A DNA stretch of 64,000 bases, taken from NCBI RefSeq assembly GCF_023630175.1, contig NZ_JALLIN010000010.1:1-64000 (forward strand). The letters run 5' to 3'. The notes under the pieces are model-generated. The model was not told where the DNA came from. It saw nothing but the letters and a program-made list of their open reading frames with translations, and did not search any database. Shown piece by piece: positions 1 to 64,000 of this stretch. The DNA comes from Streptomyces cellostaticus (GTDB lineage Bacteria > Actinomycetota > Actinomycetes > Streptomycetales > Streptomycetaceae). Made by a program: the position numbers and the translations under genes. Numbering within the stretch: position 1 is the stretch's first letter; the number at the start of each line of letters is the position of its first letter.

Positions 1-72
1 CGGCCTGGGGGGGGGGGGGCGGGGGGGGGGGGGGGGGAGGGGGGGGGGGGGGGGGGGGGCCCCCCCCCCCAC
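1..72. repeat. G/C homopolymer at the window edge
   Basis: About 55 nearly uninterrupted G residues with a few stray C or A are followed by a run of C. No gene reads into it. It lies at the very edge of the window, just downstream of the ABC ATPase stop codon. A contig-end or low-quality base-calling artefact is the simplest reading; a genuine poly-G tract cannot be excluded from sequence alone. Confidence 0.6.
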
Positions 73-97
73 CGGCCCTTCACCGCGTCCCCGATGC

Positions 98-891
<794 letters not shown>

Positions 892-895
<4 letters not shown>

Positions 896-1821
896 CGGGC
901 CACCTCCGGGCGGCGGAACGAACCGAACAGACGGAGGTTCTTCTTCAGGCGCTGGAACGGGGTCGGCGGCAGGCTGCGCGTCGAACCGCGGGCGTAACGG
1001 CGCTCCAGGTAGTACTGGCCGATGCTGAAGACCGTGGTCAGGATCAGGTACCAGATCGAGGCCACGAAGTACATCTCCACGACCGCCAGCGAGGTACTGG
1101 AGATGTCCGTGGACCGCTTCAGAAGTTCGGGGAACTGCACCGAGTAGGCCAGCGAGGACGTCTTCAGCATGTTGATGAACTCGTTGCCCGTCGGCGGAAC
1201 GATCACCCGCATCGCCTGCGGCAGGATCACCCGGCGCAGGGTCTTGCCCTGCGTCATGCCCAGGGCGTGCGAGGCCTCCGTCTGGCCCAGGTCGACCGAC
1301 TGGATGCCGGCCCGGACGATCTCCGACATGTAGGCGGCCTCGTTCAGACCCAGACCCAGCAGAGCCGCCAGGAACGGGGTCATCACCTGGTTCATCTCGT
1401 CCTTGTAGAACCCCAGGTTGAGGATCGGGAACACCAGCGAGATGTTGTACCAGAGCAGCAACTGCACCAGAACCGGGGTGCCGCGGAAGAGCCAGATGTA
1501 CGCCCACGCCACGCTGCTGGTGACGGGGTTGGAGGACATGCGCATCACCGCGAGGATGATGCCGAGGGCGAGGCCCAGGACCATCGCGAGCACCGAGATG
1601 TACAGCGTGTGCCAGACACCGGACAGAATCGTTCCGTCCGTGAGGTAGTCCGGGATGATGCTGTAGTTGATGTTCGCGTTGGAGAAGGCGACGCCGATCA
1701 GCACCAGGATGGCGATGACGGCGACACCGGCCACCCAGCGGCCGTAGTGGCGCACCGGGATGGCCTTGATCTGCTCCGGCGGCACCGACGGCGCCGGAGT
1801 CTTGTCGACCGTGTCAGTCAC
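892..1821 (-). CDS. Amino-acid ABC transporter permease (HisM family)
   Basis: 309 aa integral membrane protein that forms the transport channel with the ATPase encoded directly downstream. An N-terminal cytoplasmic arm of about 25 residues precedes TM1 ([18 protein letters not shown]). The loop around [20 protein letters not shown] is the EAA motif that docks on the ATPase and is diagnostic of this permease family. After the last TM comes a basic tail. Its TGA overlaps the ATPase ATG by 4 bp, implying translational coupling. Only one permease is present, so the channel is presumably a homodimer, unlike two-permease systems such as GluCD. Confidence 0.93.
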
Positions 1822-1853
1822 AGTGACAGCCCTTCAATGTTGCCCGAGACTGT

Positions 1854-2813
1854 TCAGGAGCCGCCGTTGATCTTGGCCTCGGTGACCCCGCCCTGGGTGA
1901 CGTTCCACTTCTCGAGGATCTTCTGGTACTCGCCGTTCTTGATGATGGCGTTCATGGCGGCCTGGATGGCGTCACGGAGCTGGGTGTCGTCCTTGCTGAC
2001 CGCGATGCCGTACGGACCGGCCTCGATCTGCTCGCCGACCACCTCGAAGTCCTTGCCGCCGCCGGAGGTCTTGGCGTTGTAGGCGGCGACGGGGAAGTCG
2101 TTCAGGTCGGCGACGGACGCGCCCTGCTTCAGCCGGAGGAGCGCCTCGGGGTCGGTGTCGAAGGTCTGCAGCGTGATGGCCTTCTTGCCGTCCTTCTTGC
2201 ACTTGGTGTTCTGCGCCTTGGCGATGCCCTCGGACGTGGTGCCGCGCTGCAGGGCCACGACCTGGCCGCACAGGTCGTCCAGCGTCTTGATGCCCTTCGG
2301 GTTGCCCTTCTGGACCAGGATCGAGGTGCCGGCGGTGAAGTAGTCGACGAAGTCGACGCCGTTGCCGACCTTCTTGCCGTTGTCGGAGTCGATGCCGTTC
2401 TGGCGGTCCTTCGTGTCGTTCATCGCGGACATGATCGAGTCGGCCCGGCCGCTCTGCAGACCCACGATGAGCTGGTCGAACTTGCCGTTCTGGAACTGGA
2501 ACTTCACGCCGAGCTGCTTGCCGAGGGCGTCAGCGATGTCGGGGTCGATGCCGACGGCCTTGCCGCCCTGCATGTACTCGACCGGCGGGTATGCGATGTC
2601 GGAGCCGACCTTGATGACACCGGCCTTCTTGACGTCGGCGGGGAGCTTGTCGGCGAGCGGCGCGTTGGCGGAGGACGACGTGGTGGAGCCGTCGCCGCCC
2701 TTGTCCGTCTGGTCGCCGCAACCGGTGAGGATCAGTGCGCCGGCGACCGCGATCGCACCGACCGCTGCAGTCCGGGCGCGGGCGGGAGTACGACGGGTGG
2801 AGCTTGCGGTCAT
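1854..2813 (-). CDS. Extracellular solute-binding lipoprotein, family 3 (polar amino acids)
   Basis: 319 aa receptor of the importer. The start ATG at 2813 follows a strong ribosome site (GGAGGAACCACC). The N-terminus has a basic n-region (STRRTPARARTA), a hydrophobic core and the lipobox LTGC, so it should be diacylated and anchored outside the membrane. The mature part has the two-lobed SBP_bac_3 fold signatures (YPPVEYMQGGKAVGIDPDIA; ALQRGTTSEGIA). It lies upstream of the permease with a 32-bp gap and is probably the first gene of the operon. Whether it binds glutamate, glutamine or another polar amino acid cannot be read from the sequence. Confidence 0.93.
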   Translation of the reverse strand: MTASSTRRTPARARTAAVGAIAVAGALILTGCGDQTDKGGDGSTTSSSANAPLADKLPADVKKAGVIKVGSDIAYPPVEYMQGGKAVGIDPDIADALGKQLGVKFQFQNGKFDQLIVGLQSGRADSIMSAMNDTKDRQNGIDSDNGKKVGNGVDFVDYFTAGTSILVQKGNPKGIKTLDDLCGQVVALQRGTTSEGIAKAQNTKCKKDGKKAITLQTFDTDPEALLRLKQGASVADLNDFPVAAYNAKTSGGGKDFEVVGEQIEAGPYGIAVSKDDTQLRDAIQAAMNAIIKNGEYQKILEKWNVTQGGVTEAKINGGS

Positions 2814-3380
2814 GGTGGTTCCTCCGGCGGGTGGAGAGAGGTGCCGATGGGTCGACGGAAACACACACCTTCGGGTGCCGCGACCTCGTGGGTTTACGGC
2901 ATCTTGCCATTGGGGTTAGCCCATCCAGGGGAGTCGCAATGTCAAAATCGGATAACGGGTGAGGCTCCCGCCGCGTCAGGACAGGTCCTTCCCGGCCCCG
3001 CACCCCGGACCATCTGCGGAGATTCCGGCCCCCGGCCGCAAAAACTTCTCTCTGTCTCACCATGTGGTCAGTGAAGATCGTGGTTTTTCCCATCCAGCAG
3101 GGCTCTTGCCAACGGCGTGACCGTCCTGTCAGTCGCATGTCACCCCCGTGTGGCTTTCTGGTTCCCAGATGTGACCTTGCACCTAATGGACTCGTCGTCA
3201 GTGCCGTCCGTCCGGTAAGAAGGTTCTTTACACCCCTCATCCGGGGCTCAGGGCGCGTGTGCGGCGCGCCCGTCGCGCAGCCGCTCGTACGTATCGGTAA
3301 CCGGGCCTGCGCGGTGCCCGCCCACCCCTCACCAGGAGTGGTCGACCCTCAAACCATGCATACCTAAGGGGTAAGACAAA
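2814..3380. other. Divergent intergenic region (ABC operon / malic enzyme)
   Basis: 567 bp without a credible gene between two divergent transcription units. It is less GC-rich than the flanks and contains A/T patches around 2930-2960 and 3040-3090, as expected for regulatory DNA. Apart from the TTGACA noted separately, I see no convincing operator, riboswitch or hairpin. Confidence 0.6.
2916..2945 (-). promoter_or_regulatory. Candidate promoter of the amino-acid ABC operon
   Basis: On the minus strand a consensus -35 TTGACA (2945-2940) is followed after 18 nt by GGCTAA (2921-2916), a weak -10, about 105 bp before the receptor start codon. The -35 match is good and the -10 is poor, so this is a suggestion only. 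Confidence 0.35.
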
Positions 3381-4601
3381 GTGGCAGCGGAGATCGTCAA
3401 TCCTCGCAGCGACAACACGGCGGATCAGGACGGGGCCGAGCCCCTCGATTCCTTCGATCCGGCGTTCGCGCTTCATCGCGGCGGCAAGATGGCCGTGCAG
3501 GCCACCGTTCCGGTCCGCGACAAGGACGACCTTTCCCTCGCGTACACGCCCGGCGTCGCGCGCGTGTGCACCGCGATCGCGGAGCAGCCGGAACTGGTCA
3601 ACGACTACACATGGAAGTCCTCCGTGGTCGCCGTCGTGACCGACGGCACGGCCGTGCTGGGCCTCGGGGACATCGGGCCCGAGGCCTCCCTCCCCGTGAT
3701 GGAGGGCAAGGCCATCCTGTTCAAGCAGTTCGGCGGAGTCGACGCGGTGCCCATCGCGCTCGACTGCACGGACGCCGACGACATCGTCGAGACCGTGGTC
3801 CGGCTCGCTCCCTCCTTCGGCGGAGTGAACCTGGAGGACATCTCGGCGCCCCGGTGCTTCGAGATCGAGCGCCGGCTGCAGGAGCGCCTGGACATCCCGG
3901 TCTTCCACGATGACCAGCACGGCACGGCCGTCGTGACGCTCGCGGCGCTGCGGAACGCGGCCCGGCTGAGCGGCCGCGAGATCGGACAGCTCCGGGCCGT
4001 CATCTCGGGCGCCGGCGCCGCCGGTGTCGCCATCGCCAAGATGCTGGTCGAGGCCGGCATCGGCGATGTGGCGGTGGCGGACCGCAAGGGCGTCGTGTCG
4101 GCCGGCCGGGAGGACCTGACGCCGGTCAAGCGCGAGCTCGCGTCCTTCACCAACAAGGCCGGCATCACCGGATCGCTGGAGGACGCCCTGGCGGGTGCGG
4201 ACGTGTTCATCGGCGTCTCCGGCGGTACGGTCGGGGAGGCGGCGGTCGCCTCCATGGCCGAGGGAGCCTTCGTCTTCGCGATGGCCAACCCGAACCCGGA
4301 GGTGCACCCGGAGGTGGCGCACAAGTACGCGGCGGTCGTCGCGACCGGGCGCTCGGACTTCCCGAACCAGATCAACAACGTGCTGGCCTTCCCGGGTATC
4401 TTCGCGGGCGCGCTGCAGGTGCGGGCCACGCGGATCACCGAGGGCATGAAGATCGCCGCCGCGGAGGCGCTGGCCGCGGTCGTGGGCGATGACCTCGCCG
4501 CCGACTACGTCATCCCGTCCCCGTTCGACGAGCGGGTCGCTCCCGCGGTGACGGCTGCGGTGGCGGCCGCCGCCCGGGCCGAGGGCGTCGCCCGTCGCTG
4601 A
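3381..4601 (+). CDS. NAD-dependent malic enzyme
   Basis: 406 aa, the short bacterial malic enzyme form without a phosphotransacetylase extension. It decarboxylates malate oxidatively to pyruvate with reduction of NAD(P), an anaplerotic/gluconeogenic step. [11 protein letters not shown] carries the catalytic Tyr, [15 protein letters not shown] the substrate-binding Lys region, DDQHGTA the metal-binding Asp region, and [14 protein letters not shown] the Rossmann nucleotide-binding loop. The GTG start at 3381 follows AAGGGG with normal spacing. NAD preference is inferred from similarity of the class, not from a residue I can prove. A strong hairpin terminator follows. Confidence 0.92.
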
Positions 4602-4611
4602 CGTCGTGCCG

Positions 4612-4641
4612 AATGGCCCCGCCCGAACGGGCGGGGCCATT
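4612..4641 (+). terminator. Rho-independent-like terminator after malic enzyme
   Basis: A 14-bp perfect inverted repeat (AATGGCCCCGCCCG and its complement, separated by AA) followed by TCTTCT, 10 bp after the malic enzyme stop codon. Confidence 0.8.
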
Positions 4642-4846
4642 CTTCTGCCCGGGGCACCGGGTCCCCGGCGCCCCGGCCGTGCTGGACGCGGCCATCCGGC
4701 CGTGCGCCCGCCCGTCCCGGGGAGCCCGGGCGGTGCCCGGAGGCGGGCGCGCCGTGCTGCGCCGGTCGGGTGCCCCTGCGCAAGAGGGCATGTGTCACAG
4801 CGCCCCGCGGTTCCGCCGGCTGCACGGCGCACCTATCGTCGAGCCC

Positions 4847-5812
4847 ATGTTCGCTGCCTACGCCGCCCGAATCGACCGCGACCAGCCGCTCACCGGACTC
4901 GAGTTGGGGGAGCGTCCGGCCCCCGGGGCCCGGCCCGGATGGAGCACCGTGAACGTCCGTGCCGCCTCCCTCAACCATCACGACCTCTGGTCCCTGCGCG
5001 GTGTGGGTCTCGCCGAGGACAAGCTGCCGATGATCCTCGGCTGCGATGCCGCCGGGATCGACGAGGACGGCAACGAGGTCGTCCTGCACTCCGTCATCGG
5101 GCAGAGCGGCCACGGGGTCGGCCCCAGAGAGCCCCGCTCCATCCTCACCGAGCGCTATCAGGGCACGTTCGCCGAGCAGGTCGCCGTGCCGACCTGGAAC
5201 ATCCTGCCCAAGCCGAAGGAGCTGTCCTTCGCCGAGGCCGCGTGTCTGCCGACGGCCTGGCTGACGGCCTATCGGATGCTGTTCACCAACGCCGGGGTGC
5301 GGCCCGGTGACTCCGTCCTCGTGCAGGGCGCCGGCGGCGGTGTCGCCACCGCCGCGATCGTGCTCGGCAAGGCGGCCGGACTGCGGGTCTTCGCGACCAG
5401 CCGGGACGAGGCCAAGCGGAAGCGGGCGCTGGAGCTCGGCGCGGTCGAGGCGGTGGAGTCGGGAGCCCGGCTGCCGCAGCGCGTGGACGCGGTCATCGAG
5501 ACCGTGGGCGCCGCGACCTGGTCCCACTCGGTGAGGTCCCTGCGGCCCGGGGGCACACTCGTGATCTCCGGCGCCACCAGCGGTGACCGTCCCTCGCACG
5601 CCGAACTGACCCGGATCTTCTTCCTCGAGCTGAAGGTCGTCGGCTCCACCATGGGCACCAAGGACGAGCTGGAGGACCTGCTCTCCTTCTGTGCCGCCAC
5701 CGGCGTCCGCCCCGTCATCGACGAGATCCTCCCGCTGGACCGGGCCCGCGAGGGCTTCGAACGGCTGGCGTCCGGCGAGCAGTTCGGGAAGATCGTCCTG
5801 ACGAACGAGTGA
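4847..5812 (+). CDS. Zinc-binding/quinone oxidoreductase-type alcohol dehydrogenase (MDR)
   Basis: 321 aa medium-chain dehydrogenase/reductase. The GroES-like N-terminal domain (NHHDLWSLRGVGL, GCDAAGIDEDGNEV) is followed by a Rossmann domain with VLVQGAGGGVATAAIVLGK near residues 160-180 and a conserved IDEILPLDRAREGFERLASG near the end. The classical structural-zinc cysteine cluster is absent, so it is closer to the quinone oxidoreductase branch, using NADPH to reduce an enone, quinone or aldehyde. The ATG at 4847 matches the family N-terminus (MFAAYAARIDRDQP). A TATCGT -10-like hexamer lies just upstream and no clear ribosome site is seen, so a leaderless mRNA is possible. Confidence 0.85.
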   Translation: MFAAYAARIDRDQPLTGLELGERPAPGARPGWSTVNVRAASLNHHDLWSLRGVGLAEDKLPMILGCDAAGIDEDGNEVVLHSVIGQSGHGVGPREPRSILTERYQGTFAEQVAVPTWNILPKPKELSFAEAACLPTAWLTAYRMLFTNAGVRPGDSVLVQGAGGGVATAAIVLGKAAGLRVFATSRDEAKRKRALELGAVEAVESGARLPQRVDAVIETVGAATWSHSVRSLRPGGTLVISGATSGDRPSHAELTRIFFLELKVVGSTMGTKDELEDLLSFCAATGVRPVIDEILPLDRAREGFERLASGEQFGKIVLTNE

Positions 5813-5821
5813 TCGTGCCCG

Positions 5822-5860
5822 CGGCGGCGTGGTCCCGGTGAGGCCGGGACCACGCCGCCG
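5822..5860. terminator. Bidirectional hairpin terminator between convergent genes
   Basis: A 17-bp perfect stem (5822-5838 with 5844-5860) and 5-nt loop lie between the stop codons of the MDR gene (+) and the PadR gene (-). Confidence 0.85.
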
Positions 5861-5883
5861 TACGGGCCCCCGCAGCCGGTGGG

Positions 5884-6957
5884 TCAGACCCTCGGGCGCC
5901 GCAGTATCGCGCTGATGTGGGCCGCCGCCGCCGACAGGTGCCCGCGGACGTCCCGGAGCTGGTCGGCGGTGACGCCGTGGTCGCGGGCCGCGTCGCGGAT
6001 GTCGTCGCGGAAGCGGTCCAGCAGGCGGTCCAGGTCGCGGGCCGGGTCGCCGGTGGGGGCCTCGTGCGCCCAGGACGGTTCGTACCCGGCCGGGAAGTCC
6101 TCCGGGGTCGTGGAGTACTCCGGCGCCGCGGAGGCCGGCTTGCGCGGGCCGGCGCCCGCACCCTCCGGGCTCCGGCCGAAGCCCCTGCCCTTGCCGGACT
6201 CCTTGCCGTACTCCTTCCCGAACTCGCCGAATTCCTTGGCGAGTTCGGTCAGGCCCTCGCGCACGCCGGTGGGCCAGTCGCCGTGGGTGAAGTGGTCCTG
6301 CACGCGTTCCTGGACCTGGTGGGCGATGCGCTGCACCTCCTCCTGCGCCTGCGCCCGCGCCCGCGCCTGGGCCTCCTGGGCCTGGTGGCGGGCCCGCTGG
6401 GCCTCCTCGCGGGCCCGACGGCTCTCGTCCTTCGCGCGGCGGGCCTGCTCCTTCCACTCCTGCTTGACCCGGCGCATCTCCTCCTTGGCGGCGCGCCAGG
6501 CCTCCTTGTCGCCGAGGTCGCCGCCCTCCCCGAGGGGGCCCGCCTCGCCGCCGCTCCTCCCGGAGCCCCGGCGGGCCTCGGAGGCGGCCGCGCGCATCTC
6601 GCGCCGCAGGTCGCCGGCCGCGCCGCGCACGTCGGCCTTGATCTCGGCGGCGAGCTCCGCCACGGACTCCCGGATCTCCAGCTCCAGGTCGGCCAGCTCA
6701 CCGCTGCGGTCGGCGAGTTCGGCCCGGCCGGCGTCCGTGATGGCGTAGACCTTGCGGCCGCCCTCCGTGGTGTGGGTGACCAGGCCCTCGGCCTCCAGCT
6801 TGGCGAGCCGGGGGTAGACCGTGCCCGCCGAAGGGGCGTACAGGCCCTGGAAACGCTCCTCGAGAAGCCTGATCACCTCGTATCCGTGACGTGGTGCCTC
6901 GTCGAGCAGCTTGAGCAGGTACAGGCGCAGGCGGCCGTGGGCGAAGACGGGAGGCAT
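5884..6957 (-). CDS. PadR family transcriptional regulator with long coiled-coil tail
   Basis: 357 aa. The first ~80 residues are a PadR winged helix (LRLYLLKLLDEAPRHGYEVIRLLE, then PSAGTVYPRLAKLEAEGLV and a GGRKVYAIT wing). From about residue 80 to 240 it is a long charged helix rich in Arg, Glu, Ala and Gln, probably a coiled coil, much longer than a minimal ~110-180 aa PadR. The C-terminal 60 residues (DLDRLLDRFRDDIRD...) look helical. The ATG lies one base after the stop of the DUF4097 gene, so the two are co-translated. It probably binds the ATATCGCG repeats upstream of that gene and autoregulates; the inducing signal is unknown. Confidence 0.88.
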   Translation of the reverse strand: MPPVFAHGRLRLYLLKLLDEAPRHGYEVIRLLEERFQGLYAPSAGTVYPRLAKLEAEGLVTHTTEGGRKVYAITDAGRAELADRSGELADLELEIRESVAELAAEIKADVRGAAGDLRREMRAAASEARRGSGRSGGEAGPLGEGGDLGDKEAWRAAKEEMRRVKQEWKEQARRAKDESRRAREEAQRARHQAQEAQARARAQAQEEVQRIAHQVQERVQDHFTHGDWPTGVREGLTELAKEFGEFGKEYGKESGKGRGFGRSPEGAGAGPRKPASAAPEYSTTPEDFPAGYEPSWAHEAPTGDPARDLDRLLDRFRDDIRDAARDHGVTADQLRDVRGHLSAAAAHISAILRRPRV

Positions 6958-6958
6958 G

Positions 6959-7876
6959 TCAGAGCACCTTCTTGTCGGTCGGACCATCGGTCGTGGCATC
7001 GGTCGTGGCATGGGTCGTGCCGTCGGCCGGGGCGCCGCTGCCCGACGCGCGCCGGGCGTCGGGCTCGTCCTCGCCCGCCGGGCGGCGCAGCAGGGCGATG
7101 GAGCCGGACACCGTCGTGGCCCTGAGTCTGCCGTTGCCCGCGCCGAGCCGGCCGGTGATCTTGTGGGCGCCCCACTGGCCGTGCACGCGCAGCCCGTCGA
7201 AGGCGTTGGAGATCGTGCCGCTCGCGGTGTTGGCCTCCACCTCCGCGTCCGCCGGATGGGGCAGGCGGATCGCGATCTCGCCGGAGACGCTGGTCAGGCC
7301 GACGTCGGTGGGGCCGTCCGGGTCAAGGTCGATGATCATCGAACCGCTGACCGAGTCGGCCCGGACGGAGGAGCCCGAACCCTCGACCACGGTCAGGTCG
7401 CCCGAGACCGAGTTGAACCGCAGGTCGCCCGTGACGGCCTGGGCCTCCAGGCTGCCGGACACCGTGTCCGCGCGGACCTGGCCGGAGTGGCCGACGAGGG
7501 TGGTGTCGCCGGTGACGCCCTTGATCACCGAAGGTCCGCTCATCCCGGAGACGACGGCGCCGGCGCCCACCACGCCCACCTCCACGCGGGTGTCGGCGGG
7601 GACCGCCAGGGAGACGACCGCGCTGCGGCGCCAGCCCTTGCGGTCGAGCCACTTGAGGAAGCCCTTCCATGGCAGGTCGTCGTAGGCGACGGTGAGGGTG
7701 CCGCCCTGATGGGTGACGATCAGGGGTGGGCCCTCGATGTCCGTGACCTCCAGGCGGGCGGAACCCTCGTCCGTGCCCACGACGTTCACCGTTCCGTTGA
7801 CGATGCGTACGTGCAGCTCGTGCACCGGGGTGTCGAAGGTCAGCTTCTGGGGTTCGGCGATGGACCACTCGGACAT
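6959..7876 (-). CDS. DUF4097-family beta-helix-like protein
   Basis: 305 aa. It has the repeated short strand pattern of DUF4097 (GDTTLVGHSG, GSLEAQAVTGDLRFNSVSGD, SVSGSMIID, TVSGSIALL), which folds as a right-handed beta-structure. Function is unknown in general; such proteins frequently accompany PadR regulators or anti-sigma-like membrane proteins. No signal peptide or TM segment is seen, so it is likely cytoplasmic. The ATG at 7876 follows GGAGGCCCC. The C-terminal ~35 residues are low-complexity (Thr/Ala/Asp-rich). It forms an operon with the PadR gene, which starts one base after its stop. Confidence 0.85.
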   Translation of the reverse strand: MSEWSIAEPQKLTFDTPVHELHVRIVNGTVNVVGTDEGSARLEVTDIEGPPLIVTHQGGTLTVAYDDLPWKGFLKWLDRKGWRRSAVVSLAVPADTRVEVGVVGAGAVVSGMSGPSVIKGVTGDTTLVGHSGQVRADTVSGSLEAQAVTGDLRFNSVSGDLTVVEGSGSSVRADSVSGSMIIDLDPDGPTDVGLTSVSGEIAIRLPHPADAEVEANTASGTISNAFDGLRVHGQWGAHKITGRLGAGNGRLRATTVSGSIALLRRPAGEDEPDARRASGSGAPADGTTHATTDATTDGPTDKKVL

Positions 7877-7905
7877 GGGGCCTCCTTGGCCGGCGCGGAC
7901 ACGCC

Positions 7906-7939
7906 ATATCGCGTCTCCTGTGAAACACGATATATCGCG
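7906..7939 (-). promoter_or_regulatory. Candidate PadR operator and promoter of the DUF4097-PadR operon
   Basis: ATATCGCG occurs twice in direct orientation (7906-7913 and 7932-7939), 26 bp apart. The second copy is embedded in a perfect palindrome CGATATATCG (7928-7937). On the minus strand a TTGACT -35 lies just upstream, and a TATCGT -10 (16-bp spacing) coincides with the palindrome, so a repressor bound there would block the promoter. PadR autoregulation through ATAT-containing palindromes is known; binding here is inferred. Confidence 0.6.
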
Positions 7940-8019
7940 GATGGGGAAAGTCAAGGCACCTTGTGCATAGGCTGTAGGGGACCCACACGGGCTGGATGTG
8001 TTCGCAGGAGAGGCAGTTC

Positions 8020-8199
8020 ATGTACTTCACCGACCGCGGGATCGAGGAGCTGGAGAAGCGGCGCGGCGAGGAGGAGGTCACCTTCGAGTGGCTCGCCGAG
8101 CAACTGCGCGCCTTCGTCGATCTCAACCCGGACTTCGAGGTGCCCGTGGAGCGGCTCGCGACCTGGCTCGCCCGGCTGGACGACGAGGACGACGAGTAG
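8020..8199 (+). CDS. DUF6104 family small protein
   Basis: 59 aa acidic protein beginning MYFTDRGIEELEKRRGEEE and ending LDDEDDE. It matches my memory of a Streptomyces family annotated as DUF6104, always about this length. The ATG at 8020 is preceded by AGGAGAGGC. It is helical, has no membrane segment, and its function is unknown. It is divergent from the PadR/DUF4097 operon and 79 bp upstream of the Trypco1-like gene, so it is probably independent of the downstream conflict-system operon. Confidence 0.8.
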   Translation: MYFTDRGIEELEKRRGEEEVTFEWLAEQLRAFVDLNPDFEVPVERLATWLARLDDEDDE

Positions 8200-8277
8200 C
8201 CCGTATCGTCCGTTGCCCCTCCCTCTCGCCCGTCACCGGAGTTAGCCTTCTTCTCCCATTCGGTGAACGGGGGCGTC

Positions 8278-8688
8278 ATGGGTGGAGGAGTCGAACGCGT
8301 ACGGCTCGACGACGGAACGGTCGTCTGGGCCAGGATCGGTGGACGGGACGACGAGGCGCCCGGCGGGGGCGGCTACTGGGACACGGGGTTCGGTGACCGC
8401 GTCGTCGACATGGCGGGCGGGCTGGCCGGCACGGTCGGTGGCGTCGTGCGCTCCTTGCGCGCCGGTCTGGACGCGCCGGCCGCGGTGGAGGTGTCCGTCA
8501 GCTTCGGAATCGAACTGACGGCGCAGTCCGGCAGCATCGTGAGCGCCATCGCGCAGGGCGGCGGCACGTCCTCCCTGACGGTGTCCCTGACCTGGACGGA
8601 ACCGGCGACGGCCGCGGACGGCGCGGATCCCGCGCCACCCGGCGGCCCGGCCGTGCCCCCGCGCCCGCCGGCCCCGGGATCCGCATGA
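8278..8688 (+). CDS. CU044_2847 / trypsin-co-occurring domain 1 (Trypco1) protein
   Basis: 136 aa. The core reads EVSVSFGIELTAQSGSIVSAIAQGG then SLTVSLTW, the pattern of the small beta-rich Trypco1 domain (FG-x-ELTA ... V-x-L-x-W), followed by a Pro/Ala-rich tail. The domain is known from comparative genomics as a partner of trypsin-like proteases in NTP-dependent conflict systems, possibly as a substrate, inhibitor or adaptor. The ATG at 8278 follows GGGGG; an alternative GTG at 8263 would add 5 residues. Its TGA overlaps the ATG of the trypsin gene (ATGA), which supports a functional pair. Confidence 0.82.
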   Translation: MGGGVERVRLDDGTVVWARIGGRDDEAPGGGGYWDTGFGDRVVDMAGGLAGTVGGVVRSLRAGLDAPAAVEVSVSFGIELTAQSGSIVSAIAQGGGTSSLTVSLTWTEPATAADGADPAPPGGPAVPPRPPAPGSA

Positions 8689-11207
8689 GCGCCTTCGACG
8701 AGATGGTGCGCCCCTCGCTCGTACGCATCGGCGCAACGGGTGACGGGTATGCAACGGACCGTGACCCGTACTGGGGATCGGGGTTCTTCGTCGCCCCTGG
8801 CTGGCTGTTGACCTGTGCCCATGTCGTGGGGAAGGGGGGAGCCGCGGTGTGCCGAGGGGAGAGCGCCTTACGCGTGACCTGGCAGGAACGCACTGCCGAA
8901 CCCGCCGCCGCCCACGCCTGGGAGGAACGCTCGGGCAGCGGGACCGCCGTGCTCCTGGCGCCCCGGCCCGGGGAACCGGAGTCGTTCCGCGACCCCTGGC
9001 CGTTCCCCGACCTCGCGCTCGTCCGGGTCGAGGGCGCGGACGACGTGCGGTGCCTCTGGCTGGGCGACCGCGAGCCCGGCGTCCGCACACCGATCGGGCT
9101 GTACGGCTGGTCCCTGCAGACCGGCGAGCTGGGCGTCCGGCACGGCACCGGCGAGCTCGTCGGGTCCGACGCCCGCGCGCTGCTGCTCGGCGGCAGCCTG
9201 CCGATCGGCGGGCTGTCCGGCGGGCCCGTGCTCGACCTGCGGCACGGCTCGGTCGTGGGCGTCGTCAAGGGCCGCCGGCGGGAGGAGGGCGTCGCCGTCC
9301 CGGTCACCGCCCTGCACGAGCTGCTGGACCGGCGCGACACCTCCGGCGTCCTGCGCGAAGTGCTGCGCGCGCACGACCGGCACCATCTCCGCCTCCTGGA
9401 CGACCCGTCGCCGTACGCGAACTGGACCACGCTGCAGGCCGGGCTGCCCGCACTCGCGCCACCCGTCTCCGGGATCACCGCGGAACTCCGCGCCCGGCTC
9501 TACGGCCACCTCGCCGAGCTGCCGCCGCCCGCCGGAGCGGGCGAGATCGTCCACCTGGTGGAGGAGGTCAAGGAGCGGGTGCGCGGCGAACGGCTGCGCT
9601 CACTGGTGCCGCGGAACGTGCGGACCTGGCGGGAGGGCGCGGCCCTGCTGCACGGACTGCGCACCCTGGACGCGGACGGCGGTGGCACGCTGGTCGATCT
9701 CGACGCCGTGCTGCTGTACGCGGCGAAGGTGGTGCGCAGGACCGCGCGGGAGCGCCCCGGCGAGATCGACCCGGCCCGGCTCGGCGCGTTCACGGACTGG
9801 CTCGGCGCGCAGGCCGGGCGGCATCGGCACTGGGCGGTGAGCGGGGCCGTCCGCGCCCTGCTGGACGGGATCGACGGCCGCGGGCCGGACGGGGATCCGG
9901 GTACGGTGACCGGCGGGGAACCGGGCGGAGCGACGGGTGGGGCCACCGCGGGAGGGCCGGGCGCCGGGCGCACCGCCGCGGTCGCACCGGCCGCTGCCGG
10001 TGCCGCTGCCGCAGCGCCCGCTCCCGTGACCGTGCCGTCCGCGGCCTCCGGACTCCAGGCCCCGGCCGCACCCTCGACCCCGGCCGTGTCCCCGATCCCA
10101 CCCGCACCCCCGATCCCGGCCGCCCCCTCCATCCCGCCCGTGATGCCGATCCCGTCCGAGCTCCGGGCGGCGCCGGAGCCCCCGTTCGTCCCCGGCCCCC
10201 GGATCGCCCCGGAACCCCCGGCCGGGACGGCCGGCACGGTGGCCACCGGCCGTACGGACGTACTCGTCAGGGTCGGTGCCGCCATGTACGGCGGGCTGCA
10301 CCCCTGGAGCGTGGAGCTGATCCACGACGGCCTCGACGTCACCCCGGTCGACGCCGACGACCGGGGGGTGCGCGTCGACGAACTCGAGGCGGCGCTGCGC
10401 GCGCCACTGGACCGTGCCCTGGACCTCGGGGACCACGGTGAGCATCTGGCCCGGATCGAGGTCTTCCTGCCCCGCAGGCTGTTCGACCTGCCGGTGGACG
10501 AGTGGCAGTTGCTGCCCGACCGCCCGGGCGCCCGCCGCGCCGACCGTGACCGGGAGCCGGGCGACGGCGGCAGCGGCCCCGGCGGCTGGGCCGGCGACGG
10601 CCACGACGAGGACGAGGACGAGGACTTCGTGGACGAGCGGTCCATGCCGCTCGGCATGCGCCGGACCGTCGTCATCCGGGACCTGCGGCGCAACGGGCGG
10701 CCCCCCTCCCCGGAGTGGCGCAGACGCTGGCGGGGCGTCGCCCGCGGACCGCTCGCGCACGAGCCGCTGCACGGCCGGGACCCGGCCGACGGCCACGTCG
10801 CCGTGGCCCGCTCGGGCGGCCGCTACCTGTACTACGGCACCCTGTCGGCGCTGGACGACACCTGTGTTCCGATCTACTGCGGTCCCGTGGCGAGCGGGGA
10901 GGGGCAGGCGGCGATGAGGGACGCCTTGATGGCGGGTCATCCGGTGGTGCTGTGGCGCCGGGACGAACACGATCACGACGAGTGCAAGGACTTCCATGAG
11001 CAGGCCGCCCACGCGGTGGGCGCCGCCCGGCACGCCGAGGGCCTGCACGAACGGGTGCGTGACCTGCGCATCCGGCTGTACGACACCGAGTCGGCCCGGG
11101 CCCGGGGCCTGCGCGGGAAACTGGCCGTGCTGTCCGATCCGCCGGACCGCCCGCCGCGCTCCGCCGGGACGATGCGGCCACCGCCGCCGGCCGCTCCCGA
11201 CGGCTGA
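8685..11207 (+). CDS. Trypsin-like serine protease fused to VMAP C-terminal domain
   Basis: 840 aa. Residues 1-230 form a chymotrypsin-fold protease with a complete catalytic triad: His46 (LLTCAHVV), Asp109 (FPDLALV) and Ser178 (GGLSGGPV). A helical region (about 245-400) resembles an effector-associated adaptor. A Pro/Ala/Ile linker (about 410-515) leads to a VMAP-C-type domain (VELIHDGLDV, IEVFLPRRLFDLPVDEW, PLGMRRTVVIRDLRR, DALMAGHPVVLWRRDEHD). VMAP means vWA-MoxR associated protein, and the MoxR and vWA-like genes do follow. No signal peptide is present, so the protease is cytosolic, unlike digestive trypsins. Inference: a protease effector held inactive until the NTPase module senses a trigger. 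It is translationally coupled to the Trypco1 gene. Confidence 0.9.
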   Translation: MSAFDEMVRPSLVRIGATGDGYATDRDPYWGSGFFVAPGWLLTCAHVVGKGGAAVCRGESALRVTWQERTAEPAAAHAWEERSGSGTAVLLAPRPGEPESFRDPWPFPDLALVRVEGADDVRCLWLGDREPGVRTPIGLYGWSLQTGELGVRHGTGELVGSDARALLLGGSLPIGGLSGGPVLDLRHGSVVGVVKGRRREEGVAVPVTALHELLDRRDTSGVLREVLRAHDRHHLRLLDDPSPYANWTTLQAGLPALAPPVSGITAELRARLYGHLAELPPPAGAGEIVHLVEEVKERVRGERLRSLVPRNVRTWREGAALLHGLRTLDADGGGTLVDLDAVLLYAAKVVRRTARERPGEIDPARLGAFTDWLGAQAGRHRHWAVSGAVRALLDGIDGRGPDGDPGTVTGGEPGGATGGATAGGPGAGRTAAVAPAAAGAAAAAPAPVTVPSAASGLQAPAAPSTPAVSPIPPAPPIPAAPSIPPVMPIPSELRAAPEPPFVPGPRIAPEPPAGTAGTVATGRTDVLVRVGAAMYGGLHPWSVELIHDGLDVTPVDADDRGVRVDELEAALRAPLDRALDLGDHGEHLARIEVFLPRRLFDLPVDEWQLLPDRPGARRADRDREPGDGGSGPGGWAGDGHDEDEDEDFVDERSMPLGMRRTVVIRDLRRNGRPPSPEWRRRWRGVARGPLAHEPLHGRDPADGHVAVARSGGRYLYYGTLSALDDTCVPIYCGPVASGEGQAAMRDALMAGHPVVLWRRDEHDHDECKDFHEQAAHAVGAARHAEGLHERVRDLRIRLYDTESARARGLRGKLAVLSDPPDRPPRSAGTMRPPPPAAPDG

Positions 11208-11432
11208 CCCGGTGGACGGTCGCCCGGGCCCGGCCGACGGCCCGCGGCCGGTCCGCCCCGGCGCATCCGGACGTCCCGTCAACCCCGGTCCCTGGCACGG
11301 GCGTTCGGAAAGCCCGGAAGCGGACGCGGGGCCGTTCGAACCCCGGCGGGCACGGCCGCCTGACGGTAGCCTCGTGGACCAGATCGGATGGCCGGCCCGC
11401 TGCATGATCACCGGAATGGGGAGGAGCCCGAG

Positions 11433-12449
11433 GTGAACGACTGGCGAATCTACTGCGGAGTGGGTCAGTCGCACGACGGCATGCGGCGGTTGCCGCCCCC
11501 GCCGCCCTGGCGCGACTTCTCCGCCTCGCGGGGTGACGGCGCGCAGGCCGGCCCCGAGGACCCCAGCAGCGCCCGCCGGCTCGGCGTCCGCCGCCGGCTG
11601 GTGGAGAGCTACGCGCCCCGGCCGGCCGAGGTGGACGCGGTCAACGCGGCGCTGTACCTGCGCCGGCCGCTGCTGGTCACCGGCAATCCGGGCACGGGCA
11701 AGTCGACCCTGGCGTACGCCATCGCCCATGAACTCGGGCTCGGCAAGGTGCTGCGCTGGCCCATCGTCAGCCGCACCGGCCTCCAGGACGGGCTCTACCG
11801 CTACGACGCCATAGGCCGTCTCCAGGACGTCCAGCTCGAGCGGGCGCGCGGGGGCGAGGGCGGCACGGCCGCGCCCGGCATCGGCTCCTACATCCGGCTC
11901 GGGCCGCTCGGCACCGCCCTGCTGCCCGCCGAGCAGCCCCGCGTGCTGCTCATCGACGAACTCGACAAGAGCGACCTCGACCTCCCCAACGACCTGCTCA
12001 ACACACTGGAGGAAGGCGAGTTCGCCATCCCGGAGCTGGAGCGGCTGGCCGACCGCGAACCCGTCGTGGAAGTACTCACCCACGACGGCGACCGGGTCGC
12101 CGTGCACGGCGGGCGGATCGCGTGCACCGCCTTCCCGATGATCGTCCTCACGTCCAACGGCGAGCGCGACTTCCCCGCCCCGCTGCTGCGGCGCTGCATC
12201 CAGCTCGAGCTCGACCCGCCCGGCGAGGAGCAGCTCACCGCGATGGTCGAGGCCCACCTCGGTACGGACGGTGTCGCCGCCGGGGCCGATCTCATCCGCA
12301 GGTTCCTGGAGCGCGAACCCGGCGAGGTGCTCGCCGCCGACCAGCTCCTCAACGCCCTGTTCCTCACCCGCCACGACCCGCGCGCGCAGAGCCTCACCCG
12401 GGAGCGGATCGCCGAGATGCTCATGCAGCCGCTCGACCGCACGAGGTGA
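11433..12449 (+). CDS. MoxR-family AAA+ ATPase
   Basis: 338 aa. Walker A GNPGTGKST is near residues 84-92, Walker B VLLIDELDKSD near 170-180, sensor 1 MIVLTSNGERDFP near 230-242, followed by an arginine-finger-like LLRRC. The helix-2 insert and ELDKSDLDLPNDLLNTLEEG are MoxR hallmarks. MoxR ATPases act as chaperone-like partners of vWA proteins; here the vWA-like protein is encoded 8 bp downstream. The GTG at 11433 follows GGGGAGGAG. A TAGCCT hexamer at 11367-11372 could be a -10, so the operon may have an internal promoter in the 225-bp gap after the protease gene. Confidence 0.9.
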   Translation: MNDWRIYCGVGQSHDGMRRLPPPPPWRDFSASRGDGAQAGPEDPSSARRLGVRRRLVESYAPRPAEVDAVNAALYLRRPLLVTGNPGTGKSTLAYAIAHELGLGKVLRWPIVSRTGLQDGLYRYDAIGRLQDVQLERARGGEGGTAAPGIGSYIRLGPLGTALLPAEQPRVLLIDELDKSDLDLPNDLLNTLEEGEFAIPELERLADREPVVEVLTHDGDRVAVHGGRIACTAFPMIVLTSNGERDFPAPLLRRCIQLELDPPGEEQLTAMVEAHLGTDGVAAGADLIRRFLEREPGEVLAADQLLNALFLTRHDPRAQSLTRERIAEMLMQPLDRTR

Positions 12450-12456
12450 GGGACGG

Positions 12457-15400
12457 ATGCCCGGGATGCACCTGGACGAGCTGATCGGCAAGCTGCGCCA
12501 GGGCGGGCTCGACCTCACCGCGGAGGACGTGGCCGACGCGGTCTGGCTGGCCGGGCGCCTCGGCCCGGCCCCGCCCCGTGACGCCCCCGGACGGCGGTCC
12601 GCACCCGGTCCGGTGGACCCGCCCGCCGTCGGACCGGACGCGTTACCCGCCGGCGCGCAAGCGGCGAGCGACGCCCCCGAGCCGCCCCGGCCCCGGACGG
12701 ACGCCCCCGCCGCCCCGGTGCCGCTGCTCACCCCCGGCCCCGCGGCGCGCCCGGACGGCGACGCCGCCGCCGTCGTGCCCGTCCGGGCGCCCGCCGCCGG
12801 CGCCCTGCCCGGACTGCTCGGCCTGGAGAAGGCGCTGCGCGCCCTCGGCCGCTACCAGGTCGCCGCCGCACCACCCCGGGACGAGCGGATCGACGAGGAG
12901 GCCACCGCCGAGCGGGCCGCCGCGAGCGGCATCCTGCTCCCGGTCACCCGGCCCGGCCGCGACCGCCGCTGCGACGTCCAACTGCTCGTGGACACCGGGC
13001 CCAGCATGGCCGTCTGGGGGCAACTGGTCGAGGAACTCCGGCAGGCCTGCCAGCAGTCCGGCGCGTTCGCCTCCGTCCGCGTCCACCACCTGCACGCCGA
13101 CGACTCCGGCGTCCTCCTCGTCGGTACGACCGCCGGTCCCGGACGGCACACCCGGCTGCGGCCGGCCGAGGAACTGCACGATCCCACCGGCCGCAGGCTC
13201 ACCTTCGTCATCAGTGACTGCGTGGGCCCGCTGTGGCGGAACGGCAGCGCGCAACGGCTGCTGCACCAGTGGTCGCGCACCGGCACGCTGGCCGTCGTCC
13301 AGCCGCTGCCGCCCCGGCTGTGGGGCCGTACCGAGCTGCCCGCCGAACCGGGCCTGCTGGTGCGCCCCGACGGGGTCGCCGCCCGGCTCGCCTTCGAGCC
13401 CGACGACGAGCCCTGGGAGGAACCCACGCCGCACGCCCGGCCGGTACCGGTGCTGCAGCCCACCCCGGAGGCCTTCGAGGTCTTCGCCCGGCTCCTCGGC
13501 GGCAGCGGCCCCGTCCGCGAGCGGGCCTGGGCGGCCCTCACCGAACCGGGCCCCGGTCCGGCGCCAGGGGGCCGCGCCGGTGCGGCCCCCGACGACGGCG
13601 ATCCGTCGTACGCCGCCGGCCCGTCGCAGTGCGACGACCCCTCGGACGTCCACGGCCGAGAGCCCGTCCACGACGAGCCGCGCAGCGACGACGAGTTGCT
13701 GCGGGCCTTCCGTGCCGGAGCCTCGCCCGGCGCCGTACGGCTGGCGGTCTACCTGGCCGCGGCCCCGCTCACCCTGCCCGTGATGCAGCTCGTCCAGCGG
13801 GCGATGCTGCCGGACACCGGGCCCATGGAGCTGGCCGAGGTGCTGCTCGGCGGGCTGCTCAGACAGCTCCCCGGCACCGCGGGACAGCCCTGCTTCGCCT
13901 ACTCGGGCCGGGTGCAGAACCTGCTGCTGTCCTCCCTCGACCAGGACACCGCCGGGCTCGTCCTCAAGCACTGCTCGGCCTACGTCGAACGGCACTTCGG
14001 CCGGGGCACCCGGAACTTCGCCGCGCTCGCCGCGGCCCGGCTCGCCGATCACGTCCCGTCCGCCGGGGCCGGTCGGGTCCCGCCGGACGCCGCCGCGCCG
14101 GAGGACGGCGGCGGGGTCGAGGCCGAGCTGTTCGCCCGTATCCCGGCCCGCGTCCTGCGCTTCTACCTGCCGGACCTCGTCACGCCCGATCCGCTCACCG
14201 AGGCCGAGCGGCTGCTCGACCAGTGGCACCAACTGCCCGACCCGGAGGTGCTGCGCCGCGCCCGTGAACAGGCCCGCGCCGCGACCGCCCCGGCCCCCGC
14301 GCTCCTCCCGGGCACCGGCGCCACCGTCCGGCCCCACCTGGTCCTCGGCCGCATCCTGCGCGCCGAGGCGGGTACGGCGGGCGCGCGTACGGCGGGACGC
14401 CGCGCCGAGCTGCTGCGCGAGGCGGTGGCCGAACTCGCCACCGCGCACGCCGCCGGCGCCGGCGGCCGCGAACATGCCGACGCGGCCCTGGAACTGGCCT
14501 CCTGCCGCCGTGAGTTGTGGAGCCTGACGGAGCAGGGCGACCAACTCGGCGCCGCCCTGGGGGTCCTGGTCGCCGAGACCGCTCCCTGGCCGCCCCTGGC
14601 CGAACGGGCACGGGCCTGGACCCGGACCGGGCACCGGGCCGGTCAGGACACCTCCGCGCGGCGCGACGGCACCGGGCCCGGCGCCCGGACCGGCCCGGAG
14701 ACGGGGGACGGGACAGCGGCTGGCGGCACGGAGCGGGCCGCCCCGGACACGGACGGGACGGCCCGCCACGGCGGGCCGGCGGACACCGGCCAGGTGCCCT
14801 GGCCCGTCACCGCCCACCGGTCCCGGCTGCTGCTGCGCGGCCGGATCCTGCTCGACCTGCGGCGCCCCGCCGCCGCCGTCGGCGAACTCCGCGAGGCCTG
14901 CGCGACGCTGGACCTGGAGCGGTCCCCCGACGCCGTACGCGGACCCGCCCTGCTCGACCTGGCGCGGGCGCTGCGGGAGGCCGGGGCCGAGGAGGGCGAG
15001 GCCCGGCAGGCGCTGCTGCGGGCCCGGCGGGCCGCCGGGGACGACCCCGATCTGCTGCTGCCCACCCTGGCCGCGCTGGCCGCCTTCCACGACGCGGCGG
15101 GCGAGGCCCCGGAGGCCGACGAGGCCTACGAGCGGGCCGTGCTGCTCGCCCCCGCCGACGGCGCCCTGCGCTGCCGGCTCCTCACCTCCTGGGGCGAGTC
15201 ACTGCTGCGGCGGGCCTCCGCGCGCGACGGCGCGCGGATCGTCGACCGGGCCGAGTACGTACTGCGCGAGGCCCTGCAGGCGCTGCCCGCCCGGTCCCCG
15301 CACCGCGGGCGACTGCAGGGCCTGGTCGGCAGCGCGCTCGCGCAGCGCTTCCGTCACCTCGGCTTCCTGCCCGACCTGTTCGAGAGCCGGCACCTGCTCG

Positions 15401-15876
15401 GCCAGGCGGTGCGCGCGGCCGCCGACGAAGCCGTACGGGCCGAGGCCTGGCTGCAGTTGGGCCGGGTGCGGCTGGAGGGCTGGCGCCGGGCCGGGGCGCC
15501 GGTGCTGATGGACGCCCTGCAGGCGTACGAGAACGCGGAGCGGGCGGCGCGGGCCGCGCACGGGGCGGATCCGGGCTCGGCGACCTCCGCCCGGGCCCGG
15601 CACGGCACCGGGGTGGTGCTGGCCCTGATGGGCCGGCCCGCCGCGGCGCGCGCGGCCTTCCAGGCCGCCGGGGAGCAGTGGCAGCGGCTGGTCGGGGCGC
15701 TGCGTCAGGTCGACTGGGCGGACGTCGAGCTGACCCGGCGGGCGGAGCCGGTGACGGGGGAGGAGCCGACGGGGGCGGTGCGGGGGCTGCCGGACGGGGA
15801 ATGGGAGCGGATCGCTCCGCCCTGGTGGCCGTGGACCGGTCAGTGGGCGAACCGGTCGGAACCTGACCGGACTTGA
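12457..15876 (+). CDS. SAV_2336 N-terminal-domain protein with vWA-like core and TPR region
   Basis: 1139 aa. A short helical N-terminal domain (MHLDELIGKLRQGGLDLTAE...) typical of SAV_2336-type proteins leads via a Pro-rich linker to a vWA-like domain with the MIDAS-type loop DTGPS at residues 179-183 and a conserved VISDCVGPLW strand. A helical middle part follows. Residues ~720-1100 are dense Ala/Leu/Arg helices consistent with tetratricopeptide repeats. The frame is open further upstream, but that stretch lies inside the MoxR gene; the ATG at 12457 with GAGGTGAGGGA is the sensible start. Expected role: the vWA partner of the MoxR ATPase, acting as scaffold or sensor. Residue limits are approximate. 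Confidence 0.85.
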   Translation: MPGMHLDELIGKLRQGGLDLTAEDVADAVWLAGRLGPAPPRDAPGRRSAPGPVDPPAVGPDALPAGAQAASDAPEPPRPRTDAPAAPVPLLTPGPAARPDGDAAAVVPVRAPAAGALPGLLGLEKALRALGRYQVAAAPPRDERIDEEATAERAAASGILLPVTRPGRDRRCDVQLLVDTGPSMAVWGQLVEELRQACQQSGAFASVRVHHLHADDSGVLLVGTTAGPGRHTRLRPAEELHDPTGRRLTFVISDCVGPLWRNGSAQRLLHQWSRTGTLAVVQPLPPRLWGRTELPAEPGLLVRPDGVAARLAFEPDDEPWEEPTPHARPVPVLQPTPEAFEVFARLLGGSGPVRERAWAALTEPGPGPAPGGRAGAAPDDGDPSYAAGPSQCDDPSDVHGREPVHDEPRSDDELLRAFRAGASPGAVRLAVYLAAAPLTLPVMQLVQRAMLPDTGPMELAEVLLGGLLRQLPGTAGQPCFAYSGRVQNLLLSSLDQDTAGLVLKHCSAYVERHFGRGTRNFAALAAARLADHVPSAGAGRVPPDAAAPEDGGGVEAELFARIPARVLRFYLPDLVTPDPLTEAERLLDQWHQLPDPEVLRRAREQARAATAPAPALLPGTGATVRPHLVLGRILRAEAGTAGARTAGRRAELLREAVAELATAHAAGAGGREHADAALELASCRRELWSLTEQGDQLGAALGVLVAETAPWPPLAERARAWTRTGHRAGQDTSARRDGTGPGARTGPETGDGTAAGGTERAAPDTDGTARHGGPADTGQVPWPVTAHRSRLLLRGRILLDLRRPAAAVGELREACATLDLERSPDAVRGPALLDLARALREAGAEEGEARQALLRARRAAGDDPDLLLPTLAALAAFHDAAGEAPEADEAYERAVLLAPADGALRCRLLTSWGESLLRRASARDGARIVDRAEYVLREALQALPARSPHRGRLQGLVGSALAQRFRHLGFLPDLFESRHLLGQAVRAAADEAVRAEAWLQLGRVRLEGWRRAGAPVLMDALQAYENAERAARAAHGADPGSATSARARHGTGVVLALMGRPAAARAAFQAAGEQWQRLVGALRQVDWADVELTRRAEPVTGEEPTGAVRGLPDGEWERIAPPWWPWTGQWANRSEPDRT

Positions 15877-15967
15877 TCTGGTCAGGGTTTCCACTTCCGG
15901 GCTGTCGGGAAGAACTGGGCAGCCATGGCGACGGAGCGGGCCGTTCGCGGGCAGGGAGGAGCCGAGT

Positions 15968-16240
15968 GTGGCGGAGCAGTGGAGCGGGGTGGCCGCCCCC
16001 GGTCGGGCTGTCGGGCGTGCCGCGAACCTGTCCGACCTCACCGACGTCGACCTGCGTACCCTGCGGCTTCTCGACGATCCCGCCCTGACCGCCGCCGTCG
16101 ACCGGGTCCTGCGGGATGCCACCGGGTGCCAGCAGGTCTGGCACAGCGGAGAGGGCGAGGGCGAGGTGCACCCGCCCGCCGTGGATATGTTTTCGGCCGG
16201 ACTCGCCGAACCCGGCCGGCTCCCGGACGAGCGGAGATGA
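15968..16240 (+). CDS. FxsA-like short peptide, possible RiPP precursor
   Basis: 90 codons, GTG start after GGGAGGAG. The segment NLSDLTDVDLRTLRLLDDPAL, then AAVDRVLRD, resembles the leader of FxSxx-COOH precursor peptides (FxsA). It does not end in Phe-x-Ser-x-x: the C-terminal 30 residues contain WHSG, two EG dipeptides and an MFSAGL stretch, then an Arg-rich end. Its TGA overlaps the ATG of the HExxH hydroxylase gene (ATGA), so the two are made together. The codons around ATGTTTTCG are unusually A/T-rich for this genome. The reading frame is plausible but short; homology is by eye only. Confidence 0.65.
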   Translation: MAEQWSGVAAPGRAVGRAANLSDLTDVDLRTLRLLDDPALTAAVDRVLRDATGCQQVWHSGEGEGEVHPPAVDMFSAGLAEPGRLPDERR

Positions 16241-17523
16241 CCCCGGCGCCGATACCCGCCGAGGACTTCGGGGCACTCGCCGGCACCCGCCCCGCCGCCC
16301 GGGGTACGCGGACACTGCGTGCCGCGATCCACGCACGTCGCATGCTGCTCCTCAAGTCCCTCCTGGTGCGCACCGACCGCCAGCGCCGACTCCTGGACCC
16401 CGCCGTGCGCCGGGACTTCGAGCGGGCCTGGGCACTGCTGACGGCCGCGGAACGGACCGGCCCCGCCGCGGTCCGTGAGGTGCTCGACTACCCGACGACC
16501 GGTGCCTGGCTGGCCGCCGCGCTCGCCGCACCCCAGGGTGCCGCGTTCGAACGCCACCTGGCCCACCTGGCCGGCGTCGCCGTCGCCGCGGCCGTCCGCG
16601 CGGGCCACCCGCCGGCCGGGACCCTGGCCGTGCCCACCGGTCTGCTCGCGCTGCCCGGCCTCGGCGTGCTGCGCTGCCCGTCGGGCCGGGTCCGGCTGGC
16701 CGGCGGGCCGGGCGGGGCGCGGATCGCGGACGACGGCGGACACACCGAGGCGGTCCTGCCGCACCCGGCGTCCCCGACCGGGCCCGGCGCGTCCCGGACC
16801 GCGGACGGGTCCGGCTGGAGCGCACTGCGCACGCTGCCCGGCGGCACCGTGCGCCTCGACGACCTCGATCCGTACCGCACCCCCCTGCCCGGCACCGGCC
16901 CGGGACCGCTGCGTGCCGCCGACCGCTGCGACTGCCCCTGGGGCACCTGGGCCCGGCGCTGGCGCCGGGCCCGCGAGCTGCTGACCGCGGTCGACGGGTG
17001 CCGCGCCGCCGAGACCGGCGCCGTACTGCGCGCCGTCGTACCGCTGGCCGCCCCGGACACCGGCGCCGCCCCGATGGGAGCCACGCTGAGGTCCGCGCCC
17101 GGCGCCGCGCTGCTCCAGCTCCCGGGCACGGCGCGGGAACTCGCCGAGTCACTGGTGCACGAGACCCACCACACCAAGCTGGCGGCGCTGGACGAACTGG
17201 TCCCGTTGTGCCGGCCGGGCAAGGGTGCGTCGCACCGGGTCGGCTGGCGCCCCGACCCCCGACCGGTACCGGCCGTGCTGCAGGGCGCGTACGCCCATCT
17301 GGCGCTCACCGACCTGTGGTGGCGGGTGCGCACCGGCGCCGGGGCGGCCCCGGCGTGGCGGCGCCGGGCGGGTGAGCGGTTCGAGGGACTGCGCGAGGAG
17401 GTGGGGCAGGCCTTGTCCCTCCTGCTGGAATCCGATGAACTTACCCCAGCGGGAAGGGAGTTCGTCCAAGGAATGGAACGCCATCACGCCGGCCTGGGTG
17501 TGACGGCCCAAAATGTGCTGTGA
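16237..17523 (+). CDS. Stand-alone aKG-HExxH-type peptide beta-hydroxylase
   Basis: 428 aa. The motif H308-E309-T-H-H312 sits in SLVHETHHTKLAALDELVPL, the metal site of the HExxH peptide-modification domain otherwise fused to the radical SAM enzyme FxsB. That domain is an iron/2-oxoglutarate beta-hydroxylase acting on ribosomal peptides in characterised FxsB-type enzymes. No CxxxCxxC radical SAM cluster is present here, so this is the free-standing form. The N-terminus (RAAIHARRMLLLKSLL) and C-terminal helices (ALTDLWWRVRTG...) fit the family. The ATG at 16237 overlaps the upstream peptide's stop. Predicted substrate: that 90-residue peptide. This is inference. Confidence 0.82.
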   Translation: MTPAPIPAEDFGALAGTRPAARGTRTLRAAIHARRMLLLKSLLVRTDRQRRLLDPAVRRDFERAWALLTAAERTGPAAVREVLDYPTTGAWLAAALAAPQGAAFERHLAHLAGVAVAAAVRAGHPPAGTLAVPTGLLALPGLGVLRCPSGRVRLAGGPGGARIADDGGHTEAVLPHPASPTGPGASRTADGSGWSALRTLPGGTVRLDDLDPYRTPLPGTGPGPLRAADRCDCPWGTWARRWRRARELLTAVDGCRAAETGAVLRAVVPLAAPDTGAAPMGATLRSAPGAALLQLPGTARELAESLVHETHHTKLAALDELVPLCRPGKGASHRVGWRPDPRPVPAVLQGAYAHLALTDLWWRVRTGAGAAPAWRRRAGERFEGLREEVGQALSLLLESDELTPAGREFVQGMERHHAGLGVTAQNVL

Positions 17524-17597
17524 CGCTCCGCAGGGGCGTAATTTCTGTGCGTTAGCGTGTGCCGTGAGAGTGCGGTGGCGGGAACAGGGAGCGTGCG

Positions 17598-20500
17598 ATG
17601 GCGGAACAGCGGCGGTCGGGCGGGGACGGGGCCCCGGCATCCGAACGCGTCCTGGTGGTCTTCCCCGGCTACCACCGGGCCTGGGCGGCCTGGATCGCCC
17701 AGTGCCTGGAGAGCCACGGGCACCAGGCCACGCTGCAACGCTGGGACCCGCCGCGCGAGACCGCGCTCGAGGACTCCCTCGCCGACCTGCTGCTGGCCTC
17801 GGGCCCGGTGCTGCTCGTCCTGGACGACTGGTTCTTCGAACTCGGACCGCGCCCGCCGGGCGAGTGGAACGACGCCCTGCGCGGCTTCGTCGCGGCGAAC
17901 GCCGACCGGTTCGCCGCCGTCAACCTCACCAACCGGTCACTGCTGCCGGCCACCGCGGTCCTCGAACCCGCAAGCCTGTGGGGCCTGAGCGAGGAGGCCG
18001 CCGAGGAGCGGCTGATGCGAAGGCTGGGCCTGGAACGCCGCCGGGTGCCGCGGCCGGTCGCCCACCGGGCCCGCTACCCCGAGAACCGGTGCGAGATCTG
18101 GGGCGAGATCCCGCGCCGCAACCCCCGCTTCACCGGCCGGGACGACCTGCTCACCGGCCTCCACCAGCAACTCGCCGACGCCGACCGGGGCGCCGCCGTG
18201 TGCACGCTGCTCGGCATGTCCGGCATCGGCAAGACCCAGCTCGCCGCCGAGTACGCGCACCGGTTCAGCACCGACTACGACGTCGTGTGGTGGGTCAACT
18301 CCGACGACCGCAACATCCAGCGCGACCGGCTCGGCGAACTCGCCGTGGAGCTCGGCCTGCGCGTCGGCAACGAACCCGGCGAGCGCATCCGGGCCGTCCG
18401 CGAGGCCCTGCGCCGCGGCGAGCCCTACGGCCGCTGGCTGCTGATCTTCGACGGCTGGGACGACACCGACGGCGTCGACACCCTGCTCCCGCAGGGCGCG
18501 GGCCACGTCCTCGTCACCTCCCGCAACCGAGGCTGGGGCGAGCACACCGACATCCTGGAGATTCCCGCGTTCCTGCGCGCCGAGTCCACCGCCTATCTGC
18601 TGCGCCGCGCGCCGCACATCAGCGCCGTCGAGGCCGACGAGGTCGCCGCCGAGTTCGGTGACGTCGCACTGCCGCTCGTCCAGGCCGCCTCCTGGCTCGG
18701 CGAGTCGCGCATGGAGGTGCCCGAGTACCTGCGCATGGTCCGCGAGCGCCGGCTGTCCACCGTGGACGAGCCCGCCACCGGTGAGGGCTTCCCGCGCTCG
18801 TCCATGACGTCCTGGTCGATACTGCTGAACCGGCTGCGCGGCGCCCAGCCGCAGACCATCGACATCCTCGGCCTGTGCACCTCGTTCGCCCCCGGGCGCA
18901 TCCCGCTCGGTCTCATCCGCGCCTACCCGCACGCCGACCTGCCCGAGCAGTTGCGCTGGATGTCCAGCGACCTCACCGCCTGGACCCGGGCCCTGGACAC
19001 CCTGGTCAACTACTCGGTGCTGACCCGGGAGACCCGCGGCCCGGTCGGCGTCGAGATGGGCCCGCACCAGGAGTCGGTCCACATGCACCGGCTGGTCCAC
19101 GACATCGTCTCCAAGCTGACCAGCGAGGACAGCCGGGTGGTGCACCGCCAGGCGGTCCGCACCCTGCTGGCCCAGGCCGACCCCGGCAACCCGCTGGACA
19201 GCCGCAACTGGCCCCGGTACGCGGAGCTGCTGCCCCACCTGGAACCCTCGGGCGCCCTGAGCAGCGCCCAGCCGCGCGTCCAGGAGACCGTGCTGAACTG
19301 CCTGCGCTACTGCTACCGCAGCGGCGAGTACAAGGGCGGTCTGGACCTGGCCCGGCGCATCCGCGACCACTGGTCCCGGATCATGGACCCGCTGGCCCAG
19401 CCCATGCTCGACCTGACCACGCAGGAGAGCAACATCCTGCGGGCCAGCGGCCGGTTCCGCGACGCCTACGAGCTGGACCGCGCCGTCCACCAGCGCCTCG
19501 GTGACGCCGAGGCGCCCTCCGAACTGGCCGAGCTGTCCACCAAGGGCGCCATGGCCGCCAGCCTGCGCCACCTGGGCCGCTACGACGACGCGCACGAGCT
19601 GCAGACCGAGGTCCTCGACGGCTACGGCCGGCTGCTCGGCCCGGACGAGGGCCCCGCCCTGATCGCCCGGCACAACCACGGCGTCGGACTGCGCCTGCTC
19701 GGCCGCTACCAGGAGGCGTACGAACTCGACCTGGACACGCTCGCCCGCCGGGACAACGTCCTGCGCGCCCGGCACATCAGCACCCTGAACTCGGGCGGCG
19801 CCGTCGCCCACGACCTGCGGTTGCTGGGCCGGTACCGGGACGCGCTGGCCCGTCAGGAGACGGTGGTCCGGCTGAGCCTGCAGGTGCTCGGCGCGCGGCA
19901 TCCGCAGACCCTGTCGGCCCGTGGCCAGCTCGTCATGTGCCGCCGCCGGGAGGGCGGCCACACCCAGGACCTGGGGCCCGAGATGGCGAGCCTCCTCGAC
20001 CAGTTCGCCCAGGTGCACGGCCGTGAGCACTACCGGACGCTGGCGTTCACCACCAACTACGGCAACTACCTGCGGGAGCACGGTGACCTCGCCCAGGCCC
20101 GGGAACTGATCGACCGGGCCGAGGCCGGCTACCGCGCACTGCTCGGCCCGGCCCACCCGGTCGCCACCGGCATGCTCTCCAACACCGGTCTCGTCATGCA
20201 GGCCGCCGGTGAACGCGCCGAGGCCCTGTCCATGTTCGAGGCGTCCTTCGCGGGCCTCACCGCCACCCTCGGCGCGGACCACCCCTGGGTCCTCGGCTGC
20301 GCCCTCAACGCGGCCAGCGCCCGCAACCTGGGCGACCGGATCACCGACGCCGTGGAGCTGAGCCGGGAGACCCTGCGCCGGGCGCGGCACACGCTGGGGC
20401 ACGAGCACCCGCTCACGCTCTCCTGCCAGGTGGCGCTGGCCGCCGACCTGCGGGCCGCGCGGGAGCACGAGGAGGCCGGAAAGCTGGAGGAGGACGGCAT

Positions 20501-20600
20501 GCTCGGCCTGACCCGCACCCTGGGCGCCCAGCACCCCCACACCATCTCGGCCCGTCAGCGGACCCGCCCCTACTGGGACTTCGAGCCCTACCTGGGCTGA
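17598..20600 (+). CDS. fxsT: FxSxx-COOH system TIR/NB-ARC/TPR protein (FxsT-like STAND NTPase)
   Basis: 1000 aa. Residues ~15-140 form a TIR-like domain (ERVLVVFPGYHRAWAAWIAQ..., VLLVLDDWFFE). An NB-ARC NTPase follows with Walker A GMSGIGKT at 206-213 and Walker B WLLIFDGWDD near 275. From ~560 to 960 there are TPRs with the kinesin-light-chain-like pattern (LGRYDDAHELQTEVLDGYGRLLG, ARELIDRAEAGYRALLG). This architecture is that of the TPR protein of FxSxx-COOH systems and of STAND switches in general: ligand binding to the TPRs triggers NTP-dependent oligomerisation. The ATG at 17598 follows GGGAGCG, 74 bp after the hydroxylase; TAGCGT about 40 bp upstream may be an internal -10. Last gene of the cluster, ended by a strong hairpin. 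Confidence 0.85.
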   Translation: MAEQRRSGGDGAPASERVLVVFPGYHRAWAAWIAQCLESHGHQATLQRWDPPRETALEDSLADLLLASGPVLLVLDDWFFELGPRPPGEWNDALRGFVAANADRFAAVNLTNRSLLPATAVLEPASLWGLSEEAAEERLMRRLGLERRRVPRPVAHRARYPENRCEIWGEIPRRNPRFTGRDDLLTGLHQQLADADRGAAVCTLLGMSGIGKTQLAAEYAHRFSTDYDVVWWVNSDDRNIQRDRLGELAVELGLRVGNEPGERIRAVREALRRGEPYGRWLLIFDGWDDTDGVDTLLPQGAGHVLVTSRNRGWGEHTDILEIPAFLRAESTAYLLRRAPHISAVEADEVAAEFGDVALPLVQAASWLGESRMEVPEYLRMVRERRLSTVDEPATGEGFPRSSMTSWSILLNRLRGAQPQTIDILGLCTSFAPGRIPLGLIRAYPHADLPEQLRWMSSDLTAWTRALDTLVNYSVLTRETRGPVGVEMGPHQESVHMHRLVHDIVSKLTSEDSRVVHRQAVRTLLAQADPGNPLDSRNWPRYAELLPHLEPSGALSSAQPRVQETVLNCLRYCYRSGEYKGGLDLARRIRDHWSRIMDPLAQPMLDLTTQESNILRASGRFRDAYELDRAVHQRLGDAEAPSELAELSTKGAMAASLRHLGRYDDAHELQTEVLDGYGRLLGPDEGPALIARHNHGVGLRLLGRYQEAYELDLDTLARRDNVLRARHISTLNSGGAVAHDLRLLGRYRDALARQETVVRLSLQVLGARHPQTLSARGQLVMCRRREGGHTQDLGPEMASLLDQFAQVHGREHYRTLAFTTNYGNYLREHGDLAQARELIDRAEAGYRALLGPAHPVATGMLSNTGLVMQAAGERAEALSMFEASFAGLTATLGADHPWVLGCALNAASARNLGDRITDAVELSRETLRRARHTLGHEHPLTLSCQVALAADLRAAREHEEAGKLEEDGMLGLTRTLGAQHPHTISARQRTRPYWDFEPYLG

Positions 20601-20688
20601 AGCACCTCGAAGGGCGCGGGGAACCGGGCGATCGACCCCACGCACCCGCAGCCGCGCACATTCCGGACGACCCTGCCTCATGAGCGAA

Positions 20689-20728
20689 GGGCCCGGCCCC
20701 GAGTCGCTGAGAACTCGGAGCCGGGCCC
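20689..20728. terminator. Bidirectional terminator between fxsT-like gene and kgd
   Basis: A long hairpin: GGGCCCGGC-CCCGAGT pairs with ACTCGG-AGCCGGGCCC around an 8-nt loop. It lies between convergent stop codons at 20600 and 20753. Confidence 0.8.
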
Positions 20729-20752
20729 CATCCGCGGCTGAGCCGCCGAGGC

Positions 20753-23700
20753 CTACGCCTCGAACACCTCACGCACGAGCTGCTCCTGCTCGGCCTGGTG
20801 ACGCTTCGCGGAACCCACCGCCGGGGACGAGCCGTGCGGACGCGAGATGCGCCGCAGCCGCTCGCCGGCCGGGATGTCCGCGCCGACCGCCAGGTCCAGG
20901 TGGTCGATCAGGTTGAGCGCGATGAACGGCCAGGCACCCTGGTTGGCGGGCTCCTCCTGCGTCCACAGGTACTTCTCGGCGTTCGGGTACTTGTTGACCT
21001 CCGCCTGGAGCTCCGCACCCGGCAGCGGGTACAGGCGCTCGATGCGGATGATCGCCGTGTCCACGGCGCCGCGCTTCTGCCGCTCGGCCTCGAGGTCGTA
21101 GTAGACCTTGCCGGCGCAGAAGACGACCTTGCGGACCGCCGCCGGGTCGACGGTGTTGTCGCCGATGACCGGACGGAACTCGCCCGAGGTGAACTCCTCC
21201 GCCTTCGAGGCCGCCGCCTTCAGGCGCAGCATCGACTTCGGGGTGAAGACGACCAGCGGCTTGTGGTGCGGGTTGTGCACCTGCCACCGCAGGAGGTGGA
21301 AGTAGTTCGACGGCGAGGTCGGCATCGCGACCGTCATGTTGTTCTGCGCGCAGAGCTGCAGGAAACGCTCCGGGCGGGCCGAGGAGTGGTCCGGGCCCTG
21401 GCCCTCGTAGCCGTGCGGCAGCAGCAGGGTGACGCCGGAGGTCTGGCCCCACTTCTGCTCGGCCGAGGAGATGAACTCGTCCACGACGGTCTGGGCGCCG
21501 TTGACGAAGTCGCCGAACTGGGCCTCCCACATCACCAGCGCGTCGGGACGGGCCAGCGAGTAGCCGTACTCGAAGCCCATCGCCGCGTACTCGGAGAGCA
21601 GCGAGTTGTAGACGTTCAGGCGGGCCTGGTCATCGGAGAGGTACTGCAGCGGCGTGTACTCCTCGCCGGTGCTGCGGTCGATCAGTACCGCGTGGCGCTG
21701 GCCGAAGGTGCCGCGCTGGGAGTCCTGGCCCGCGAGCCGGACCGGGGTGCCCTCCAGCAGCAGCGAGCCGACCGCGAGGGTCTCGCCCATGCCCCAGTCG
21801 ATCGTGCCGTCCTCGACCATCGACGCCCGGCGCTGGAGCTGCGGCTGCAGACGCGGGTGCACGGTGATGTGGTCGGGGACGTTGACCTGGGACTCGGCGA
21901 TCCGCTTCACGACCTCCGAGGAGATCGCGGTCGGGACCGCGACCGGGAAGCCGTCCTGCGGTGCGTGGGTGTCACCGGCGGCCGGCTGCGAGGTGGCCTC
22001 GCGGACCTCGGTGAAGACCTTCTCGAGCTGGCCCTGGTAGTCCTGCAGCGCCTGCTCGGCCTCTTCCAGCGTGATGTCGCCGCGACCGATCAGGGACTCG
22101 GTGTAGAGCTTGCGCACCGAGCGCTTCTTGTCGATCAGGTCGTACATCAGCGGCTGCGTGAAGGCCGGGTTGTCCGACTCGTTGTGACCGCGGCGGCGGT
22201 AGCAGATGAGATCGATCACCACGTCCTTGTTGAACGCCTGGCGGAACTCGAAGGCGAGCCGCGCGACGCGGACCACGGCCTCCGGGTCGTCGCCGTTCAC
22301 GTGGAAGATCGGGGCCTCGATCATGCGGGCCACGTCCGTCGCGTACATGGAGGAACGCGAGGACTCGGGGGCCGCGGTGAAGCCGACCTGGTTGTTGATG
22401 ACGATGTGGACCGTGCCGCCGGTGCGGTAGCCGCGCAGCTGCGACATGTTCAGGGTCTCGGCCACCACGCCCTGGCCCGCGAAGGCCGCGTCGCCGTGGA
22501 TCGCCACCGGCAGGACGGTGAAGTCCGTGCCGCCCTTGTTGATGATGTCCTGCTTGGCCCGCGCGACGCCCTCGAGGACCGGGTCGACGGCCTCCAGGTG
22601 CGAGGGGTTCGCGACCAGCGACACCTTGATCTGCTCGCCGTCCAGGCCGGTGAAGGTGCCCTCGGCGCCCAGGTGGTACTTCACGTCGCCGGAGCCGTGC
22701 ATCGACTTCGGGTCGAGGTTGCCCTCGAACTCGCGGAAGATCTGCGCGTAGGACTTGCCGACGATGTTGGCGAGGACGTTGAGCCGGCCGCGGTGGGCCA
22801 TGCCGATGACGACCTCGTCCAGGCGGGACTCGGCCGCCGAGTCGATGACCGCGTCCAGCAGCGGGATGACGGACTCGCCGCCCTCCAGCGAGAAGCGCTT
22901 CTGGCCGACGTACTTCGTCTGCAGGAAGGTCTCGAAGGCCTCCGCCGCGTTCAGGCGGCGCAGGATGCGGAGCTGCTCCTCGCGCTCCGGCTTGGAGTGC
23001 GGCCGCTCGACGCGGTCCTGGATCCACTTGCGCTGCTTGGGGTCCTGGATGTGCATGAACTCGATGCCGGTGGTGCGGCAGTACGAGTCGCGCAGCACAC
23101 CGAGGATGTCGCGCAGCTTCATCATGGACTTGCCGGCGAAACCGCCGACGGCGAACTCGCGCTCCAGGTCCCACAGGGTGAGGCCGTGCTCGGTGATGTC
23201 CAGGTCGGGGTGCTTGCGCTGCTGGTACTCCAGCGGGTCGGTGTCGGCCATGACGTGGCCGCGGACCCGGTAGGAGTGGATCAGCTCGAAGACGCGGGCG
23301 GCCTTGGTGACGTCGTCGTCGTGCGAGGCGTCGATGTCCTTGAGCCAGCGGACCGGCTCGTAGGGGATGCGCAGCGCCTCGAAGATGCCGTCGTAGAAGC
23401 CGTTCTCGCCGAGCAGCAGGTTCGCGACCTGGCGGAGGAACTCGCCGGAGGCGGCGCCCTGGATCACCCGGTGGTCGTAGGTCGACGTGAGCGTCATGAC
23501 CTTCGAGATGCCGAGCTTGTTCAGCGTGTCCTGGCTGGTGCCCTGGAACTCGGCCGGGTAGTCCATGGAGCCGACGCCCATGATCACGGACTGGCCGGGC
23601 ATCAGACGCGGCACGGAGTGGACGGTGCCGAGACCGCCGGGGTTGGTCAGCGAGACCGTCACGCCGGTGAAGTCGTCCATCGTCAGCTTGCCGTCGCGGG

Positions 23701-24577
23701 CGCGGCGGACGATGTCCTCGTAGGCCTGCCAGAACTCGAAGAAGTTCAGCGTCTCGGCCTTCTTGATGGCGGCCACGACGAGCTGGCGGTCGCCGTTGGG
23801 CTTCACCAGGTCGATGGCCAGGCCGAGGTTGACGTGCGGCGGCTTGACCAGGGTCGGCTTGCCGTCCTTCTCGCCGAACGCGTGGTTCATCGACGGCATG
23901 GCCTTGATGGCCTGCACCATCGCGAAGCCGATCAGGTGCGTGAAGGAGATCTTCCCGCCCCGGGCGCGCTTCAGATGGTTGTTGATGACGATGCGGTTGT
24001 CGAACAGCAGCTTCACCGGGACCGCGCGGACCGAGGTGGCCGTCGGCAGCTCGAGCGAGGCGTTCATGTTCTTCGCGACGGCGGCGGACGGGCCGCGCAG
24101 CGTCACGTACTCCGGGCCCTCGGGGGCCTCTGCGGCCGGGGCCGCCTGGGGCCTCGCCTGGGCCGGCGCCTGTGCGGGCGTCGCCGGCCTGGCCGGAGCG
24201 GCGGCGGGGGCCTTCGCCGCGGGGGCGGGAGCCGGAGCGGCGGCCGGGGCCGCGGCGGGCTTCGGGGCGGCCGCCGGCGCCTGCGCCGGAGCGGCCTGGG
24301 CCGGAGCGGCCGGCTGGGCCTGGGGAGCCTGGGTGGTGGTCCCTGCGGCCCCCGCGGCCGCAGTACCCGCCGGGGCCGACGCGGCAGGCGCGCCCGGCTT
24401 GTAGTCGGCGAAGAAGTCCCACCAGGCGCGGTCTACGGAATTCGGGTCCTGGAGGTACTGCTGATAGATCTCGTCGACGAGCCACTCGTTGGGACCGAAC
24501 GCGGCGGCGGGGTTCTTCCCGGCTCGGTCGTCGGTCTTGCTGGGGGAGCTCGAGTTACTGGGGGACTGTGGCGACAC
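20753..24577 (-). CDS. kgd: Multifunctional 2-oxoglutarate decarboxylase / dehydrogenase E1-E2 (Kgd)
   Basis: About 1274 aa. The N-terminal tag ([20 protein letters not shown]) that precedes actinobacterial Kgd is followed by a long Ala/Pro/Gln linker (residues ~60-150), an E2 succinyltransferase-like domain ending in [16 protein letters not shown], then the thiamine-diphosphate E1 ([32 protein letters not shown]). It decarboxylates 2-oxoglutarate in the TCA cycle, feeding succinyl-CoA via a lipoyl partner or succinate semialdehyde. I chose the GTG at 24577 ([11 protein letters not shown]...) because family members begin there; a GTG at 24604 would add 9 residues but has no ribosome site. Monocistronic, convergent with the conflict cluster. 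Confidence 0.95.
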
Positions 24578-24879
24578 GGCGGCAACCGCCCTCTTCCGCT
24601 TCACAAGGTGATGGACAGCGGGAATAAAGGCTACGCCTCCAAGACCGTGAAGGTCAGGTCGGGTCCGTCCATCGTCACGTAAGTCACATCAGAAATCTTG
24701 TTTCAGGGCTTGATATGGCGGGAAACAAGTGTGGTTCCGGATGTGTGAGCGGGTGTGCGGGATCGCCGGGCGGGGCCCGGTGCCGCCGGTCGGCGCGCGT
24801 CGTCGGGGCCCGTCCCTGTTCACACGTGTCCGGCTGCGCGGACGCTCGTGGATCTTGAGGTTCCGGTTCGGACCCTACG
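24578..24879. other. Intergenic region upstream of kgd, downstream of sensor kinase
   Basis: 302 bp without a credible gene. It should hold the kgd promoter (minus strand) and the terminator of the two-component operon. The only clear structure is the inverted repeat listed separately; no strong hairpin is seen next to the kinase stop. Confidence 0.6.
24697..24729. promoter_or_regulatory. Inverted repeat upstream of kgd, candidate operator
   Basis: CTTGTTTC (24697-24704) and GAAACAAG (24722-24729) form a perfect 8-bp inverted repeat spaced by 17 bp, 120 bp upstream of the kgd start, in an A/T-richer patch. GTCAC is also repeated at 24675-24688. The size suits a dimeric regulator. No regulator can be named. 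Confidence 0.4.
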
Positions 24880-26004
24880 TCAACTTCGGAAGGAAGTCTC
24901 TCCCGGAAGGGTGACGATGATCCGGCAGCCCCGCTCGGATTCGGCCACGCCGATCCGGCCGTTGTGCAGATCGACGGCCCACCGGGCGATCGCCAGGCCC
25001 AGGCCCGTGCCGCCGTCGCTGCCCGGACCGTGCGGCCGGGTCACCGCGCCGCGGTTGAACCGCTCGAACACGCGGTGCCACTCCGAGCGCGGGATGCCCG
25101 GACCCTCGTCCAGCACCTCCAGCTCCAGCGAGTCCGGCTGCGGCCCGCGCCGTGCCCGCACGGTCACCCGCCCGTGCGGCGGGCTGTGCTTGACCGCGTT
25201 GTCGATCAGGTTGACGACCACCTGGTGGATGCGCTCGGGATCCGCGTGCGCGGTCAGCTCGGGCGGGGAGACATCGAGGTGCAGGTGCACGTCCGTGCGG
25301 GTGTGGTTGCCGGAGCCCGAGGCGAGGCCCGCGCGCGCCGAGGCGACCATGTTGGCCTCCTTCAGCACGCCCGACAGGTACGGCCACACCTCGAAGCGCC
25401 GCATCTTCAGCGGTACGACGCCGTTGTCGAGCCGGGACAGGTCCAGCAGGGTCTCCACGAGCCGGCCGAGCCGCTCGGTCTGCTTCAGGGCCGTCCGCAT
25501 GGTCTCCGGATCGGCCTCGGTGACCCCGTCGACGATGTTCTCCAGCACCGCGCGCAGTCCCGCGATCGGGGTGCGCAGCTCGTGCGAGACGTTCGCCACC
25601 AGCTCCTTGCGCTGGCGGTCCTGGGCCTCCAGCTCGTCCGCCATGGCGTTGATGGTCACCGCGAGGCCGCCCAGCTCGTCCCGGCGGCCCTCGCTCACCC
25701 GGCGGGTGTAGTCGCCCTGCGCGATCGAGCGGGCGACCGCGTTCATCTCGTCCAGCGGGGCGGTGAGCGAATGGGCCACGAACTGCGTGATCAGCAGTGT
25801 GGCGATCATCGAGAAGACCGTGATGAAGCGCAGCTCCGTCTGCGTGTGCACCGCGATCATCGAGAGACCGGTGGTGATCAGCACCGAGATGACGACCAGC
25901 GCGCCCAGCTTGGTCTTGATCGAGAACGGGCGTACGCCGCCGCCCCAGGGGTCCTCCGCGGGGTTCCCGGGGCTCCTCCGTGCGGCCTCCCGCCCCTCGC
26001 TCAT
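24880..26004 (-). CDS. Two-component sensor histidine kinase
   Basis: 374 aa membrane kinase. After a ~30-residue cytoplasmic lead there are two closely spaced TM helices (LGALVVISVLITTGLSMIAV; FITVFSMIATLLITQFVA) with almost no extracytoplasmic loop, then HAMP (APLDEMNAVARSIAQGDYTRRV), a DHp H-box VSHELRTPIAG, N-box NLIDNAVKHS, G1 DEGPGIP and G2 GGTGLGLAIA. The tiny sensor loop suggests it senses within the membrane or cytosol. The ATG at 26004 overlaps the response regulator stop (ATGA), giving a standard regulator-kinase operon. The frame extends upstream inside the regulator gene but is not used. Confidence 0.92.
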   Translation of the reverse strand: MSEGREAARRSPGNPAEDPWGGGVRPFSIKTKLGALVVISVLITTGLSMIAVHTQTELRFITVFSMIATLLITQFVAHSLTAPLDEMNAVARSIAQGDYTRRVSEGRRDELGGLAVTINAMADELEAQDRQRKELVANVSHELRTPIAGLRAVLENIVDGVTEADPETMRTALKQTERLGRLVETLLDLSRLDNGVVPLKMRRFEVWPYLSGVLKEANMVASARAGLASGSGNHTRTDVHLHLDVSPPELTAHADPERIHQVVVNLIDNAVKHSPPHGRVTVRARRGPQPDSLELEVLDEGPGIPRSEWHRVFERFNRGAVTRPHGPGSDGGTGLGLAIARWAVDLHNGRIGVAESERGCRIIVTLPGETSFRS

Positions 26005-26741
26005 GGCGTCGGCGTCTCCAGTGCGTATCCGACACCGTGCACCGTGCGGATGCGCTCGGCGCCGATCTTCCGGCGCAGCGCCTTGATGTGGCTGTCCACG
26101 GTCCGGGTGCCGGAGGCGTCCGCCCAGTCCCAGACCTCGGCCAGGAGCTGCTCGCGGGAGAGCACCGCGCGCGGGGTGTTCGCCAGGCACACCAGGAGAT
26201 CGAACTCGGTGGGCGTGAGGTGGACGTCCTCGGACCGCACCCGCACCCGGCGCTGCGCGTGGTCGATCTCCAGCTCGCCGAGCCGCAGGATGCCCGAGCG
26301 CGGCGTGGAGGCGGCGACGGCCGCCCGCTCCACCCGCCGCAGCAGGACGTGCACCCGCGCGGCCAGCTCCCGCATCGAGAACGGCTTGGTCATGTAGTCG
26401 TCGGCGCCGACGCCGAGCCCGACCAGCATGTCGGTCTCGTCGTCGCGCGCGGTGAGCATCAGCACCGGCACCGGGCGCTGGGCCTGCACGCGCCGGCAGA
26501 CCTCCAGGCCGTCGAAGCCGGGCAGCATGATGTCGAGGATCAGCAGGTCGGGCTGCCAGGCCTCGGCGGTGTCCACCGCGGCCGGTCCGTCGGCCGCGGT
26601 CTGCACGAGGAATCCCTCCGCGCGAAGACGGGCCGCGATGGCGTCGACGATCGTGGAATCGTCCTCGACCACCAGCACCCGGCGCTGTGCGCCGGGGGTG
26701 GTCGTGGCCGCGCCGGTCTGGGAGGTGTGTGTCTGCTCCAT
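26001..26741 (-). CDS. OmpR/PhoB-family response regulator
   Basis: 246 aa. The receiver domain has the acidic pair E26/D27-D28, phosphoacceptor Asp70 in LLILDIMLPG, the switch Thr in MLTARDD and Lys in MTKPF. A winged-helix DNA-binding domain follows (HLTPTEFDLLVCLA, SREQLLAEVWDW, TVDSHIKALRRKIG, IRTVHGVGYAL). It is the partner of the kinase encoded downstream, whose start overlaps this stop. The target genes are unknown; kgd lies next to the pair on the same strand and may be one target, but that is only positional. Confidence 0.93.
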   Translation of the reverse strand: MEQTHTSQTGAATTTPGAQRRVLVVEDDSTIVDAIAARLRAEGFLVQTAADGPAAVDTAEAWQPDLLILDIMLPGFDGLEVCRRVQAQRPVPVLMLTARDDETDMLVGLGVGADDYMTKPFSMRELAARVHVLLRRVERAAVAASTPRSGILRLGELEIDHAQRRVRVRSEDVHLTPTEFDLLVCLANTPRAVLSREQLLAEVWDWADASGTRTVDSHIKALRRKIGAERIRTVHGVGYALETPTP

Positions 26742-26850
26742 CGCCCGCCCCTGTTGCTTTCCGGAATCAGTGGGGTGATCCCATGACTGCGATTGACGCT
26801 TGAATGATCCGCGTCAGGGCAGCACATTACGGGGACCGACCACGCCGTCG

Positions 26851-27528
26851 CTATCCAGGGCGGACGGCGAGGTGCACGGCGTCCGGAACGCCCCGGGCAA
26901 CGGGCACCTCTTCGGTACGCACCTGACGGAATCCGGCATTCCGCAAGGTTCCTTCAAAATCCGGAGAGGGTGCGGCCGACCATACCGCGATCACCCCGTC
27001 GGGCTTCAACGCCCTTGCGCACGCGGCGAGTCCGGCGGGGGAGTAGAGACCGTCGTTGTCCTCGGTGACGGTCCAGCCCGGTCCGTTGTCGATGTCGAGG
27101 CACAGGGCGTCGAACGTGTCCGATGTCTCCTCGAGGTAGGTGAGGAGGTCCGCCTCGACGATCCGGGTGCGCGGATCGGCGAGCGCCTCGGCGGACAGTT
27201 CCGCCAGGGGCCCGCCGCGATGCCACCCGATGACGGCCGGCTCCCGCTCGACGACCGTGATCCGCCCCCAGCGTCCGCCGGCCGCGGCGTGTGCGAGCGA
27301 GAACCCCACGCCCAGCCCGCCGATCAGCGCCTCGGGCGCCGGACGCCCGTCCAGCGCGTCGTACGCGGCGTCCACCAGCAGCCGCTCCGAGCGGCCGTCG
27401 GAGGTGTCCATCAGGAAGCAGCCGTTGGCGATGATCTGCAGCAGTGCGCCGTGCCTGCGCAGCACCACCTCGCCGTACGGGCCTTCGCGACGGTCCAGGA
27501 CCACGGGTGAGTCGTGCACGGCAGTCAT
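26851..27528 (-). CDS. Spermidine-synthase-like SAM-dependent methyltransferase
   Basis: 225 aa with the Rossmann fold of spermidine synthases: ALIGGLGVGFSLAHAA is the nucleotide loop, ITVVEREPAVIGWH the acidic strand end, and ALCLDIDNGP replaces the catalytic DxxDP region. The N-terminus (GPYGEVVLRRHGALLQIIANGCFLMDT) matches short actinobacterial proteins annotated as spermidine synthase. Because the aminopropyl-transfer signature is incomplete, a methyltransferase role is equally likely. ATG at 27528. It is divergent from lon across a 138-bp regulatory gap that carries the HAIR element. Confidence 0.78.
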   Translation of the reverse strand: MTAVHDSPVVLDRREGPYGEVVLRRHGALLQIIANGCFLMDTSDGRSERLLVDAAYDALDGRPAPEALIGGLGVGFSLAHAAAGGRWGRITVVEREPAVIGWHRGGPLAELSAEALADPRTRIVEADLLTYLEETSDTFDALCLDIDNGPGWTVTEDNDGLYSPAGLAACARALKPDGVIAVWSAAPSPDFEGTLRNAGFRQVRTEEVPVARGVPDAVHLAVRPG

Positions 27529-27624
27529 GCGCCCATCCTGCTCCGATCCGGTGTCGCGGGCACCGTGATTTCGGTGATCGCTGACAGCGAACAGTGAGCC
27601 GGGAACAACAGCGAGGCGTCATGC

Positions 27625-27645
27625 ATTGAGTCGGCATAGCTCAAG
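27625..27645 (+). promoter_or_regulatory. HAIR element (HspR operator) upstream of lon
   Basis: ATTGAGT-N7-GCTCAAG differs from the HspR-associated consensus CTTGAGT-N7-ACTCAAG at one position in each half site and keeps the 7-bp spacing exactly. It lies 21 bp before the lon ATG. HspR, a MerR-type heat-shock repressor, is known to control dnaK, clpB and lon in Streptomyces through this motif, so lon here should be heat-inducible. Confidence 0.85.
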
Positions 27646-27666
27646 TTGACTGCCTAAGGGGAGATC

Positions 27667-30087
27667 ATGGCTGCTGAGTCCACGGCGTTCACGCTCGTAC
27701 TGCCGGTGCTGCCGCTCGACGACGAGGTCGTCCTGCCCGGCATGGTGGTCCCGCTGGATATGAGCGATGCCGAGGTACGCGCAGCGGTGGAGGCGGCGCA
27801 GGCCGCCGCCCGCTCGGAGCCGGGCAAGCCCCGGGTCCTGCTGGTGCCGCGCGTCGACGGCACCTACGCCAGGACGGGCGTGCTGGGTACCGTCGAACAG
27901 GTCGGCCGGCTGGCCGACGGCGACCCGGGCGCGCTGATCCGGGGCCGCGGGCGCGTGCGCATCGGCGCCGGCACGACGGGCCCGGGCGCGGCCCTGTGGG
28001 TGGAGGGCGCGCGGATCGACGAGACCGTGCCGGAGCCCCTGCCCGGCCAGGTCGCCGACCTGGTCAAGGAGTACAAGGCCCTGGCCACCGCGTGGCTGCG
28101 CAAGCGCGGCGCCTGGCAGATCGTGGACCGGGTCCAGGCCATCGACGACGTCTCCGCGCTCGCCGACAACTCCGGGTACTCGCCCTTCCTGACCACCGAG
28201 CAGAAGGTCGAGCTGCTGGAGACCGCCGACCCGGCGGCCCGGCTGAGGCTCGCCACCCGGCAACTGCGCGACCACCTCGCCGAACAGGACGTCGCCGAGA
28301 CCATCGCCAAGGACGTCCAGGAGGGCGTCGACAAGCAGCAGCGCGAGTTCCTGCTCCGCCGCCAGCTCGAGGCCGTCCGCAAGGAGCTGCGCGAGCTGAA
28401 CGGCGAGAGCGACGGCGAGGAGTCGGACGACTACCGTGCCCGCGTCGAGACCGCCGACCTGCCGGAGAAGGTCCGCGAGGCGGCCCTGAAGGAGGTCGAC
28501 AAGCTGGAGCGGTCCAGCGACCAGTCGCCCGAGGGTTCGTGGATCAGGACCTGGCTGGACACGGTGCTGGAGATGCCGTGGAACGAGCGCACCGAGGACG
28601 CCTACGACATCCAGGGGGCCAGGGCCGTGCTCGACGCCGAGCACGCGGGCCTCGAGGACGTCAAGGAACGCATCACCGAGTACCTGGCGGTGCGCAAGCG
28701 GCGCGGTGAGCGCGGCCTCGGCGTGATCGGCGGGCGGCGCGGAGGCGCCGTGCTGGCGCTCGTGGGTCCGCCCGGCGTCGGCAAGACCAGCCTCGGCGAG
28801 TCCGTCGCGCACGCCATGGGGCGGAAGTTCGTCCGGGTCGCCCTCGGCGGCGTACGGGACGAGGCCGAGATCCGCGGTCACCGGCGCACCTACGTCGGCG
28901 CGTTGCCCGGCCGGATCGTCCGTGCCGTCAAGGAGGCCGGGTCCATGAACCCGGTGGTGCTGCTCGACGAGATAGACAAGGTGGGCTCCGACTTCCGGGG
29001 CGACCCTGCCGCGGCCCTGCTCGAGGTCCTCGACCCCGCGCAGAACCACACCTTCCGGGACCACTACCTGGAGGTCGAACTCGACCTGTCCGACGTGGTC
29101 TTCCTCGCCACCGCGAACGTCCTGGAGGCCGTCCCGGAGGCGCTCGCGGACCGTATGGAGATCGTCCGCCTCGACGGCTACACCGAGGACGAGAAGGTCG
29201 TCATCGCCCGTGACCACCTGCTCCCGCGCCAGCTCGAGCGGGCCGGCCTGGACCGGGACGAGGTCACGATCGACGAGGGCGCGCTGCGCAGGCTCGCCGG
29301 CGAGTACACCCGCGAGGCGGGTGTGCGGACCCTCGAACGGTCCCTGGCCCGGCTGCTGCGCAAGGTCGCGGCCCAGCACGAACTCGGCACACGCGAGCTG
29401 CCGTTCACCGTCCGGGACGAGGACCTGCGCGCGCTGATCGGACGCCCGCACCACGTGCCCGAGTCCGCCCAGGACCCGGCCGAGCGACGCACCGCCGTCC
29501 CCGGCGTGGCGACCGGCCTCGCGGTCACCGGTGCCGGCGGCGACGTGCTCTTCGTGGAGGCGTCCCTCGCCGACCCGGAGACCGGCGCGGCCGGGCTGAC
29601 GCTGACCGGCCAGCTCGGTGACGTGATGAAGGAGTCGGCGCAGATCGCGCTGAGCTTCCTGCGCAGCCACGGCGCCGAACTGGAGCTGCCGGTGGGCGAC
29701 CTGAAGGACCGGGGCGCGCACATCCACTTCCCGGCGGGCGCGGTCCCGAAGGACGGGCCGAGCGCGGGCATCACCATGACCACCGCCCTCGCGTCCCTGC
29801 TCTCCGGGCGGCTGGTCCGCACCGACGTGGCGATGACCGGCGAGGTCTCGCTGACCGGCCGGGTGCTGCCCGTCGGCGGGGTGAAGCAGAAACTGCTCGC
29901 CGCCCACCGCGCCGGGGTGAGCACCGTCATCATCCCCAAGCGCAACGAGCCCGACCTGGACGACGTCCCGGCCGAGGTGCTGGACCGCCTCGACGTCCAC
30001 ACCGTGACCGACGTGCGCCAGGTGCTGGAGCTGGCCCTCGCGCCCGCCTCGAACGGCGCGGAGCCGGAGGTTCCGGTGGCGGCGTGA
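27667..30087 (+). CDS. lon: ATP-dependent protease Lon (LonA type)
   Basis: 806 aa, normal LonA length. An N-terminal substrate-binding domain and coiled coil lead to the AAA+ module with Walker [10 protein letters not shown] (from residue 367), Walker [12 protein letters not shown] and sensor [10 protein letters not shown]. The C-terminal protease has the Ser-Lys dyad: Ser699 in [10 protein letters not shown] and Lys742, 43 residues later as in E. coli Lon. It degrades misfolded and regulatory proteins in the cytosol. The ATG at 27667 follows AAGGGGAGATC. HAIR element immediately upstream; strong terminator 20 bp downstream, so monocistronic. Confidence 0.96.
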
Positions 30088-30106
30088 CGGACGCTCCCGG
30101 ATGAGG

Positions 30107-30140
30107 GAGGGCCCGGGTCCCGCACGGGACCCGGGCCCTC
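30107..30140. terminator. Terminator between lon and the SpoIIE phosphatase gene
   Basis: 15-bp perfect stem (30107-30121 with 30126-30140) and GCAC loop between convergent stop codons; serves both directions. Confidence 0.88.
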
Positions 30141-30170
30141 ACCGCTTCCGCCGGCGGGGCGGCGCCGCCC

Positions 30171-32542
30171 TCAGCCCGCGGCCAGCGACTGCTCCGCCCA
30201 CACGGTCTTGCCCACCCTGTCGTGCCGGGTGCCCCAGCGTTCGGAGAGCTGGGCGACCAGCAGCAGTCCCCGGCCCCCCTCGTCGTAGATCCGGGCGCGC
30301 CGCATGTGCGGGGTGGAGCCGCTGGCGTCGTAGACCTCGCAGATCAGGGTCGCGTCCTGGTGGATGAGGCGCAGCCGGATGGGCGGCCGGCCGTAGCGGA
30401 TGGCGTTGGTGACCAGCTCGCTGACCATCAGCTCGGTGGTGAAGGAGGCTTCCTCCAGCCGCCACGCGGCGAGCTGGTCGCTCGCGTGCCTGCGGGCCCG
30501 GGCCACCACCGTGGGGTCGCTGGTCAGCTCCCAGCAGGCCACCCGGTCGGCGTGCAGCGCGCGGGTGCGGGCGACGAGCAGGGCGACGTCGTCCTCGGGG
30601 CGGTGGCTGAGCAGTTCGGTCAGGACCCGGTCGCAGACCGCGTCCGGCGTCGGCGCGGGCCGGGCGAGGGCGTCGAACATCTGGTCCAGCGCCTCGTCGA
30701 TGTCGTGGTCCCGGGCCTCGAGCAGTCCGTCGGTGTAGAGGACGAGCATGCTGCCCTCGGGCAGCTCGGTCTCCAGGGCTTCGAAGGGCAGCCCGCCGAG
30801 GCCGAGCGGCGGGCCGGCGGGCACGTCGAGAAGGCGCACGGCTCCGTCCGGGGTGACCACGGCGGGCGGGGGATGGCCGGCCCGGGCGAGGGCGCAGTGG
30901 CGCGAGACCGGATCGTAGACCGCGTACAGACACGTGGTCCCGATGCCTCCCGCCGCCTCGGCGGCCGGGTGTCCGCGCTGCCCTCGTCGGCGGCCAGCCG
31001 CAGCACGAGGTCGTCGAGATGGGTGAGGAGCTCGTCCGCCGGGAGGTCGACGTCGGCCAGGGTGCGCACCGCCGTGCGCAGCCGGCCCATGGTGGCGGAG
31101 GCCCGCGTCCCGTGCCCGACGACGTCCCCGACGACCAGGGCGACCCGCGCCCCGGACAGCGGGATCACGTCGAACCAGTCACCGCCCACTCCGGCCCGGG
31201 TGGCCGCCGGCAGGTACCGGCCGGCGATGTCCAGCGCCGCCTGGTCGGGAAGGGGGTGCGGCAGCGTGCCGCGCTGCACGGCCAGGGTGGTGCCGTGGGT
31301 CCGGGAGTAGCGCCGCTCGTTGTGCAGGCCGGTGGCCGCCCGGGCGGTCAGTTCCTCGGCCAGCCGCAGGTCCTCCGGGCCGAACGGCTCGGTGCGCCGG
31401 TCCCGGGTGAACAGGGCGACGCCGAGGGCGGCTCCCTCGGCGAGCAGCGGCACCACGATCAGCGAGTGCGTGCCGGACGCGCTCAGCCACGCGGCACCGG
31501 GGTCCACTTCCACCCACCCCGAGATCACCGGGTCCGAGGCGTCGTGCAGGACGGACCGGCCGCTGGCCAGGGACCGGGCGGGCGGCGTCCCCGGCTCGTA
31601 GGCCACCGTCCCGCCCACCCCGGGCCCGGCCGGGGGGCCGCCGTTGTCGGACTCGGCCCGCACCGCGGCGCGGCGCAGGACGACCGGGTGGGTGCCGCCG
31701 GCGGAGGCGTCCTCCGGGCCGCCGGGGGCGCGCGGGGAGTCGAAGAGGTCCACCGCCATGAAGTCCGCGAGCCGGGGCACCGCGGCGTCGGCCAGTTCCC
31801 GCGCGGTGCGCTCCAGGCCCGGGGCGATGGGATCGTGCGCGGCGTTCCGGTCCGGGGCGCGCTCCCGGGCCGCGGGGCCCGGGGAGTGCCGGTGGGTGGC
31901 GAGACAGACCGCGCGCACCGTGCCGGTCCCGTCCTTGAGCGGGGTGAGGACGGTGGGCCGGTCGAGGTCGGGGCCGAGCACGGCCCGCATCTCGTGCGGC
32001 TCCCCGGTCTCCAGCACCTGGCGCATGGTCCGCTCGGCCTCGTCCCGCTCCGGCCCGGGCGCGATGTGCGTCAGCCGCAGCCCGCGCATCGCGTCCTCGG
32101 GCAGGGACAGCGCCCGCTCCAGCCGGCGGTTGGCACGCATCAGCCGCAGTTCGGTGTCGAAGATCGCCAGCGGGAAGGGGGACTGGATGAAGGTCCACTC
32201 CTCCAGCGGCTCACCGCGCGGCTGCGGCCGGTCCGCCACGGCGGTGACCACGAGCCAGTCGGCCTCACCGGCCCGCGGGGTGCGGCGGTGGGCGAGCAGC
32301 CCCTGCTCCAGTCGCCGGCCGTCACGGTGCCGCAGCGCCACCGTGCCGTGCCAGCGGTCCTGCCCGGCCGGGGGGTGCCGGACGGCCGTGCCGTCTGCGG
32401 CGGCGAGCAGCGCGGCGGCCGGACGCCCGACGACCGCCGCGGCCTCGTAACCGAGGAGCCTGCGGGCGCCTTCGCTCCAGCCGGTGAGGATGCCCTGCTC
32501 ATCGATGGTGGCCGTGGCCGTGTACGTCGACTGTCGCTCCAT
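30171..32542 (-). pseudogene. PAS/GAF/SpoIIE phosphatase with HATPase domain, one-base frameshift
   Basis: Read across one frameshift this is a ~790-aa Streptomyces regulatory phosphatase: PAS (GILTGWSEGARRLLGYEAAAVVG), a second PAS (FPLAIFDTELRLMRANRRLERAL), GAF, PP2C-type SpoIIE domain (AGVGGDWFDVIPL, VVGDVVGHG, then VLYTDGLLEARD) and a SpoIIAB-like ATPase (ELMVSELVTNAIRYG, EGGRGLLLVAQLSERWG). The N-terminal frame fails after DEGSADT; the continuation (GIGTTCLYAVYDPVSRH) is in another frame. One extra G in the GGG at 30967-30969 restores EGSADTPAAEAAGGIG exactly. Both halves otherwise look undamaged, so a sequencing error or very recent mutation is likely. Such proteins normally act on anti-sigma-factor antagonists. 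Confidence 0.85.
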
Positions 32543-32621
32543 CGCCGCTCATCCCGCCGTTGTCCGCAGGCTCTCCCTGACCAGCATGATCCCGGGCGGC
32601 GCGGAGCACCAACGCAGCGGG

Positions 32622-32649
32622 ACGGCGGCCGCCCGACGACGGCCGCCGT
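32622..32649 (-). terminator. Hairpin after the muramidase gene
   Basis: 10-bp perfect stem (ACGGCGGCCG and its complement) with an 8-nt loop, 20 bp past the muramidase stop codon on the minus strand. Confidence 0.6.
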
Positions 32650-32669
32650 GCCGGAACACGGGGCGGGGA

Positions 32670-33494
32670 TCAGCCGTTGGCCAGTGCCTGCACCCGGTCC
32701 AGCGCGCCGTTGAACCTGTCGTGGTCGCCGACGGTCGGGCCGGACGAGGTGTACTGCCACATCGTGTAGTACGACCATCCCGCCGGCAGTGTCCCCACGG
32801 TCGAGGCGTAGCGGGCGATCCACAGCGGGTTCCTGGTGGCGAAGCCGCCGTAGTCGCCGGTGCAGTCGCTCCACCAGCTCGTCGCCGTGTAGATCACCGC
32901 GTCCCGGCCGGTGCGCGCCCTGTAGGTGTTCAGGAAGTCGGAGATCCAGCTGACCATCCCGCCGGCCGTCTTGCCGTAGCAGGCGGCGCCGTAGGGGTTC
33001 CACTCGATGTCGAGCACTCCGGGCAGGGTCTTGCCGTCCCGCGACCAGCCGCCGCCGTGGTCCACGAAGTAGTTGGCCTGGGTGGCGCCGTTCGTGGTGT
33101 CCGGGGTGGCGAAGTGGTACGCGCCGCGGATCATGCCGACGTTGTACGAGCCGTTGTACTGCTGGGCGAAGTACGGGTTCGTGTAGTACGTGCCCTCCGT
33201 GGCCTTGGTGTAGGCCCAGCGGACGCCGGTGTTCCAGAGGGTGGACCAGGCGACGTTGCCCTGGTGGCCGGAGACGTCCACCCCCTCGGTGGGGGTGGCG
33301 TCACCGGTGCTGGGGGTGCCTGACCGCCCGTCGTGGGCGGCCACCCCCATGCCCATGGACGCCGAGCCGCGGCCGGGGGCGGCCGCCGCCCGGGCGGAGG
33401 TGAGCGGAAGGGCGAGGCCGAGCGCCGTGAGCAGGGCCGTGACGAGGACGGCGAGCGGGCGTGGACGGAGGGAGACGGGTCTGTGCGCGGGCAT
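32670..33494 (-). CDS. Secreted GH25 muramidase (lysozyme M1 / cellosyl type)
   Basis: 274 aa. The N-terminal Sec signal is RPRPLAVLVTALLTALGLALP, with cleavage likely after SARAAA. The GH25 domain has Asp73 in GVDVSGHQ and the Asp162-Ile-Glu164 catalytic pair in GVLDIEWNPYG, plus WIARYAS and YYTMWQYTSSG typical of the family. It hydrolyses the beta-1,4 bond between MurNAc and GlcNAc in peptidoglycan, outside the cell. It has no extra wall-binding domain. The ATG at 33494 is preceded by GGAGGCACGTC. It is divergent from the MarR gene and may be controlled by it. Confidence 0.93.
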   Translation of the reverse strand: MPAHRPVSLRPRPLAVLVTALLTALGLALPLTSARAAAAPGRGSASMGMGVAAHDGRSGTPSTGDATPTEGVDVSGHQGNVAWSTLWNTGVRWAYTKATEGTYYTNPYFAQQYNGSYNVGMIRGAYHFATPDTTNGATQANYFVDHGGGWSRDGKTLPGVLDIEWNPYGAACYGKTAGGMVSWISDFLNTYRARTGRDAVIYTATSWWSDCTGDYGGFATRNPLWIARYASTVGTLPAGWSYYTMWQYTSSGPTVGDHDRFNGALDRVQALANG

Positions 33495-33583
33495 GACGTG
33501 CCTCCGGGGAGAGGAGTGGGGGGATCGTGGGGTGACCGCTGAACCACTGGTGTGGGCATGTCAGTGCTTGCCTGCCACTGAAG

Positions 33584-33595
33584 CTACGCACGTAG
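33584..33595. promoter_or_regulatory. Short inverted repeat between muramidase and MarR genes
   Basis: CTACG-CA-CGTAG, a perfect 5-bp inverted repeat with a 2-bp spacer, lies in the 228-bp divergent region. It could be a MarR operator, but short palindromes arise by chance; low confidence. Confidence 0.25.
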
Positions 33596-33722
33596 ATGAC
33601 ACCGTGGGAAGGGGGGCCGGATGCTGCCGTTGGTCTAAGCCTGCGAAATACTTGAAGAGCTGCGGCTATGACGGCGGTTGGCGAAAACTTTCAGGACGGC
33701 GAAACCGATCAGGGGTGCTGAC

Positions 33723-34214
33723 GTGCACGAGGACGCAAACGGCGACGTACGCGGTGTCACCGGGCAGGTGACGCCCAGTGGTGCAGACCAGGAGTTCCTG
33801 GCACTGGAACGCGAGTTGACCGTGCTCCTCAGGCGGGCGCGGGCCAACCAGGGCGAGATGGCCCGCGAGGTCCACCCCGACCTGGAGTCCTCCGCGTACG
33901 GTCTGCTCATCCGCCTCGACGAGCTCGGCGGCCAGCGCGCCACCGAGCTCGCCGCCTACATCGGCGTGGGGAAGGCCACCATGTCCCGCCAGCTCCGGGC
34001 CCTGGAGGAACTCGGGCTGATCGCCCGCGAGCCCGACCCGGCCGACGGCCGCGCCTGGCTGGTCACCCTGACCGACGAGGGCCGCGGCCGCGTCGGCACG
34101 GTCCGCGAGGCCCGCCGCGCCCGCTACGTCAGCCAGCTCGCCCACTGGGACCGCCGCGAGGTGTCGGAACTGGCCAGACTTCTGCATGAGTTGAACGGCG
34201 TCATGGAGCGCTGA
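33723..34214 (+). CDS. MarR family transcriptional regulator
   Basis: 163 aa from the GTG at 33723, which has AGGGG 8 bp upstream (a TTG at 33678 would add 15 residues and lacks a ribosome site). The winged helix is clear: RATELAAYIGVGKATMSRQLRALEELGLI is the helix-turn-helix, and PDPADGRAWLVTLTDEG the wing with the conserved Asp-Gly-Arg. Helices at both ends form the dimer. No conserved redox Cys is seen, so it is probably not an OhrR-type peroxide sensor. It is divergent from the secreted muramidase. Confidence 0.9.
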   Translation: MHEDANGDVRGVTGQVTPSGADQEFLALERELTVLLRRARANQGEMAREVHPDLESSAYGLLIRLDELGGQRATELAAYIGVGKATMSRQLRALEELGLIAREPDPADGRAWLVTLTDEGRGRVGTVREARRARYVSQLAHWDRREVSELARLLHELNGVMER

Positions 34215-34277
34215 GGGCAGAGCACCGGGCGCGGAACGCCGGCCGTGGGTGCCGGGCGCGGGCGCCGCGCCCCGTGC

Positions 34278-35066
34278 TCACAGCTCGGCGTACACCACCG
34301 TCGCGTCGTCGTGCGTCTTGCCGCGGCCCAGGTACGCCCGCTCCTCCCGGTCCGAGGCCTCCAGGGCGCGCACCCGGTCCACCAGCGAGCGGGCGCCCTC
34401 CTGCGCGACGAGGGTGAACAGATCGGCCCAGTCGCCCTCCCCGAAGCGCTCCGTCCAGCGGGTCGCGCCGTCCGACAGCGCCGCCAGCGCCCGGACCCGG
34501 TCCCGCGGGAGGGTGCCGGCGACCGCGCGGCCCGCGACGGAGGGGTCGGCTGCGGCCGTGAAGAAGCCGCCCTCCCGGTTGCGCAGGTCGGCGTCGACCA
34601 GCGCGTCGCTGGCCAGGGCGGAGCGGGGCAGCCGGGCCAGCCGGTCGTCCAGCACCGCGGTGACCGTGCCGTCGGGGGCCTGCAGGAGCAGGGCGGCGTC
34701 GGACAGCACCAGGTACTCCACCAGGTCGGCGGACCAGCGGGCCAGCGCCACGGTTGCCTGCGGCGTGCGCGGGTGAGAAAGGTCACAACCGTCCGCGTGG
34801 GCCCCGGCCGTCCGGGCGATACCCCGCGACAGGACCTCCCGCAGCGTCAGATCTCGGCCGGAAACGGCCAGCTCGGTCAGCGCCCCGCCGAGCCGTGACG
34901 TGAACCAGGGGACGGAGTGCCCGCAGCCCGTGCCGCCGCGTGGCGGCGTCACTCCGTCCAGCAAGATCACACAACCACCCTGACCGGAGGCCGGGAGTCC
35001 GACGCCCGCGAAGTCCTCGTTGGGGCGGTTCGCGTCGCCGGGCTCCGAAACGAGATCAGTTCGCAT
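34278..35066 (-). CDS. Protein phosphatase 2C-like protein
   Basis: 262 aa. It begins MRTDLVSEPGDANRPNEDF, matching the first PP2C metal motif, with CVILLDGVTPP as the second (DG), LSDAALLLQ, LAALSDGATRW and THDDATVVYAEL (the DD metal motif) at the end. Serine/threonine phosphatase activity with two Mg/Mn ions is expected; the usual GHVGDSR-like motif is diverged, so activity is not certain. The ATG at 35066 is the only start consistent with the family. It is divergent from the conservon operon. Confidence 0.82.
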   Translation of the reverse strand: MRTDLVSEPGDANRPNEDFAGVGLPASGQGGCVILLDGVTPPRGGTGCGHSVPWFTSRLGGALTELAVSGRDLTLREVLSRGIARTAGAHADGCDLSHPRTPQATVALARWSADLVEYLVLSDAALLLQAPDGTVTAVLDDRLARLPRSALASDALVDADLRNREGGFFTAAADPSVAGRAVAGTLPRDRVRALAALSDGATRWTERFGEGDWADLFTLVAQEGARSLVDRVRALEASDREERAYLGRGKTHDDATVVYAEL

Positions 35067-35438
35067 CCGGCCAGTCTGCACCAGCCCTTCACAGCCTCCG
35101 CCAAAGGCTGCCAACCATCGCCGAATTGGCACCCCCTCGCAGGTCAGGTGCCTGCTTTGGGGGTAAATGACGCACTCCGGAAAGGCGTGGTGGCGAATAC
35201 TGCCAAAGCCTGCCGCGCGCGTCCAACCGGCCCGCCGCACCCACGCGGCGCACACGCCGCTGGAACTTGCCCGCCAACTCCCCTCCGATGTTCACTCCTT
35301 CGAGTGGCGGGTCAGGTGATGCGCGACCACTGCCCACCGGCGCTGGGAGGGTCGGGAACCGTATGAACCGGGTGTACGCACCACTTGGCCCCGAGACAAC
35401 GGGGCGCCACCCGGGCCCTTGAGCAGACGAGTTCAGGA
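35067..35438. other. Divergent intergenic region (PP2C / conservon)
   Basis: 372 bp with no credible coding sequence. It must contain the promoters of the PP2C gene and the conservon. A/T-richer stretches lie near 35100-35220; I see no operator or hairpin I would defend. Confidence 0.55.
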
Positions 35439-38174
35439 ATGCGAGCACCGGTGCAGAAGAAGTGGCCTCGGCGCACAGGCAGGCAGACGACCCCCGAAGA
35501 GGGCGTCGAACAGACCCCCGTGGGCACCGGCCGCCCCCGTCACGTGCGGAACCGGCTGATCGTGGCCGTCGCCGTGGTGGCCGCCGCCATCGCCGGAGCG
35601 GGAGCACCCTCGCTGCTCGCCGCCTCCCAGGACGTCAGTGAATCCCAGGACCTGGTCACCCTGTCCGCCCGTACCCAGGACGCCCTCGCACTCGCCCACT
35701 CGCTGGCCGACGAGCGCGACGAGGTCACCGCCTACATAGCGGCGGGCCGTCCCAAGTCCAAGGCGCCCACCGAGCAGCGCAGCGCCCGCGTCGACCGCCA
35801 GGCCGAGGACCTGCGCGCCGACCCGGACACCCCGGCCGCCCTGCGCACCGCCCTCGACCGGATCGCCGTCGACCGGCACGCCGCGCTCACCGGCAAGTCC
35901 GACGCGCTCAAGACCCACCAGGCGTACTCGGGGACCATCACGGAACTGCACCGGCTCGCCGGTGAACTGGCCGAGCGGATGCCGCCGCGGGCCGGCTCCG
36001 GCGGCCACGCGCTCGCCGAACTGGACAGCGCCGTCCAGCAGTCCGCCGCCACCCGGGGCCTGCTGCTGGCCGCACTCGGCATCCCGTCCACCCCCCGGAC
36101 GGTCGTCGACCCCGCCACCGGCCTGCCCACCACGACCAGTGAGCCCACCGAGGACGGCCGCAAGCAGCGCGACGCGCTCACCGCCGCCGCCCAGCGGGCC
36201 CGGCTGCGGGCCGACGCGGCCCTCGCCGACTTCCGGGAGACCGCCCCCAAGGCGTCCGTCGCCGCCTACGACTCCACGGTCACCGGTCCCGAGGTCAACT
36301 CCGCCGACAAGTACCTCGCCGCCCTGACCGACCAGCCCACCCTCACCGGCAGCGACCCCGCCACCAGCTCCCGCAAGCTGGACGCGGCCCTGTCCGCCCG
36401 GGTGGACCTGATGCGGGGCGCCGAGTCGGCCCTGTACGACCACCGCACCAAGGACCTCGAGCAGCTCCGGGACGACGACGTCACCGCGCTGGAGATCCGC
36501 ATCGCCGTCCTCGGTGCCCTGATCCTGCTCACCGTCGGCATCGCCACCGCGATGGCCCGCACCCTCACCCGCCCGCTGTCGGTGCTGCGCCGCGGCTCGG
36601 CGCGGCTGGCCGAGGCGGAGGACCCGGCCGGCCAGGAGCCGGTCGCCTTCACCGGCCGCAACGACGAGTTCGCCCAGGTCGTCCGTTCCGTCAACGCCCT
36701 GCAGGCGCGGGCGGCCGCCCTGCAGGAGCGGGTGGCCACGCTGGAGACCGACCGCAAGCACCTGGTCGGTCAGCGGCAGAAGATGGCCGACGCCCGCGAG
36801 GAACTGCGCGCCGAACTCGACACGTCCGCCGCCCAGCTCGACCGGCTGCGCACCAGCATCGGCGGCACCTTCGTCAGCCTCGCCCTGCGTACCCTCGGCC
36901 TGGTCGAGCGGCAGCTCGCCGTGATCGAGGGACTGGAGGAACGCGAACAGGACCCCGAGCGGCTCGCCACCCTCTTCAAGCTCGACCACTTCGCCACGGT
37001 CATGCGCCGGCACAGCGAGAACCTGCTGGTCCTCGCCGGTACCGAGCACGTCCAGCAGTCCCACGGACCGGTCCCGCTGGTCGACGTGGTCCGCGCGGCG
37101 GTCAGCGAGATCGAACGCTACGAGCGCGTCCGCATCGCCGCCCTGCCCCCGCACGCCCACGTCGTCGGCTTCGTCGCCGACGACCTCTCCCACCTGCTCG
37201 CCGAGCTGATGGAGAACGCCGCCTCGTTCTCCCCGCCGGACCTGCCCGTCGAGGTCTCCGGCTGGCTGCTGGAGTCCGGCGAGGTGATGCTGTCCGTCCA
37301 GGACGAGGGCATCGGCATGACCACCGAACGCCTGGACCGCCTCAACTCCCGCCTCGCCGAGTTCGACCCCGAGTCGGCGTACGACCAGGAGGGCGACGAC
37401 GGCCTCGGTCTCGGCCTGTACGTCGTGGCCCGGCTCGCCCACCGCCACGGCATCCGCGTGCAGCTGCGCGAGCAGAAGCAGGGCGGGGTGGCGGCGGTCG
37501 TCGTCGTGCCTCGGACCCTGCTCGCCGAGGCGCCCGCGGCGGCGGTCCCGCACCCGGCCACCGCCGCGGACACCCAGAGCTTCTCCCTCCCCGGCGCCAA
37601 CGCCGAGGTCAACTCCAACGTCCTGCGCACCCGCACCACGGACGCCGACCCCCTGGTCGCCCTCGCCGAGCAGACGGCCCGCGAGGCCGGGGAGGAGGCC
37701 GCTCCGGCGGCGGACTCCGAGGTCCACGCGCGCGCGGAGGCGGCGGAGCCGACCGCCGAGGAGGCCGTGACCCGGCCGAAGGAGCCCGCGGAGACCTTCG
37801 CCGAGACGACGATGGAGCTGCTGCTCCCGGAGGTCGCCTCGCCGCCGGCGGCCGCCGACCGCGAGGCCCCCGCACCGGTGCCACCCGCGCCCGGCGACGA
37901 GAGCCGTACGGACGGCGCGGGTGGAGACGAACCGGCCGACGCCGAAGACGAGGCGCTCACCAGCAAGGGCCTCCCCAAGCGCACACCCAGGATCACCGCT
38001 CCCGCCGCCGCCCAGCCCCGCCGGCGCGGAACGTCCGTCGACGCCGACGCCCTCCGCCGCAGGCTCGGCGGCTTCCGTCAGGGGGCGCAGGCCGGCTACC
38101 GGGACGTAGAGGCGGAGATCTCAGAGCGTTCCGAAGACACCACGGGGGGCACCGTCGAGGAGGCAAGCAGTTGA
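35439..38174 (+). CDS. cvnA: Conservon sensor kinase-like protein with nitrate/nitrite-sensing domain (CvnA)
   Basis: About 911 aa. TM1 is near residues 40-60, then a ~290-residue extracytoplasmic all-helical NIT-type sensor, TM2 (IRIAVLGALILLTVGIATA) near 350-372, HAMP, a helical dimerisation region and an HATPase_c domain with LLAELMENAASFSPPD (N-box) and GDDGLGLGLYVVARLA (G2). The last 220 residues are Pro/Glu/Ala-rich and disordered. It lacks a standard H-box His, as is common for CvnA. First gene of the four-gene cvn operon; its TGA overlaps the cvnB TTG. The start is uncertain (GTG at 35451 is an alternative). Confidence 0.9.
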   Translation: MRAPVQKKWPRRTGRQTTPEEGVEQTPVGTGRPRHVRNRLIVAVAVVAAAIAGAGAPSLLAASQDVSESQDLVTLSARTQDALALAHSLADERDEVTAYIAAGRPKSKAPTEQRSARVDRQAEDLRADPDTPAALRTALDRIAVDRHAALTGKSDALKTHQAYSGTITELHRLAGELAERMPPRAGSGGHALAELDSAVQQSAATRGLLLAALGIPSTPRTVVDPATGLPTTTSEPTEDGRKQRDALTAAAQRARLRADAALADFRETAPKASVAAYDSTVTGPEVNSADKYLAALTDQPTLTGSDPATSSRKLDAALSARVDLMRGAESALYDHRTKDLEQLRDDDVTALEIRIAVLGALILLTVGIATAMARTLTRPLSVLRRGSARLAEAEDPAGQEPVAFTGRNDEFAQVVRSVNALQARAAALQERVATLETDRKHLVGQRQKMADAREELRAELDTSAAQLDRLRTSIGGTFVSLALRTLGLVERQLAVIEGLEEREQDPERLATLFKLDHFATVMRRHSENLLVLAGTEHVQQSHGPVPLVDVVRAAVSEIERYERVRIAALPPHAHVVGFVADDLSHLLAELMENAASFSPPDLPVEVSGWLLESGEVMLSVQDEGIGMTTERLDRLNSRLAEFDPESAYDQEGDDGLGLGLYVVARLAHRHGIRVQLREQKQGGVAAVVVVPRTLLAEAPAAAVPHPATAADTQSFSLPGANAEVNSNVLRTRTTDADPLVALAEQTAREAGEEAAPAADSEVHARAEAAEPTAEEAVTRPKEPAETFAETTMELLLPEVASPPAAADREAPAPVPPAPGDESRTDGAGGDEPADAEDEALTSKGLPKRTPRITAPAAAQPRRRGTSVDADALRRRLGGFRQGAQAGYRDVEAEISERSEDTTGGTVEEASS

Positions 38175-38668
38175 CCGCGCCCAGCACCTTCGGACTGAGC
38201 AGGGAGGCCCGCAACCTGCACTGGCTGCTGACCAACCTGGTCGAGGAAGTCCCCGGCATCCAGTCCGTCGCCGTGGTCTCCTCGGACGGCCTGCTGCTCC
38301 TGTCGTCCGACCCCGGCCACGCCGAGCAGTCCCGCAGGTCCGGCCCGGTGAAGGGCCCCCGTGGCTCCGCCGCCGACCTCGCGACCGTCGTCTCGGGCAT
38401 CGGCAGCCTCACCCTCGGCGCCGCCAAGCTGATGCAGTTCGGCGGGGTCAAGCACACGATGGTCGCGATGGACGAGGGCAGCCTGTTCGTGATGTCCGTC
38501 AGCGACGGCTCGCTGCTCGGCGTGCACGGCTCCGCGGAGTGCGACATGAGCGTCGTGGCGTACCACATGGCACTCTTCGTCGGCCGGGCCGGCCATGTCC
38601 TGACCCCCGAACTCCGCAGCGAGCTGCGCAAGTCACTGGAAGCCGAGCCGACGGGGGGCGCCCGATGA
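38171..38668 (+). CDS. cvnB: Roadblock/LC7 domain protein (CvnB)
   Basis: 165 aa. The roadblock/LC7 fold is shown by LHWLLTNLVEEVPGIQSVAVVSSDGLLL and FGGVKHTMVAMDEGSLFVMSVSDGS. In conservons CvnB acts with CvnD as a regulator or GAP-like partner of the small GTPase in a membrane complex resembling eukaryotic G-protein signalling. TTG start at 38171 with GAGGAGG 7 bp upstream; overlaps the cvnA stop. Ends in an ATGA overlap with cvnC. Confidence 0.93.
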   Translation: MTAPSTFGLSREARNLHWLLTNLVEEVPGIQSVAVVSSDGLLLLSSDPGHAEQSRRSGPVKGPRGSAADLATVVSGIGSLTLGAAKLMQFGGVKHTMVAMDEGSLFVMSVSDGSLLGVHGSAECDMSVVAYHMALFVGRAGHVLTPELRSELRKSLEAEPTGGAR

Positions 38669-39075
38669 GCGGCACACCGAACAAACTTCCCGTGCGCGGC
38701 GGCGAGCGCAAACCCGCCCGTGTCCGCCCCTACTCGCTCACCGGCGGCCGTACCCGCTTCGGCCACGTCCTCCTCGTGGAGACCTTCGTGGCAGCGCTGG
38801 AGGCTCCCGAGGAGCGCAAGGAACTGACGAATGGCTCCCTCGCCACCCGGGTCATGCCCGAGCTGCGGGCCATCGTCGAACTGTGCCGCCGTATGCGCAC
38901 GGTGGCCGAGATCGCCGCGCTGCTGAAGATGCCGCTCGGTGTGGTCCGCGTGCTGCTCAGCGATCTCGCGGACCAGGGAAAGATCCGTGTGTACGGCACC
39001 GGAACCGGTCACGGCACCGGCCGTCCGGACCGCGCTCTGCTGGAAAGGGTGCTGAGTGGACTCCGCCGTCTCTGA
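38665..39075 (+). CDS. cvnC: DUF742 protein (CvnC)
   Basis: 136 aa DUF742 winged-helix-like protein: VRPYSLTGGRTR near the N-terminus and MRTVAEIAALLKMPLGVVRVLLSDLADQG, a putative helix-turn-helix. The characteristic VRPY-T-GGRT motif is intact. It is the third member of the conservon and part of the proposed membrane-associated complex. ATG at 38665 overlaps the cvnB stop; its own end overlaps the cvnD start by 20 bp. Confidence 0.93.
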   Translation: MSGTPNKLPVRGGERKPARVRPYSLTGGRTRFGHVLLVETFVAALEAPEERKELTNGSLATRVMPELRAIVELCRRMRTVAEIAALLKMPLGVVRVLLSDLADQGKIRVYGTGTGHGTGRPDRALLERVLSGLRRL

Positions 39076-39703
39076 CGCCACGGGCGTCGCCCCCCTCGTC
39101 GCCGGGTTCAGCGAACCCGACGAGGACCTGAAGGCCTGGCAGCAGGACCGCACGCAGGCCCCCGTCGCCACGAAGATAGTGGTGGCGGGCGGCTTCGGCG
39201 TCGGCAAGACGACGCTGGTCACGGCTGTCTCGGAGATCACGCCGCTGCAGACCGAGGCGCTGATGACCGAGGCGAGCGAGGGCACCGACGACCTCACCGC
39301 CACCCCGGGCAAGTCGACCACCACCGTGGCCATGGACTTCGGCCGCCTCACGCTCGACGACGACCTGGTGCTCTACCTGTTCGGCACGCCGGGCCAGCAG
39401 CGGTTCTGGTTCATGTGGGACGACCTGGTGCGCGGTGCGATAGGCGCCGTCGTGCTGGCCGACACCCGCCGCCTGAAGGACTGCTTCCCCGCACTGGACT
39501 ACTTCGAGAGCTGCGGACTGCCGTACGTCGTCGCGGTCAACCACTTCGACGACAGCGAGCTGTTCGAGCCGGAGGACGTACGCGAGGCGCTGACCATACC
39601 CGCGCACATCCCTGTATTGACCATGGACGCGCGGCGCCGGATCTCGGTGATCGAGACCCTTCTGGCCCTCGTGGGCCACGCGCTGGACGAAACCCCCGAG
39701 TAG
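39056..39703 (+). CDS. cvnD: Conservon small GTPase / ATP-GTP-binding protein (CvnD)
   Basis: 215 aa Ras-like P-loop protein. P-loop GGFGVGKTT at residues 45-53, switch II LFGTPGQQRF (DxxG replaced by GTPG, usual for CvnD), and the base-specificity motif NHFD in VVAVNHFDD, a variant of NKxD. GTG start at 39056 after AAAGGG. It is the molecular switch of the conservon. A styrene-monooxygenase-like gene follows after 24 bp and is probably co-transcribed. Confidence 0.93.
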   Translation: MDSAVSDATGVAPLVAGFSEPDEDLKAWQQDRTQAPVATKIVVAGGFGVGKTTLVTAVSEITPLQTEALMTEASEGTDDLTATPGKSTTTVAMDFGRLTLDDDLVLYLFGTPGQQRFWFMWDDLVRGAIGAVVLADTRRLKDCFPALDYFESCGLPYVVAVNHFDDSELFEPEDVREALTIPAHIPVLTMDARRRISVIETLLALVGHALDETPE

Positions 39704-39727
39704 TCCCGACCTAGGAGCACCACCCGC

Positions 39728-40981
39728 ATGCGCAAGATACTCGTCGTCGGAGCCGGCCAGTCCGGGCTCCAGCTCGCCCTCGGCCTGCAGTCGCACGGCT
39801 ACGAGGTCACCCTGATGTCGAACCGGACCGCGGACGAGATCCGCTCCGGGCGGGTCATGTCGACGCAGTGCATGTTCGACACGGCCCTGGGGCACGAGCG
39901 CGACCTCCAGCTCAACTTCTGGGAGTCCCAGGCCCCGAGGATCGAGGGCCTGGGCGTCTCGGTCGCGGCCCCCGGCTCCTTCGACCCGGGCCCCTCCCAG
40001 CGCGCGATCGACTGGGTGGGCAGGCTGAACGGGTACGCGCAGTCCGTCGACCAGCGGGTGAAGATGGCCGGCTGGATGGAGACCTTCGCCCAGCGCGGCG
40101 GCCAGCTCGTCATCCACGGCGCGGCCGTCGGCGACCTCGACTACTTCTCCCGCGCCTACGACCTCGTGCTGGTCTCGGCCGGCAAGGGCGAGCTGGTGTC
40201 GATGTTCGGCCGCGACCCCGAGCGCTCCCCGTACAGCGAGCCGCAGCGCGCCCTCGCGGTCTCCTACGTGCACGGGCTCGGCCCGCGTCCCGAGCACCCG
40301 GACTTCGACGCGGTCCGCTGCAACCTCGTCCCCGGGGTCGGCGAGCTGTTCGTGATGCCGACCCTGACCACCTCGGGCCGCGCCGACATCCTGTTCTGGG
40401 AGGGCGTCCCCGGCGGCCCGCTGGACGTCTTCAACGGCGTCAAGGACCCTGCCGAGCACCTCTCCCTGACCCTCCGGCTCATGGAGAGGTTCACGCCCTG
40501 GGAGTACGCGCGCGCGACGAAGGCCGAGCTCACGGACGCGGGCGGCACCCTGGCCGGCCGCTACGCCCCGACCGTGCGCAACCCCGTCGGCCGCCTGCCC
40601 TCGGGCGGTCTGGTCCTGGGCGTCGCCGACGTGGTCGTGGCCAACGACCCGATCACCGGGCAGGGGTCCAACTCCGCGTCCAAGTGCGCCGCCGCCTACC
40701 TCGCCTCGATCCTCGAACAGGGCGACAAGCCGTTCGACGAGGACTGGATGCGCGCCACCTTCGACCGGTACTGGGCCACGGCCCGGCACGTCACCAAGTG
40801 GACGAACGCCATGCTGGCGCCGCCGCCGGAGCACATCCTGAACCTCATCGGCGCGGCCGGCCAGATCCAGCCCGTCGCCGACCGGTTCGCCAACGCGTTC
40901 AACGATCCCGCCGACTTCGAGAACTTCTTCTACGAGCCCGAGAAGACGGCCGCCTACCTGGCCTCGTTCGCCGGGGCCTGA
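39728..40981 (+). CDS. Styrene/indole monooxygenase-like FAD monooxygenase (StyA family)
   Basis: 417 aa flavoprotein. The N-terminal GAGQSGLQLALGL is the FAD dinucleotide loop, followed by MSNRTADEIRSGRVMSTQCMF, typical of StyA; GVADVVVANDPITGQGSNSASK is the second FAD contact (GD-like) region. StyA enzymes epoxidise aryl alkenes or oxidise indole using FADH2 from a separate reductase (StyB). No styB-like gene is in the window, so reductant must come from elsewhere. ATG at 39728 with AGGAG. Placed 24 bp after cvnD, it may be an output gene of the conservon. A hairpin terminator follows. Confidence 0.88.
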   Translation: MRKILVVGAGQSGLQLALGLQSHGYEVTLMSNRTADEIRSGRVMSTQCMFDTALGHERDLQLNFWESQAPRIEGLGVSVAAPGSFDPGPSQRAIDWVGRLNGYAQSVDQRVKMAGWMETFAQRGGQLVIHGAAVGDLDYFSRAYDLVLVSAGKGELVSMFGRDPERSPYSEPQRALAVSYVHGLGPRPEHPDFDAVRCNLVPGVGELFVMPTLTTSGRADILFWEGVPGGPLDVFNGVKDPAEHLSLTLRLMERFTPWEYARATKAELTDAGGTLAGRYAPTVRNPVGRLPSGGLVLGVADVVVANDPITGQGSNSASKCAAAYLASILEQGDKPFDEDWMRATFDRYWATARHVTKWTNAMLAPPPEHILNLIGAAGQIQPVADRFANAFNDPADFENFFYEPEKTAAYLASFAGA

Positions 40982-41060
40982 CGGGCTTCCGAGCCGGGCT
41001 TCGACCGTCGTCCTCCGCCGTTGTCGGTCGACGCCGGCCACCCTCGCACGGCCCGCGGAC

Positions 41061-41086
41061 GGCCCCGGAGACAGCTCTCCGGGGCC
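41061..41086 (+). terminator. Terminator after the monooxygenase gene
   Basis: 11-bp perfect stem GGCCCCGGAGA / TCTCCGGGGCC with a CAGC loop, 80 bp after the monooxygenase stop codon. Confidence 0.75.
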
Positions 41087-41156
41087 GCCGGCGTCATGGC
41101 GTTCAGCCCCCGGCGCGAACCACGGGCGGGGCGGTCGCCGACGCCCGTGCAACGGA

Positions 41157-41756
41157 TCAGTCGGTCGACGGGGACTGCAGGCGGTCGGCTGGAGTCCGCG
41201 GCGTCGCCGTGTCTCGCCGCGGTACCGCAGTCGCGAGGCAGTCGCTCAGGGCGCGGCGGCACACCGGAACGAGGGACGGGTCCGACAGCCCACGCTTGGG
41301 CAGCGCGACAGCGGGTCTGCCCGAGCGATCCATCAGGACGAACTGGCGCTCGTACTCCTTCAGTTCACTGAAATTCGACCAGGCGTAAGTGTGCGTGACG
41401 CCTTCCGTGCTCACGGTCAGAGCCGCCTCGGTGATCTCCTCCTCGTGGAGCCGCCGCAGGGCGGGGGATCGGTTCCAGACCCTGCGTGCCCTGCGGCGGA
41501 GGCCCCAGCGCGAGGACAGCGTGATCACCCGGTAGCCGTAGCCTACGAACATCACCGCACAGGCCACCGTGATGAGCGAGACGTCGGGCTGATCGCCGGA
41601 GCTCGTCCAGCACGCGCCGAAGACCACCGTCAGCACGAGGCTCACGCCTGAGTTGACCAACGCCCTGTTGCGCGAGCGGCGCCGCGTGGGGGATCGGGCG
41701 GCCAGTTCCGCGATGTCGTCGCTCTCCGGCACGTAGCTCAGTGTCAGCGCCTGCAT
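41157..41756 (-). CDS. YcxB-like membrane protein
   Basis: 199 aa. Two adjacent TM helices (SGVSLVLTVVFGACW; SLITVACAVMFVGYGYRVI) are followed by a cytoplasmic domain with TVSTEGVTHTYAWSNFSELK and FVLMDRSGRPAVALPKRGL, the YcxB-type PH-like pattern. Function unknown. Start ATG at 41756; a TATGAT -10 lies at 41799-41794 on the minus strand, so it probably has its own promoter. The C-terminal 25 residues are Arg/Thr/Pro-rich and variable-looking. Confidence 0.75.
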   Translation of the reverse strand: MQALTLSYVPESDDIAELAARSPTRRRSRNRALVNSGVSLVLTVVFGACWTSSGDQPDVSLITVACAVMFVGYGYRVITLSSRWGLRRRARRVWNRSPALRRLHEEEITEAALTVSTEGVTHTYAWSNFSELKEYERQFVLMDRSGRPAVALPKRGLSDPSLVPVCRRALSDCLATAVPRRDTATPRTPADRLQSPSTD

Positions 41757-41982
41757 GCCCTCGCCTCAGTGGTCCCGATGCTGTGAATTACGGATCATAG
41801 GGGTCTTCGGGCGGACCCTTCGGCTCTACGCGCACCTCATGCCGACTGGCCGGGAGCGAACCCGTACGGCGATCGCGACGGTCCGTGCCAGGGCCCGACG
41901 TCCTGCCGGACGGCCCACGGCACCATGGGGGGCGACCAGCTCGACAGCAGGCGCCGGCGGCAGCCCCGTAGGGCCGTGAGCC

Positions 41983-42033
41983 TGCTTCTGCGAGCCCGGG
42001 AAGACGTCCGCCTACCCGGCCTCGCTCGCCTGA
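41983..42033 (+). pseudogene. Relic of a second monooxygenase 3' end
   Basis: 17 codons reading CFCEPGKTSAYPASLA then TGA match the last residues of the intact monooxygenase at 39728-40981 (FYEPEKTAAYLASFAGA), with strong identity at DNA level over about 50 bp. Nothing upstream continues the homology. It overlaps, antisense, the last codons of the NlpC/P60 gene, whose C-terminal DQASEAG is therefore read from the same bases. Confidence 0.55.
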
Positions 42034-43070
42034 TCCCGCGCGGGATCGTCCGGGCGTACGGCGCCGAGGACCGGAGCGGACGCCAGGGGGGAGACCTCCA
42101 CCCGCCGGCCCGGCCGCGGTGCCTGTACGACCCGGCCGCCCCCGACGTACAAGGCCACATGGGTCGCCCCGGGGAAGTAGACCACCAGATCGCCGGGGCG
42201 CAGCCCGTCCAGCGGGACCTTGGGCAGCCGGGCCCACTGCTCCTGGCTGGTGCGCGGGATCGGGGTGCCGGCGTGGTCCCAGGCCTGCGAGGTGAGCCCC
42301 GAGCAGTCGTACGACTCCGGGCCCTGTGCCCCCCACTGGTACGGCTTGCCGACCTGGGACAGCGCGTAGCGGACGGCCCGGGTGCCCTCGCCCGACGGCG
42401 GCTTGTCGTCGCCGAGGGCGCCGGAGGCCGTGAGCCGCTGCTGCGCCTCGGTCACGCCGGTCCGCTCCAGCGCCGCCACCGCGGCAAGCTGCTGCGGGGT
42501 CAGTGAGGCGAGGAGCCGCTCGACGTCGCCGAGCCTGTTCGTGACGTCGTCGCGCTGCTTCCGCTGCTTCTCGGTGAGGGTGAGCTGCTCGTCCAGGGCC
42601 TCGCGGGCCGCTCTGGCCAGCGCGTCCCGCTTCCGTTCGGTGCCGGTGAGCCGGTCCACGGTCTCGGCGCGCTCGTGGGCGAGCCGTCCGATGACATGGC
42701 CCTCGTCCAGCGCGTGCTGCGGGTCGCGGGCGAGCAGCAGACGGACGTAGGGGGAGAGGTCGCTGCTGTTCTGGTACTGCTGCCGGGCCAGGCGCCCGGC
42801 GTCGATCCTGCCGTCCCGCAGCGCGAGCCTGGCGCGGGCCAGTTCGCCGTCGAGGCGGGTCACCTCCGCGCGCTGCCGCTTCAGCCGCTCCGCGGTCGCG
42901 TTGTAGGACTCGGTGGCCTCCTCGGTCTGCCGGTAGAGCCGCTGAAGGTCCGTCAGCAGCTCGGAGACGGACCGGGGCGGTGCGGGTTCGGCCACCGCGG
43001 GCACGGGCGCGAGGACGGCCTGGGCCGCCACCGCGGCCGTACAGGCCAGGCGCAGGAACACTGCTGACAC
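42012..43070 (-). CDS. Secreted C40 (NlpC/P60) peptidoglycan hydrolase with coiled coil
   Basis: 352 aa. The signal peptide (FLRLACTAAVAAQAVLAP, cut near AVAEPA) is followed by a coiled coil (about residues 35-190) as in RipA/Cgl-type hydrolases, then NlpC/P60 with Cys256 in YDCSGLTSQAW, His304 in GATHVALYVGGG and a third polar residue downstream. It cleaves peptide stems of peptidoglycan outside the membrane; the coiled coil usually regulates access. GTG start at 43070 with GGAGGTGATGAC. The final seven residues overlap a monooxygenase relic on the other strand, suggesting the C-terminus changed recently. Confidence 0.92.
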   Translation of the reverse strand: MSAVFLRLACTAAVAAQAVLAPVPAVAEPAPPRSVSELLTDLQRLYRQTEEATESYNATAERLKRQRAEVTRLDGELARARLALRDGRIDAGRLARQQYQNSSDLSPYVRLLLARDPQHALDEGHVIGRLAHERAETVDRLTGTERKRDALARAAREALDEQLTLTEKQRKQRDDVTNRLGDVERLLASLTPQQLAAVAALERTGVTEAQQRLTASGALGDDKPPSGEGTRAVRYALSQVGKPYQWGAQGPESYDCSGLTSQAWDHAGTPIPRTSQEQWARLPKVPLDGLRPGDLVVYFPGATHVALYVGGGRVVQAPRPGRRVEVSPLASAPVLGAVRPDDPARDQASEAG

Positions 43071-43181
43071 GTCATCACCTCCGGTGCGGGGCGGACGGTC
43101 CCTCCGCCCGCATCCGCATGGTGATATTCAGACGTGTTCATGGGCTTGTGTGCCGATTGTGGGCCGGACGGCCCAACGCTC

Positions 43182-43484
43182 TCACCCGGCGGGGTCGTCC
43201 GGCTTGCGGGACGGCCCGCTGTCCGGCCTGGACCAGGGCCACCTGAGCCGTTCGGTGGGGGCGCCCTCCGGGTCGTACAGGTACTTCCAGCCCCGCACCA
43301 GACCGAGCCGCTTGCTGTGCCCCCTCGGAACGCGCCGGTAGACGTGCACGGTGGGCGGGCCGCCGGCCGCGTCCGGCACCGGAACGCGGTACGCCTTCGG
43401 GGGGTGGCCGGTCGGGCCCAGCAGCACCGGCAGCACGCGCCCGTCCAGGGGCCCGCCCTCGAACGGGGTGTCCTCACTCTTCAT
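43182..43484 (-). CDS. Hypothetical protein downstream of TetR gene
   Basis: 100 aa, basic and Pro/Gly-rich, not recognised. It contains EGGPLDGRVLPVLLG, TVHVYRRVPRG and RGWKYLYDPEG, which look like short beta strands; no TM or signal. It starts 10 bp after the TetR stop codon, so it is probably co-transcribed with it. Codon use is normal for the genome, which supports it being real. Confidence 0.65.
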   Translation of the reverse strand: MKSEDTPFEGGPLDGRVLPVLLGPTGHPPKAYRVPVPDAAGGPPTVHVYRRVPRGHSKRLGLVRGWKYLYDPEGAPTERLRWPWSRPDSGPSRKPDDPAG

Positions 43485-43494
43485 CGCCCGGCCC

Positions 43495-44148
43495 TCAGCC
43501 TTCCTCGGCGAGCGCGCCGACCACGTCAGCCGTCTGCGGGTCCCGCGCGGCGGTCACGGCCAGGACGGCCACGAACTGCTCGACCAGCCAGTCGCGCAGC
43601 TCCTCGACCGGCGGCTGCTTGTCCTCGTCCAGCCAGATCAGCGAGGCGGCCTCCACCGCCGTGATCCAGGTGCGGACCGTCATGCGCAGGCGTGACCCCG
43701 GCGCGGCGACGCCCAGGTGGCTGTAGATGTGCTCGGCCGCGGCCCGGCGCACGCCGTCCACGATGGCCGTCGTGCGCGAGGTCTCCACCACGCTGCCGCC
43801 CTGCAGCAGCGCGCTGAAGCCGGTGCCGTGCTGGTCGACGAAGGCCAGGTAGCGGTCGAGCACGCGGGACAGGCGGGGCAGCAGGGGACCGAGCCGGGGC
43901 TCGTCGAAGCAGTGCTGGAGCTCCTCGCCCGCCGATCTGAGCGCGGCCTCGTAGAGCTGCTGCTTGCCGCCGGGGAAGTACCGGTACACCAGCGGACGGG
44001 AGACTCCCGCAGCCTCGGCCACGTCGTCCAGCGACACGTCCTCCGGCGCGCGGTGTGCGAAGAGCGAGAGAGCGGCGTCGAGGAGCTGGCTGCGCCGTTC
44101 CTCGACACTGAGGCGACGATAGGCGGGGGTGGCGGCCTGCGGGGTCAT
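43495..44148 (-). CDS. TetR family transcriptional regulator
   Basis: 217 aa. The N-terminal helix-turn-helix is standard: RRSQLLDAALSLFAHRAPEDVSLDDVAEAAGVSRPLVYRYF. The C-terminal ligand domain is large and hydrophobic-rich with no diagnostic residues. ATG at 44148. It lies upstream of, and on the same strand as, a small hypothetical gene, and 116 bp downstream of the AurF-like gene; it probably regulates one or both diiron oxygenase genes, though no operator was identified. Confidence 0.92.
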   Translation of the reverse strand: MTPQAATPAYRRLSVEERRSQLLDAALSLFAHRAPEDVSLDDVAEAAGVSRPLVYRYFPGGKQQLYEAALRSAGEELQHCFDEPRLGPLLPRLSRVLDRYLAFVDQHGTGFSALLQGGSVVETSRTTAIVDGVRRAAAEHIYSHLGVAAPGSRLRMTVRTWITAVEAASLIWLDEDKQPPVEELRDWLVEQFVAVLAVTAARDPQTADVVGALAEEG

Positions 44149-44264
44149 GCCAAGCAGCGTAATCGGCCCGCGGACGAGCCGCGCAGGCACGGCCGGACCC
44201 GGCCGTGCCCACACCCCGCGCGAGCGGACGCGCCCCGCGCCCCGCCCCCGGTCCCGCGGGCGCT

Positions 44265-45203
44265 TCAGGCGAGCAGCCCCGACGCCTTCCACAGCCGCCG
44301 GCCCACACCCCGCAGCACGCCGATGTCGTCCAGGAAGTCGGTGAGGCGCCTGGCGCCGGTCTGCATGACCTCCCGCCGGTGCCCGCTCGCCTTCACCTGG
44401 GCCATCGCCTCCCGCTTGTCCAGTCCCACGTTCGTGTAGACCTCGGGGTTGATGAACGCCACCGAGAACACCCGCGCGAACTCTCCGGACGTGACCCGGG
44501 TGAACTCCTGCGACCACTTCGGTGCCGTCAGCATCTGGCGCCGCAGCTCCTCACGCGCGTACCGCACGTGCCGGGCCTCCTCCACCACGTGGATGCGCGT
44601 GACGCCCCGGATCAGCGGCTGCACCCGCTCGTCCGGGAAGGTCAGCCGCTGCATCCAGTCCAGCACCTCCTCGCCGAGCAGCGTGGCCGTGAAGGAGCCG
44701 GGCGTGGTGGAGACGGTCTTGAACAGCCGCCCGAGGTTCTGGTGGGCCCGGCTCACCGGGTACCAGGGGGTGCCGCCGTGCGAGATCAGCCGCGCGAACA
44801 TCTTCGAGTGCCGGCACTCGTCCTCGATCTCGGTGAGGGCGTACCGCACGTGCGCGCTCGTCGCCGCCTTGTCGTAGACGTGCCGGACGAGGAGCTGCAT
44901 CAGGATCAGCTCGAACCAGATGCCGAGCGAGGCCAGCGCCGCGGCCTCGTGCCGGGAGAGCAGGATCCGCTGCTCCTCGCTCATCCGCTGCCACATCGGT
45001 GTGCCGTAGAGCGAGACGAGCTCGGGCGGCCAGAACCACTTGCCCTCCTCGAAGGGCGCGTCCCAGTCCAGTTCCTCGTCCGGGTCGAAGGAGTGCTTGG
45101 CGGAAGAGACGAGCAGCCGCTCGGCCACCTGTTCGCGGTCCTTGAGCAGGCCGAGCGCGTCGCGCAGTCCGTCCAGCGCGTCCGCTTCCGTCAGGGTCGT
45201 CAT
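44265..45203 (-). CDS. AurF-type diiron N-oxygenase family protein
   Basis: 312 aa all-helical diiron protein. Iron ligands are visible in EIEDECRHSKMF (E-x6-H type) and in IHVVEEARHVRYA, with a further Glu in LLGEEVLDW. AurF oxidises aryl amines to nitro groups; other members act on different substrates, and no natural-product genes surround this one, so substrate is open. ATG at 45203. It is divergent from a second, unrelated diiron protein with a 121-bp shared promoter region. Confidence 0.82.
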   Translation of the reverse strand: MTTLTEADALDGLRDALGLLKDREQVAERLLVSSAKHSFDPDEELDWDAPFEEGKWFWPPELVSLYGTPMWQRMSEEQRILLSRHEAAALASLGIWFELILMQLLVRHVYDKAATSAHVRYALTEIEDECRHSKMFARLISHGGTPWYPVSRAHQNLGRLFKTVSTTPGSFTATLLGEEVLDWMQRLTFPDERVQPLIRGVTRIHVVEEARHVRYAREELRRQMLTAPKWSQEFTRVTSGEFARVFSVAFINPEVYTNVGLDKREAMAQVKASGHRREVMQTGARRLTDFLDDIGVLRGVGRRLWKASGLLA

Positions 45204-45324
45204 GGCTCCCTCACCTCGTTGCCCGGGGGTACGTTCCGCCTCTTATGAGACTGCCTGTCAGCAAGCTCGTCAATCCCTTGCACATGACTTGTTGACTCGG
45301 CGTCTACGTGTGAGCCTGCAAGGT

Positions 45325-46434
45325 ATGCCGACGCATGACCTGTACACCGACGAGCCGGGAGACTCCCCCTGGCAGGTGCCCGCGAGCGGGGCGGCCAGGT
45401 TCAGCTGGGAGTACGACGGGGGCCGCGACCGCCTGCTGGCCCTGTACCAGAAGGGCAAGGACAAGCAGTGGGACGGGCAGCGGCGCATCGACTGGGAACT
45501 GGAGGTCGATCCGTACGACCCGCTGGGCACCCCCGACGAGGCGATGTCCCTCTACGGCACCCCGCACTGGGACAAGCTCACCGACCGGGACAAGGGCGAA
45601 CTGCGCAAGCACTACGCCTCCTGGCAGTTCAGCCAGTTCCTGCACGGCGAGCAGGGCGCGATGATCTGCGCGGCACGGATCGTGGAGTCCGTGCCGGACA
45701 TGGACGCCAAGTTCTACTCGGCGACCCAGACCATGGACGAGGCCCGGCACGCCGAGATCTACGGCCGCTTCCTGCACGAGAAGATCGGGATGCTGTACCC
45801 GATCAACGACAATCTCCGGTCCCTGCTCGGCGACACCCTGCGCGACAGTCGCTGGGACATGCCGTACCTCGGTATGCAGGTCCTGATCGAAGGGCTGGCG
45901 CTCGCCGCCTTCGGCATGATCCGGGACACCACGAACAAACCGCTGCCCAAGCAGATCCTCGCCTACGTGATGCAGGACGAGGCCCGGCACGTGGCCTTCG
46001 GCCGCATGGCCCTGCGGGACTACTACAAGCAGCTCACCGACGCCGAACTGCGGGAGCGCGAGGAGTTCGTCATCGAGGGCTGCTACCTGATGCGGGACCG
46101 GCTGCGCGGCGTCGAGGTGCTGGAGAACTTCGGCGTCGCGCGCGCCGAGGCCGAGCGGATCAGCGAGGACTCCGAATTCCTCCAGCTCTTCCGCAAACTG
46201 CTGTTCAGCCGCATCGTGCCCTGCGTGAAGGACATCGGCCTGTGGGGCAGGCGGCTCCAGCAGGCCTACGTCGACATGGGCGTCCTCGAGATGGGCGACT
46301 CCAGCCTGGACCTGCTGATGGCGCAGGACGAGGAGATCGCCGAGCGGCTGGACGCCGAGCGCTTCGCCGCGGAGGAACGGCAGCGGGTGGCCGAGGTGGA
46401 GGAGGCGATCGAGTCGGGGGCGGCCGAGGCATGA
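45325..46434 (+). CDS. Ferritin-like diiron oxygenase/desaturase-type protein
   Basis: 369 aa. Two diiron half-sites are clear: TMDEARHAEIYGRF and MQDEARHVAFGRM, each with the E-x2-H pattern; further Glu residues occur in GEQGAMIC and IEGLALAAF. The fold is that of ribonucleotide-reductase-R2-like or ferritin-like oxygenases; reaction unknown. The ATG at 45325 follows AAGGT; upstream in-frame sequence is antisense to the AurF-like gene. The last 40 residues are a charged helix. Divergent pairing with the AurF-like gene suggests joint control. Confidence 0.85.
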   Translation: MPTHDLYTDEPGDSPWQVPASGAARFSWEYDGGRDRLLALYQKGKDKQWDGQRRIDWELEVDPYDPLGTPDEAMSLYGTPHWDKLTDRDKGELRKHYASWQFSQFLHGEQGAMICAARIVESVPDMDAKFYSATQTMDEARHAEIYGRFLHEKIGMLYPINDNLRSLLGDTLRDSRWDMPYLGMQVLIEGLALAAFGMIRDTTNKPLPKQILAYVMQDEARHVAFGRMALRDYYKQLTDAELREREEFVIEGCYLMRDRLRGVEVLENFGVARAEAERISEDSEFLQLFRKLLFSRIVPCVKDIGLWGRRLQQAYVDMGVLEMGDSSLDLLMAQDEEIAERLDAERFAAEERQRVAEVEEAIESGAAEA

Positions 46435-46464
46435 GCCCCACTCCCGGTGCAGTACGGTTCTGGC

Positions 46465-47286
46465 GTGTCCATGCCTCCGCCTCCCCAGCAGCCGCAGTAC
46501 CCGTACGGCCAGCAGCCCCCGGGGCCCTACGGCGGGCAGGCTCCGCCGGCCCCGGGCCCGTACGGCTCCCCGTACCCGCAGGCGCAGCCGTACCCTCCCC
46601 AGCCGTACCCCCAGCAGCCGTACCCCGGCTGGGGCGTGCCACCGATGGGTCCGCCCCCGAAGAAGCGCGGGCCGGGGCTGGCGCTGGGGATCGTGGGCGG
46701 GGTCATCGGTCTGGTCGTGCTCGGTTCCGTCGGCGTCGGGACGGTGCTCCAGACCGGCTTCCCGGCCGCCGAGAACGAACTGACCCTGCCCCACCAGCTG
46801 ATGGACGAGAAGTACGAACTCGCCGAGGACCTCTCCGACACCGAGGGGCGGAAGGTCGAGGACGAGGCCGACGGCGCCTGGGACGCCAAGGACATCAGCG
46901 CCGTGGTCGGCCGCTACAGCCCGGGCGGTGACGACACCAAGGGCATGCTGCTGGTCTCCGGCATGTACGGCCGGTTCAAGAACGAGGCGGACGTCCGCGG
47001 TGGCATGCTCAAGGGCGCCGGCGAGGCCGGCGGCGTGACGGTCACCGAGCCCGCGCGGGACGTCACCCCGGCGGGGGCGGACGTCACCGTCTCCTGCGAG
47101 GTGCTCACCCAGAGGCGGGCCCTGGTGACGATCACCTACCCGGTCTGCGCCTGGGCTGACGGCAACACGGCGGCCGTGGTGGGCGAGGTCGACCTGCGGC
47201 GGAAGGACTCCGCCGACATCGACCTGGACACCGCCGCGCGCAACACCCTGAAGATCCGCTCCGAGATGATCAGGCCGGTCGGCTGA
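46465..47286 (+). CDS. Pro/Tyr/Gln-rich single-pass membrane protein
   Basis: 273 aa. The first ~60 residues are low-complexity Pro-Tyr-Gln-Gly repeats (QPYPPQPYPQQPYPG), then a basic stop and one TM (GLALGIVGGVIGLVVLGSVG), then a ~190-residue extracytoplasmic domain with VTVSCEVLTQRRALVTITYPVCAWADG, probably disulfide-linked. Such N-terminal PYQ-rich tails are common in Streptomyces membrane proteins of unknown role. Start: GTG 46465 or ATG 46471; TACGGT 7 bp before the GTG and no ribosome site suggest a leaderless mRNA. It is convergent with the PBP gene. Confidence 0.78.
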   Translation: MSMPPPPQQPQYPYGQQPPGPYGGQAPPAPGPYGSPYPQAQPYPPQPYPQQPYPGWGVPPMGPPPKKRGPGLALGIVGGVIGLVVLGSVGVGTVLQTGFPAAENELTLPHQLMDEKYELAEDLSDTEGRKVEDEADGAWDAKDISAVVGRYSPGGDDTKGMLLVSGMYGRFKNEADVRGGMLKGAGEAGGVTVTEPARDVTPAGADVTVSCEVLTQRRALVTITYPVCAWADGNTAAVVGEVDLRRKDSADIDLDTAARNTLKIRSEMIRPVG

Positions 47287-47307
47287 CCGGCCCCCGGTGA
47301 CGCCGTC

Positions 47308-48792
47308 TCACAGGCCGAGGACCGCCCGCATCACGTCCTTCGCGATCGGTGCCGCGTCCCCGCCGCCGCTGATCTCACCCCGGTCCGCCGAGGCGTTCTC
47401 GACCACCACCGCGACCGCGACCTTCGGCTCCGGGTCGTGGTCCGCCCGCGCCCAGGAGACGAACCAGGCGTACGGCACACCGGCGTTGCCCAGGCCGTGC
47501 TGGGCGGTGCCGGTCTTGCCGCCGACCGTGGCGCCGCGGATGGCCGCGTTGGTGCCGGTGCCCTCCCGGACCACGTCGGTCATCAGCTCCGTCAGCCGCG
47601 CGGCCGTCGACGGGCGCATCACCTGCCGGTCCGGCCGCATCCCGTCGCCGGTGAGCGACTCGCCGCCCCGGCGCACGACCGACTCCACCAGGTACGGCGT
47701 CCGCAGCCGGCCGCCGTTGGCGACGGCGGCCGCCACCATCGCCATCTGCAGCGGAGTCGCCCGGGTGTTGTACTGGCCGATCGAGGACAGCGCGAGCTGT
47801 GCCCTGTCCACCCGGGTGTCGAAGGTGCTGGGGGACACCGCGAAGGGGATCCGCAGGCCGGTGTCGTTGAAGCCGAACGCCTCCGCGGTGGCCGACATGC
47901 CCGGCACCCCGACGTCCACGCCCAGCTTGGCGAACACCGTGTTGCACGACCACTCGAACGCCTCCCGCAGGGAGGCGTCCCTGCAGCCGTCGCCCTCGTT
48001 CGTCAGCCGGGTCCTGGTGCCGGGCAGCCGGTAGGGGTCGGGGGAGCGGGTGAGCGCGTCCAGGTCCCCGACCACCCCCGCGTCCAGTGCCGCGGCCGCG
48101 GTGACCACCTTGAACGTCGACCCCGGCGGATAGGTCTGCCGCACCGCCCGGTTGAGCATCGGCTTCTCCGGGTCGTGGCCGAGCCGGGCCCACGCCGAGG
48201 CCGTCGCCTCGCTGTTGCCGGACAGCTCGGCCGGGTCGTACGACGGCGTCGACACCAGCGCCAGCACCCGGCCCGTGGCCGGCTCGATCGCGGCCACCGC
48301 GCCCTTGCGCCCGCGCAGCCCGTCGTACGCCGCCCGCTGCGCGTTCCGGTCCAGGGTGGTGACGACGTCGCCGCCCGCACCGGTGCCCCGCGTCACGTCG
48401 TTCCACAGCGGCAGCGGCGCCAGCCTCGGGTCGGTGCCGGACAGCACCCCGTCCTCCGCGGCCTCCAGGAACGTGGTGCCGTAGAGCTGCGAGGCGTGCC
48501 CGGTGACCGGGGCGTACAACGGGCCGTCGAGGTAGGTGCGTTCGTAGCGCAACTGCTCACCGGTGTCGGTGGATCCGGTGACCGGCTCGCCCCCGACCAG
48601 GATGTCGCCGCGGGGCTGCTGGTAACGGGCGATCGCGGCCCGCCGGTTGGCCGGGTTGGCCGCGTAGGAACCGGCCTGGACCACCTGCACCCGGGCGGCG
48701 TTGACCAGCAGCGCCGTCAGCAGCAGGGCGCAGAAGGCGGAGGCGTGCCGGATGTACCTGGTCATGGTCGGCCCACCGCCGTACTCGGTCAC
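47308..48792 (-). CDS. Class B penicillin-binding protein (transpeptidase)
   Basis: 494 aa. One N-terminal TM (FCALLLTALLVNAARVQVV), a pedestal domain, then the transpeptidase with active-site Ser225-T-F-Lys228, S282-C-N284 and KTG at 426-428 (GGKTGTAQ). It crosslinks peptidoglycan outside the membrane as the partner of the RodA-type glycosyltransferase encoded upstream. I prefer the GTG at 48792: it has AGGAGG at normal distance and overlaps the stop of the small repeat ORF (GTGA). An ATG at 48765 would give 485 aa. Confidence 0.92.
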   Translation of the reverse strand: MTEYGGGPTMTRYIRHASAFCALLLTALLVNAARVQVVQAGSYAANPANRRAAIARYQQPRGDILVGGEPVTGSTDTGEQLRYERTYLDGPLYAPVTGHASQLYGTTFLEAAEDGVLSGTDPRLAPLPLWNDVTRGTGAGGDVVTTLDRNAQRAAYDGLRGRKGAVAAIEPATGRVLALVSTPSYDPAELSGNSEATASAWARLGHDPEKPMLNRAVRQTYPPGSTFKVVTAAAALDAGVVGDLDALTRSPDPYRLPGTRTRLTNEGDGCRDASLREAFEWSCNTVFAKLGVDVGVPGMSATAEAFGFNDTGLRIPFAVSPSTFDTRVDRAQLALSSIGQYNTRATPLQMAMVAAAVANGGRLRTPYLVESVVRRGGESLTGDGMRPDRQVMRPSTAARLTELMTDVVREGTGTNAAIRGATVGGKTGTAQHGLGNAGVPYAWFVSWARADHDPEPKVAVAVVVENASADRGEISGGGDAAPIAKDVMRAVLGL

Positions 48793-48911
48793 GCCGCCTC
48801 CTGTCGCTCGCGTCCGGTCACGGCCCCTCCGGTCCTCCCGCGTCCGGTCACGGCCCCTCCGGTCCTCCCGCGTCGGGTCACGGCGCCTCCGGTCCTCCGG
48901 CGTCGGGTCAC
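48789..48911 (-). CDS. 40-codon ORF of four 10-residue repeats between rodA-like and PBP genes
   Basis: GTG at 48911 overlaps the RodA-type stop (GTGA) and the TGA at 48791-48789 overlaps the PBP GTG (GTGA). The encoded product is exactly four decamers: VTRRRRTGGA, VTRRGRTGGA, VTGRGRTGGA, VTGRERQEAA. Each unit also carries a GGAGG-like site and a GTG. It may be translated only to pass ribosomes from rodA to PBP, or be a neutral minisatellite that kept the frame. Strongly basic; no known family. Confidence 0.45.
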   Translation of the reverse strand: MTRRRRTGGAVTRRGRTGGAVTGRGRTGGAVTGRERQEAA

Positions 48912-48921
48912 GGCGCCTCCT
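48811..48921. repeat. 30-bp tandem repeat, about 3.7 copies
   Basis: Units 48811-48840 and 48841-48870 are identical; 48871-48900 differs at a few positions; 48901-48921 is partial and runs into the 3' end of the rodA-like gene. The period is a multiple of three, which preserves the small frame on the minus strand. Confidence 0.9.
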
Positions 48922-50269
48922 GGCCGTCGTACTGGCTGCGGGCCGAGTCGCTGACCCGGATCAGCAGCGCCACGATCGCCCAGTTGGTGACGACCGAGGA
49001 GCCGCCCTGGGCGAGGAACGGCATGGCCATGCCGGTCAGCGGGATCAGCCCGGTGACCCCGCCCGCGATCACGAACACCTGCAGGGCCAGGATCGAGGCC
49101 AGCCCCACCGCGAGGAGCCGTCCGAACGGCTCGCGCAGGGCGAGACCGGCCCGGTAGCCGCGCTCCGCGAGCAGGGCGTACAGCAGGAAGATCGCCGCGA
49201 GGCCGGCGAGGCCCAGCTCCTCCCCGGCCGTCGCCAGGATGAAGTCCGACTTGACGGCGAAGCCGATGAGCACGGAGTGCCCGAGCCCCAGCCCGGTGCC
49301 GAGGATCCCGCCCGCCGCGAAGGCGAACAGGGACTGGGAGAGCTGGTTGGGGCCCTGCCCGGCCTCGATGGTGGCGAACGGGTGCAGCCAGTCCTCGATC
49401 CGGCCGCCCACGTGCGGTTCGAGCCGGCCGACGGCGACCGCGCCGAGCACGGCGAGCAGCAGGCCCACCGCGATCCAGCCGGTGCGGCCGGTGGCGACGT
49501 ACAGCAGGACGACGAACAGACCGAAGAAGAGCAGCGAGGTGCCCAGGTCCCGCTCCAGGACCAGCACGCAGACGCTCAGCAGCCAGATCGCCACGATCGG
49601 GCCGAGCACCCGCCCGGTCGGGAACTGCAGCCGCCACAGCCGGCGGCCGGTGTAGGCGAGCGCGTTGCGGTTCGCGGCCAGATAGGCGGCGAAGAACACC
49701 GCGAGCAGCACCTTCGCGAACTCGCCCGGCTGGATGGAGAACCCGCCGATCCTGATCCAGATGCGCGCGCCGTTCACCGCGGGGAACAGGATCGGCAGCA
49801 GCAGCGCGACGAGGGCGGCGACCACGCACACGTAGGAGTAGCGCTGCAGCACCCGGTGGTCGCGCAGCATCAGCACGACCAGGATGAACAGACCCACCCC
49901 GAGCGTCGACCACACCAGTTGGGCCGGCGCCGCCCGGTCGCCCGGGGTCTCCAGGTCCAGCCGGTAGATCAGCACGAGGCCGAGCCCGTTGAGCAGCACA
50001 CCGATCGGCAGCGGGAGCGGGTCGGCGTACGGCGCCCGCCGGCGGACCGCGACGTGCGCGAACAGGGCGAGCACCCCCAGCCCGGCGCCGTAGCCCGCGG
50101 CCCCCGGCGGGACGGTGCCGCTCCTGGCCAGACCCACCGCGCAGTAGCCGTACACGGACAGCAGGACGGCCAGCACGATCAGCGCGAGCTCGACGCCACG
50201 GCGCCCGGGCAGGCGTGGGCCGTGCGCGGGTGCCCGCGACTCGGCCACGGCGGTTCCGGCCTTGGTCAT
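48908..50269 (-). CDS. rodA: FtsW/RodA/SpoVE family peptidoglycan glycosyltransferase
   Basis: 453 aa with about ten to twelve TM helices. SEDS signatures are present: INGAR-type VNGARIWIRIGGFSIQPGEFAK, VLERDLGTSLLFF and the C-terminal GMAMPFLAQGGSSVVTNW. It polymerises lipid II into glycan strands. With the adjacent class B PBP it forms a SEDS-bPBP synthase, probably for sporulation or polar growth; Streptomyces carries several such pairs and which one this is cannot be told here. ATG at 50269. Confidence 0.92.
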   Translation of the reverse strand: MTKAGTAVAESRAPAHGPRLPGRRGVELALIVLAVLLSVYGYCAVGLARSGTVPPGAAGYGAGLGVLALFAHVAVRRRAPYADPLPLPIGVLLNGLGLVLIYRLDLETPGDRAAPAQLVWSTLGVGLFILVVLMLRDHRVLQRYSYVCVVAALVALLLPILFPAVNGARIWIRIGGFSIQPGEFAKVLLAVFFAAYLAANRNALAYTGRRLWRLQFPTGRVLGPIVAIWLLSVCVLVLERDLGTSLLFFGLFVVLLYVATGRTGWIAVGLLLAVLGAVAVGRLEPHVGGRIEDWLHPFATIEAGQGPNQLSQSLFAFAAGGILGTGLGLGHSVLIGFAVKSDFILATAGEELGLAGLAAIFLLYALLAERGYRAGLALREPFGRLLAVGLASILALQVFVIAGGVTGLIPLTGMAMPFLAQGGSSVVTNWAIVALLIRVSDSARSQYDGQEAP

Positions 50270-50596
50270 GACCGGAACTTACCCAAACGGGACAGCCCGG
50301 GCGGGCAGGCGCCCCGGTCCGCGGAGTGCCGCGGGGCGCGGTGCCGCGCCGCGAGCGGCTCCGCCGCGCGGCCGCGCCGGGCCGCGCCCGGCCCGCGGCC
50401 CGTGGAGCTCGCGTGCCCCCGGTGCCGGGACCGGAGAGGTTCACCGGCGCGCGACGCCCGGCTCGGCGCCTCGCCGCGTCGCCCGGGTACGTCCACGCCC
50501 GGTACGCGGGCGAAGCCCCGCCTCGCGACGCACCGCACCCAACGCCGCGGGGTTTCCGGCGGACCTTCCCGCTCATGGCACCAGCCCCCGCCGGTC
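50270..50596. other. Very GC-rich gene-free spacer
   Basis: 327 bp between the RodA-type start and the sensor kinase stop (same strand). About 50330-50420 is almost pure G/C with many overlapping inverted repeats that could terminate transcription from the kinase gene; no single hairpin stands out and no coding sequence is credible. Confidence 0.55.
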
Positions 50597-51838
50597 CTAC
50601 TCCTCGGGCAGTGCCAGCGTCGCCACGGCGCCCCCGTCCGCCGCGTTGCCGAACGTCAGCCGCGCGCCGAGCACCTCCGCCTGCCCGGCCGCGATCGTCA
50701 GCCCCAGCCCGTGCCCCTTGGCGCCGCCCTCGGTCCGGAACCGCTGCGGGCCGTGCGCCACCAGATAGTCCGGATAGCCGTCCCCGTGGTCCCGCACCGT
50801 CACCACCGGACCGTCCACCGTCAGCACCACCGGTGCTCGCCCGTGCTTGTGCGCGTTGGCCACCAGGTTGCCCAGCACCCGCTCCAGGCGCCGCCGGTCC
50901 GTCTCCACCCGGGCGTCCCGCACGATCCGCACCTCGGTGTCCGTCGCCGAGGCCCGCACCACCCGGCCGGCCAGCGCGCCCAGCTCCTCGAAGTCCAGCT
51001 CGCGGCGCTCCCGCCGGGTGTCCAGGCGGGAGATCTCCAGCAGGTCCTCGGTGAGCGTGCGCAGCGCCGCCACCCGGTCCCGGACCAGCTCGGTCGGCCG
51101 GCCCGGCGGCAGCAGCTCGGCCGCCGCGTGCAACCCGGTCAGCGGGGTGCGCAGCTCGTGCGCCACGTCCGCGGTGAACCGCTGCTCGCTCAGCAGCTTG
51201 CCCTGCAGCGACGAGGCCATGGAGTCCAGCGCGGCGGCGACCACGGCCACCTCGTCCTGCGGCCGCGTCCGGTCCTTGGTGCGCGGGTCGTTCACCCGGG
51301 CGTCCAGATCGCCCGCGCTGATCCGCCGGGCCACCCGCGCGGTGCCGTTCAGCCGCCGTGTCACCCGGGTCACCGCGAACGCGCCGACCAGCACCGTCGC
51401 CCCGATCGCCAGCGCCGACGACCACAGGATCGACCGATCGAGCCCGGCGATGGTCCGGGCCTGCTGGGAGTAGTCGACCTCCACCGCCAGCGCGCGGTGG
51501 CCGTCGGCCGGACCCGCCGCCCACATCGTCGGCCGCCCCAGGTGCGAGGAGACCATCGTGCCGCGGCTCCCGGCCACCGCCAGCGTCCGCAGCCGAGCGG
51601 GCAGCCCCTCGGGGTCCAGGCCCGCCCCCGGCAGCAGCGCGTCCCCGGCCTCGTACGCCGCCGTGGCGTCGTCCAGCCGGGACAGCGCCAGGTCACGGGC
51701 CCGGCCGACCGTCTGGTTGGTGACCGACACATGCACCAGCACGCCGAGCAGGGCGGCCAGCGCACAGCTCATCACCGTGATGAACGCCGCGGCCTTCACC
51801 GCCAGCGCCCCGGCCCAGCGGGGCAGCGCGAGCCTCAT
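50597..51838 (-). CDS. Sensor histidine kinase without adjacent response regulator
   Basis: 413 aa. TM1 (AAFITVMSCALAALLGVLV), ~120-residue extracytoplasmic sensor, TM2 (SSALAIGATVLVGAFAV), HAMP, DHp with VAHELRTPLTG, N-box LGNLVANAHKHG, G1 DHGDGYP and G2 GGAKGHGLGLTIA. The layout resembles CseC-type cell-envelope kinases. Its ATG overlaps the stop of a lipoprotein gene, as in cse-type operons, but no response regulator gene lies upstream or downstream in the window. Stop is TAG at 50597. Confidence 0.9.
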   Translation of the reverse strand: MRLALPRWAGALAVKAAAFITVMSCALAALLGVLVHVSVTNQTVGRARDLALSRLDDATAAYEAGDALLPGAGLDPEGLPARLRTLAVAGSRGTMVSSHLGRPTMWAAGPADGHRALAVEVDYSQQARTIAGLDRSILWSSALAIGATVLVGAFAVTRVTRRLNGTARVARRISAGDLDARVNDPRTKDRTRPQDEVAVVAAALDSMASSLQGKLLSEQRFTADVAHELRTPLTGLHAAAELLPPGRPTELVRDRVAALRTLTEDLLEISRLDTRRERRELDFEELGALAGRVVRASATDTEVRIVRDARVETDRRRLERVLGNLVANAHKHGRAPVVLTVDGPVVTVRDHGDGYPDYLVAHGPQRFRTEGGAKGHGLGLTIAAGQAEVLGARLTFGNAADGGAVATLALPEE

Positions 51839-52620
51839 GAGCCGCTCGCCGACGCGCCGGGGGAGGCCGACGGGGACGGCGTCGCGGACGGTGGCGGGGC
51901 CGCGGATCCGGAGACCGACGGGGACGGCGCACGGCCGTGCGGGCCCTTGCCGGTGCGCAGGAACTCGTCCCGGGAGAACACCATGGCGCGCCGGTCCTGA
52001 TCCCAGGTCCAGGTGGTCCGGTACTCGTATCCGGCGATCCCGGCCGGAGAGCGCTCGATCAGGGCCCGGCCGGCCAGCTCCACCCCGATGATCGCGTCGT
52101 TGTCGGCCAGCACCTGCACCAGCCGGTGCTTCTCGACCGTGTAGACCCGCACCGCGGTCTGGTTGGTCGGGTACAGCCGGAAACCGAGCGTCATGTCGTC
52201 CCGGCCGTCCCCGGTCAGGTCCCGGTAGTACGCCCTGAGCAGCGGACACCGGGCCCGTACCCCGCCCGGACGGCACTCGCCCATCCGCTCCTCGGTCGTG
52301 TGGTACGCCCCCTTCGGCCCGTAGTCGTCCGGGTGCGCCGCGATCTCCGCCCGTACGACGTCCGCCGGATCGACCTTCCGGATGTCGTCGCCGGGCACCG
52401 TGATGCCCTTGACGGTCTCCCGGGTCGCCACCGCGTACGGGTAGGCGGGGCTGGACGCCGGCCGCAGATCCGGCCAGAGCCGCGCCGGACTGACCGCCGT
52501 CGGCGTCGCCCCGGCACCCTCGAGCTCGCCCCGGTCCCCGCAGCCCACCGCCGCCACCGCCAGAAGGGCGGCGACGGCCGCGGCACGGGCGGTGCGACGG
52601 GCTGGCCTGCGGGCTGACAC
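51835..52620 (-). CDS. Secreted lipoprotein coupled to the sensor kinase
   Basis: 261 aa. The signal has a basic start (SARRPARRTARAA), hydrophobic core and lipobox VGC near residue 27, so it should be membrane-anchored outside. The middle contains LLRAYYRDLTGDGRDDMTLGFRLYP, an FG-GAP/VCBS-like calcium loop; the tail is Pro/Ser/Ala-rich. ATGA overlap with the kinase gene argues that it tunes the kinase sensor, as CseA does for CseC. GTG start at 52620 with AGGAG. Confidence 0.83.
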   Translation of the reverse strand: MSARRPARRTARAAAVAALLAVAAVGCGDRGELEGAGATPTAVSPARLWPDLRPASSPAYPYAVATRETVKGITVPGDDIRKVDPADVVRAEIAAHPDDYGPKGAYHTTEERMGECRPGGVRARCPLLRAYYRDLTGDGRDDMTLGFRLYPTNQTAVRVYTVEKHRLVQVLADNDAIIGVELAGRALIERSPAGIAGYEYRTTWTWDQDRRAMVFSRDEFLRTGKGPHGRAPSPSVSGSAAPPPSATPSPSASPGASASGS

Positions 52621-52773
52621 GGGGCTCCTGGTGCTTCGGGGGACGGTGAGGACGGGCGTGACCGCCGGGGCCGGTACACCCTATGCGCAACTCATAGGAA
52701 AGTCCTTTTTGCGCACTGGTCCCTCCGTGGGCCGCGAAGGCCCCTCCCTCGAGCCGCGGCCTTCCTGTCTGCC

Positions 52774-52868
52774 CTGCCCTGGCCTTGCCCTGCCCCGGCC
52801 TGTCCTGCCCCGGCCTGTCCTGCCCCGGCCTGTCCTGCCCGGGCCCGTCCTGCCCCGGCCTTGCCCTG
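52774..52868. repeat. 15-bp tandem repeat, about six copies
   Basis: CTGCCCCGGCCTGTC is repeated three times exactly (52790-52834) with degenerate copies either side. It lies in the 351-bp space (52621-52971) between the divergent lipoprotein and NERD genes, which otherwise contains no gene. Read on the minus strand it would encode repeated Gly-Gln-Asp-Arg-Pro, but no start or ribosome site supports translation. Confidence 0.85.
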
Positions 52869-52971
52869 CCGGGCCCAGCCCGGGCTCCACCGGGCCCCGC
52901 CCTCCGCGGCCGACCTTGTCCTTGCCGTCGCCGCGCCCGCCTGTTCCCATGGGCAGGGGGGTGATGCACGC

Positions 52972-53811
52972 ATGAGCGGCACGAGCGGCACTGGCGGCGA
53001 GGGCGGCATGAACGGACTGCGCGTGGTGCCGGCCGGGCAGCGGGGCCACGAACTCCTCTACGTCTGCGGACCCGACGGGGCGAACGCCGCCTGGTACGAC
53101 CGTGACACCGGCCGGGTGAACCTGATCGCGGCGGACCGCGAGGCGGACGTGCTGGACGCCCTCAAGCCGTTCCTGACCGGCCCGGTGACCGTGGGGCCGC
53201 CCCCCGTGCCCACCCCCGCCGAACTGGCCCGGCTCGCCCTGCACCCCGACGACGACCTCGCCCCCAACCGCCCCGGCGAGGCCCTGCTCGTCGCCCTGGA
53301 CCGCGACCCCGGACCCGCCCACCGCCTCCGTCCCGACCCGCGCCGCCGCGCCCTCGCCGCCGAGCAGGCGACCGGCGAGGCCCTGGACCGCCTGGAGGGC
53401 GCCGGCTGGCACGCCCTGCACTCCGTGCTGCTTCCCGGTGGCGACCGCATCCACCACCTGCTCATCGGCCCCGGCGGCCTCTTCGCCGTCCACTCCCTGT
53501 ACGCCCGCAAGCAGCGGGTCCTGATCGCCGATCCGACGGTCGCCCTGGGCCGTCACGACCCCGAGCCGGTCCTGCGCCGCCTGCGCGCCGCCGCCGACCG
53601 TGCCTCCTACGCCCTGACCGCCGAGGTCCGCCCCCTCCTGGCCCTCCTGGACCCCGCCGGCATACGCACCCCCACCCCACCCCGGGGCGTCCGCATCCTC
53701 CGCACCGCGGACCTGCCGACCCTGGCCCGTCCGGGTGCCGTACTGAAGCCGGCGGACGCCGACGCCCTCCACGCGGCGGCCCGCGACCGGAGGACGTGGG
53801 CGAGGCTGTAG
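52972..53811 (+). CDS. NERD (nuclease-related) domain protein
   Basis: 279 aa. Residues ~125-200 resemble the NERD fold: AAEQATGEALDRLEGAGWHALHSVLLPGG then IHHLLIGPGGLFAVHSLYARKQRV, with the nuclease-superfamily acidic/Lys pattern only partly kept, so catalytic activity is doubtful. The N-terminal part (VCGPDGANAAWYDRDTGRVNLI) is a short beta domain. ATG at 52972 after AGGGGGGTGAT; the frame upstream runs into repeat DNA and is not used. Function unknown. Confidence 0.75.
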   Translation: MSGTSGTGGEGGMNGLRVVPAGQRGHELLYVCGPDGANAAWYDRDTGRVNLIAADREADVLDALKPFLTGPVTVGPPPVPTPAELARLALHPDDDLAPNRPGEALLVALDRDPGPAHRLRPDPRRRALAAEQATGEALDRLEGAGWHALHSVLLPGGDRIHHLLIGPGGLFAVHSLYARKQRVLIADPTVALGRHDPEPVLRRLRAAADRASYALTAEVRPLLALLDPAGIRTPTPPRGVRILRTADLPTLARPGAVLKPADADALHAAARDRRTWARL

Positions 53812-53953
53812 CCCGGGCACCCGGAGGGTGAGGCGGGCCCCGGTCACAGCACCAGCGAGGGTCCGGCGACGTCAGCCCGTCCGGTGCCCGGGAGCGAGGT
53901 CCGAAGGCGCCGGAGTGAGGGGAAGGCACGCGGCGCGTGCGGCGGGACAGCCC

Positions 53954-54835
53954 TCAGGGCAACCGCCCGGCCCGCCGCCCCTCCACCAGCCCCCGCATCA
54001 GATCCCCGGACTCCCGCACCCGCCCCACGACGTCCCCCGCCGAGAACTCCAGCTCCTGCGCACCGCGGCACCCCTCCACCTCCTCCCACGTCACCGGCGC
54101 GGAGACCAGCGGGGCGACCCGCGCCCGCACGGTGTAGGGCGCCGCCGTCGTCTTACGTCCCGCGTTCTGGCTCCAGTCCACGAACACCCTCCCCGGCCGC
54201 AGACTCCTCGCCATCCGGTGCACCACCAGCCGCGGCAGGGCCCGCTCCGCCTCCACCGCCAGCGCCTTCGCGTACTCACTCGTCCGCTCCGGGGAGCTCC
54301 CCCATACCGCGGCCAGCAGATGCAGCCCCTTCGACCCGGCCGTCTTCGCGTAGGCCTCGATCCCGTCCGCCGCCAGCCGGTCGCGCAGCCACAGCGCCAC
54401 CTCGCAGCACTGGACGACCGTCGCCGGTGCCCCGGGATCCAGGTCGAAGACGAGCCGGTCGGCCTCACCGGGGGACTGCACCAGCCACTGGTGCGTGTGG
54501 AACTCGGCGACCAGGTTCGCCGCCCACACCAGGCTCGGCAGATCCCGCACCACCACCATCCGCGCCGGCCCCTCCGACCGGGGCACCTCGGCGGTCATGA
54601 CCCAGTCGGGCGTACCCGGCGGAACGTTCTTGGTGAAGAACACCTGCCCGTCCGGCCCGTCGGGATAGCGCAGCAGCGACACCGCCCGGTCCCGCAGGTG
54701 CGGCAGCATCACGTCGGCCACGCTCGCGTAGTAGTGCAGCAGCTCCCCCTTGGTGAAGCCGGTCTGCGGATACAGGACCTTGTCCAGGTTGCTGAGCGGA
54801 ACCCTGCGGCCCTCCACCTCTGTGATTGGCGTCAT
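53954..54835 (-). CDS. ligD: LigD-type DNA polymerase domain protein (NHEJ)
   Basis: 293 aa archaeo-eukaryotic primase-like polymerase as in LigD POL. N-terminal LSNLDKVLYPQTGFTKGELLHYY, metal motif DRLVFDLDPG (Asp-x-Asp), KTAGSKGLHLLAA (Lys/His motif) and RVFVDWSQN (third Asp). It fills in broken ends and adds ribonucleotides during end joining. It is the stand-alone polymerase; no ligase or phosphoesterase domain is attached, so a separate ligase must act. ATG at 54835, divergent from ku across 79 bp. Confidence 0.92.
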   Translation of the reverse strand: MTPITEVEGRRVPLSNLDKVLYPQTGFTKGELLHYYASVADVMLPHLRDRAVSLLRYPDGPDGQVFFTKNVPPGTPDWVMTAEVPRSEGPARMVVVRDLPSLVWAANLVAEFHTHQWLVQSPGEADRLVFDLDPGAPATVVQCCEVALWLRDRLAADGIEAYAKTAGSKGLHLLAAVWGSSPERTSEYAKALAVEAERALPRLVVHRMARSLRPGRVFVDWSQNAGRKTTAAPYTVRARVAPLVSAPVTWEEVEGCRGAQELEFSAGDVVGRVRESGDLMRGLVEGRRAGRLP

Positions 54836-54914
54836 AGGATGACAATCCCAGACATAACGGCCCATGAAGCCGTGCGACAGATGTAACGCCCGATCGGAAC
54901 GGAGGCCGCGGCAC

Positions 54915-56078
54915 GTGCGATCCATCTGGAACGGAGCCATCTCCTTCGGGCTCGTCAGCATTCCGATCAAGCTGGTGAACGCCACCGAGAGCCACTCGAT
55001 CTCCTTCCGCCAGATCCACACCGAGGACAGCGGCCGCATCCGCTACCGCAAGGTGTGCGAGCTCGAGGACCGCGAGGTCAGCCAGGCGGAGATCGGCAAG
55101 GCGTACGAGGACGCCGACGGCACGATCATCCCGATCTCCGACGAGGACCTGTCGCACCTCCCGATCCCGACCGCCCGGACGATCGAGATCGTCGCCTTCG
55201 TGCCGGCCGACCGGATCGACCCGCTCCAGATGGACGCGGCGTACTACCTCGCCGCGAGCGGCGCCCCGGCCGCCAAGCCGTACACCCTGCTGCGCGAGGC
55301 ACTCAAGCGCAGCAACAAGGTCGCCATCGCCAAGTACGCCCTGCGCGGCCGGGAACGCCTGGGGATGCTGCGCGTGGTGGGCGACGCCATCGCCATGCAC
55401 GGACTGCTCTGGCCGGACGAGGTACGCGCCCCGGAGGGTGTCGCCCCGGACGGCGACGTCACCGTCCGGGACAAGGAACTCGACCTCGCGGACGCGCTGA
55501 TGGACACCCTCGGCGAGGTCGACCTGGAGGACCTGCACGACGAGTACCGCGAGGCACTGGAGGAGGTCATCGCGGCCAAGGCGGCCGGCGAGACCCCGCC
55601 CGAGGCCCCCGAGCCCGCCGAGGGCGGCACGGTGCTGGACCTGATGGCGGCCCTGGAGAACAGCGTCCGTGCCGCCCGCGAGTCCCGGGGCGAGCGGCCG
55701 GCCACCGCGCGGACGGAGGAGGCCGAGGTCAGACCCCTCACCCGAGGTCGCTCGGCGCCCAAGGAGACGGGCGGCAAGAAGTCCACCGCGACGACCGCGG
55801 GGAAGGCGCCCGCGAAGGGGACCGCGGACTCGAAGAAGTCGACGGCGAAGCCCGCCCGTAGTGCGAAGAGGACCACGTCGGCGCGGAAGGCCGCGCAGTC
55901 CAAGGGACCGGCCGCCTCGTCCTCGTCCGCCTCCTCGGCCGAGCCCCCTGCCGAGTCCGGGTCAAGGTCCGCTGCCGGGTCCTCCGCCAAATCCACTCCC
56001 GGGTCCGCCGCTTCGGCCCGCCGGACGGCGAAGAAGACCCCGGCGAGGAAGACGGCCTCCCGGGGCCGATCGGCCTGA
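54915..56078 (+). CDS. ku: Ku protein (non-homologous end joining)
   Basis: 387 aa. The Ku core (VRSIWNGAISFGLVSIPIKL ... YKVCELEDREV-like ... DAAYYLAAS ... LRVVGDAIAMHGLLWPDEV) occupies residues 1-250. From ~255 to the end is a long Lys/Ala/Ser/Thr-rich tail with repeated Lys-Ser-Thr and Arg-Lys-Ala motifs, histone-H1-like, much longer than in minimal Ku proteins; such tails affect DNA binding and threading. GTG at 54915 with GGAGG. It binds double-strand ends and recruits LigD. Confidence 0.94.
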   Translation: MRSIWNGAISFGLVSIPIKLVNATESHSISFRQIHTEDSGRIRYRKVCELEDREVSQAEIGKAYEDADGTIIPISDEDLSHLPIPTARTIEIVAFVPADRIDPLQMDAAYYLAASGAPAAKPYTLLREALKRSNKVAIAKYALRGRERLGMLRVVGDAIAMHGLLWPDEVRAPEGVAPDGDVTVRDKELDLADALMDTLGEVDLEDLHDEYREALEEVIAAKAAGETPPEAPEPAEGGTVLDLMAALENSVRAARESRGERPATARTEEAEVRPLTRGRSAPKETGGKKSTATTAGKAPAKGTADSKKSTAKPARSAKRTTSARKAAQSKGPAASSSSASSAEPPAESGSRSAAGSSAKSTPGSAASARRTAKKTPARKTASRGRSA

Positions 56079-56110
56079 CGGCGGGGCGGGACCGGGGCCG
56101 CGGCGCGCCC

Positions 56111-56141
56111 GGGGCGGGGAATGGACCGGTATTCCCTCCCC
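56111..56141 (+). terminator. Hairpin after ku
   Basis: Imperfect stem GGGGCGGGGAAT / ATTCCCTCCCC with an 8-nt loop, 32 bp after the ku stop codon. Confidence 0.5.
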
Positions 56142-56172
56142 TCGTGCGGGACGACTCGGGCACGATGTGGGC

Positions 56173-57240
56173 GTGACTTACGTGGTGACCGTGACCATGG
56201 CCCCTGCCAAGGGCGCTCCGGAACTCGACGCGCTGCAGCGGGAGGGCGTCGCCTTCCTGCTGCGGAAGGGATTCGACTCGCTCGAAGCGGTCGAGGGACC
56301 GGACGGTATGGAGATCGAGCTGATGGACGACGTCATAGCCGCCCATGCCGGTGGCGCCCTGCTCAAACTCTTCGTGGACGCGCCGGCGCTGGAGTTCGCG
56401 GAGGACGCCGCCCGTGAGGTCGTGGCGGAACTGCTGGAACGCACCGAACCGCTCACCGACTGGCAGATCACCCGCTGCGCGGTGGAACTGAACTCCGCGC
56501 TCCTGCAGGAGAGCCTCGACGCCGCCGACGGCCCCGACGCCCCGCCCGCCGACCCGGCGGAACGCGCCCGCCGCCACGCCGCGGCCGAACCCGCGCCGGA
56601 GCAGGGTCGCCTCGACCCGGCCGAGGTCGAGGCCATGCGCGCGCGACTGCGCACCCTGGCGCCGGCCCTGAGGGCCTTCCCCCTCGACCTGTTCGGCTTC
56701 CACGACGACGAGGACGAGCGCGCGGTGTCCCGCGAGGCGGCCGAGGTCGCCGCGGGCGCGCTCGTCTTCGCCATCGACCTCCTGGTGGACGAACTCTTCA
56801 CCGACCTGGCCGGCCTGGAGGAGGACGGCCCCACGGTGGCCGAGAGCGACGCCACCTTCATGCTCCTGGACGACCTGCCCTCGCAGTACGCCGACGAGTA
56901 CACCGTCCTCTTCGCCCGCCGCCTCACCGTCACGGCGGTCACCCTGACGGCCCGCCTCACCCAGCCCCACTTCACCGGCCCCCACTGCGTGGCCGAGGAC
57001 ATCCTGCTGAGGGTCCTGCTCACCCAGGCCGAGGTCACGGCCGACCTCTACGACCTCCTCAGCGACGAGGTCACCACGGCCTTCGAGACCCTCACGGACA
57101 CCCTCGACGAGGACCCCGCCCACGACCCCCTGGACCATGCCCCACCCGGAGTGGAGAACTGGTTCACCCCCTTCGACGCCGAGAGCCCCGTCCATCCGTA
57201 CGCCACGAACGACGACGAGGAGTCCCTCCAGGGCCGGTGA
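56173..57240 (+). CDS. Conserved hypothetical acidic protein
   Basis: 355 aa, strongly acidic (many Asp/Glu, DEERAV, FHDDEDE), no signal or TM. N-terminal half has VTYVVTVTMAPAKG and LLRKGFDSLEAVEG; a disordered Ala/Pro-rich linker (about 120-150) separates it from a helical C-terminal half (LVFAIDLLVDELFTDLAGLEEDG). I do not recognise a family. GTG at 56173 is chosen because the frame upstream overlaps ku. Function unknown; position next to ku does not prove a repair role. Confidence 0.72.
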   Translation: MTYVVTVTMAPAKGAPELDALQREGVAFLLRKGFDSLEAVEGPDGMEIELMDDVIAAHAGGALLKLFVDAPALEFAEDAAREVVAELLERTEPLTDWQITRCAVELNSALLQESLDAADGPDAPPADPAERARRHAAAEPAPEQGRLDPAEVEAMRARLRTLAPALRAFPLDLFGFHDDEDERAVSREAAEVAAGALVFAIDLLVDELFTDLAGLEEDGPTVAESDATFMLLDDLPSQYADEYTVLFARRLTVTAVTLTARLTQPHFTGPHCVAEDILLRVLLTQAEVTADLYDLLSDEVTTAFETLTDTLDEDPAHDPLDHAPPGVENWFTPFDAESPVHPYATNDDEESLQGR

Positions 57241-57483
57241 CCACGCCCGCCGGCGGCAGCCCCCGGCCGGCTTCCCCGACGAGCGCCGTGCGGGAAACCG
57301 GCTCAGTGCCGCATCAGCCAGGGTCCGCCCCGTCCGGGCCACCGCCCGGCCCCGTGGCGGACGGCCGCGGCGGCGGCCGCAGCTCCCACGACCTGGACAT
57401 CGACATCCTCGGCGAGGCGGGCGCCCTCGAACGCCGATGCCCGCGGCCCGCGCGGCGATCACCACTGCCGGCAGGATGGCGCC

Positions 57484-57837
57484 ATGGAACGTGTGCTTGG
57501 AATCGGTGGGTACTTCCTGCGGGCCGCCGACCCGGCGGCCCTCGGCGCCTGGTACCGCGACTGCCTGGGCCTGGACGCGGACGAGCACGGCATGTGGCGA
57601 CAGCAGGCGGGCCCGACGGTCTTCGCGACGTTCGAGTCCGGCACCGACTACTTCGGCTCCCGCACCCAGCGGACCATGCTCAACTTCCGCGTCCGCGACC
57701 TGGACGCCATGCTCGCCCAACTGCGCGCCAGGGGAGCGGACGTGGAGGAGGGGACGCAGGACATGGAGGGCGTCGGCCGCTTCGGCTGGGTCACCGACCC
57801 CGAAGGCAACCGCGTCGAACTGTGGCAGCCCGCCTGA
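57484..57837 (+). CDS. VOC (glyoxalase/bleomycin-resistance-like) family protein
   Basis: 117 aa, one VOC domain: GIGGYFLRAADPAALGAWYRD at the start, MLNFRVRDLDAMLAQLRARG in the middle and GWVTDPEGNRVELWQPA with the metal Glu at the end. Metal-dependent isomerase, dioxygenase or binding protein; substrate unknown. ATG at 57484 with GCAGGA upstream. Followed by a long gene-free stretch. Confidence 0.88.
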   Translation: MERVLGIGGYFLRAADPAALGAWYRDCLGLDADEHGMWRQQAGPTVFATFESGTDYFGSRTQRTMLNFRVRDLDAMLAQLRARGADVEEGTQDMEGVGRFGWVTDPEGNRVELWQPA

Positions 57838-58475
57838 CCCGGCGCCCCTCACGCCGTCGGTGACGCGCCGGTGGCCCACCGAGCGGCCGGGGCACGAACC
57901 CCGGCCCCGCCCGAGCCGTCACGCCCGAGCGCCTCGCGCGCTCTGCCCGGCACGCCGTCCCTCATCGTCCTGACGGCCCCCACCGGAGGGCCCGCCGCGA
58001 ACTGCGGCAACCCTCGTGCCGGCAAGGAATGCGCACACCCCCTGTCGCGATCGTGTCGCGGCGGGCCCAGCCACGACCGAGCGCTGTGGCGGCCCACGCC
58101 TACGTGCGGACAACGGCTCGGGGCGCCCCGACCCGGAGGCGGCCTCGTCCGCGGGCGACTTCGACGGGAACCGGCCCGCATGGCTGCTCCGGGGCAACGG
58201 CCCGCCGGCGTGCCGTCCGTCCGCACGCGAGGAGCAGGAAAGGGGGTGGGGATCCGGAGCCGCTCGGGGCGTACAGGGCGGACCGCCAAGGGCTCCCGTC
58301 GGGGCCCGCACGGGCGGCCGGGTCCCCGACGGGACAGGGGTCCGTCCTCGTTCATGGCCGCGCGAGCCGAAGGGGGCATACTATCTGCTGATCGCTTGAT
58401 CGCCGCGCGAAACACCGTCCCGGGACCCACCGGGGAGCGGCGGTCTTCGAAAGCGCGGGGAGTGGGGGGATTGTC
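57838..58475. other. 638-bp gene-free stretch before the SPFH gene
   Basis: Open frames exist on both strands but lack ribosome sites and use Arg/Pro/Gly-rich shadow composition, so none is called. A short inverted repeat (GGGGC-ACGAA-CCCC) lies near 57890. Near 58377 CATACTATCTG contains a TACTAT -10-like hexamer about 95 bp before the SPFH GTG, a plausible promoter. No tRNA found. Confidence 0.5.
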
Positions 58476-59624
58476 GTGGGGCTGATGGACCGCATCCGCG
58501 GTGAGTTCATCGACATCATCGAATGGACCGACGACGGCCGGGACACCATCGTGTGGCGCTTTCCGCGCCACGGCAACGAGATCAAGATGGGCGCCCGGCT
58601 CGTGGTGCGCGAGTCGCAGGTGGCCGTCTTCGTCCTGGAGGGTCGGCTGGCCGACGTCTACCAGCCCGGCACGTACACCCTCAGCACCCAGAACATGCCG
58701 GTGCTGTCCACGCTGAAGGGCTGGAAGCACGGCTTCGAGTCGCCGTTCAAGGCCGAGGTCTACTTCGTCACCACCCGGCAGTTCACCGACTTCAAGTGGG
58801 GCACCCAGAACCCGGTGATCCTGCGGGACGCCGACTTCGGCATGGTCCGGGTCCGTGCCTTCGGCACCTTCGCCGCGAAGGTGGTGGACGCCGCCGCGCT
58901 GCTGCGCGAACTGGTCGGCACCGACCCGCAGTTCCGCACCGAGGAGGTCGCCGAGCACCTGCGGCAACTGATCGTCTCCAAGCTGGGCCCCGCGCTCGGC
59001 TCGTCCGGCGTGCCGCTGCTGGACCTCGCCACCCGGCAGGACGGCATCGGCCGGCAACTGGCCGAGGCCCTGACCCTGGAGCTGTCCTCCACCGGCATCG
59101 CCATCCCCCGGTTCTACATCGAGAACATCAGCGTCCCGCCGGAGATCGAGGCGGCGATCGACACCCGCTCCCGCATGACGATCACCGGCAACCTGGACGA
59201 CTACGCCAAACTCCAGGCGGCCGACGCGATCCCGATCGCCGCCGCCAACCCCGGCACCGGCGGCGACGCCCTCGGGCTGGGCGTGGGCATGGCACTGGGC
59301 CAGCGGATCGTGCAGAACGTCTCCGGTGCGGCGGCCCCCTCGGCCCCGGTGACGCCGGCCCCGGCACAGCCCGCTCCAGCCCCCGCACCCGCCGACGTCC
59401 CACCGCCGCTGCCCGCCGCGCCCCGCTGGTTCCTCGCGGTCGGCGGACAGCAGCAGGGCCCGTACGACGAGAGCGCGCTGGCCGGGCAGGTGGCGGCCGG
59501 CAACCTGACCCGCACCACGCTGGTCTGGCGCAGCGGGCAGGCCGCCTGGCAGCCCGCGGACCAGGTCCCGGAGCTGGCGGCGCTGCTCGCCGACGTCCCG
59601 CCGCCGCTGCCCCCGCAGGGCTGA
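58476..59624 (+). CDS. SPFH domain protein with C-terminal GYF-like domain
   Basis: 382 aa. Residues 1-250 form an SPFH/virion-core domain (VVRESQVAVFVLEGRLADVYQPGTYTL, EVYFVTTRQFTDFKWGTQNP, IAIPRFYIENISVPPEIEAAI). A Pro/Ala linker leads to a GYF_2 domain (WFLAVGGQQQGPYDESALAGQVAAG, TLVWRSGQAAWQPADQVPEL). There is no TM, so it is a peripheral scaffold. The zinc-ribbon membrane protein encoded 57 bp downstream is its likely anchor, similar to the ydjG-ydjI arrangement in Bacillus. GTG at 58476 after a G-rich ribosome site. Confidence 0.88.
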   Translation: MGLMDRIRGEFIDIIEWTDDGRDTIVWRFPRHGNEIKMGARLVVRESQVAVFVLEGRLADVYQPGTYTLSTQNMPVLSTLKGWKHGFESPFKAEVYFVTTRQFTDFKWGTQNPVILRDADFGMVRVRAFGTFAAKVVDAAALLRELVGTDPQFRTEEVAEHLRQLIVSKLGPALGSSGVPLLDLATRQDGIGRQLAEALTLELSSTGIAIPRFYIENISVPPEIEAAIDTRSRMTITGNLDDYAKLQAADAIPIAAANPGTGGDALGLGVGMALGQRIVQNVSGAAAPSAPVTPAPAQPAPAPAPADVPPPLPAAPRWFLAVGGQQQGPYDESALAGQVAAGNLTRTTLVWRSGQAAWQPADQVPELAALLADVPPPLPPQG

Positions 59625-59681
59625 GATCCGCCACCCGGAACATCCCGGCCACAGCTCACACAGGTCACAAGGAGAACTGAG

Positions 59682-60764
59682 TTGACGGATCAGGACGTCG
59701 CGCCGGCGCCGGATCGGGCGTTCCAGTGCGAGGCGTGCGGCGGGGTCAGCGAGTACGCGCCCGGGACGTACGTGCTGCGCTGCCCGTACTGCAAGCACGA
59801 GCAGGACATCACGCCGGTACCGCGGCAGGTGACCGAGCACCCGTTCGAGGAGCTGGCCGACCTGCCCCGCCGGGCAACCACGCCGGGCCGCGTGAAGGTG
59901 TACACCTGCCCCGGCTGCCACGCGGTGACCGAGAGCGACACGATCAGCGACAAGTGCCAGTTCTGCGCCACCCCGCTGGTCTCGGACGCCTCCAGCACCG
60001 AGCGCGTGGTGCCCGAGGCGGTACTGCCCTTCGGGGTGGGCCGCGAGAAGGCCCGTGACGCGCTGGCCGCGTGGACCGGGTCCCGCTGGTTCGCGCCCAA
60101 CGAGCTGAAGAGCGTCACCGAGGCCGAGACCTTCCGGGGCAGCTACCTGCCGCACTGGACGTACGACGCGCACACCGCCACCCGGTACACCGGCGAACGC
60201 GGCGAGCACTACTGGGTGGTGGAGGAGGACTCCGACGGCAGTACCCGCAGGGTGCGGCACACCCGCTGGCACCGCACCTCCGGGACGGTCGGCCGGTTCT
60301 TCGACGACGTGCTGGTGCCCGGCAGCCGCCAGGTGCCGGTGAAGGAACTGGACAAACTGGCCCCCTGGCCGCTCAGGGACACCGTCCCCTACCAGGAGGA
60401 GTACCTGGCGGGCTTCCGCACCGTCCGCTACGACGTCGAGCCGGAGGCCGGCCTGGAGTCGGCGAAGGCGCGCATGGCGCCGGTGATCCGCGCCGACTGC
60501 AAGCGGGACATCGGCGGCGACGAACAGCGGGTGCACTCGATGTCCACCCACTACAGCGGCGTCACCTACAAGCTGGTGCTGCTGCCCGTGTGGTTCCTGA
60601 CCTACATCCACGCCGGCAAGGCGTGGCCGGTGATGGTCAACGCCCGGACCGGCGAGGTCATCGGCGAGCGGCCGTACAGCGCGGTGAAGATCACCCTGGC
60701 GTCGGTGGGCGGCGCGCTGCTGATCGCCCTGGTGGTGCTGCTCGTGATGATGCTGCGCAACTGA
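59682..60764 (+). CDS. Zinc-ribbon membrane protein, SPFH partner
   Basis: 360 aa. Two zinc ribbons open the protein: CEAC...CPYC (residues 16-37) and CPGC...CQFC (about 76-95), TFIIB-like. A middle domain (RGSYLPHWTYDAHTATRYTGERG, FFDDVLVPGS) follows, and a single TM lies at the end (ITLASVGGALLIALVVLLVMM). Such proteins are often mis-annotated as helicase or primosomal proteins; no helicase motif exists. TTG start at 59682 with AAGGAG. Probably in one operon with the SPFH gene, forming a membrane stress or lipid-domain complex; role inferred. Confidence 0.82.
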   Translation: MTDQDVAPAPDRAFQCEACGGVSEYAPGTYVLRCPYCKHEQDITPVPRQVTEHPFEELADLPRRATTPGRVKVYTCPGCHAVTESDTISDKCQFCATPLVSDASSTERVVPEAVLPFGVGREKARDALAAWTGSRWFAPNELKSVTEAETFRGSYLPHWTYDAHTATRYTGERGEHYWVVEEDSDGSTRRVRHTRWHRTSGTVGRFFDDVLVPGSRQVPVKELDKLAPWPLRDTVPYQEEYLAGFRTVRYDVEPEAGLESAKARMAPVIRADCKRDIGGDEQRVHSMSTHYSGVTYKLVLLPVWFLTYIHAGKAWPVMVNARTGEVIGERPYSAVKITLASVGGALLIALVVLLVMMLRN

Positions 60765-60898
60765 CGGCGCCGTCCCCGGCCGTGCTCGGTCCCGGCGGGG
60801 ACGCCAGCGCTCACATCCGGGCCTGGCAGGCCGTGCCCGGATGTGGGCGGCGCCTGATCCACGGCCCGCCGACGAACCGGCGCACCGGGAGGGAAACG

Positions 60899-61393
60899 AT
60901 GGGTGCTCTGACCGACTACTTCCGCGCCGGCGACGCGGCATCGGTCGTACAGGCGCTGCGGCGCACGGGCGGCGGTCCCCTGCTCGGCCTCCGGCAACCG
61001 GAATTCGTCGGGTTCGAGGCCAAGCGCCTGGATCCGGCTGTCACCCTGGGAATGCTGATCGCTGCCATCAGGCGGGTTCCCTGGAACGTGGACCTCGTGG
61101 ACGAGACGACCATCTGGCCGACCACACAGCCTCCCGGCCCGGACGGCCCGGAGGACCACAACGACCCCTGGATGACGGGACCGTGGGTCTCCGAGCTCGG
61201 CACCGCGGTACGAGACACCCTGGCGGGAGTGCGTGAAGCGGACGTCGTGCCGGTCGTCGCCAGGTGGGTGCGGGCCGAGGAGCTTCGCCCGGCGCGCGTC
61301 GAGGACATGAGACCAGTGGCCGAGGAACTGTTCCACCTCGCCAGGCAGGCCCGCGAAGCCGACGAGCGGCTCTACTGCTGGATCTCCCTGTAG
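60899..61393 (+). CDS. Hypothetical protein
   Basis: 164 aa, ATG at 60899 after GGGAGGG. MGALTDYFRAGDAASVVQALRRTGG and FEAKRLDPAVTLGMLIAAI suggest an alpha/beta cytosolic protein; many Trp and Asp in DETTIWPTTQPPGPDGPED. No family recognised; the overall style resembles small immunity or accessory proteins that occur in Streptomyces as scattered paralogues. It marks the start of the accessory-looking end of the window. Confidence 0.7.
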   Translation: MGALTDYFRAGDAASVVQALRRTGGGPLLGLRQPEFVGFEAKRLDPAVTLGMLIAAIRRVPWNVDLVDETTIWPTTQPPGPDGPEDHNDPWMTGPWVSELGTAVRDTLAGVREADVVPVVARWVRAEELRPARVEDMRPVAEELFHLARQAREADERLYCWISL

Positions 61394-61567
61394 AGAACCG
61401 TCGCCCTTCCTCCCGGAGCCGCCTGGGCGGGCTTCCGGGCCGCCTGGGCGAGCATGCTGCTCAGGGCTGCCGGCCACGTTCGCGAGAAACCGGCTCCGGC
61501 TCGCTTTCCGTGACGCGTGCGCGGTGGGTGATGTTCGCTGGGAGACCAGTGGGACCGAAGGCGGGTC

Positions 61568-62133
61568 TCAGGTGCAGACGATGGGGCAGCCGCGTCGGAC
61601 CGAGGGCTGTGCAGCGCGCGGGAACAGCGCGACATAGAAGGTTGTGTCCAGGTCCTTGGTCCACGATCCTGTGCGAGGAGTGGCCGGTTCCTCTGCTTGG
61701 TGCCTGAACCACGTGCTCAGGTCGAGGTTGTCGAACGTCGCCTGGGTTTCGGCTGGCAGATCGATGGCTGCCGCCAGCTTCTCGGCGAGCGTCAGTACCT
61801 GGGGAGCGCCGGCCACCATGGACTCGTGGTCGTCGGACTCGATGGGCGACCAGATCTCCTCATCGAGCGAGAAGGGCACGAGCACGGCCCAGCCGCAGAG
61901 GATCTCCGATTCCTCTCGTGACGGATGCGTCTGGCACAAGGCGAGGAACCCAGTCATATCGGGGGTCAACTTTTCCTCGAAAGCCTGCCCTGAGCCAGGT
62001 TCGAAGTCCGTCTCTGCGGGGACGTCCTCGTAGGGCGGCAGCCCCGCCGCCTGAGTTCAGCGTTGAGCGCTGAAGCAACTTCACCCCATCCGTCCTCCTC
62101 GTCACCGAACCATTCCTCCACGCCGACGCTCAC
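61568..62133 (-). pseudogene. Hypothetical protein gene with one-base frameshift
   Basis: Two frames join into one plausible ~188-aa product: the first reads VGVEEWFGDEEDGWGEVA then NAELRRRG; the second continues LPPYEDVPAETDFEPG and runs through TGFLALCQTHPSREES to RGCPIVCT. The switch is at the CCCC run 62042-62045 (plus strand); one more C would restore the frame. As sequenced, only a 133-codon part from a TTG at 61969 is open. No family recognised. The proposed GTG start (62133) lies 8 bp from an integrase remnant on the other strand, so the 5' end may be damaged. Confidence 0.6.
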
Positions 62134-62140
62134 CAGAACG

Positions 62141-62398
62141 TACTACCGCGTGTGGCAGGAAGCTCGGCTGCTTGCACTGCCGCCGTCCGCCGCGGCCTCA
62201 CCGCTCGCAAGTCGGCCGTACGACCTTTGGCACTCGGCACTGTCGACGTGGCGCAACGCGGGCGTCGACCCCACCGAGGTTGCCGAGCGCGCCGGCAACG
62301 GCGTTGAGGTCCTGCTGACCTGCTACGCGAAGTGCCCCGACGGACGGCAGGGCGTCGTCAACCGTCGTCTCGAGGACCTGCTGCGCGAGTACGAGTAG
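62141..62398 (+). pseudogene. Tyrosine recombinase/integrase C-terminal remnant
   Basis: 86 codons matching the C-terminus of actinobacterial tyrosine integrases: YYRVWQEARLLAL, then RPYDLWHSALSTWRNAGVDP, TEVAERAGN, VEVLLTCYAKC and a LLREYE end. The conserved motif normally reads YDLRHSAL, so the catalytic Arg is Trp here, and the region before the nucleophile Tyr (TRYAKC in relatives as I recall) has Cys. The N-terminal two thirds are missing. A dead fragment of an integrated element. Confidence 0.82.
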
Positions 62399-62540
62399 CA
62401 CTCCTGCCCGCATCCGAGACCCCCGGCGTTCCGGCGGATTCCAGGGGCCTCGTTCCTTCCGCCCGGCACTGTGTGGTGGCCTGCCGGATCGGCAAAGAGG
62501 ATGAAAGCTCAAGGCGTGACCACGAGTTGCATCGTGGGGT

Positions 62541-63326
62541 TCAGGCTCCAGGGCGGGGGGTGCCCGGTGTCCTGCCTGCTGCTGTCTGCTCCTTGACACG
62601 CATCACCTCTCGCGCGGTTCCCACCAGAAAACCTGCCGCGAGCAGTCCGACCATCACGGAACCCAGCCGAATCCCGTCGGCGTCGGATCCGTCCAGACGG
62701 TCGGCGTGGCGGACCTCCTCGGGGGCCGACGGGTTGTAGACGACGGGTACGTGGCCTCCGGGCTTCGCGTCGCTTCCCGAGCCGTCGCCGACGTCGACAT
62801 CCGCCTGCACCGTGCTGGACGGTGTCGTGAAGCGCACGGTCAGGGAGTTCGCCTGGCCTCCCTCCGACCGGCCGGCAATGGCGACCACGGTCGCTTCGGT
62901 CCTGTCCCCGTGCTCCCGGAGGTTCTGCAGCAGATGGTCCTCCTGACCGGCTTTCCATCCCATGAATCCGGCCACGGTGGCGAACAGCAGGAAACCCACA
63001 GCAGTCGATCGGGCTTTGGCCCAGCGGGGGTCCAGCAGCGGCGATGGCACACCAGGTCCGGTGACCAGCCCCGTCGCGACGCGGCCCGGTGGAGGAATTC
63101 GGCTGGCCCAACGACGAGCCCAGCCCCATCGCCGGAGGAGCAAGCTCGCGACGGCGCCCGCTGCGGACAGTGCCACCGCGCCGCCGAAAACCTGGTTCCA
63201 GGTCAACTCGAACGGATCGAATGCGAGCCACACCACGAAGGCCGCGACGCCTGCCAGCGAGGCCCACCCCTTGAGAAAGCGGTACTCCCCCCGGCTGTCG
63301 CTTCGCACGGACCTGCGCTCACTCAT
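62541..63326 (-). CDS. Membrane protein with DUF3592-like domain
   Basis: 261 aa with four TM segments: LAGVAAFVVWLAFDPFELTW, GGAVALSAAGAVASLLL, TAVGFLLFATVAGFMGW and GSVMVGLLAAGFLVGTA. Between the last two lies a DUF3592-like beta domain (TEATVVAIAGRSEGG, LTVRFTTPSSTVQADVDVG, VPVVYNPSAPEEVRHAD). Function unknown; many such proteins sit in accessory regions. ATG at 63326 with GAGGAGG. A 267-bp gap without genes separates it from the transposase. Confidence 0.75.
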   Translation of the reverse strand: MSERRSVRSDSRGEYRFLKGWASLAGVAAFVVWLAFDPFELTWNQVFGGAVALSAAGAVASLLLRRWGWARRWASRIPPPGRVATGLVTGPGVPSPLLDPRWAKARSTAVGFLLFATVAGFMGWKAGQEDHLLQNLREHGDRTEATVVAIAGRSEGGQANSLTVRFTTPSSTVQADVDVGDGSGSDAKPGGHVPVVYNPSAPEEVRHADRLDGSDADGIRLGSVMVGLLAAGFLVGTAREVMRVKEQTAAGRTPGTPRPGA

Positions 63327-63593
63327 CTGCGCCTCCTCGCCCCGTTACGAGCTAGGACACACCGGTCGCCGCTGAGGTTGCAGTGGTGGCCGGCTCCGCG
63401 GCAGAGGCTCCGAGCCCCTGCTCGGAGGATCTATTCCCCGCGTTCCGCGTAATTCGGGGGTTCTAGAGGATCCGACGGGGTGAAGCAGCAGGCCAGGGCG
63501 TTGACGCTGGGGCCACGGGTAGAAAGTGCCTAGAGACGCGATTTTCCTGATTCGCCTGCGCTGGCCTGCGGCTTCGGCCTATTGTCTGGAGCC

Positions 63594-64000
63594 GTGTACG
63601 TGAAGACGACGAAACGGGAGAACAAGTCCGGCACGGTCCGGTACCTGCACCTGGCCCACAACGAGTGGGATCCGGTGAAGGGGCGGGCGGTGCCCAAGGT
63701 GCTGTTCACCTTCGGCCGCGAGGACGACCTGGACCGCGACGCGGTCAGGCGCCTGGTCGCGTCTCTATCGAAGCTGCTGGAGCCGGGCGACGCGCTGGCC
63801 GCGACCACGGAATCGGACCTGGAGTTCGTCTCCTCGGTGCCGTTCGGCGGTGCCTACGCGCTCGACCAGCTGTGGCGCCGGCTGCGGATCGACCAGATCG
63901 TGGCCCGGGTCGGGCAGCCCAAGCGGGGCCGCCGCCGGGACATGACCACCACCGAACGGGTGCTGTTCGCCCTGGTCGCCAACCGCGCGCTGGCCCCGTC
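63594..64000 (+). CDS. IS1634-family transposase, 5' part (cut by window end)
   Basis: At least 135 codons, open to the last base. It begins VYVKTTKRENKSGTVRYLHL then AHNEWDPVKGRAVPKVLFTFG, DAVRRLVASLSKLL and FGGAYALDQLWRRL, the N-terminus of IS4-superfamily IS1634-type transposases. GTG at 63594. The DDE catalytic residues lie beyond the window, as does the right end; I could not fix the left terminal inverted repeat in 63430-63593. Confidence 0.88.
   Translation, partial: MYVKTTKRENKSGTVRYLHLAHNEWDPVKGRAVPKVLFTFGREDDLDRDAVRRLVASLSKLLEPGDALAATTESDLEFVSSVPFGGAYALDQLWRRLRIDQIVARVGQPKRGRRRDMTTTERVLFALVANRALAP

Follow-up and report, generated by a model that had tools for sequence, protein, structure and literature searches.

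FxSxx-COOH Systems and HExxH Enzymes

Regarding the systems closest to the locus analyzed here, Kaur et al. (2020) described peptide-processing modules in VMAP systems and read the HExxH protein of these modules as a peptidase (PMC7159879). According to that account, the FxSxx type has both a radical SAM gene and a separately encoded TIR-AP-ATPase, and the RxD and acidic types carry an AP-ATPase fused to a vWA protein. As for the HExxH family itself, the rSAM-fused ChlBH is described as acting on Asp and His and as depending on a pre-installed cyclophane, and PflC/PosC are described as catalyzing Gln hydroxylation and backbone cleavage; PflC is reported to cleave its substrate oxidatively, and hydrolytically when the leader is absent (PMC12636437). 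Pro is given as a further target, that of PesO (PMC13060819). As the targets vary within the family (Asp, His, Gln and Pro), membership in the family alone cannot predict the target residue.

The locus lies in the window, namely the whole 64,000-nucleotide stretch of Streptomyces cellostaticus DNA that was analyzed. It resembles the FxSxx-COOH/FxsB (TIGR04269)/FxsT system in the leader half of its peptide, in its FxsT partner, and in a flanking gene shared with 10 of 16 FxsB-bearing relatives, but it has no FxsB in the locus or in the genome, lacks the FxSxx end, and belongs to a clade of its own. With the VMAP modules of Kaur et al., it shares an HExxH protein, a small variable peptide and an AP-ATPase with TPRs; the TIR-AP-ATPase is separate both in the FxSxx type, as outlined in PMC7159879, and in the window's clade, whereas the radical SAM gene is missing in the latter. 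PflC/PosC, BpmH and PesO are likewise presented as HExxH-family enzymes working on ribosomal peptides, but the pfl, pos and pes clusters also contain MNIO enzymes and unrelated precursors, and these enzymes are not described there as part of a VMAP/TIR-NB-ARC locus with an FxsA leader (PMC12636437, PMC13060819). No description of the FxsB-free clade was found in the open-licence literature searched. The reading preferred here, to which a probability of about 0.5 is given, is that the locus represents an FxsB-free VMAP/TIR-NB-ARC lineage with an FxsA-derived peptide, in which a separate HExxH enzyme would oxidize the linear peptide near Trp58.

The FxsA-Like Peptide Gene

The FxsA-type precursor-like peptide gene (15968..16240, forward strand) encodes 90 amino acids from a GTG start, with GGGAGGAG six bases 5′ of the start, and an ATGA overlap joins it to the ORF at 16237-17523. 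The initial annotation of this DNA described a small ORF with an FxsA-like leader half and without a Phe-x-Ser-x-x C-terminus, which overlaps a gene for a free-standing HExxH enzyme and is unaccompanied by the radical SAM gene FxsB; each of these points is borne out here and in the following sections. The FxSxx-COOH model TIGR04268 matches peptide residues 23-52 with 25.9 bits (E 8.8e-6; profile positions 2-31 of 44), so that the peptide just misses the curated cut-off of 28 bits, and 19 of 22 relatives match the same model at E ≤ 0.1. The C-terminal F-x-S-x-x is absent from the window peptide, the last residues being RLPDERR. The 90 residues hold no acidic run such as Kaur et al. (2020) give for their acidic type, and, compared with their RxD type, no RxD motif was seen in the tail by eye.

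The conserved leader segment (residues 22-57; 16031..16138, forward strand) contains the TIGR04268 match and has the consensus PDLTxVDLRTLRxMDDPxLxAAVxRVL. The Trp that follows it, Trp58 (16139..16141, forward strand), is kept in 22/22 aligned peptides, in which L24, L29, L32 and V44 are likewise invariant, and is proposed as the centre of the modified part. The remaining tail (residues 59-90; 16142..16237, forward strand) is variable, as judged from its dN/dS, a weak codon-position GC bias and low model confidence; the weak GC bias after the Trp is seen in both groups of relatives defined below. WHSG and MFSAGL, to which the initial annotation had drawn attention, are both present in the translation; within WHSG, the Trp is conserved (22/22) but HSG is not. 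The predicted peptide model is weak (pLDDT 55.6) and shows helices at residues 29-34 and 38-60, then coil.

Among the relatives, group A comprises 24 peptides, that of the window included, and group B comprises 21 loci and L129, in which the leader frame stops 7-11 residues past the Trp (10 in L129); L039, a record without the leader, was not counted. Leader dN/dS was 0.29 in the window group (4 loci), 0.54 in the L019 group (7 loci), 0.24 in B1 (5 loci), 0.33 in B2 (6 loci) and 0.33 in B3 (8 loci), with 0.59, 0.34 and 0.84 in two-locus pairs; the values are 0.22-0.59 in seven of eight comparisons, and the exception is the pair at 0.84. The corresponding tail values were 0.80 in the window group, 0.72 in the L019 group, and 0.64, 2.58 and 1.13 in B1, B2 and B3, where the tails are short (7-11 codons each), with 0.57, 0.37 and 0.21 in the two-locus pairs. 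Frame conservation by dN/dS, which had been put forward as a check on the annotated peptide, holds for the leader, and the tail values of the larger groups lie near neutrality. As homologues retain the frame and purifying selection acts on the leader, the ORF represents a real gene, beyond chance.

Absence of FxsB and History of the Clade

No FxsB over the family cut-off is present in the window genome (7.1 Mb, 98% complete), where the best match scored 24.7 bits and lies on another contig. An enzyme scan of genome_contigs revealed 33 loci, all from Streptomyces. Among 30 of the genomes behind these loci (that of L016 is not one of them), an FxsB match at E ≤ 1e-50 was absent from 22 and present in 8, in 7 of them over the cut-off. 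An FxsB acting in trans was considered and rejected, with none over the cut-off in the window genome and a match confined to those 8/30 genomes of relatives. Away from its peptide locus, L013 (genome G296, contig C68) carries an FxsB-like gene that is interrupted by a stop codon. In the wider Streptomyces sample, FxsB was found in 94/150 genomes at E ≤ 1e-60, and a match to the window enzyme in 198/295 genomes at E ≤ 1e-10, a count that includes FxsB-bearing relatives.

In one set of enzyme matches, FxsB is out of view in all loci with a best enzyme segment of at least 164 bits, and is present in each of the 22 loci below that score. Among 21 further weaker matches, FxsB is in view in 9 and not in 12, one of which comes from the window's own genome. 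The strong FxsB-free class consists of 58 loci after duplicate removal, the window included, each with at least 1.3 kb upstream in view except L122, which starts 145-178 bases before the enzyme. The FxsB-bearing loci were chosen either from FxsB matches (L077-L090) or from enzyme matches (L133-L144). In a tree of 75 enzymes (53 FxsB-free and 22 with FxsB), from which L038, L122, L129, L131 and L132 are omitted as having partial or broken enzymes, one change splits the two sets (100/99, 200/200 bootstraps).

A wider tree of 72 rows, in which the clade was thinned to 29 rows and combined with 31 rows that have FxsB and 12 weaker matches without it, also places the FxsB-free clade on one branch (100/100, 200/200 bootstraps), and the loci neighbouring this branch bear FxsB. 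The 12 weak FxsB-free rows, including L001 from the window's own genome, form a second, separate branch (99/97), so that HExxH proteins without FxsB also occur outside the window's clade; a single loss for all of them was rejected on the same ground, and the FxsB association requires two changes in this tree. When the tree is rooted at its midpoint, a root that is a choice of drawing, two losses of FxsB would be the simplest reading. With the polarity taken from this root, FxsB would most simply have been lost in the ancestor of the window's clade, and the aKG-HExxH enzyme would have been retained as a separate gene.

Gene Neighbourhood, FxsB-Partnered Peptides and Candidate Promoter

Upstream of the peptide gene, the forward strand encodes a trypsin-like peptidase with a VMAP-C domain (8685..11207; Trypsin_2 44.1 bits, VMAP-C 112.5 bits), an AAA ATPase that is labelled MoxR-type by analogy with VMAP systems (11388..12449; AAA_5 31.9 bits), and a SAV_2336 N-terminal domain protein (12484..15876; NF041121 420.2 bits). 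Downstream of the enzyme gene and on the same strand lies FxsT, the FxSxx-COOH system protein with TIR, NB-ARC and TPR domains (17598..20600; NF040586 762.4 bits, with TIR_2, NB-ARC and TPR matches). The locus ends at an antisense ORF (20753-24604), which we take by eye to be 2-oxoglutarate dehydrogenase-like (kgd). In the 33 loci, FxsT and the kgd-like ORF are each present in 33/33, the SAV_2336 protein in 32, and the MoxR and trypsin-VMAP genes in 30 each, where two records are short and L043 has neither MoxR nor trypsin-VMAP in view. By profile matches, the proteins of a VMAP-ternary conflict system with FxsT are present (trypsin-VMAP-C, AAA ATPase, SAV_2336-type and TIR-NB-ARC-TPR proteins), and the gene cluster is likely of an immune type.

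The FxsB-bearing relatives provide a view of the peptides that accompany FxsB. Ten of the 16 checked (L084, L087, L089, L090, L133, L134, L137, L141, L143 and L144) lie beside the same kgd-like ORF, at the same chromosomal site. The C-terminus of the FxsB-partnered peptides is W-G-F-x-x-[AS]-[FLM] in 13/16, with L084, L089 and L144 differing. As the strict C-terminal F-x-S-x-x occurs in 4/16 (L134, L137, L141 and L143), the FxSxx motif is loose even among FxsB partners. Five FxsB-partnered peptides tested against TIGR04268 match it nearly end to end (40.6-51.5 bits), compared with positions 2-31 for the window peptide. The peptides of L084, L087, L090, L133 and L134 also match NF041709, the model of the YxD-tail cyclophane peptide, below its cut-off, and the two peptide models thus overlap in the leader.

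Approximately 50 nucleotides before the peptide start, the element GTTTCC-N14-GGGAAG(AAC) (15887..15915, forward strand) resembles the SigB consensus GTTTAA-N12-14-GGG(A/T)A(A/T) as given in PMC8346170. In the form GTTTC-N15-GGGAAGAA (GTTTCC or GTTTCT, N14, GGGAAG), it is found with one exact spacing in 54/58 FxsB-free loci, the window included, whereas a stretch of 2.6 kb before the enzyme contains it in 0/22 FxsB loci. In a stricter form of 29 bases, its single perfect copy in the genome is that of the window. The element is a candidate SigB-family promoter specific to the FxsB-free clade.

The Free-Standing HExxH Enzyme

The ORF overlapping the peptide gene (16237..17523, forward strand) encodes an enzyme of 428 amino acids with H308, E309 and H312 in the HExxH motif. 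TIGR04267, the model of the aKG-HExxH beta-hydroxylase, matches it with 138.8 bits (cut-off 40), and NF040587, the model of the FxsBH C-terminal extension, matches residues 20-414 with 99.1 bits, below its cut-off of 225. H308, E309, H312, W337, R338, D340, R342 and H354, among other columns, are invariant in 46/46 aligned enzymes. The enzyme was modelled with a pLDDT of 90.4. Sequence comparison with the PDB up to E 10 returned 22nu (5.3e-21) and 8s5f (1.5e-6) only, and Foldseek matches at E ≤ 0.001 were 22ob and four 8s5f chains. VIA-align of the model gave Z 40.6 with SjiH-Ni (rmsd 2.8, 394 aligned) and Z 29.9 with the ChlB HExxH domain (rmsd 3.0, 311 aligned), and the next row had Z 10.2 over 88 residues. 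The enzyme shares the HExxH-domain fold and the catalytic residues with ChlBH (8s5f) and SjiH (22nu, 22ob). The invariant residues and the structure matches speak for a working aKG-HExxH enzyme of hydroxylase type. ChlBH differs in being rSAM-fused and in reportedly needing the cyclophane first (PMC12636437), whereas the window enzyme is free-standing; SjiH is presumably rSAM-fused as well, to judge solely by its PDB molecule name. The window's own genome also encodes a second HExxH protein, L001 (662 amino acids; contig C23, 919-2907, minus strand).

It is possible, though rather doubtful, that the peptide is not hydroxylated at all but binds the HExxH protein as a regulatory partner, or is a substrate that the enzyme does no more than cleave, in line with the peptidase reading of Kaur et al. 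(PMC7159879). Such a role would suit a peptide that has neither FxsB nor FxSxx and whose part past the Trp is variable and, in group B, 7-11 residues long, as would the cleavage reported for PflC, which is oxidative and, without the leader, hydrolytic (PMC12636437). However, the active-site residues are invariant in 46/46 enzymes, and the matches that stand out in the structure comparison belong to HExxH proteins of the hydroxylase type, both of which argue against a role without hydroxylation. The preferred reading, in which the enzyme would oxidize the peptide near Trp58, departs from precedent in proposing a linear, Trp-centred substrate, because ChlBH is reported to be cyclophane-dependent and to act on Asp and His (PMC12636437). 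Trp58 may also be a docking residue and not the target. The leader match below the curated cut-off, the single pair with a leader dN/dS of 0.84, the second FxsB-free branch and the peptidase reading of Kaur et al. likewise count against the preferred reading.

A Conserved DNA Element in the Tail

The FSAG of the tail is encoded by the element GTTTTCGGCCGGA (16189..16201, forward strand), which was recognized as conserved at the nucleotide level by DNA comparison across relatives. All 24/24 group A peptides have F[SP][AV] in frame and use TTT for its Phe. By comparison, TTT accounts for 0/104 Phe codons in six window genes and for 1/79 in the group A enzymes, counted as far as HExxH. A stop ahead of the FSAG position ends the leader frame of 22 relatives. 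In group B, GTTTTCGGCCGGA-like DNA, where present, falls in the +1 frame, and in locus L036 similar DNA in the leader frame spells GGFRSN, an F-x-S. Relative to the leader, the element accordingly occurs in three frames (window 16189-16201; L018, L028, L113 and L036). Several of the differences between groups (TTT/TTC, TCA/TCG and GAT/GAC) would, by eye, be third-position changes in the frame that spells F-[RQ]-[SP]-[DN], and one possible reading is that the element is a relic of the FxS motif.

A short pattern for the element matched 42/58 FxsB-free loci. It misses the group B loci L029, L032, L038, L043 and L115 and all deep loci but L036 and L129, the latter being a group B locus. The element is missing from L120, L121 and L123-L126, deep relatives in which the leader and the Trp are kept. 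In shuffled controls, the match was no better than chance in L016, L034, L098, L029, L032, L038 and L115 (p 0.27-0.94). In view of these incomplete matches and chance-level controls, the element claim rests also on side-by-side reading of the sequences. Several other roles for the element were considered and rejected. A repeated genome-wide site is contradicted by GTTTTCGGYCRGA, whose only exact match in the genome lies in the window itself; for a second SigB-type promoter, no -10 partner was seen by eye; and an RNA hairpin was judged by eye only.

The initial annotation had proposed that the 30-residue tail with WHSG and MFSAGL may be a new core sequence that is only hydroxylated, and a genuine hydroxylated core at this position is unlikely. 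Its best arguments are the in-frame F[SP][AV] in 24/24 group A peptides and the tail dN/dS of 0.21 and 0.37 in two two-locus comparisons. Against these stand the near-neutral tails in groups of four or more loci, the TTT codon in 24/24, the similar DNA that group B has off the leader frame and L036 in another one, and the six deep relatives in which leader and Trp persist without the element. FSAG was for these reasons set aside as the leading idea for the peptide core, and the conclusion is that conservation at FSAG concerns the DNA and not the peptide. Taken as a whole, the earlier interpretation is partly supported.

Translational Coupling and the Group B Interval

The ATGA coupling of peptide and enzyme genes is a feature of group A, and there is no overlap in group B. 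The small ORF might therefore be regarded as a degrading FxsA relic, retained solely for translational coupling to the enzyme, and the near-neutral tail, the disappearance of FxSxx and the ATGA coupling in group A all fit such a relic. This explanation is improbable, however, in view of the leader dN/dS of 0.22-0.59 in seven of eight comparisons, the invariant Trp, the conserved promoter motif that the peptide gene has for itself, and group B, in which the leader is kept even though the overlap is not.

In group B, the distance between leader stop and enzyme start takes 14 distinct values, all multiples of three (L018, L023-L026, L028-L033, L038, L041-L044, L112, L113, L115, L117, L119 and L129). 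Here, the enzyme was taken to start at the first xTGA in frame with the leader, this shared frame also defines group B, and the loci are related. In deep relatives, all three phases occur. The leader frame and the +1 frame of the interval are each open in 21/21 group B loci (17.0 and 17.5 expected in shuffles), and the third frame in 15/21 (17.3 expected). Neighbouring gaps shift phase where they are variable, namely downstream in B1 and B4, upstream in B3, and on both sides in group A; the control gaps downstream in B2 and B3 and upstream in B1, B2 and B4 barely vary. A coding interval was rejected, since neither codon position nor pN/pS gave a consistent signal in any frame, as was an in-frame upstream start of the enzyme, the interval having no ATG, GTG or TTG in 8/21 group B loci. 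Recoding in group B, either by a +1 shift that would give a longer, group A-like peptide or by read-through that would tie the peptide to the enzyme, is very improbable; if true, a single locus would yield an immune-linked peptide in a short and a long version.

Proposed Pathway and Implications

In the preferred reading, oxidation of a linear FxsA-derived peptide in an FxsB-free lineage, a SigB-type stress promoter would drive the peptide gene, and the conserved leader would recruit the HExxH enzyme. With Fe(II) and 2-oxoglutarate, the enzyme would oxidize the linear peptide at or beside Trp58, while the tail past Trp58 would be loosely constrained. The product may then feed the trypsin-VMAP / MoxR / SAV_2336 / FxsT module. 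In the window's clade, the ring-forming step is gone, and the leader, the hydroxylase-type enzyme and the immune-type partners persist.

If this reading is right, an FxsA-type system operates without its cyclophane-forming enzyme and keeps a hydroxylase-type enzyme for a linear peptide. As one modifying enzyme would be left, the role of the FxsA peptide in TIR-NB-ARC systems would become easier to test. The leader and the Trp would also provide a defined substrate for a domain whose characterized fused relative needs the ring first, and the search for the modified part would move from the FSAG tail to the region of Trp58.
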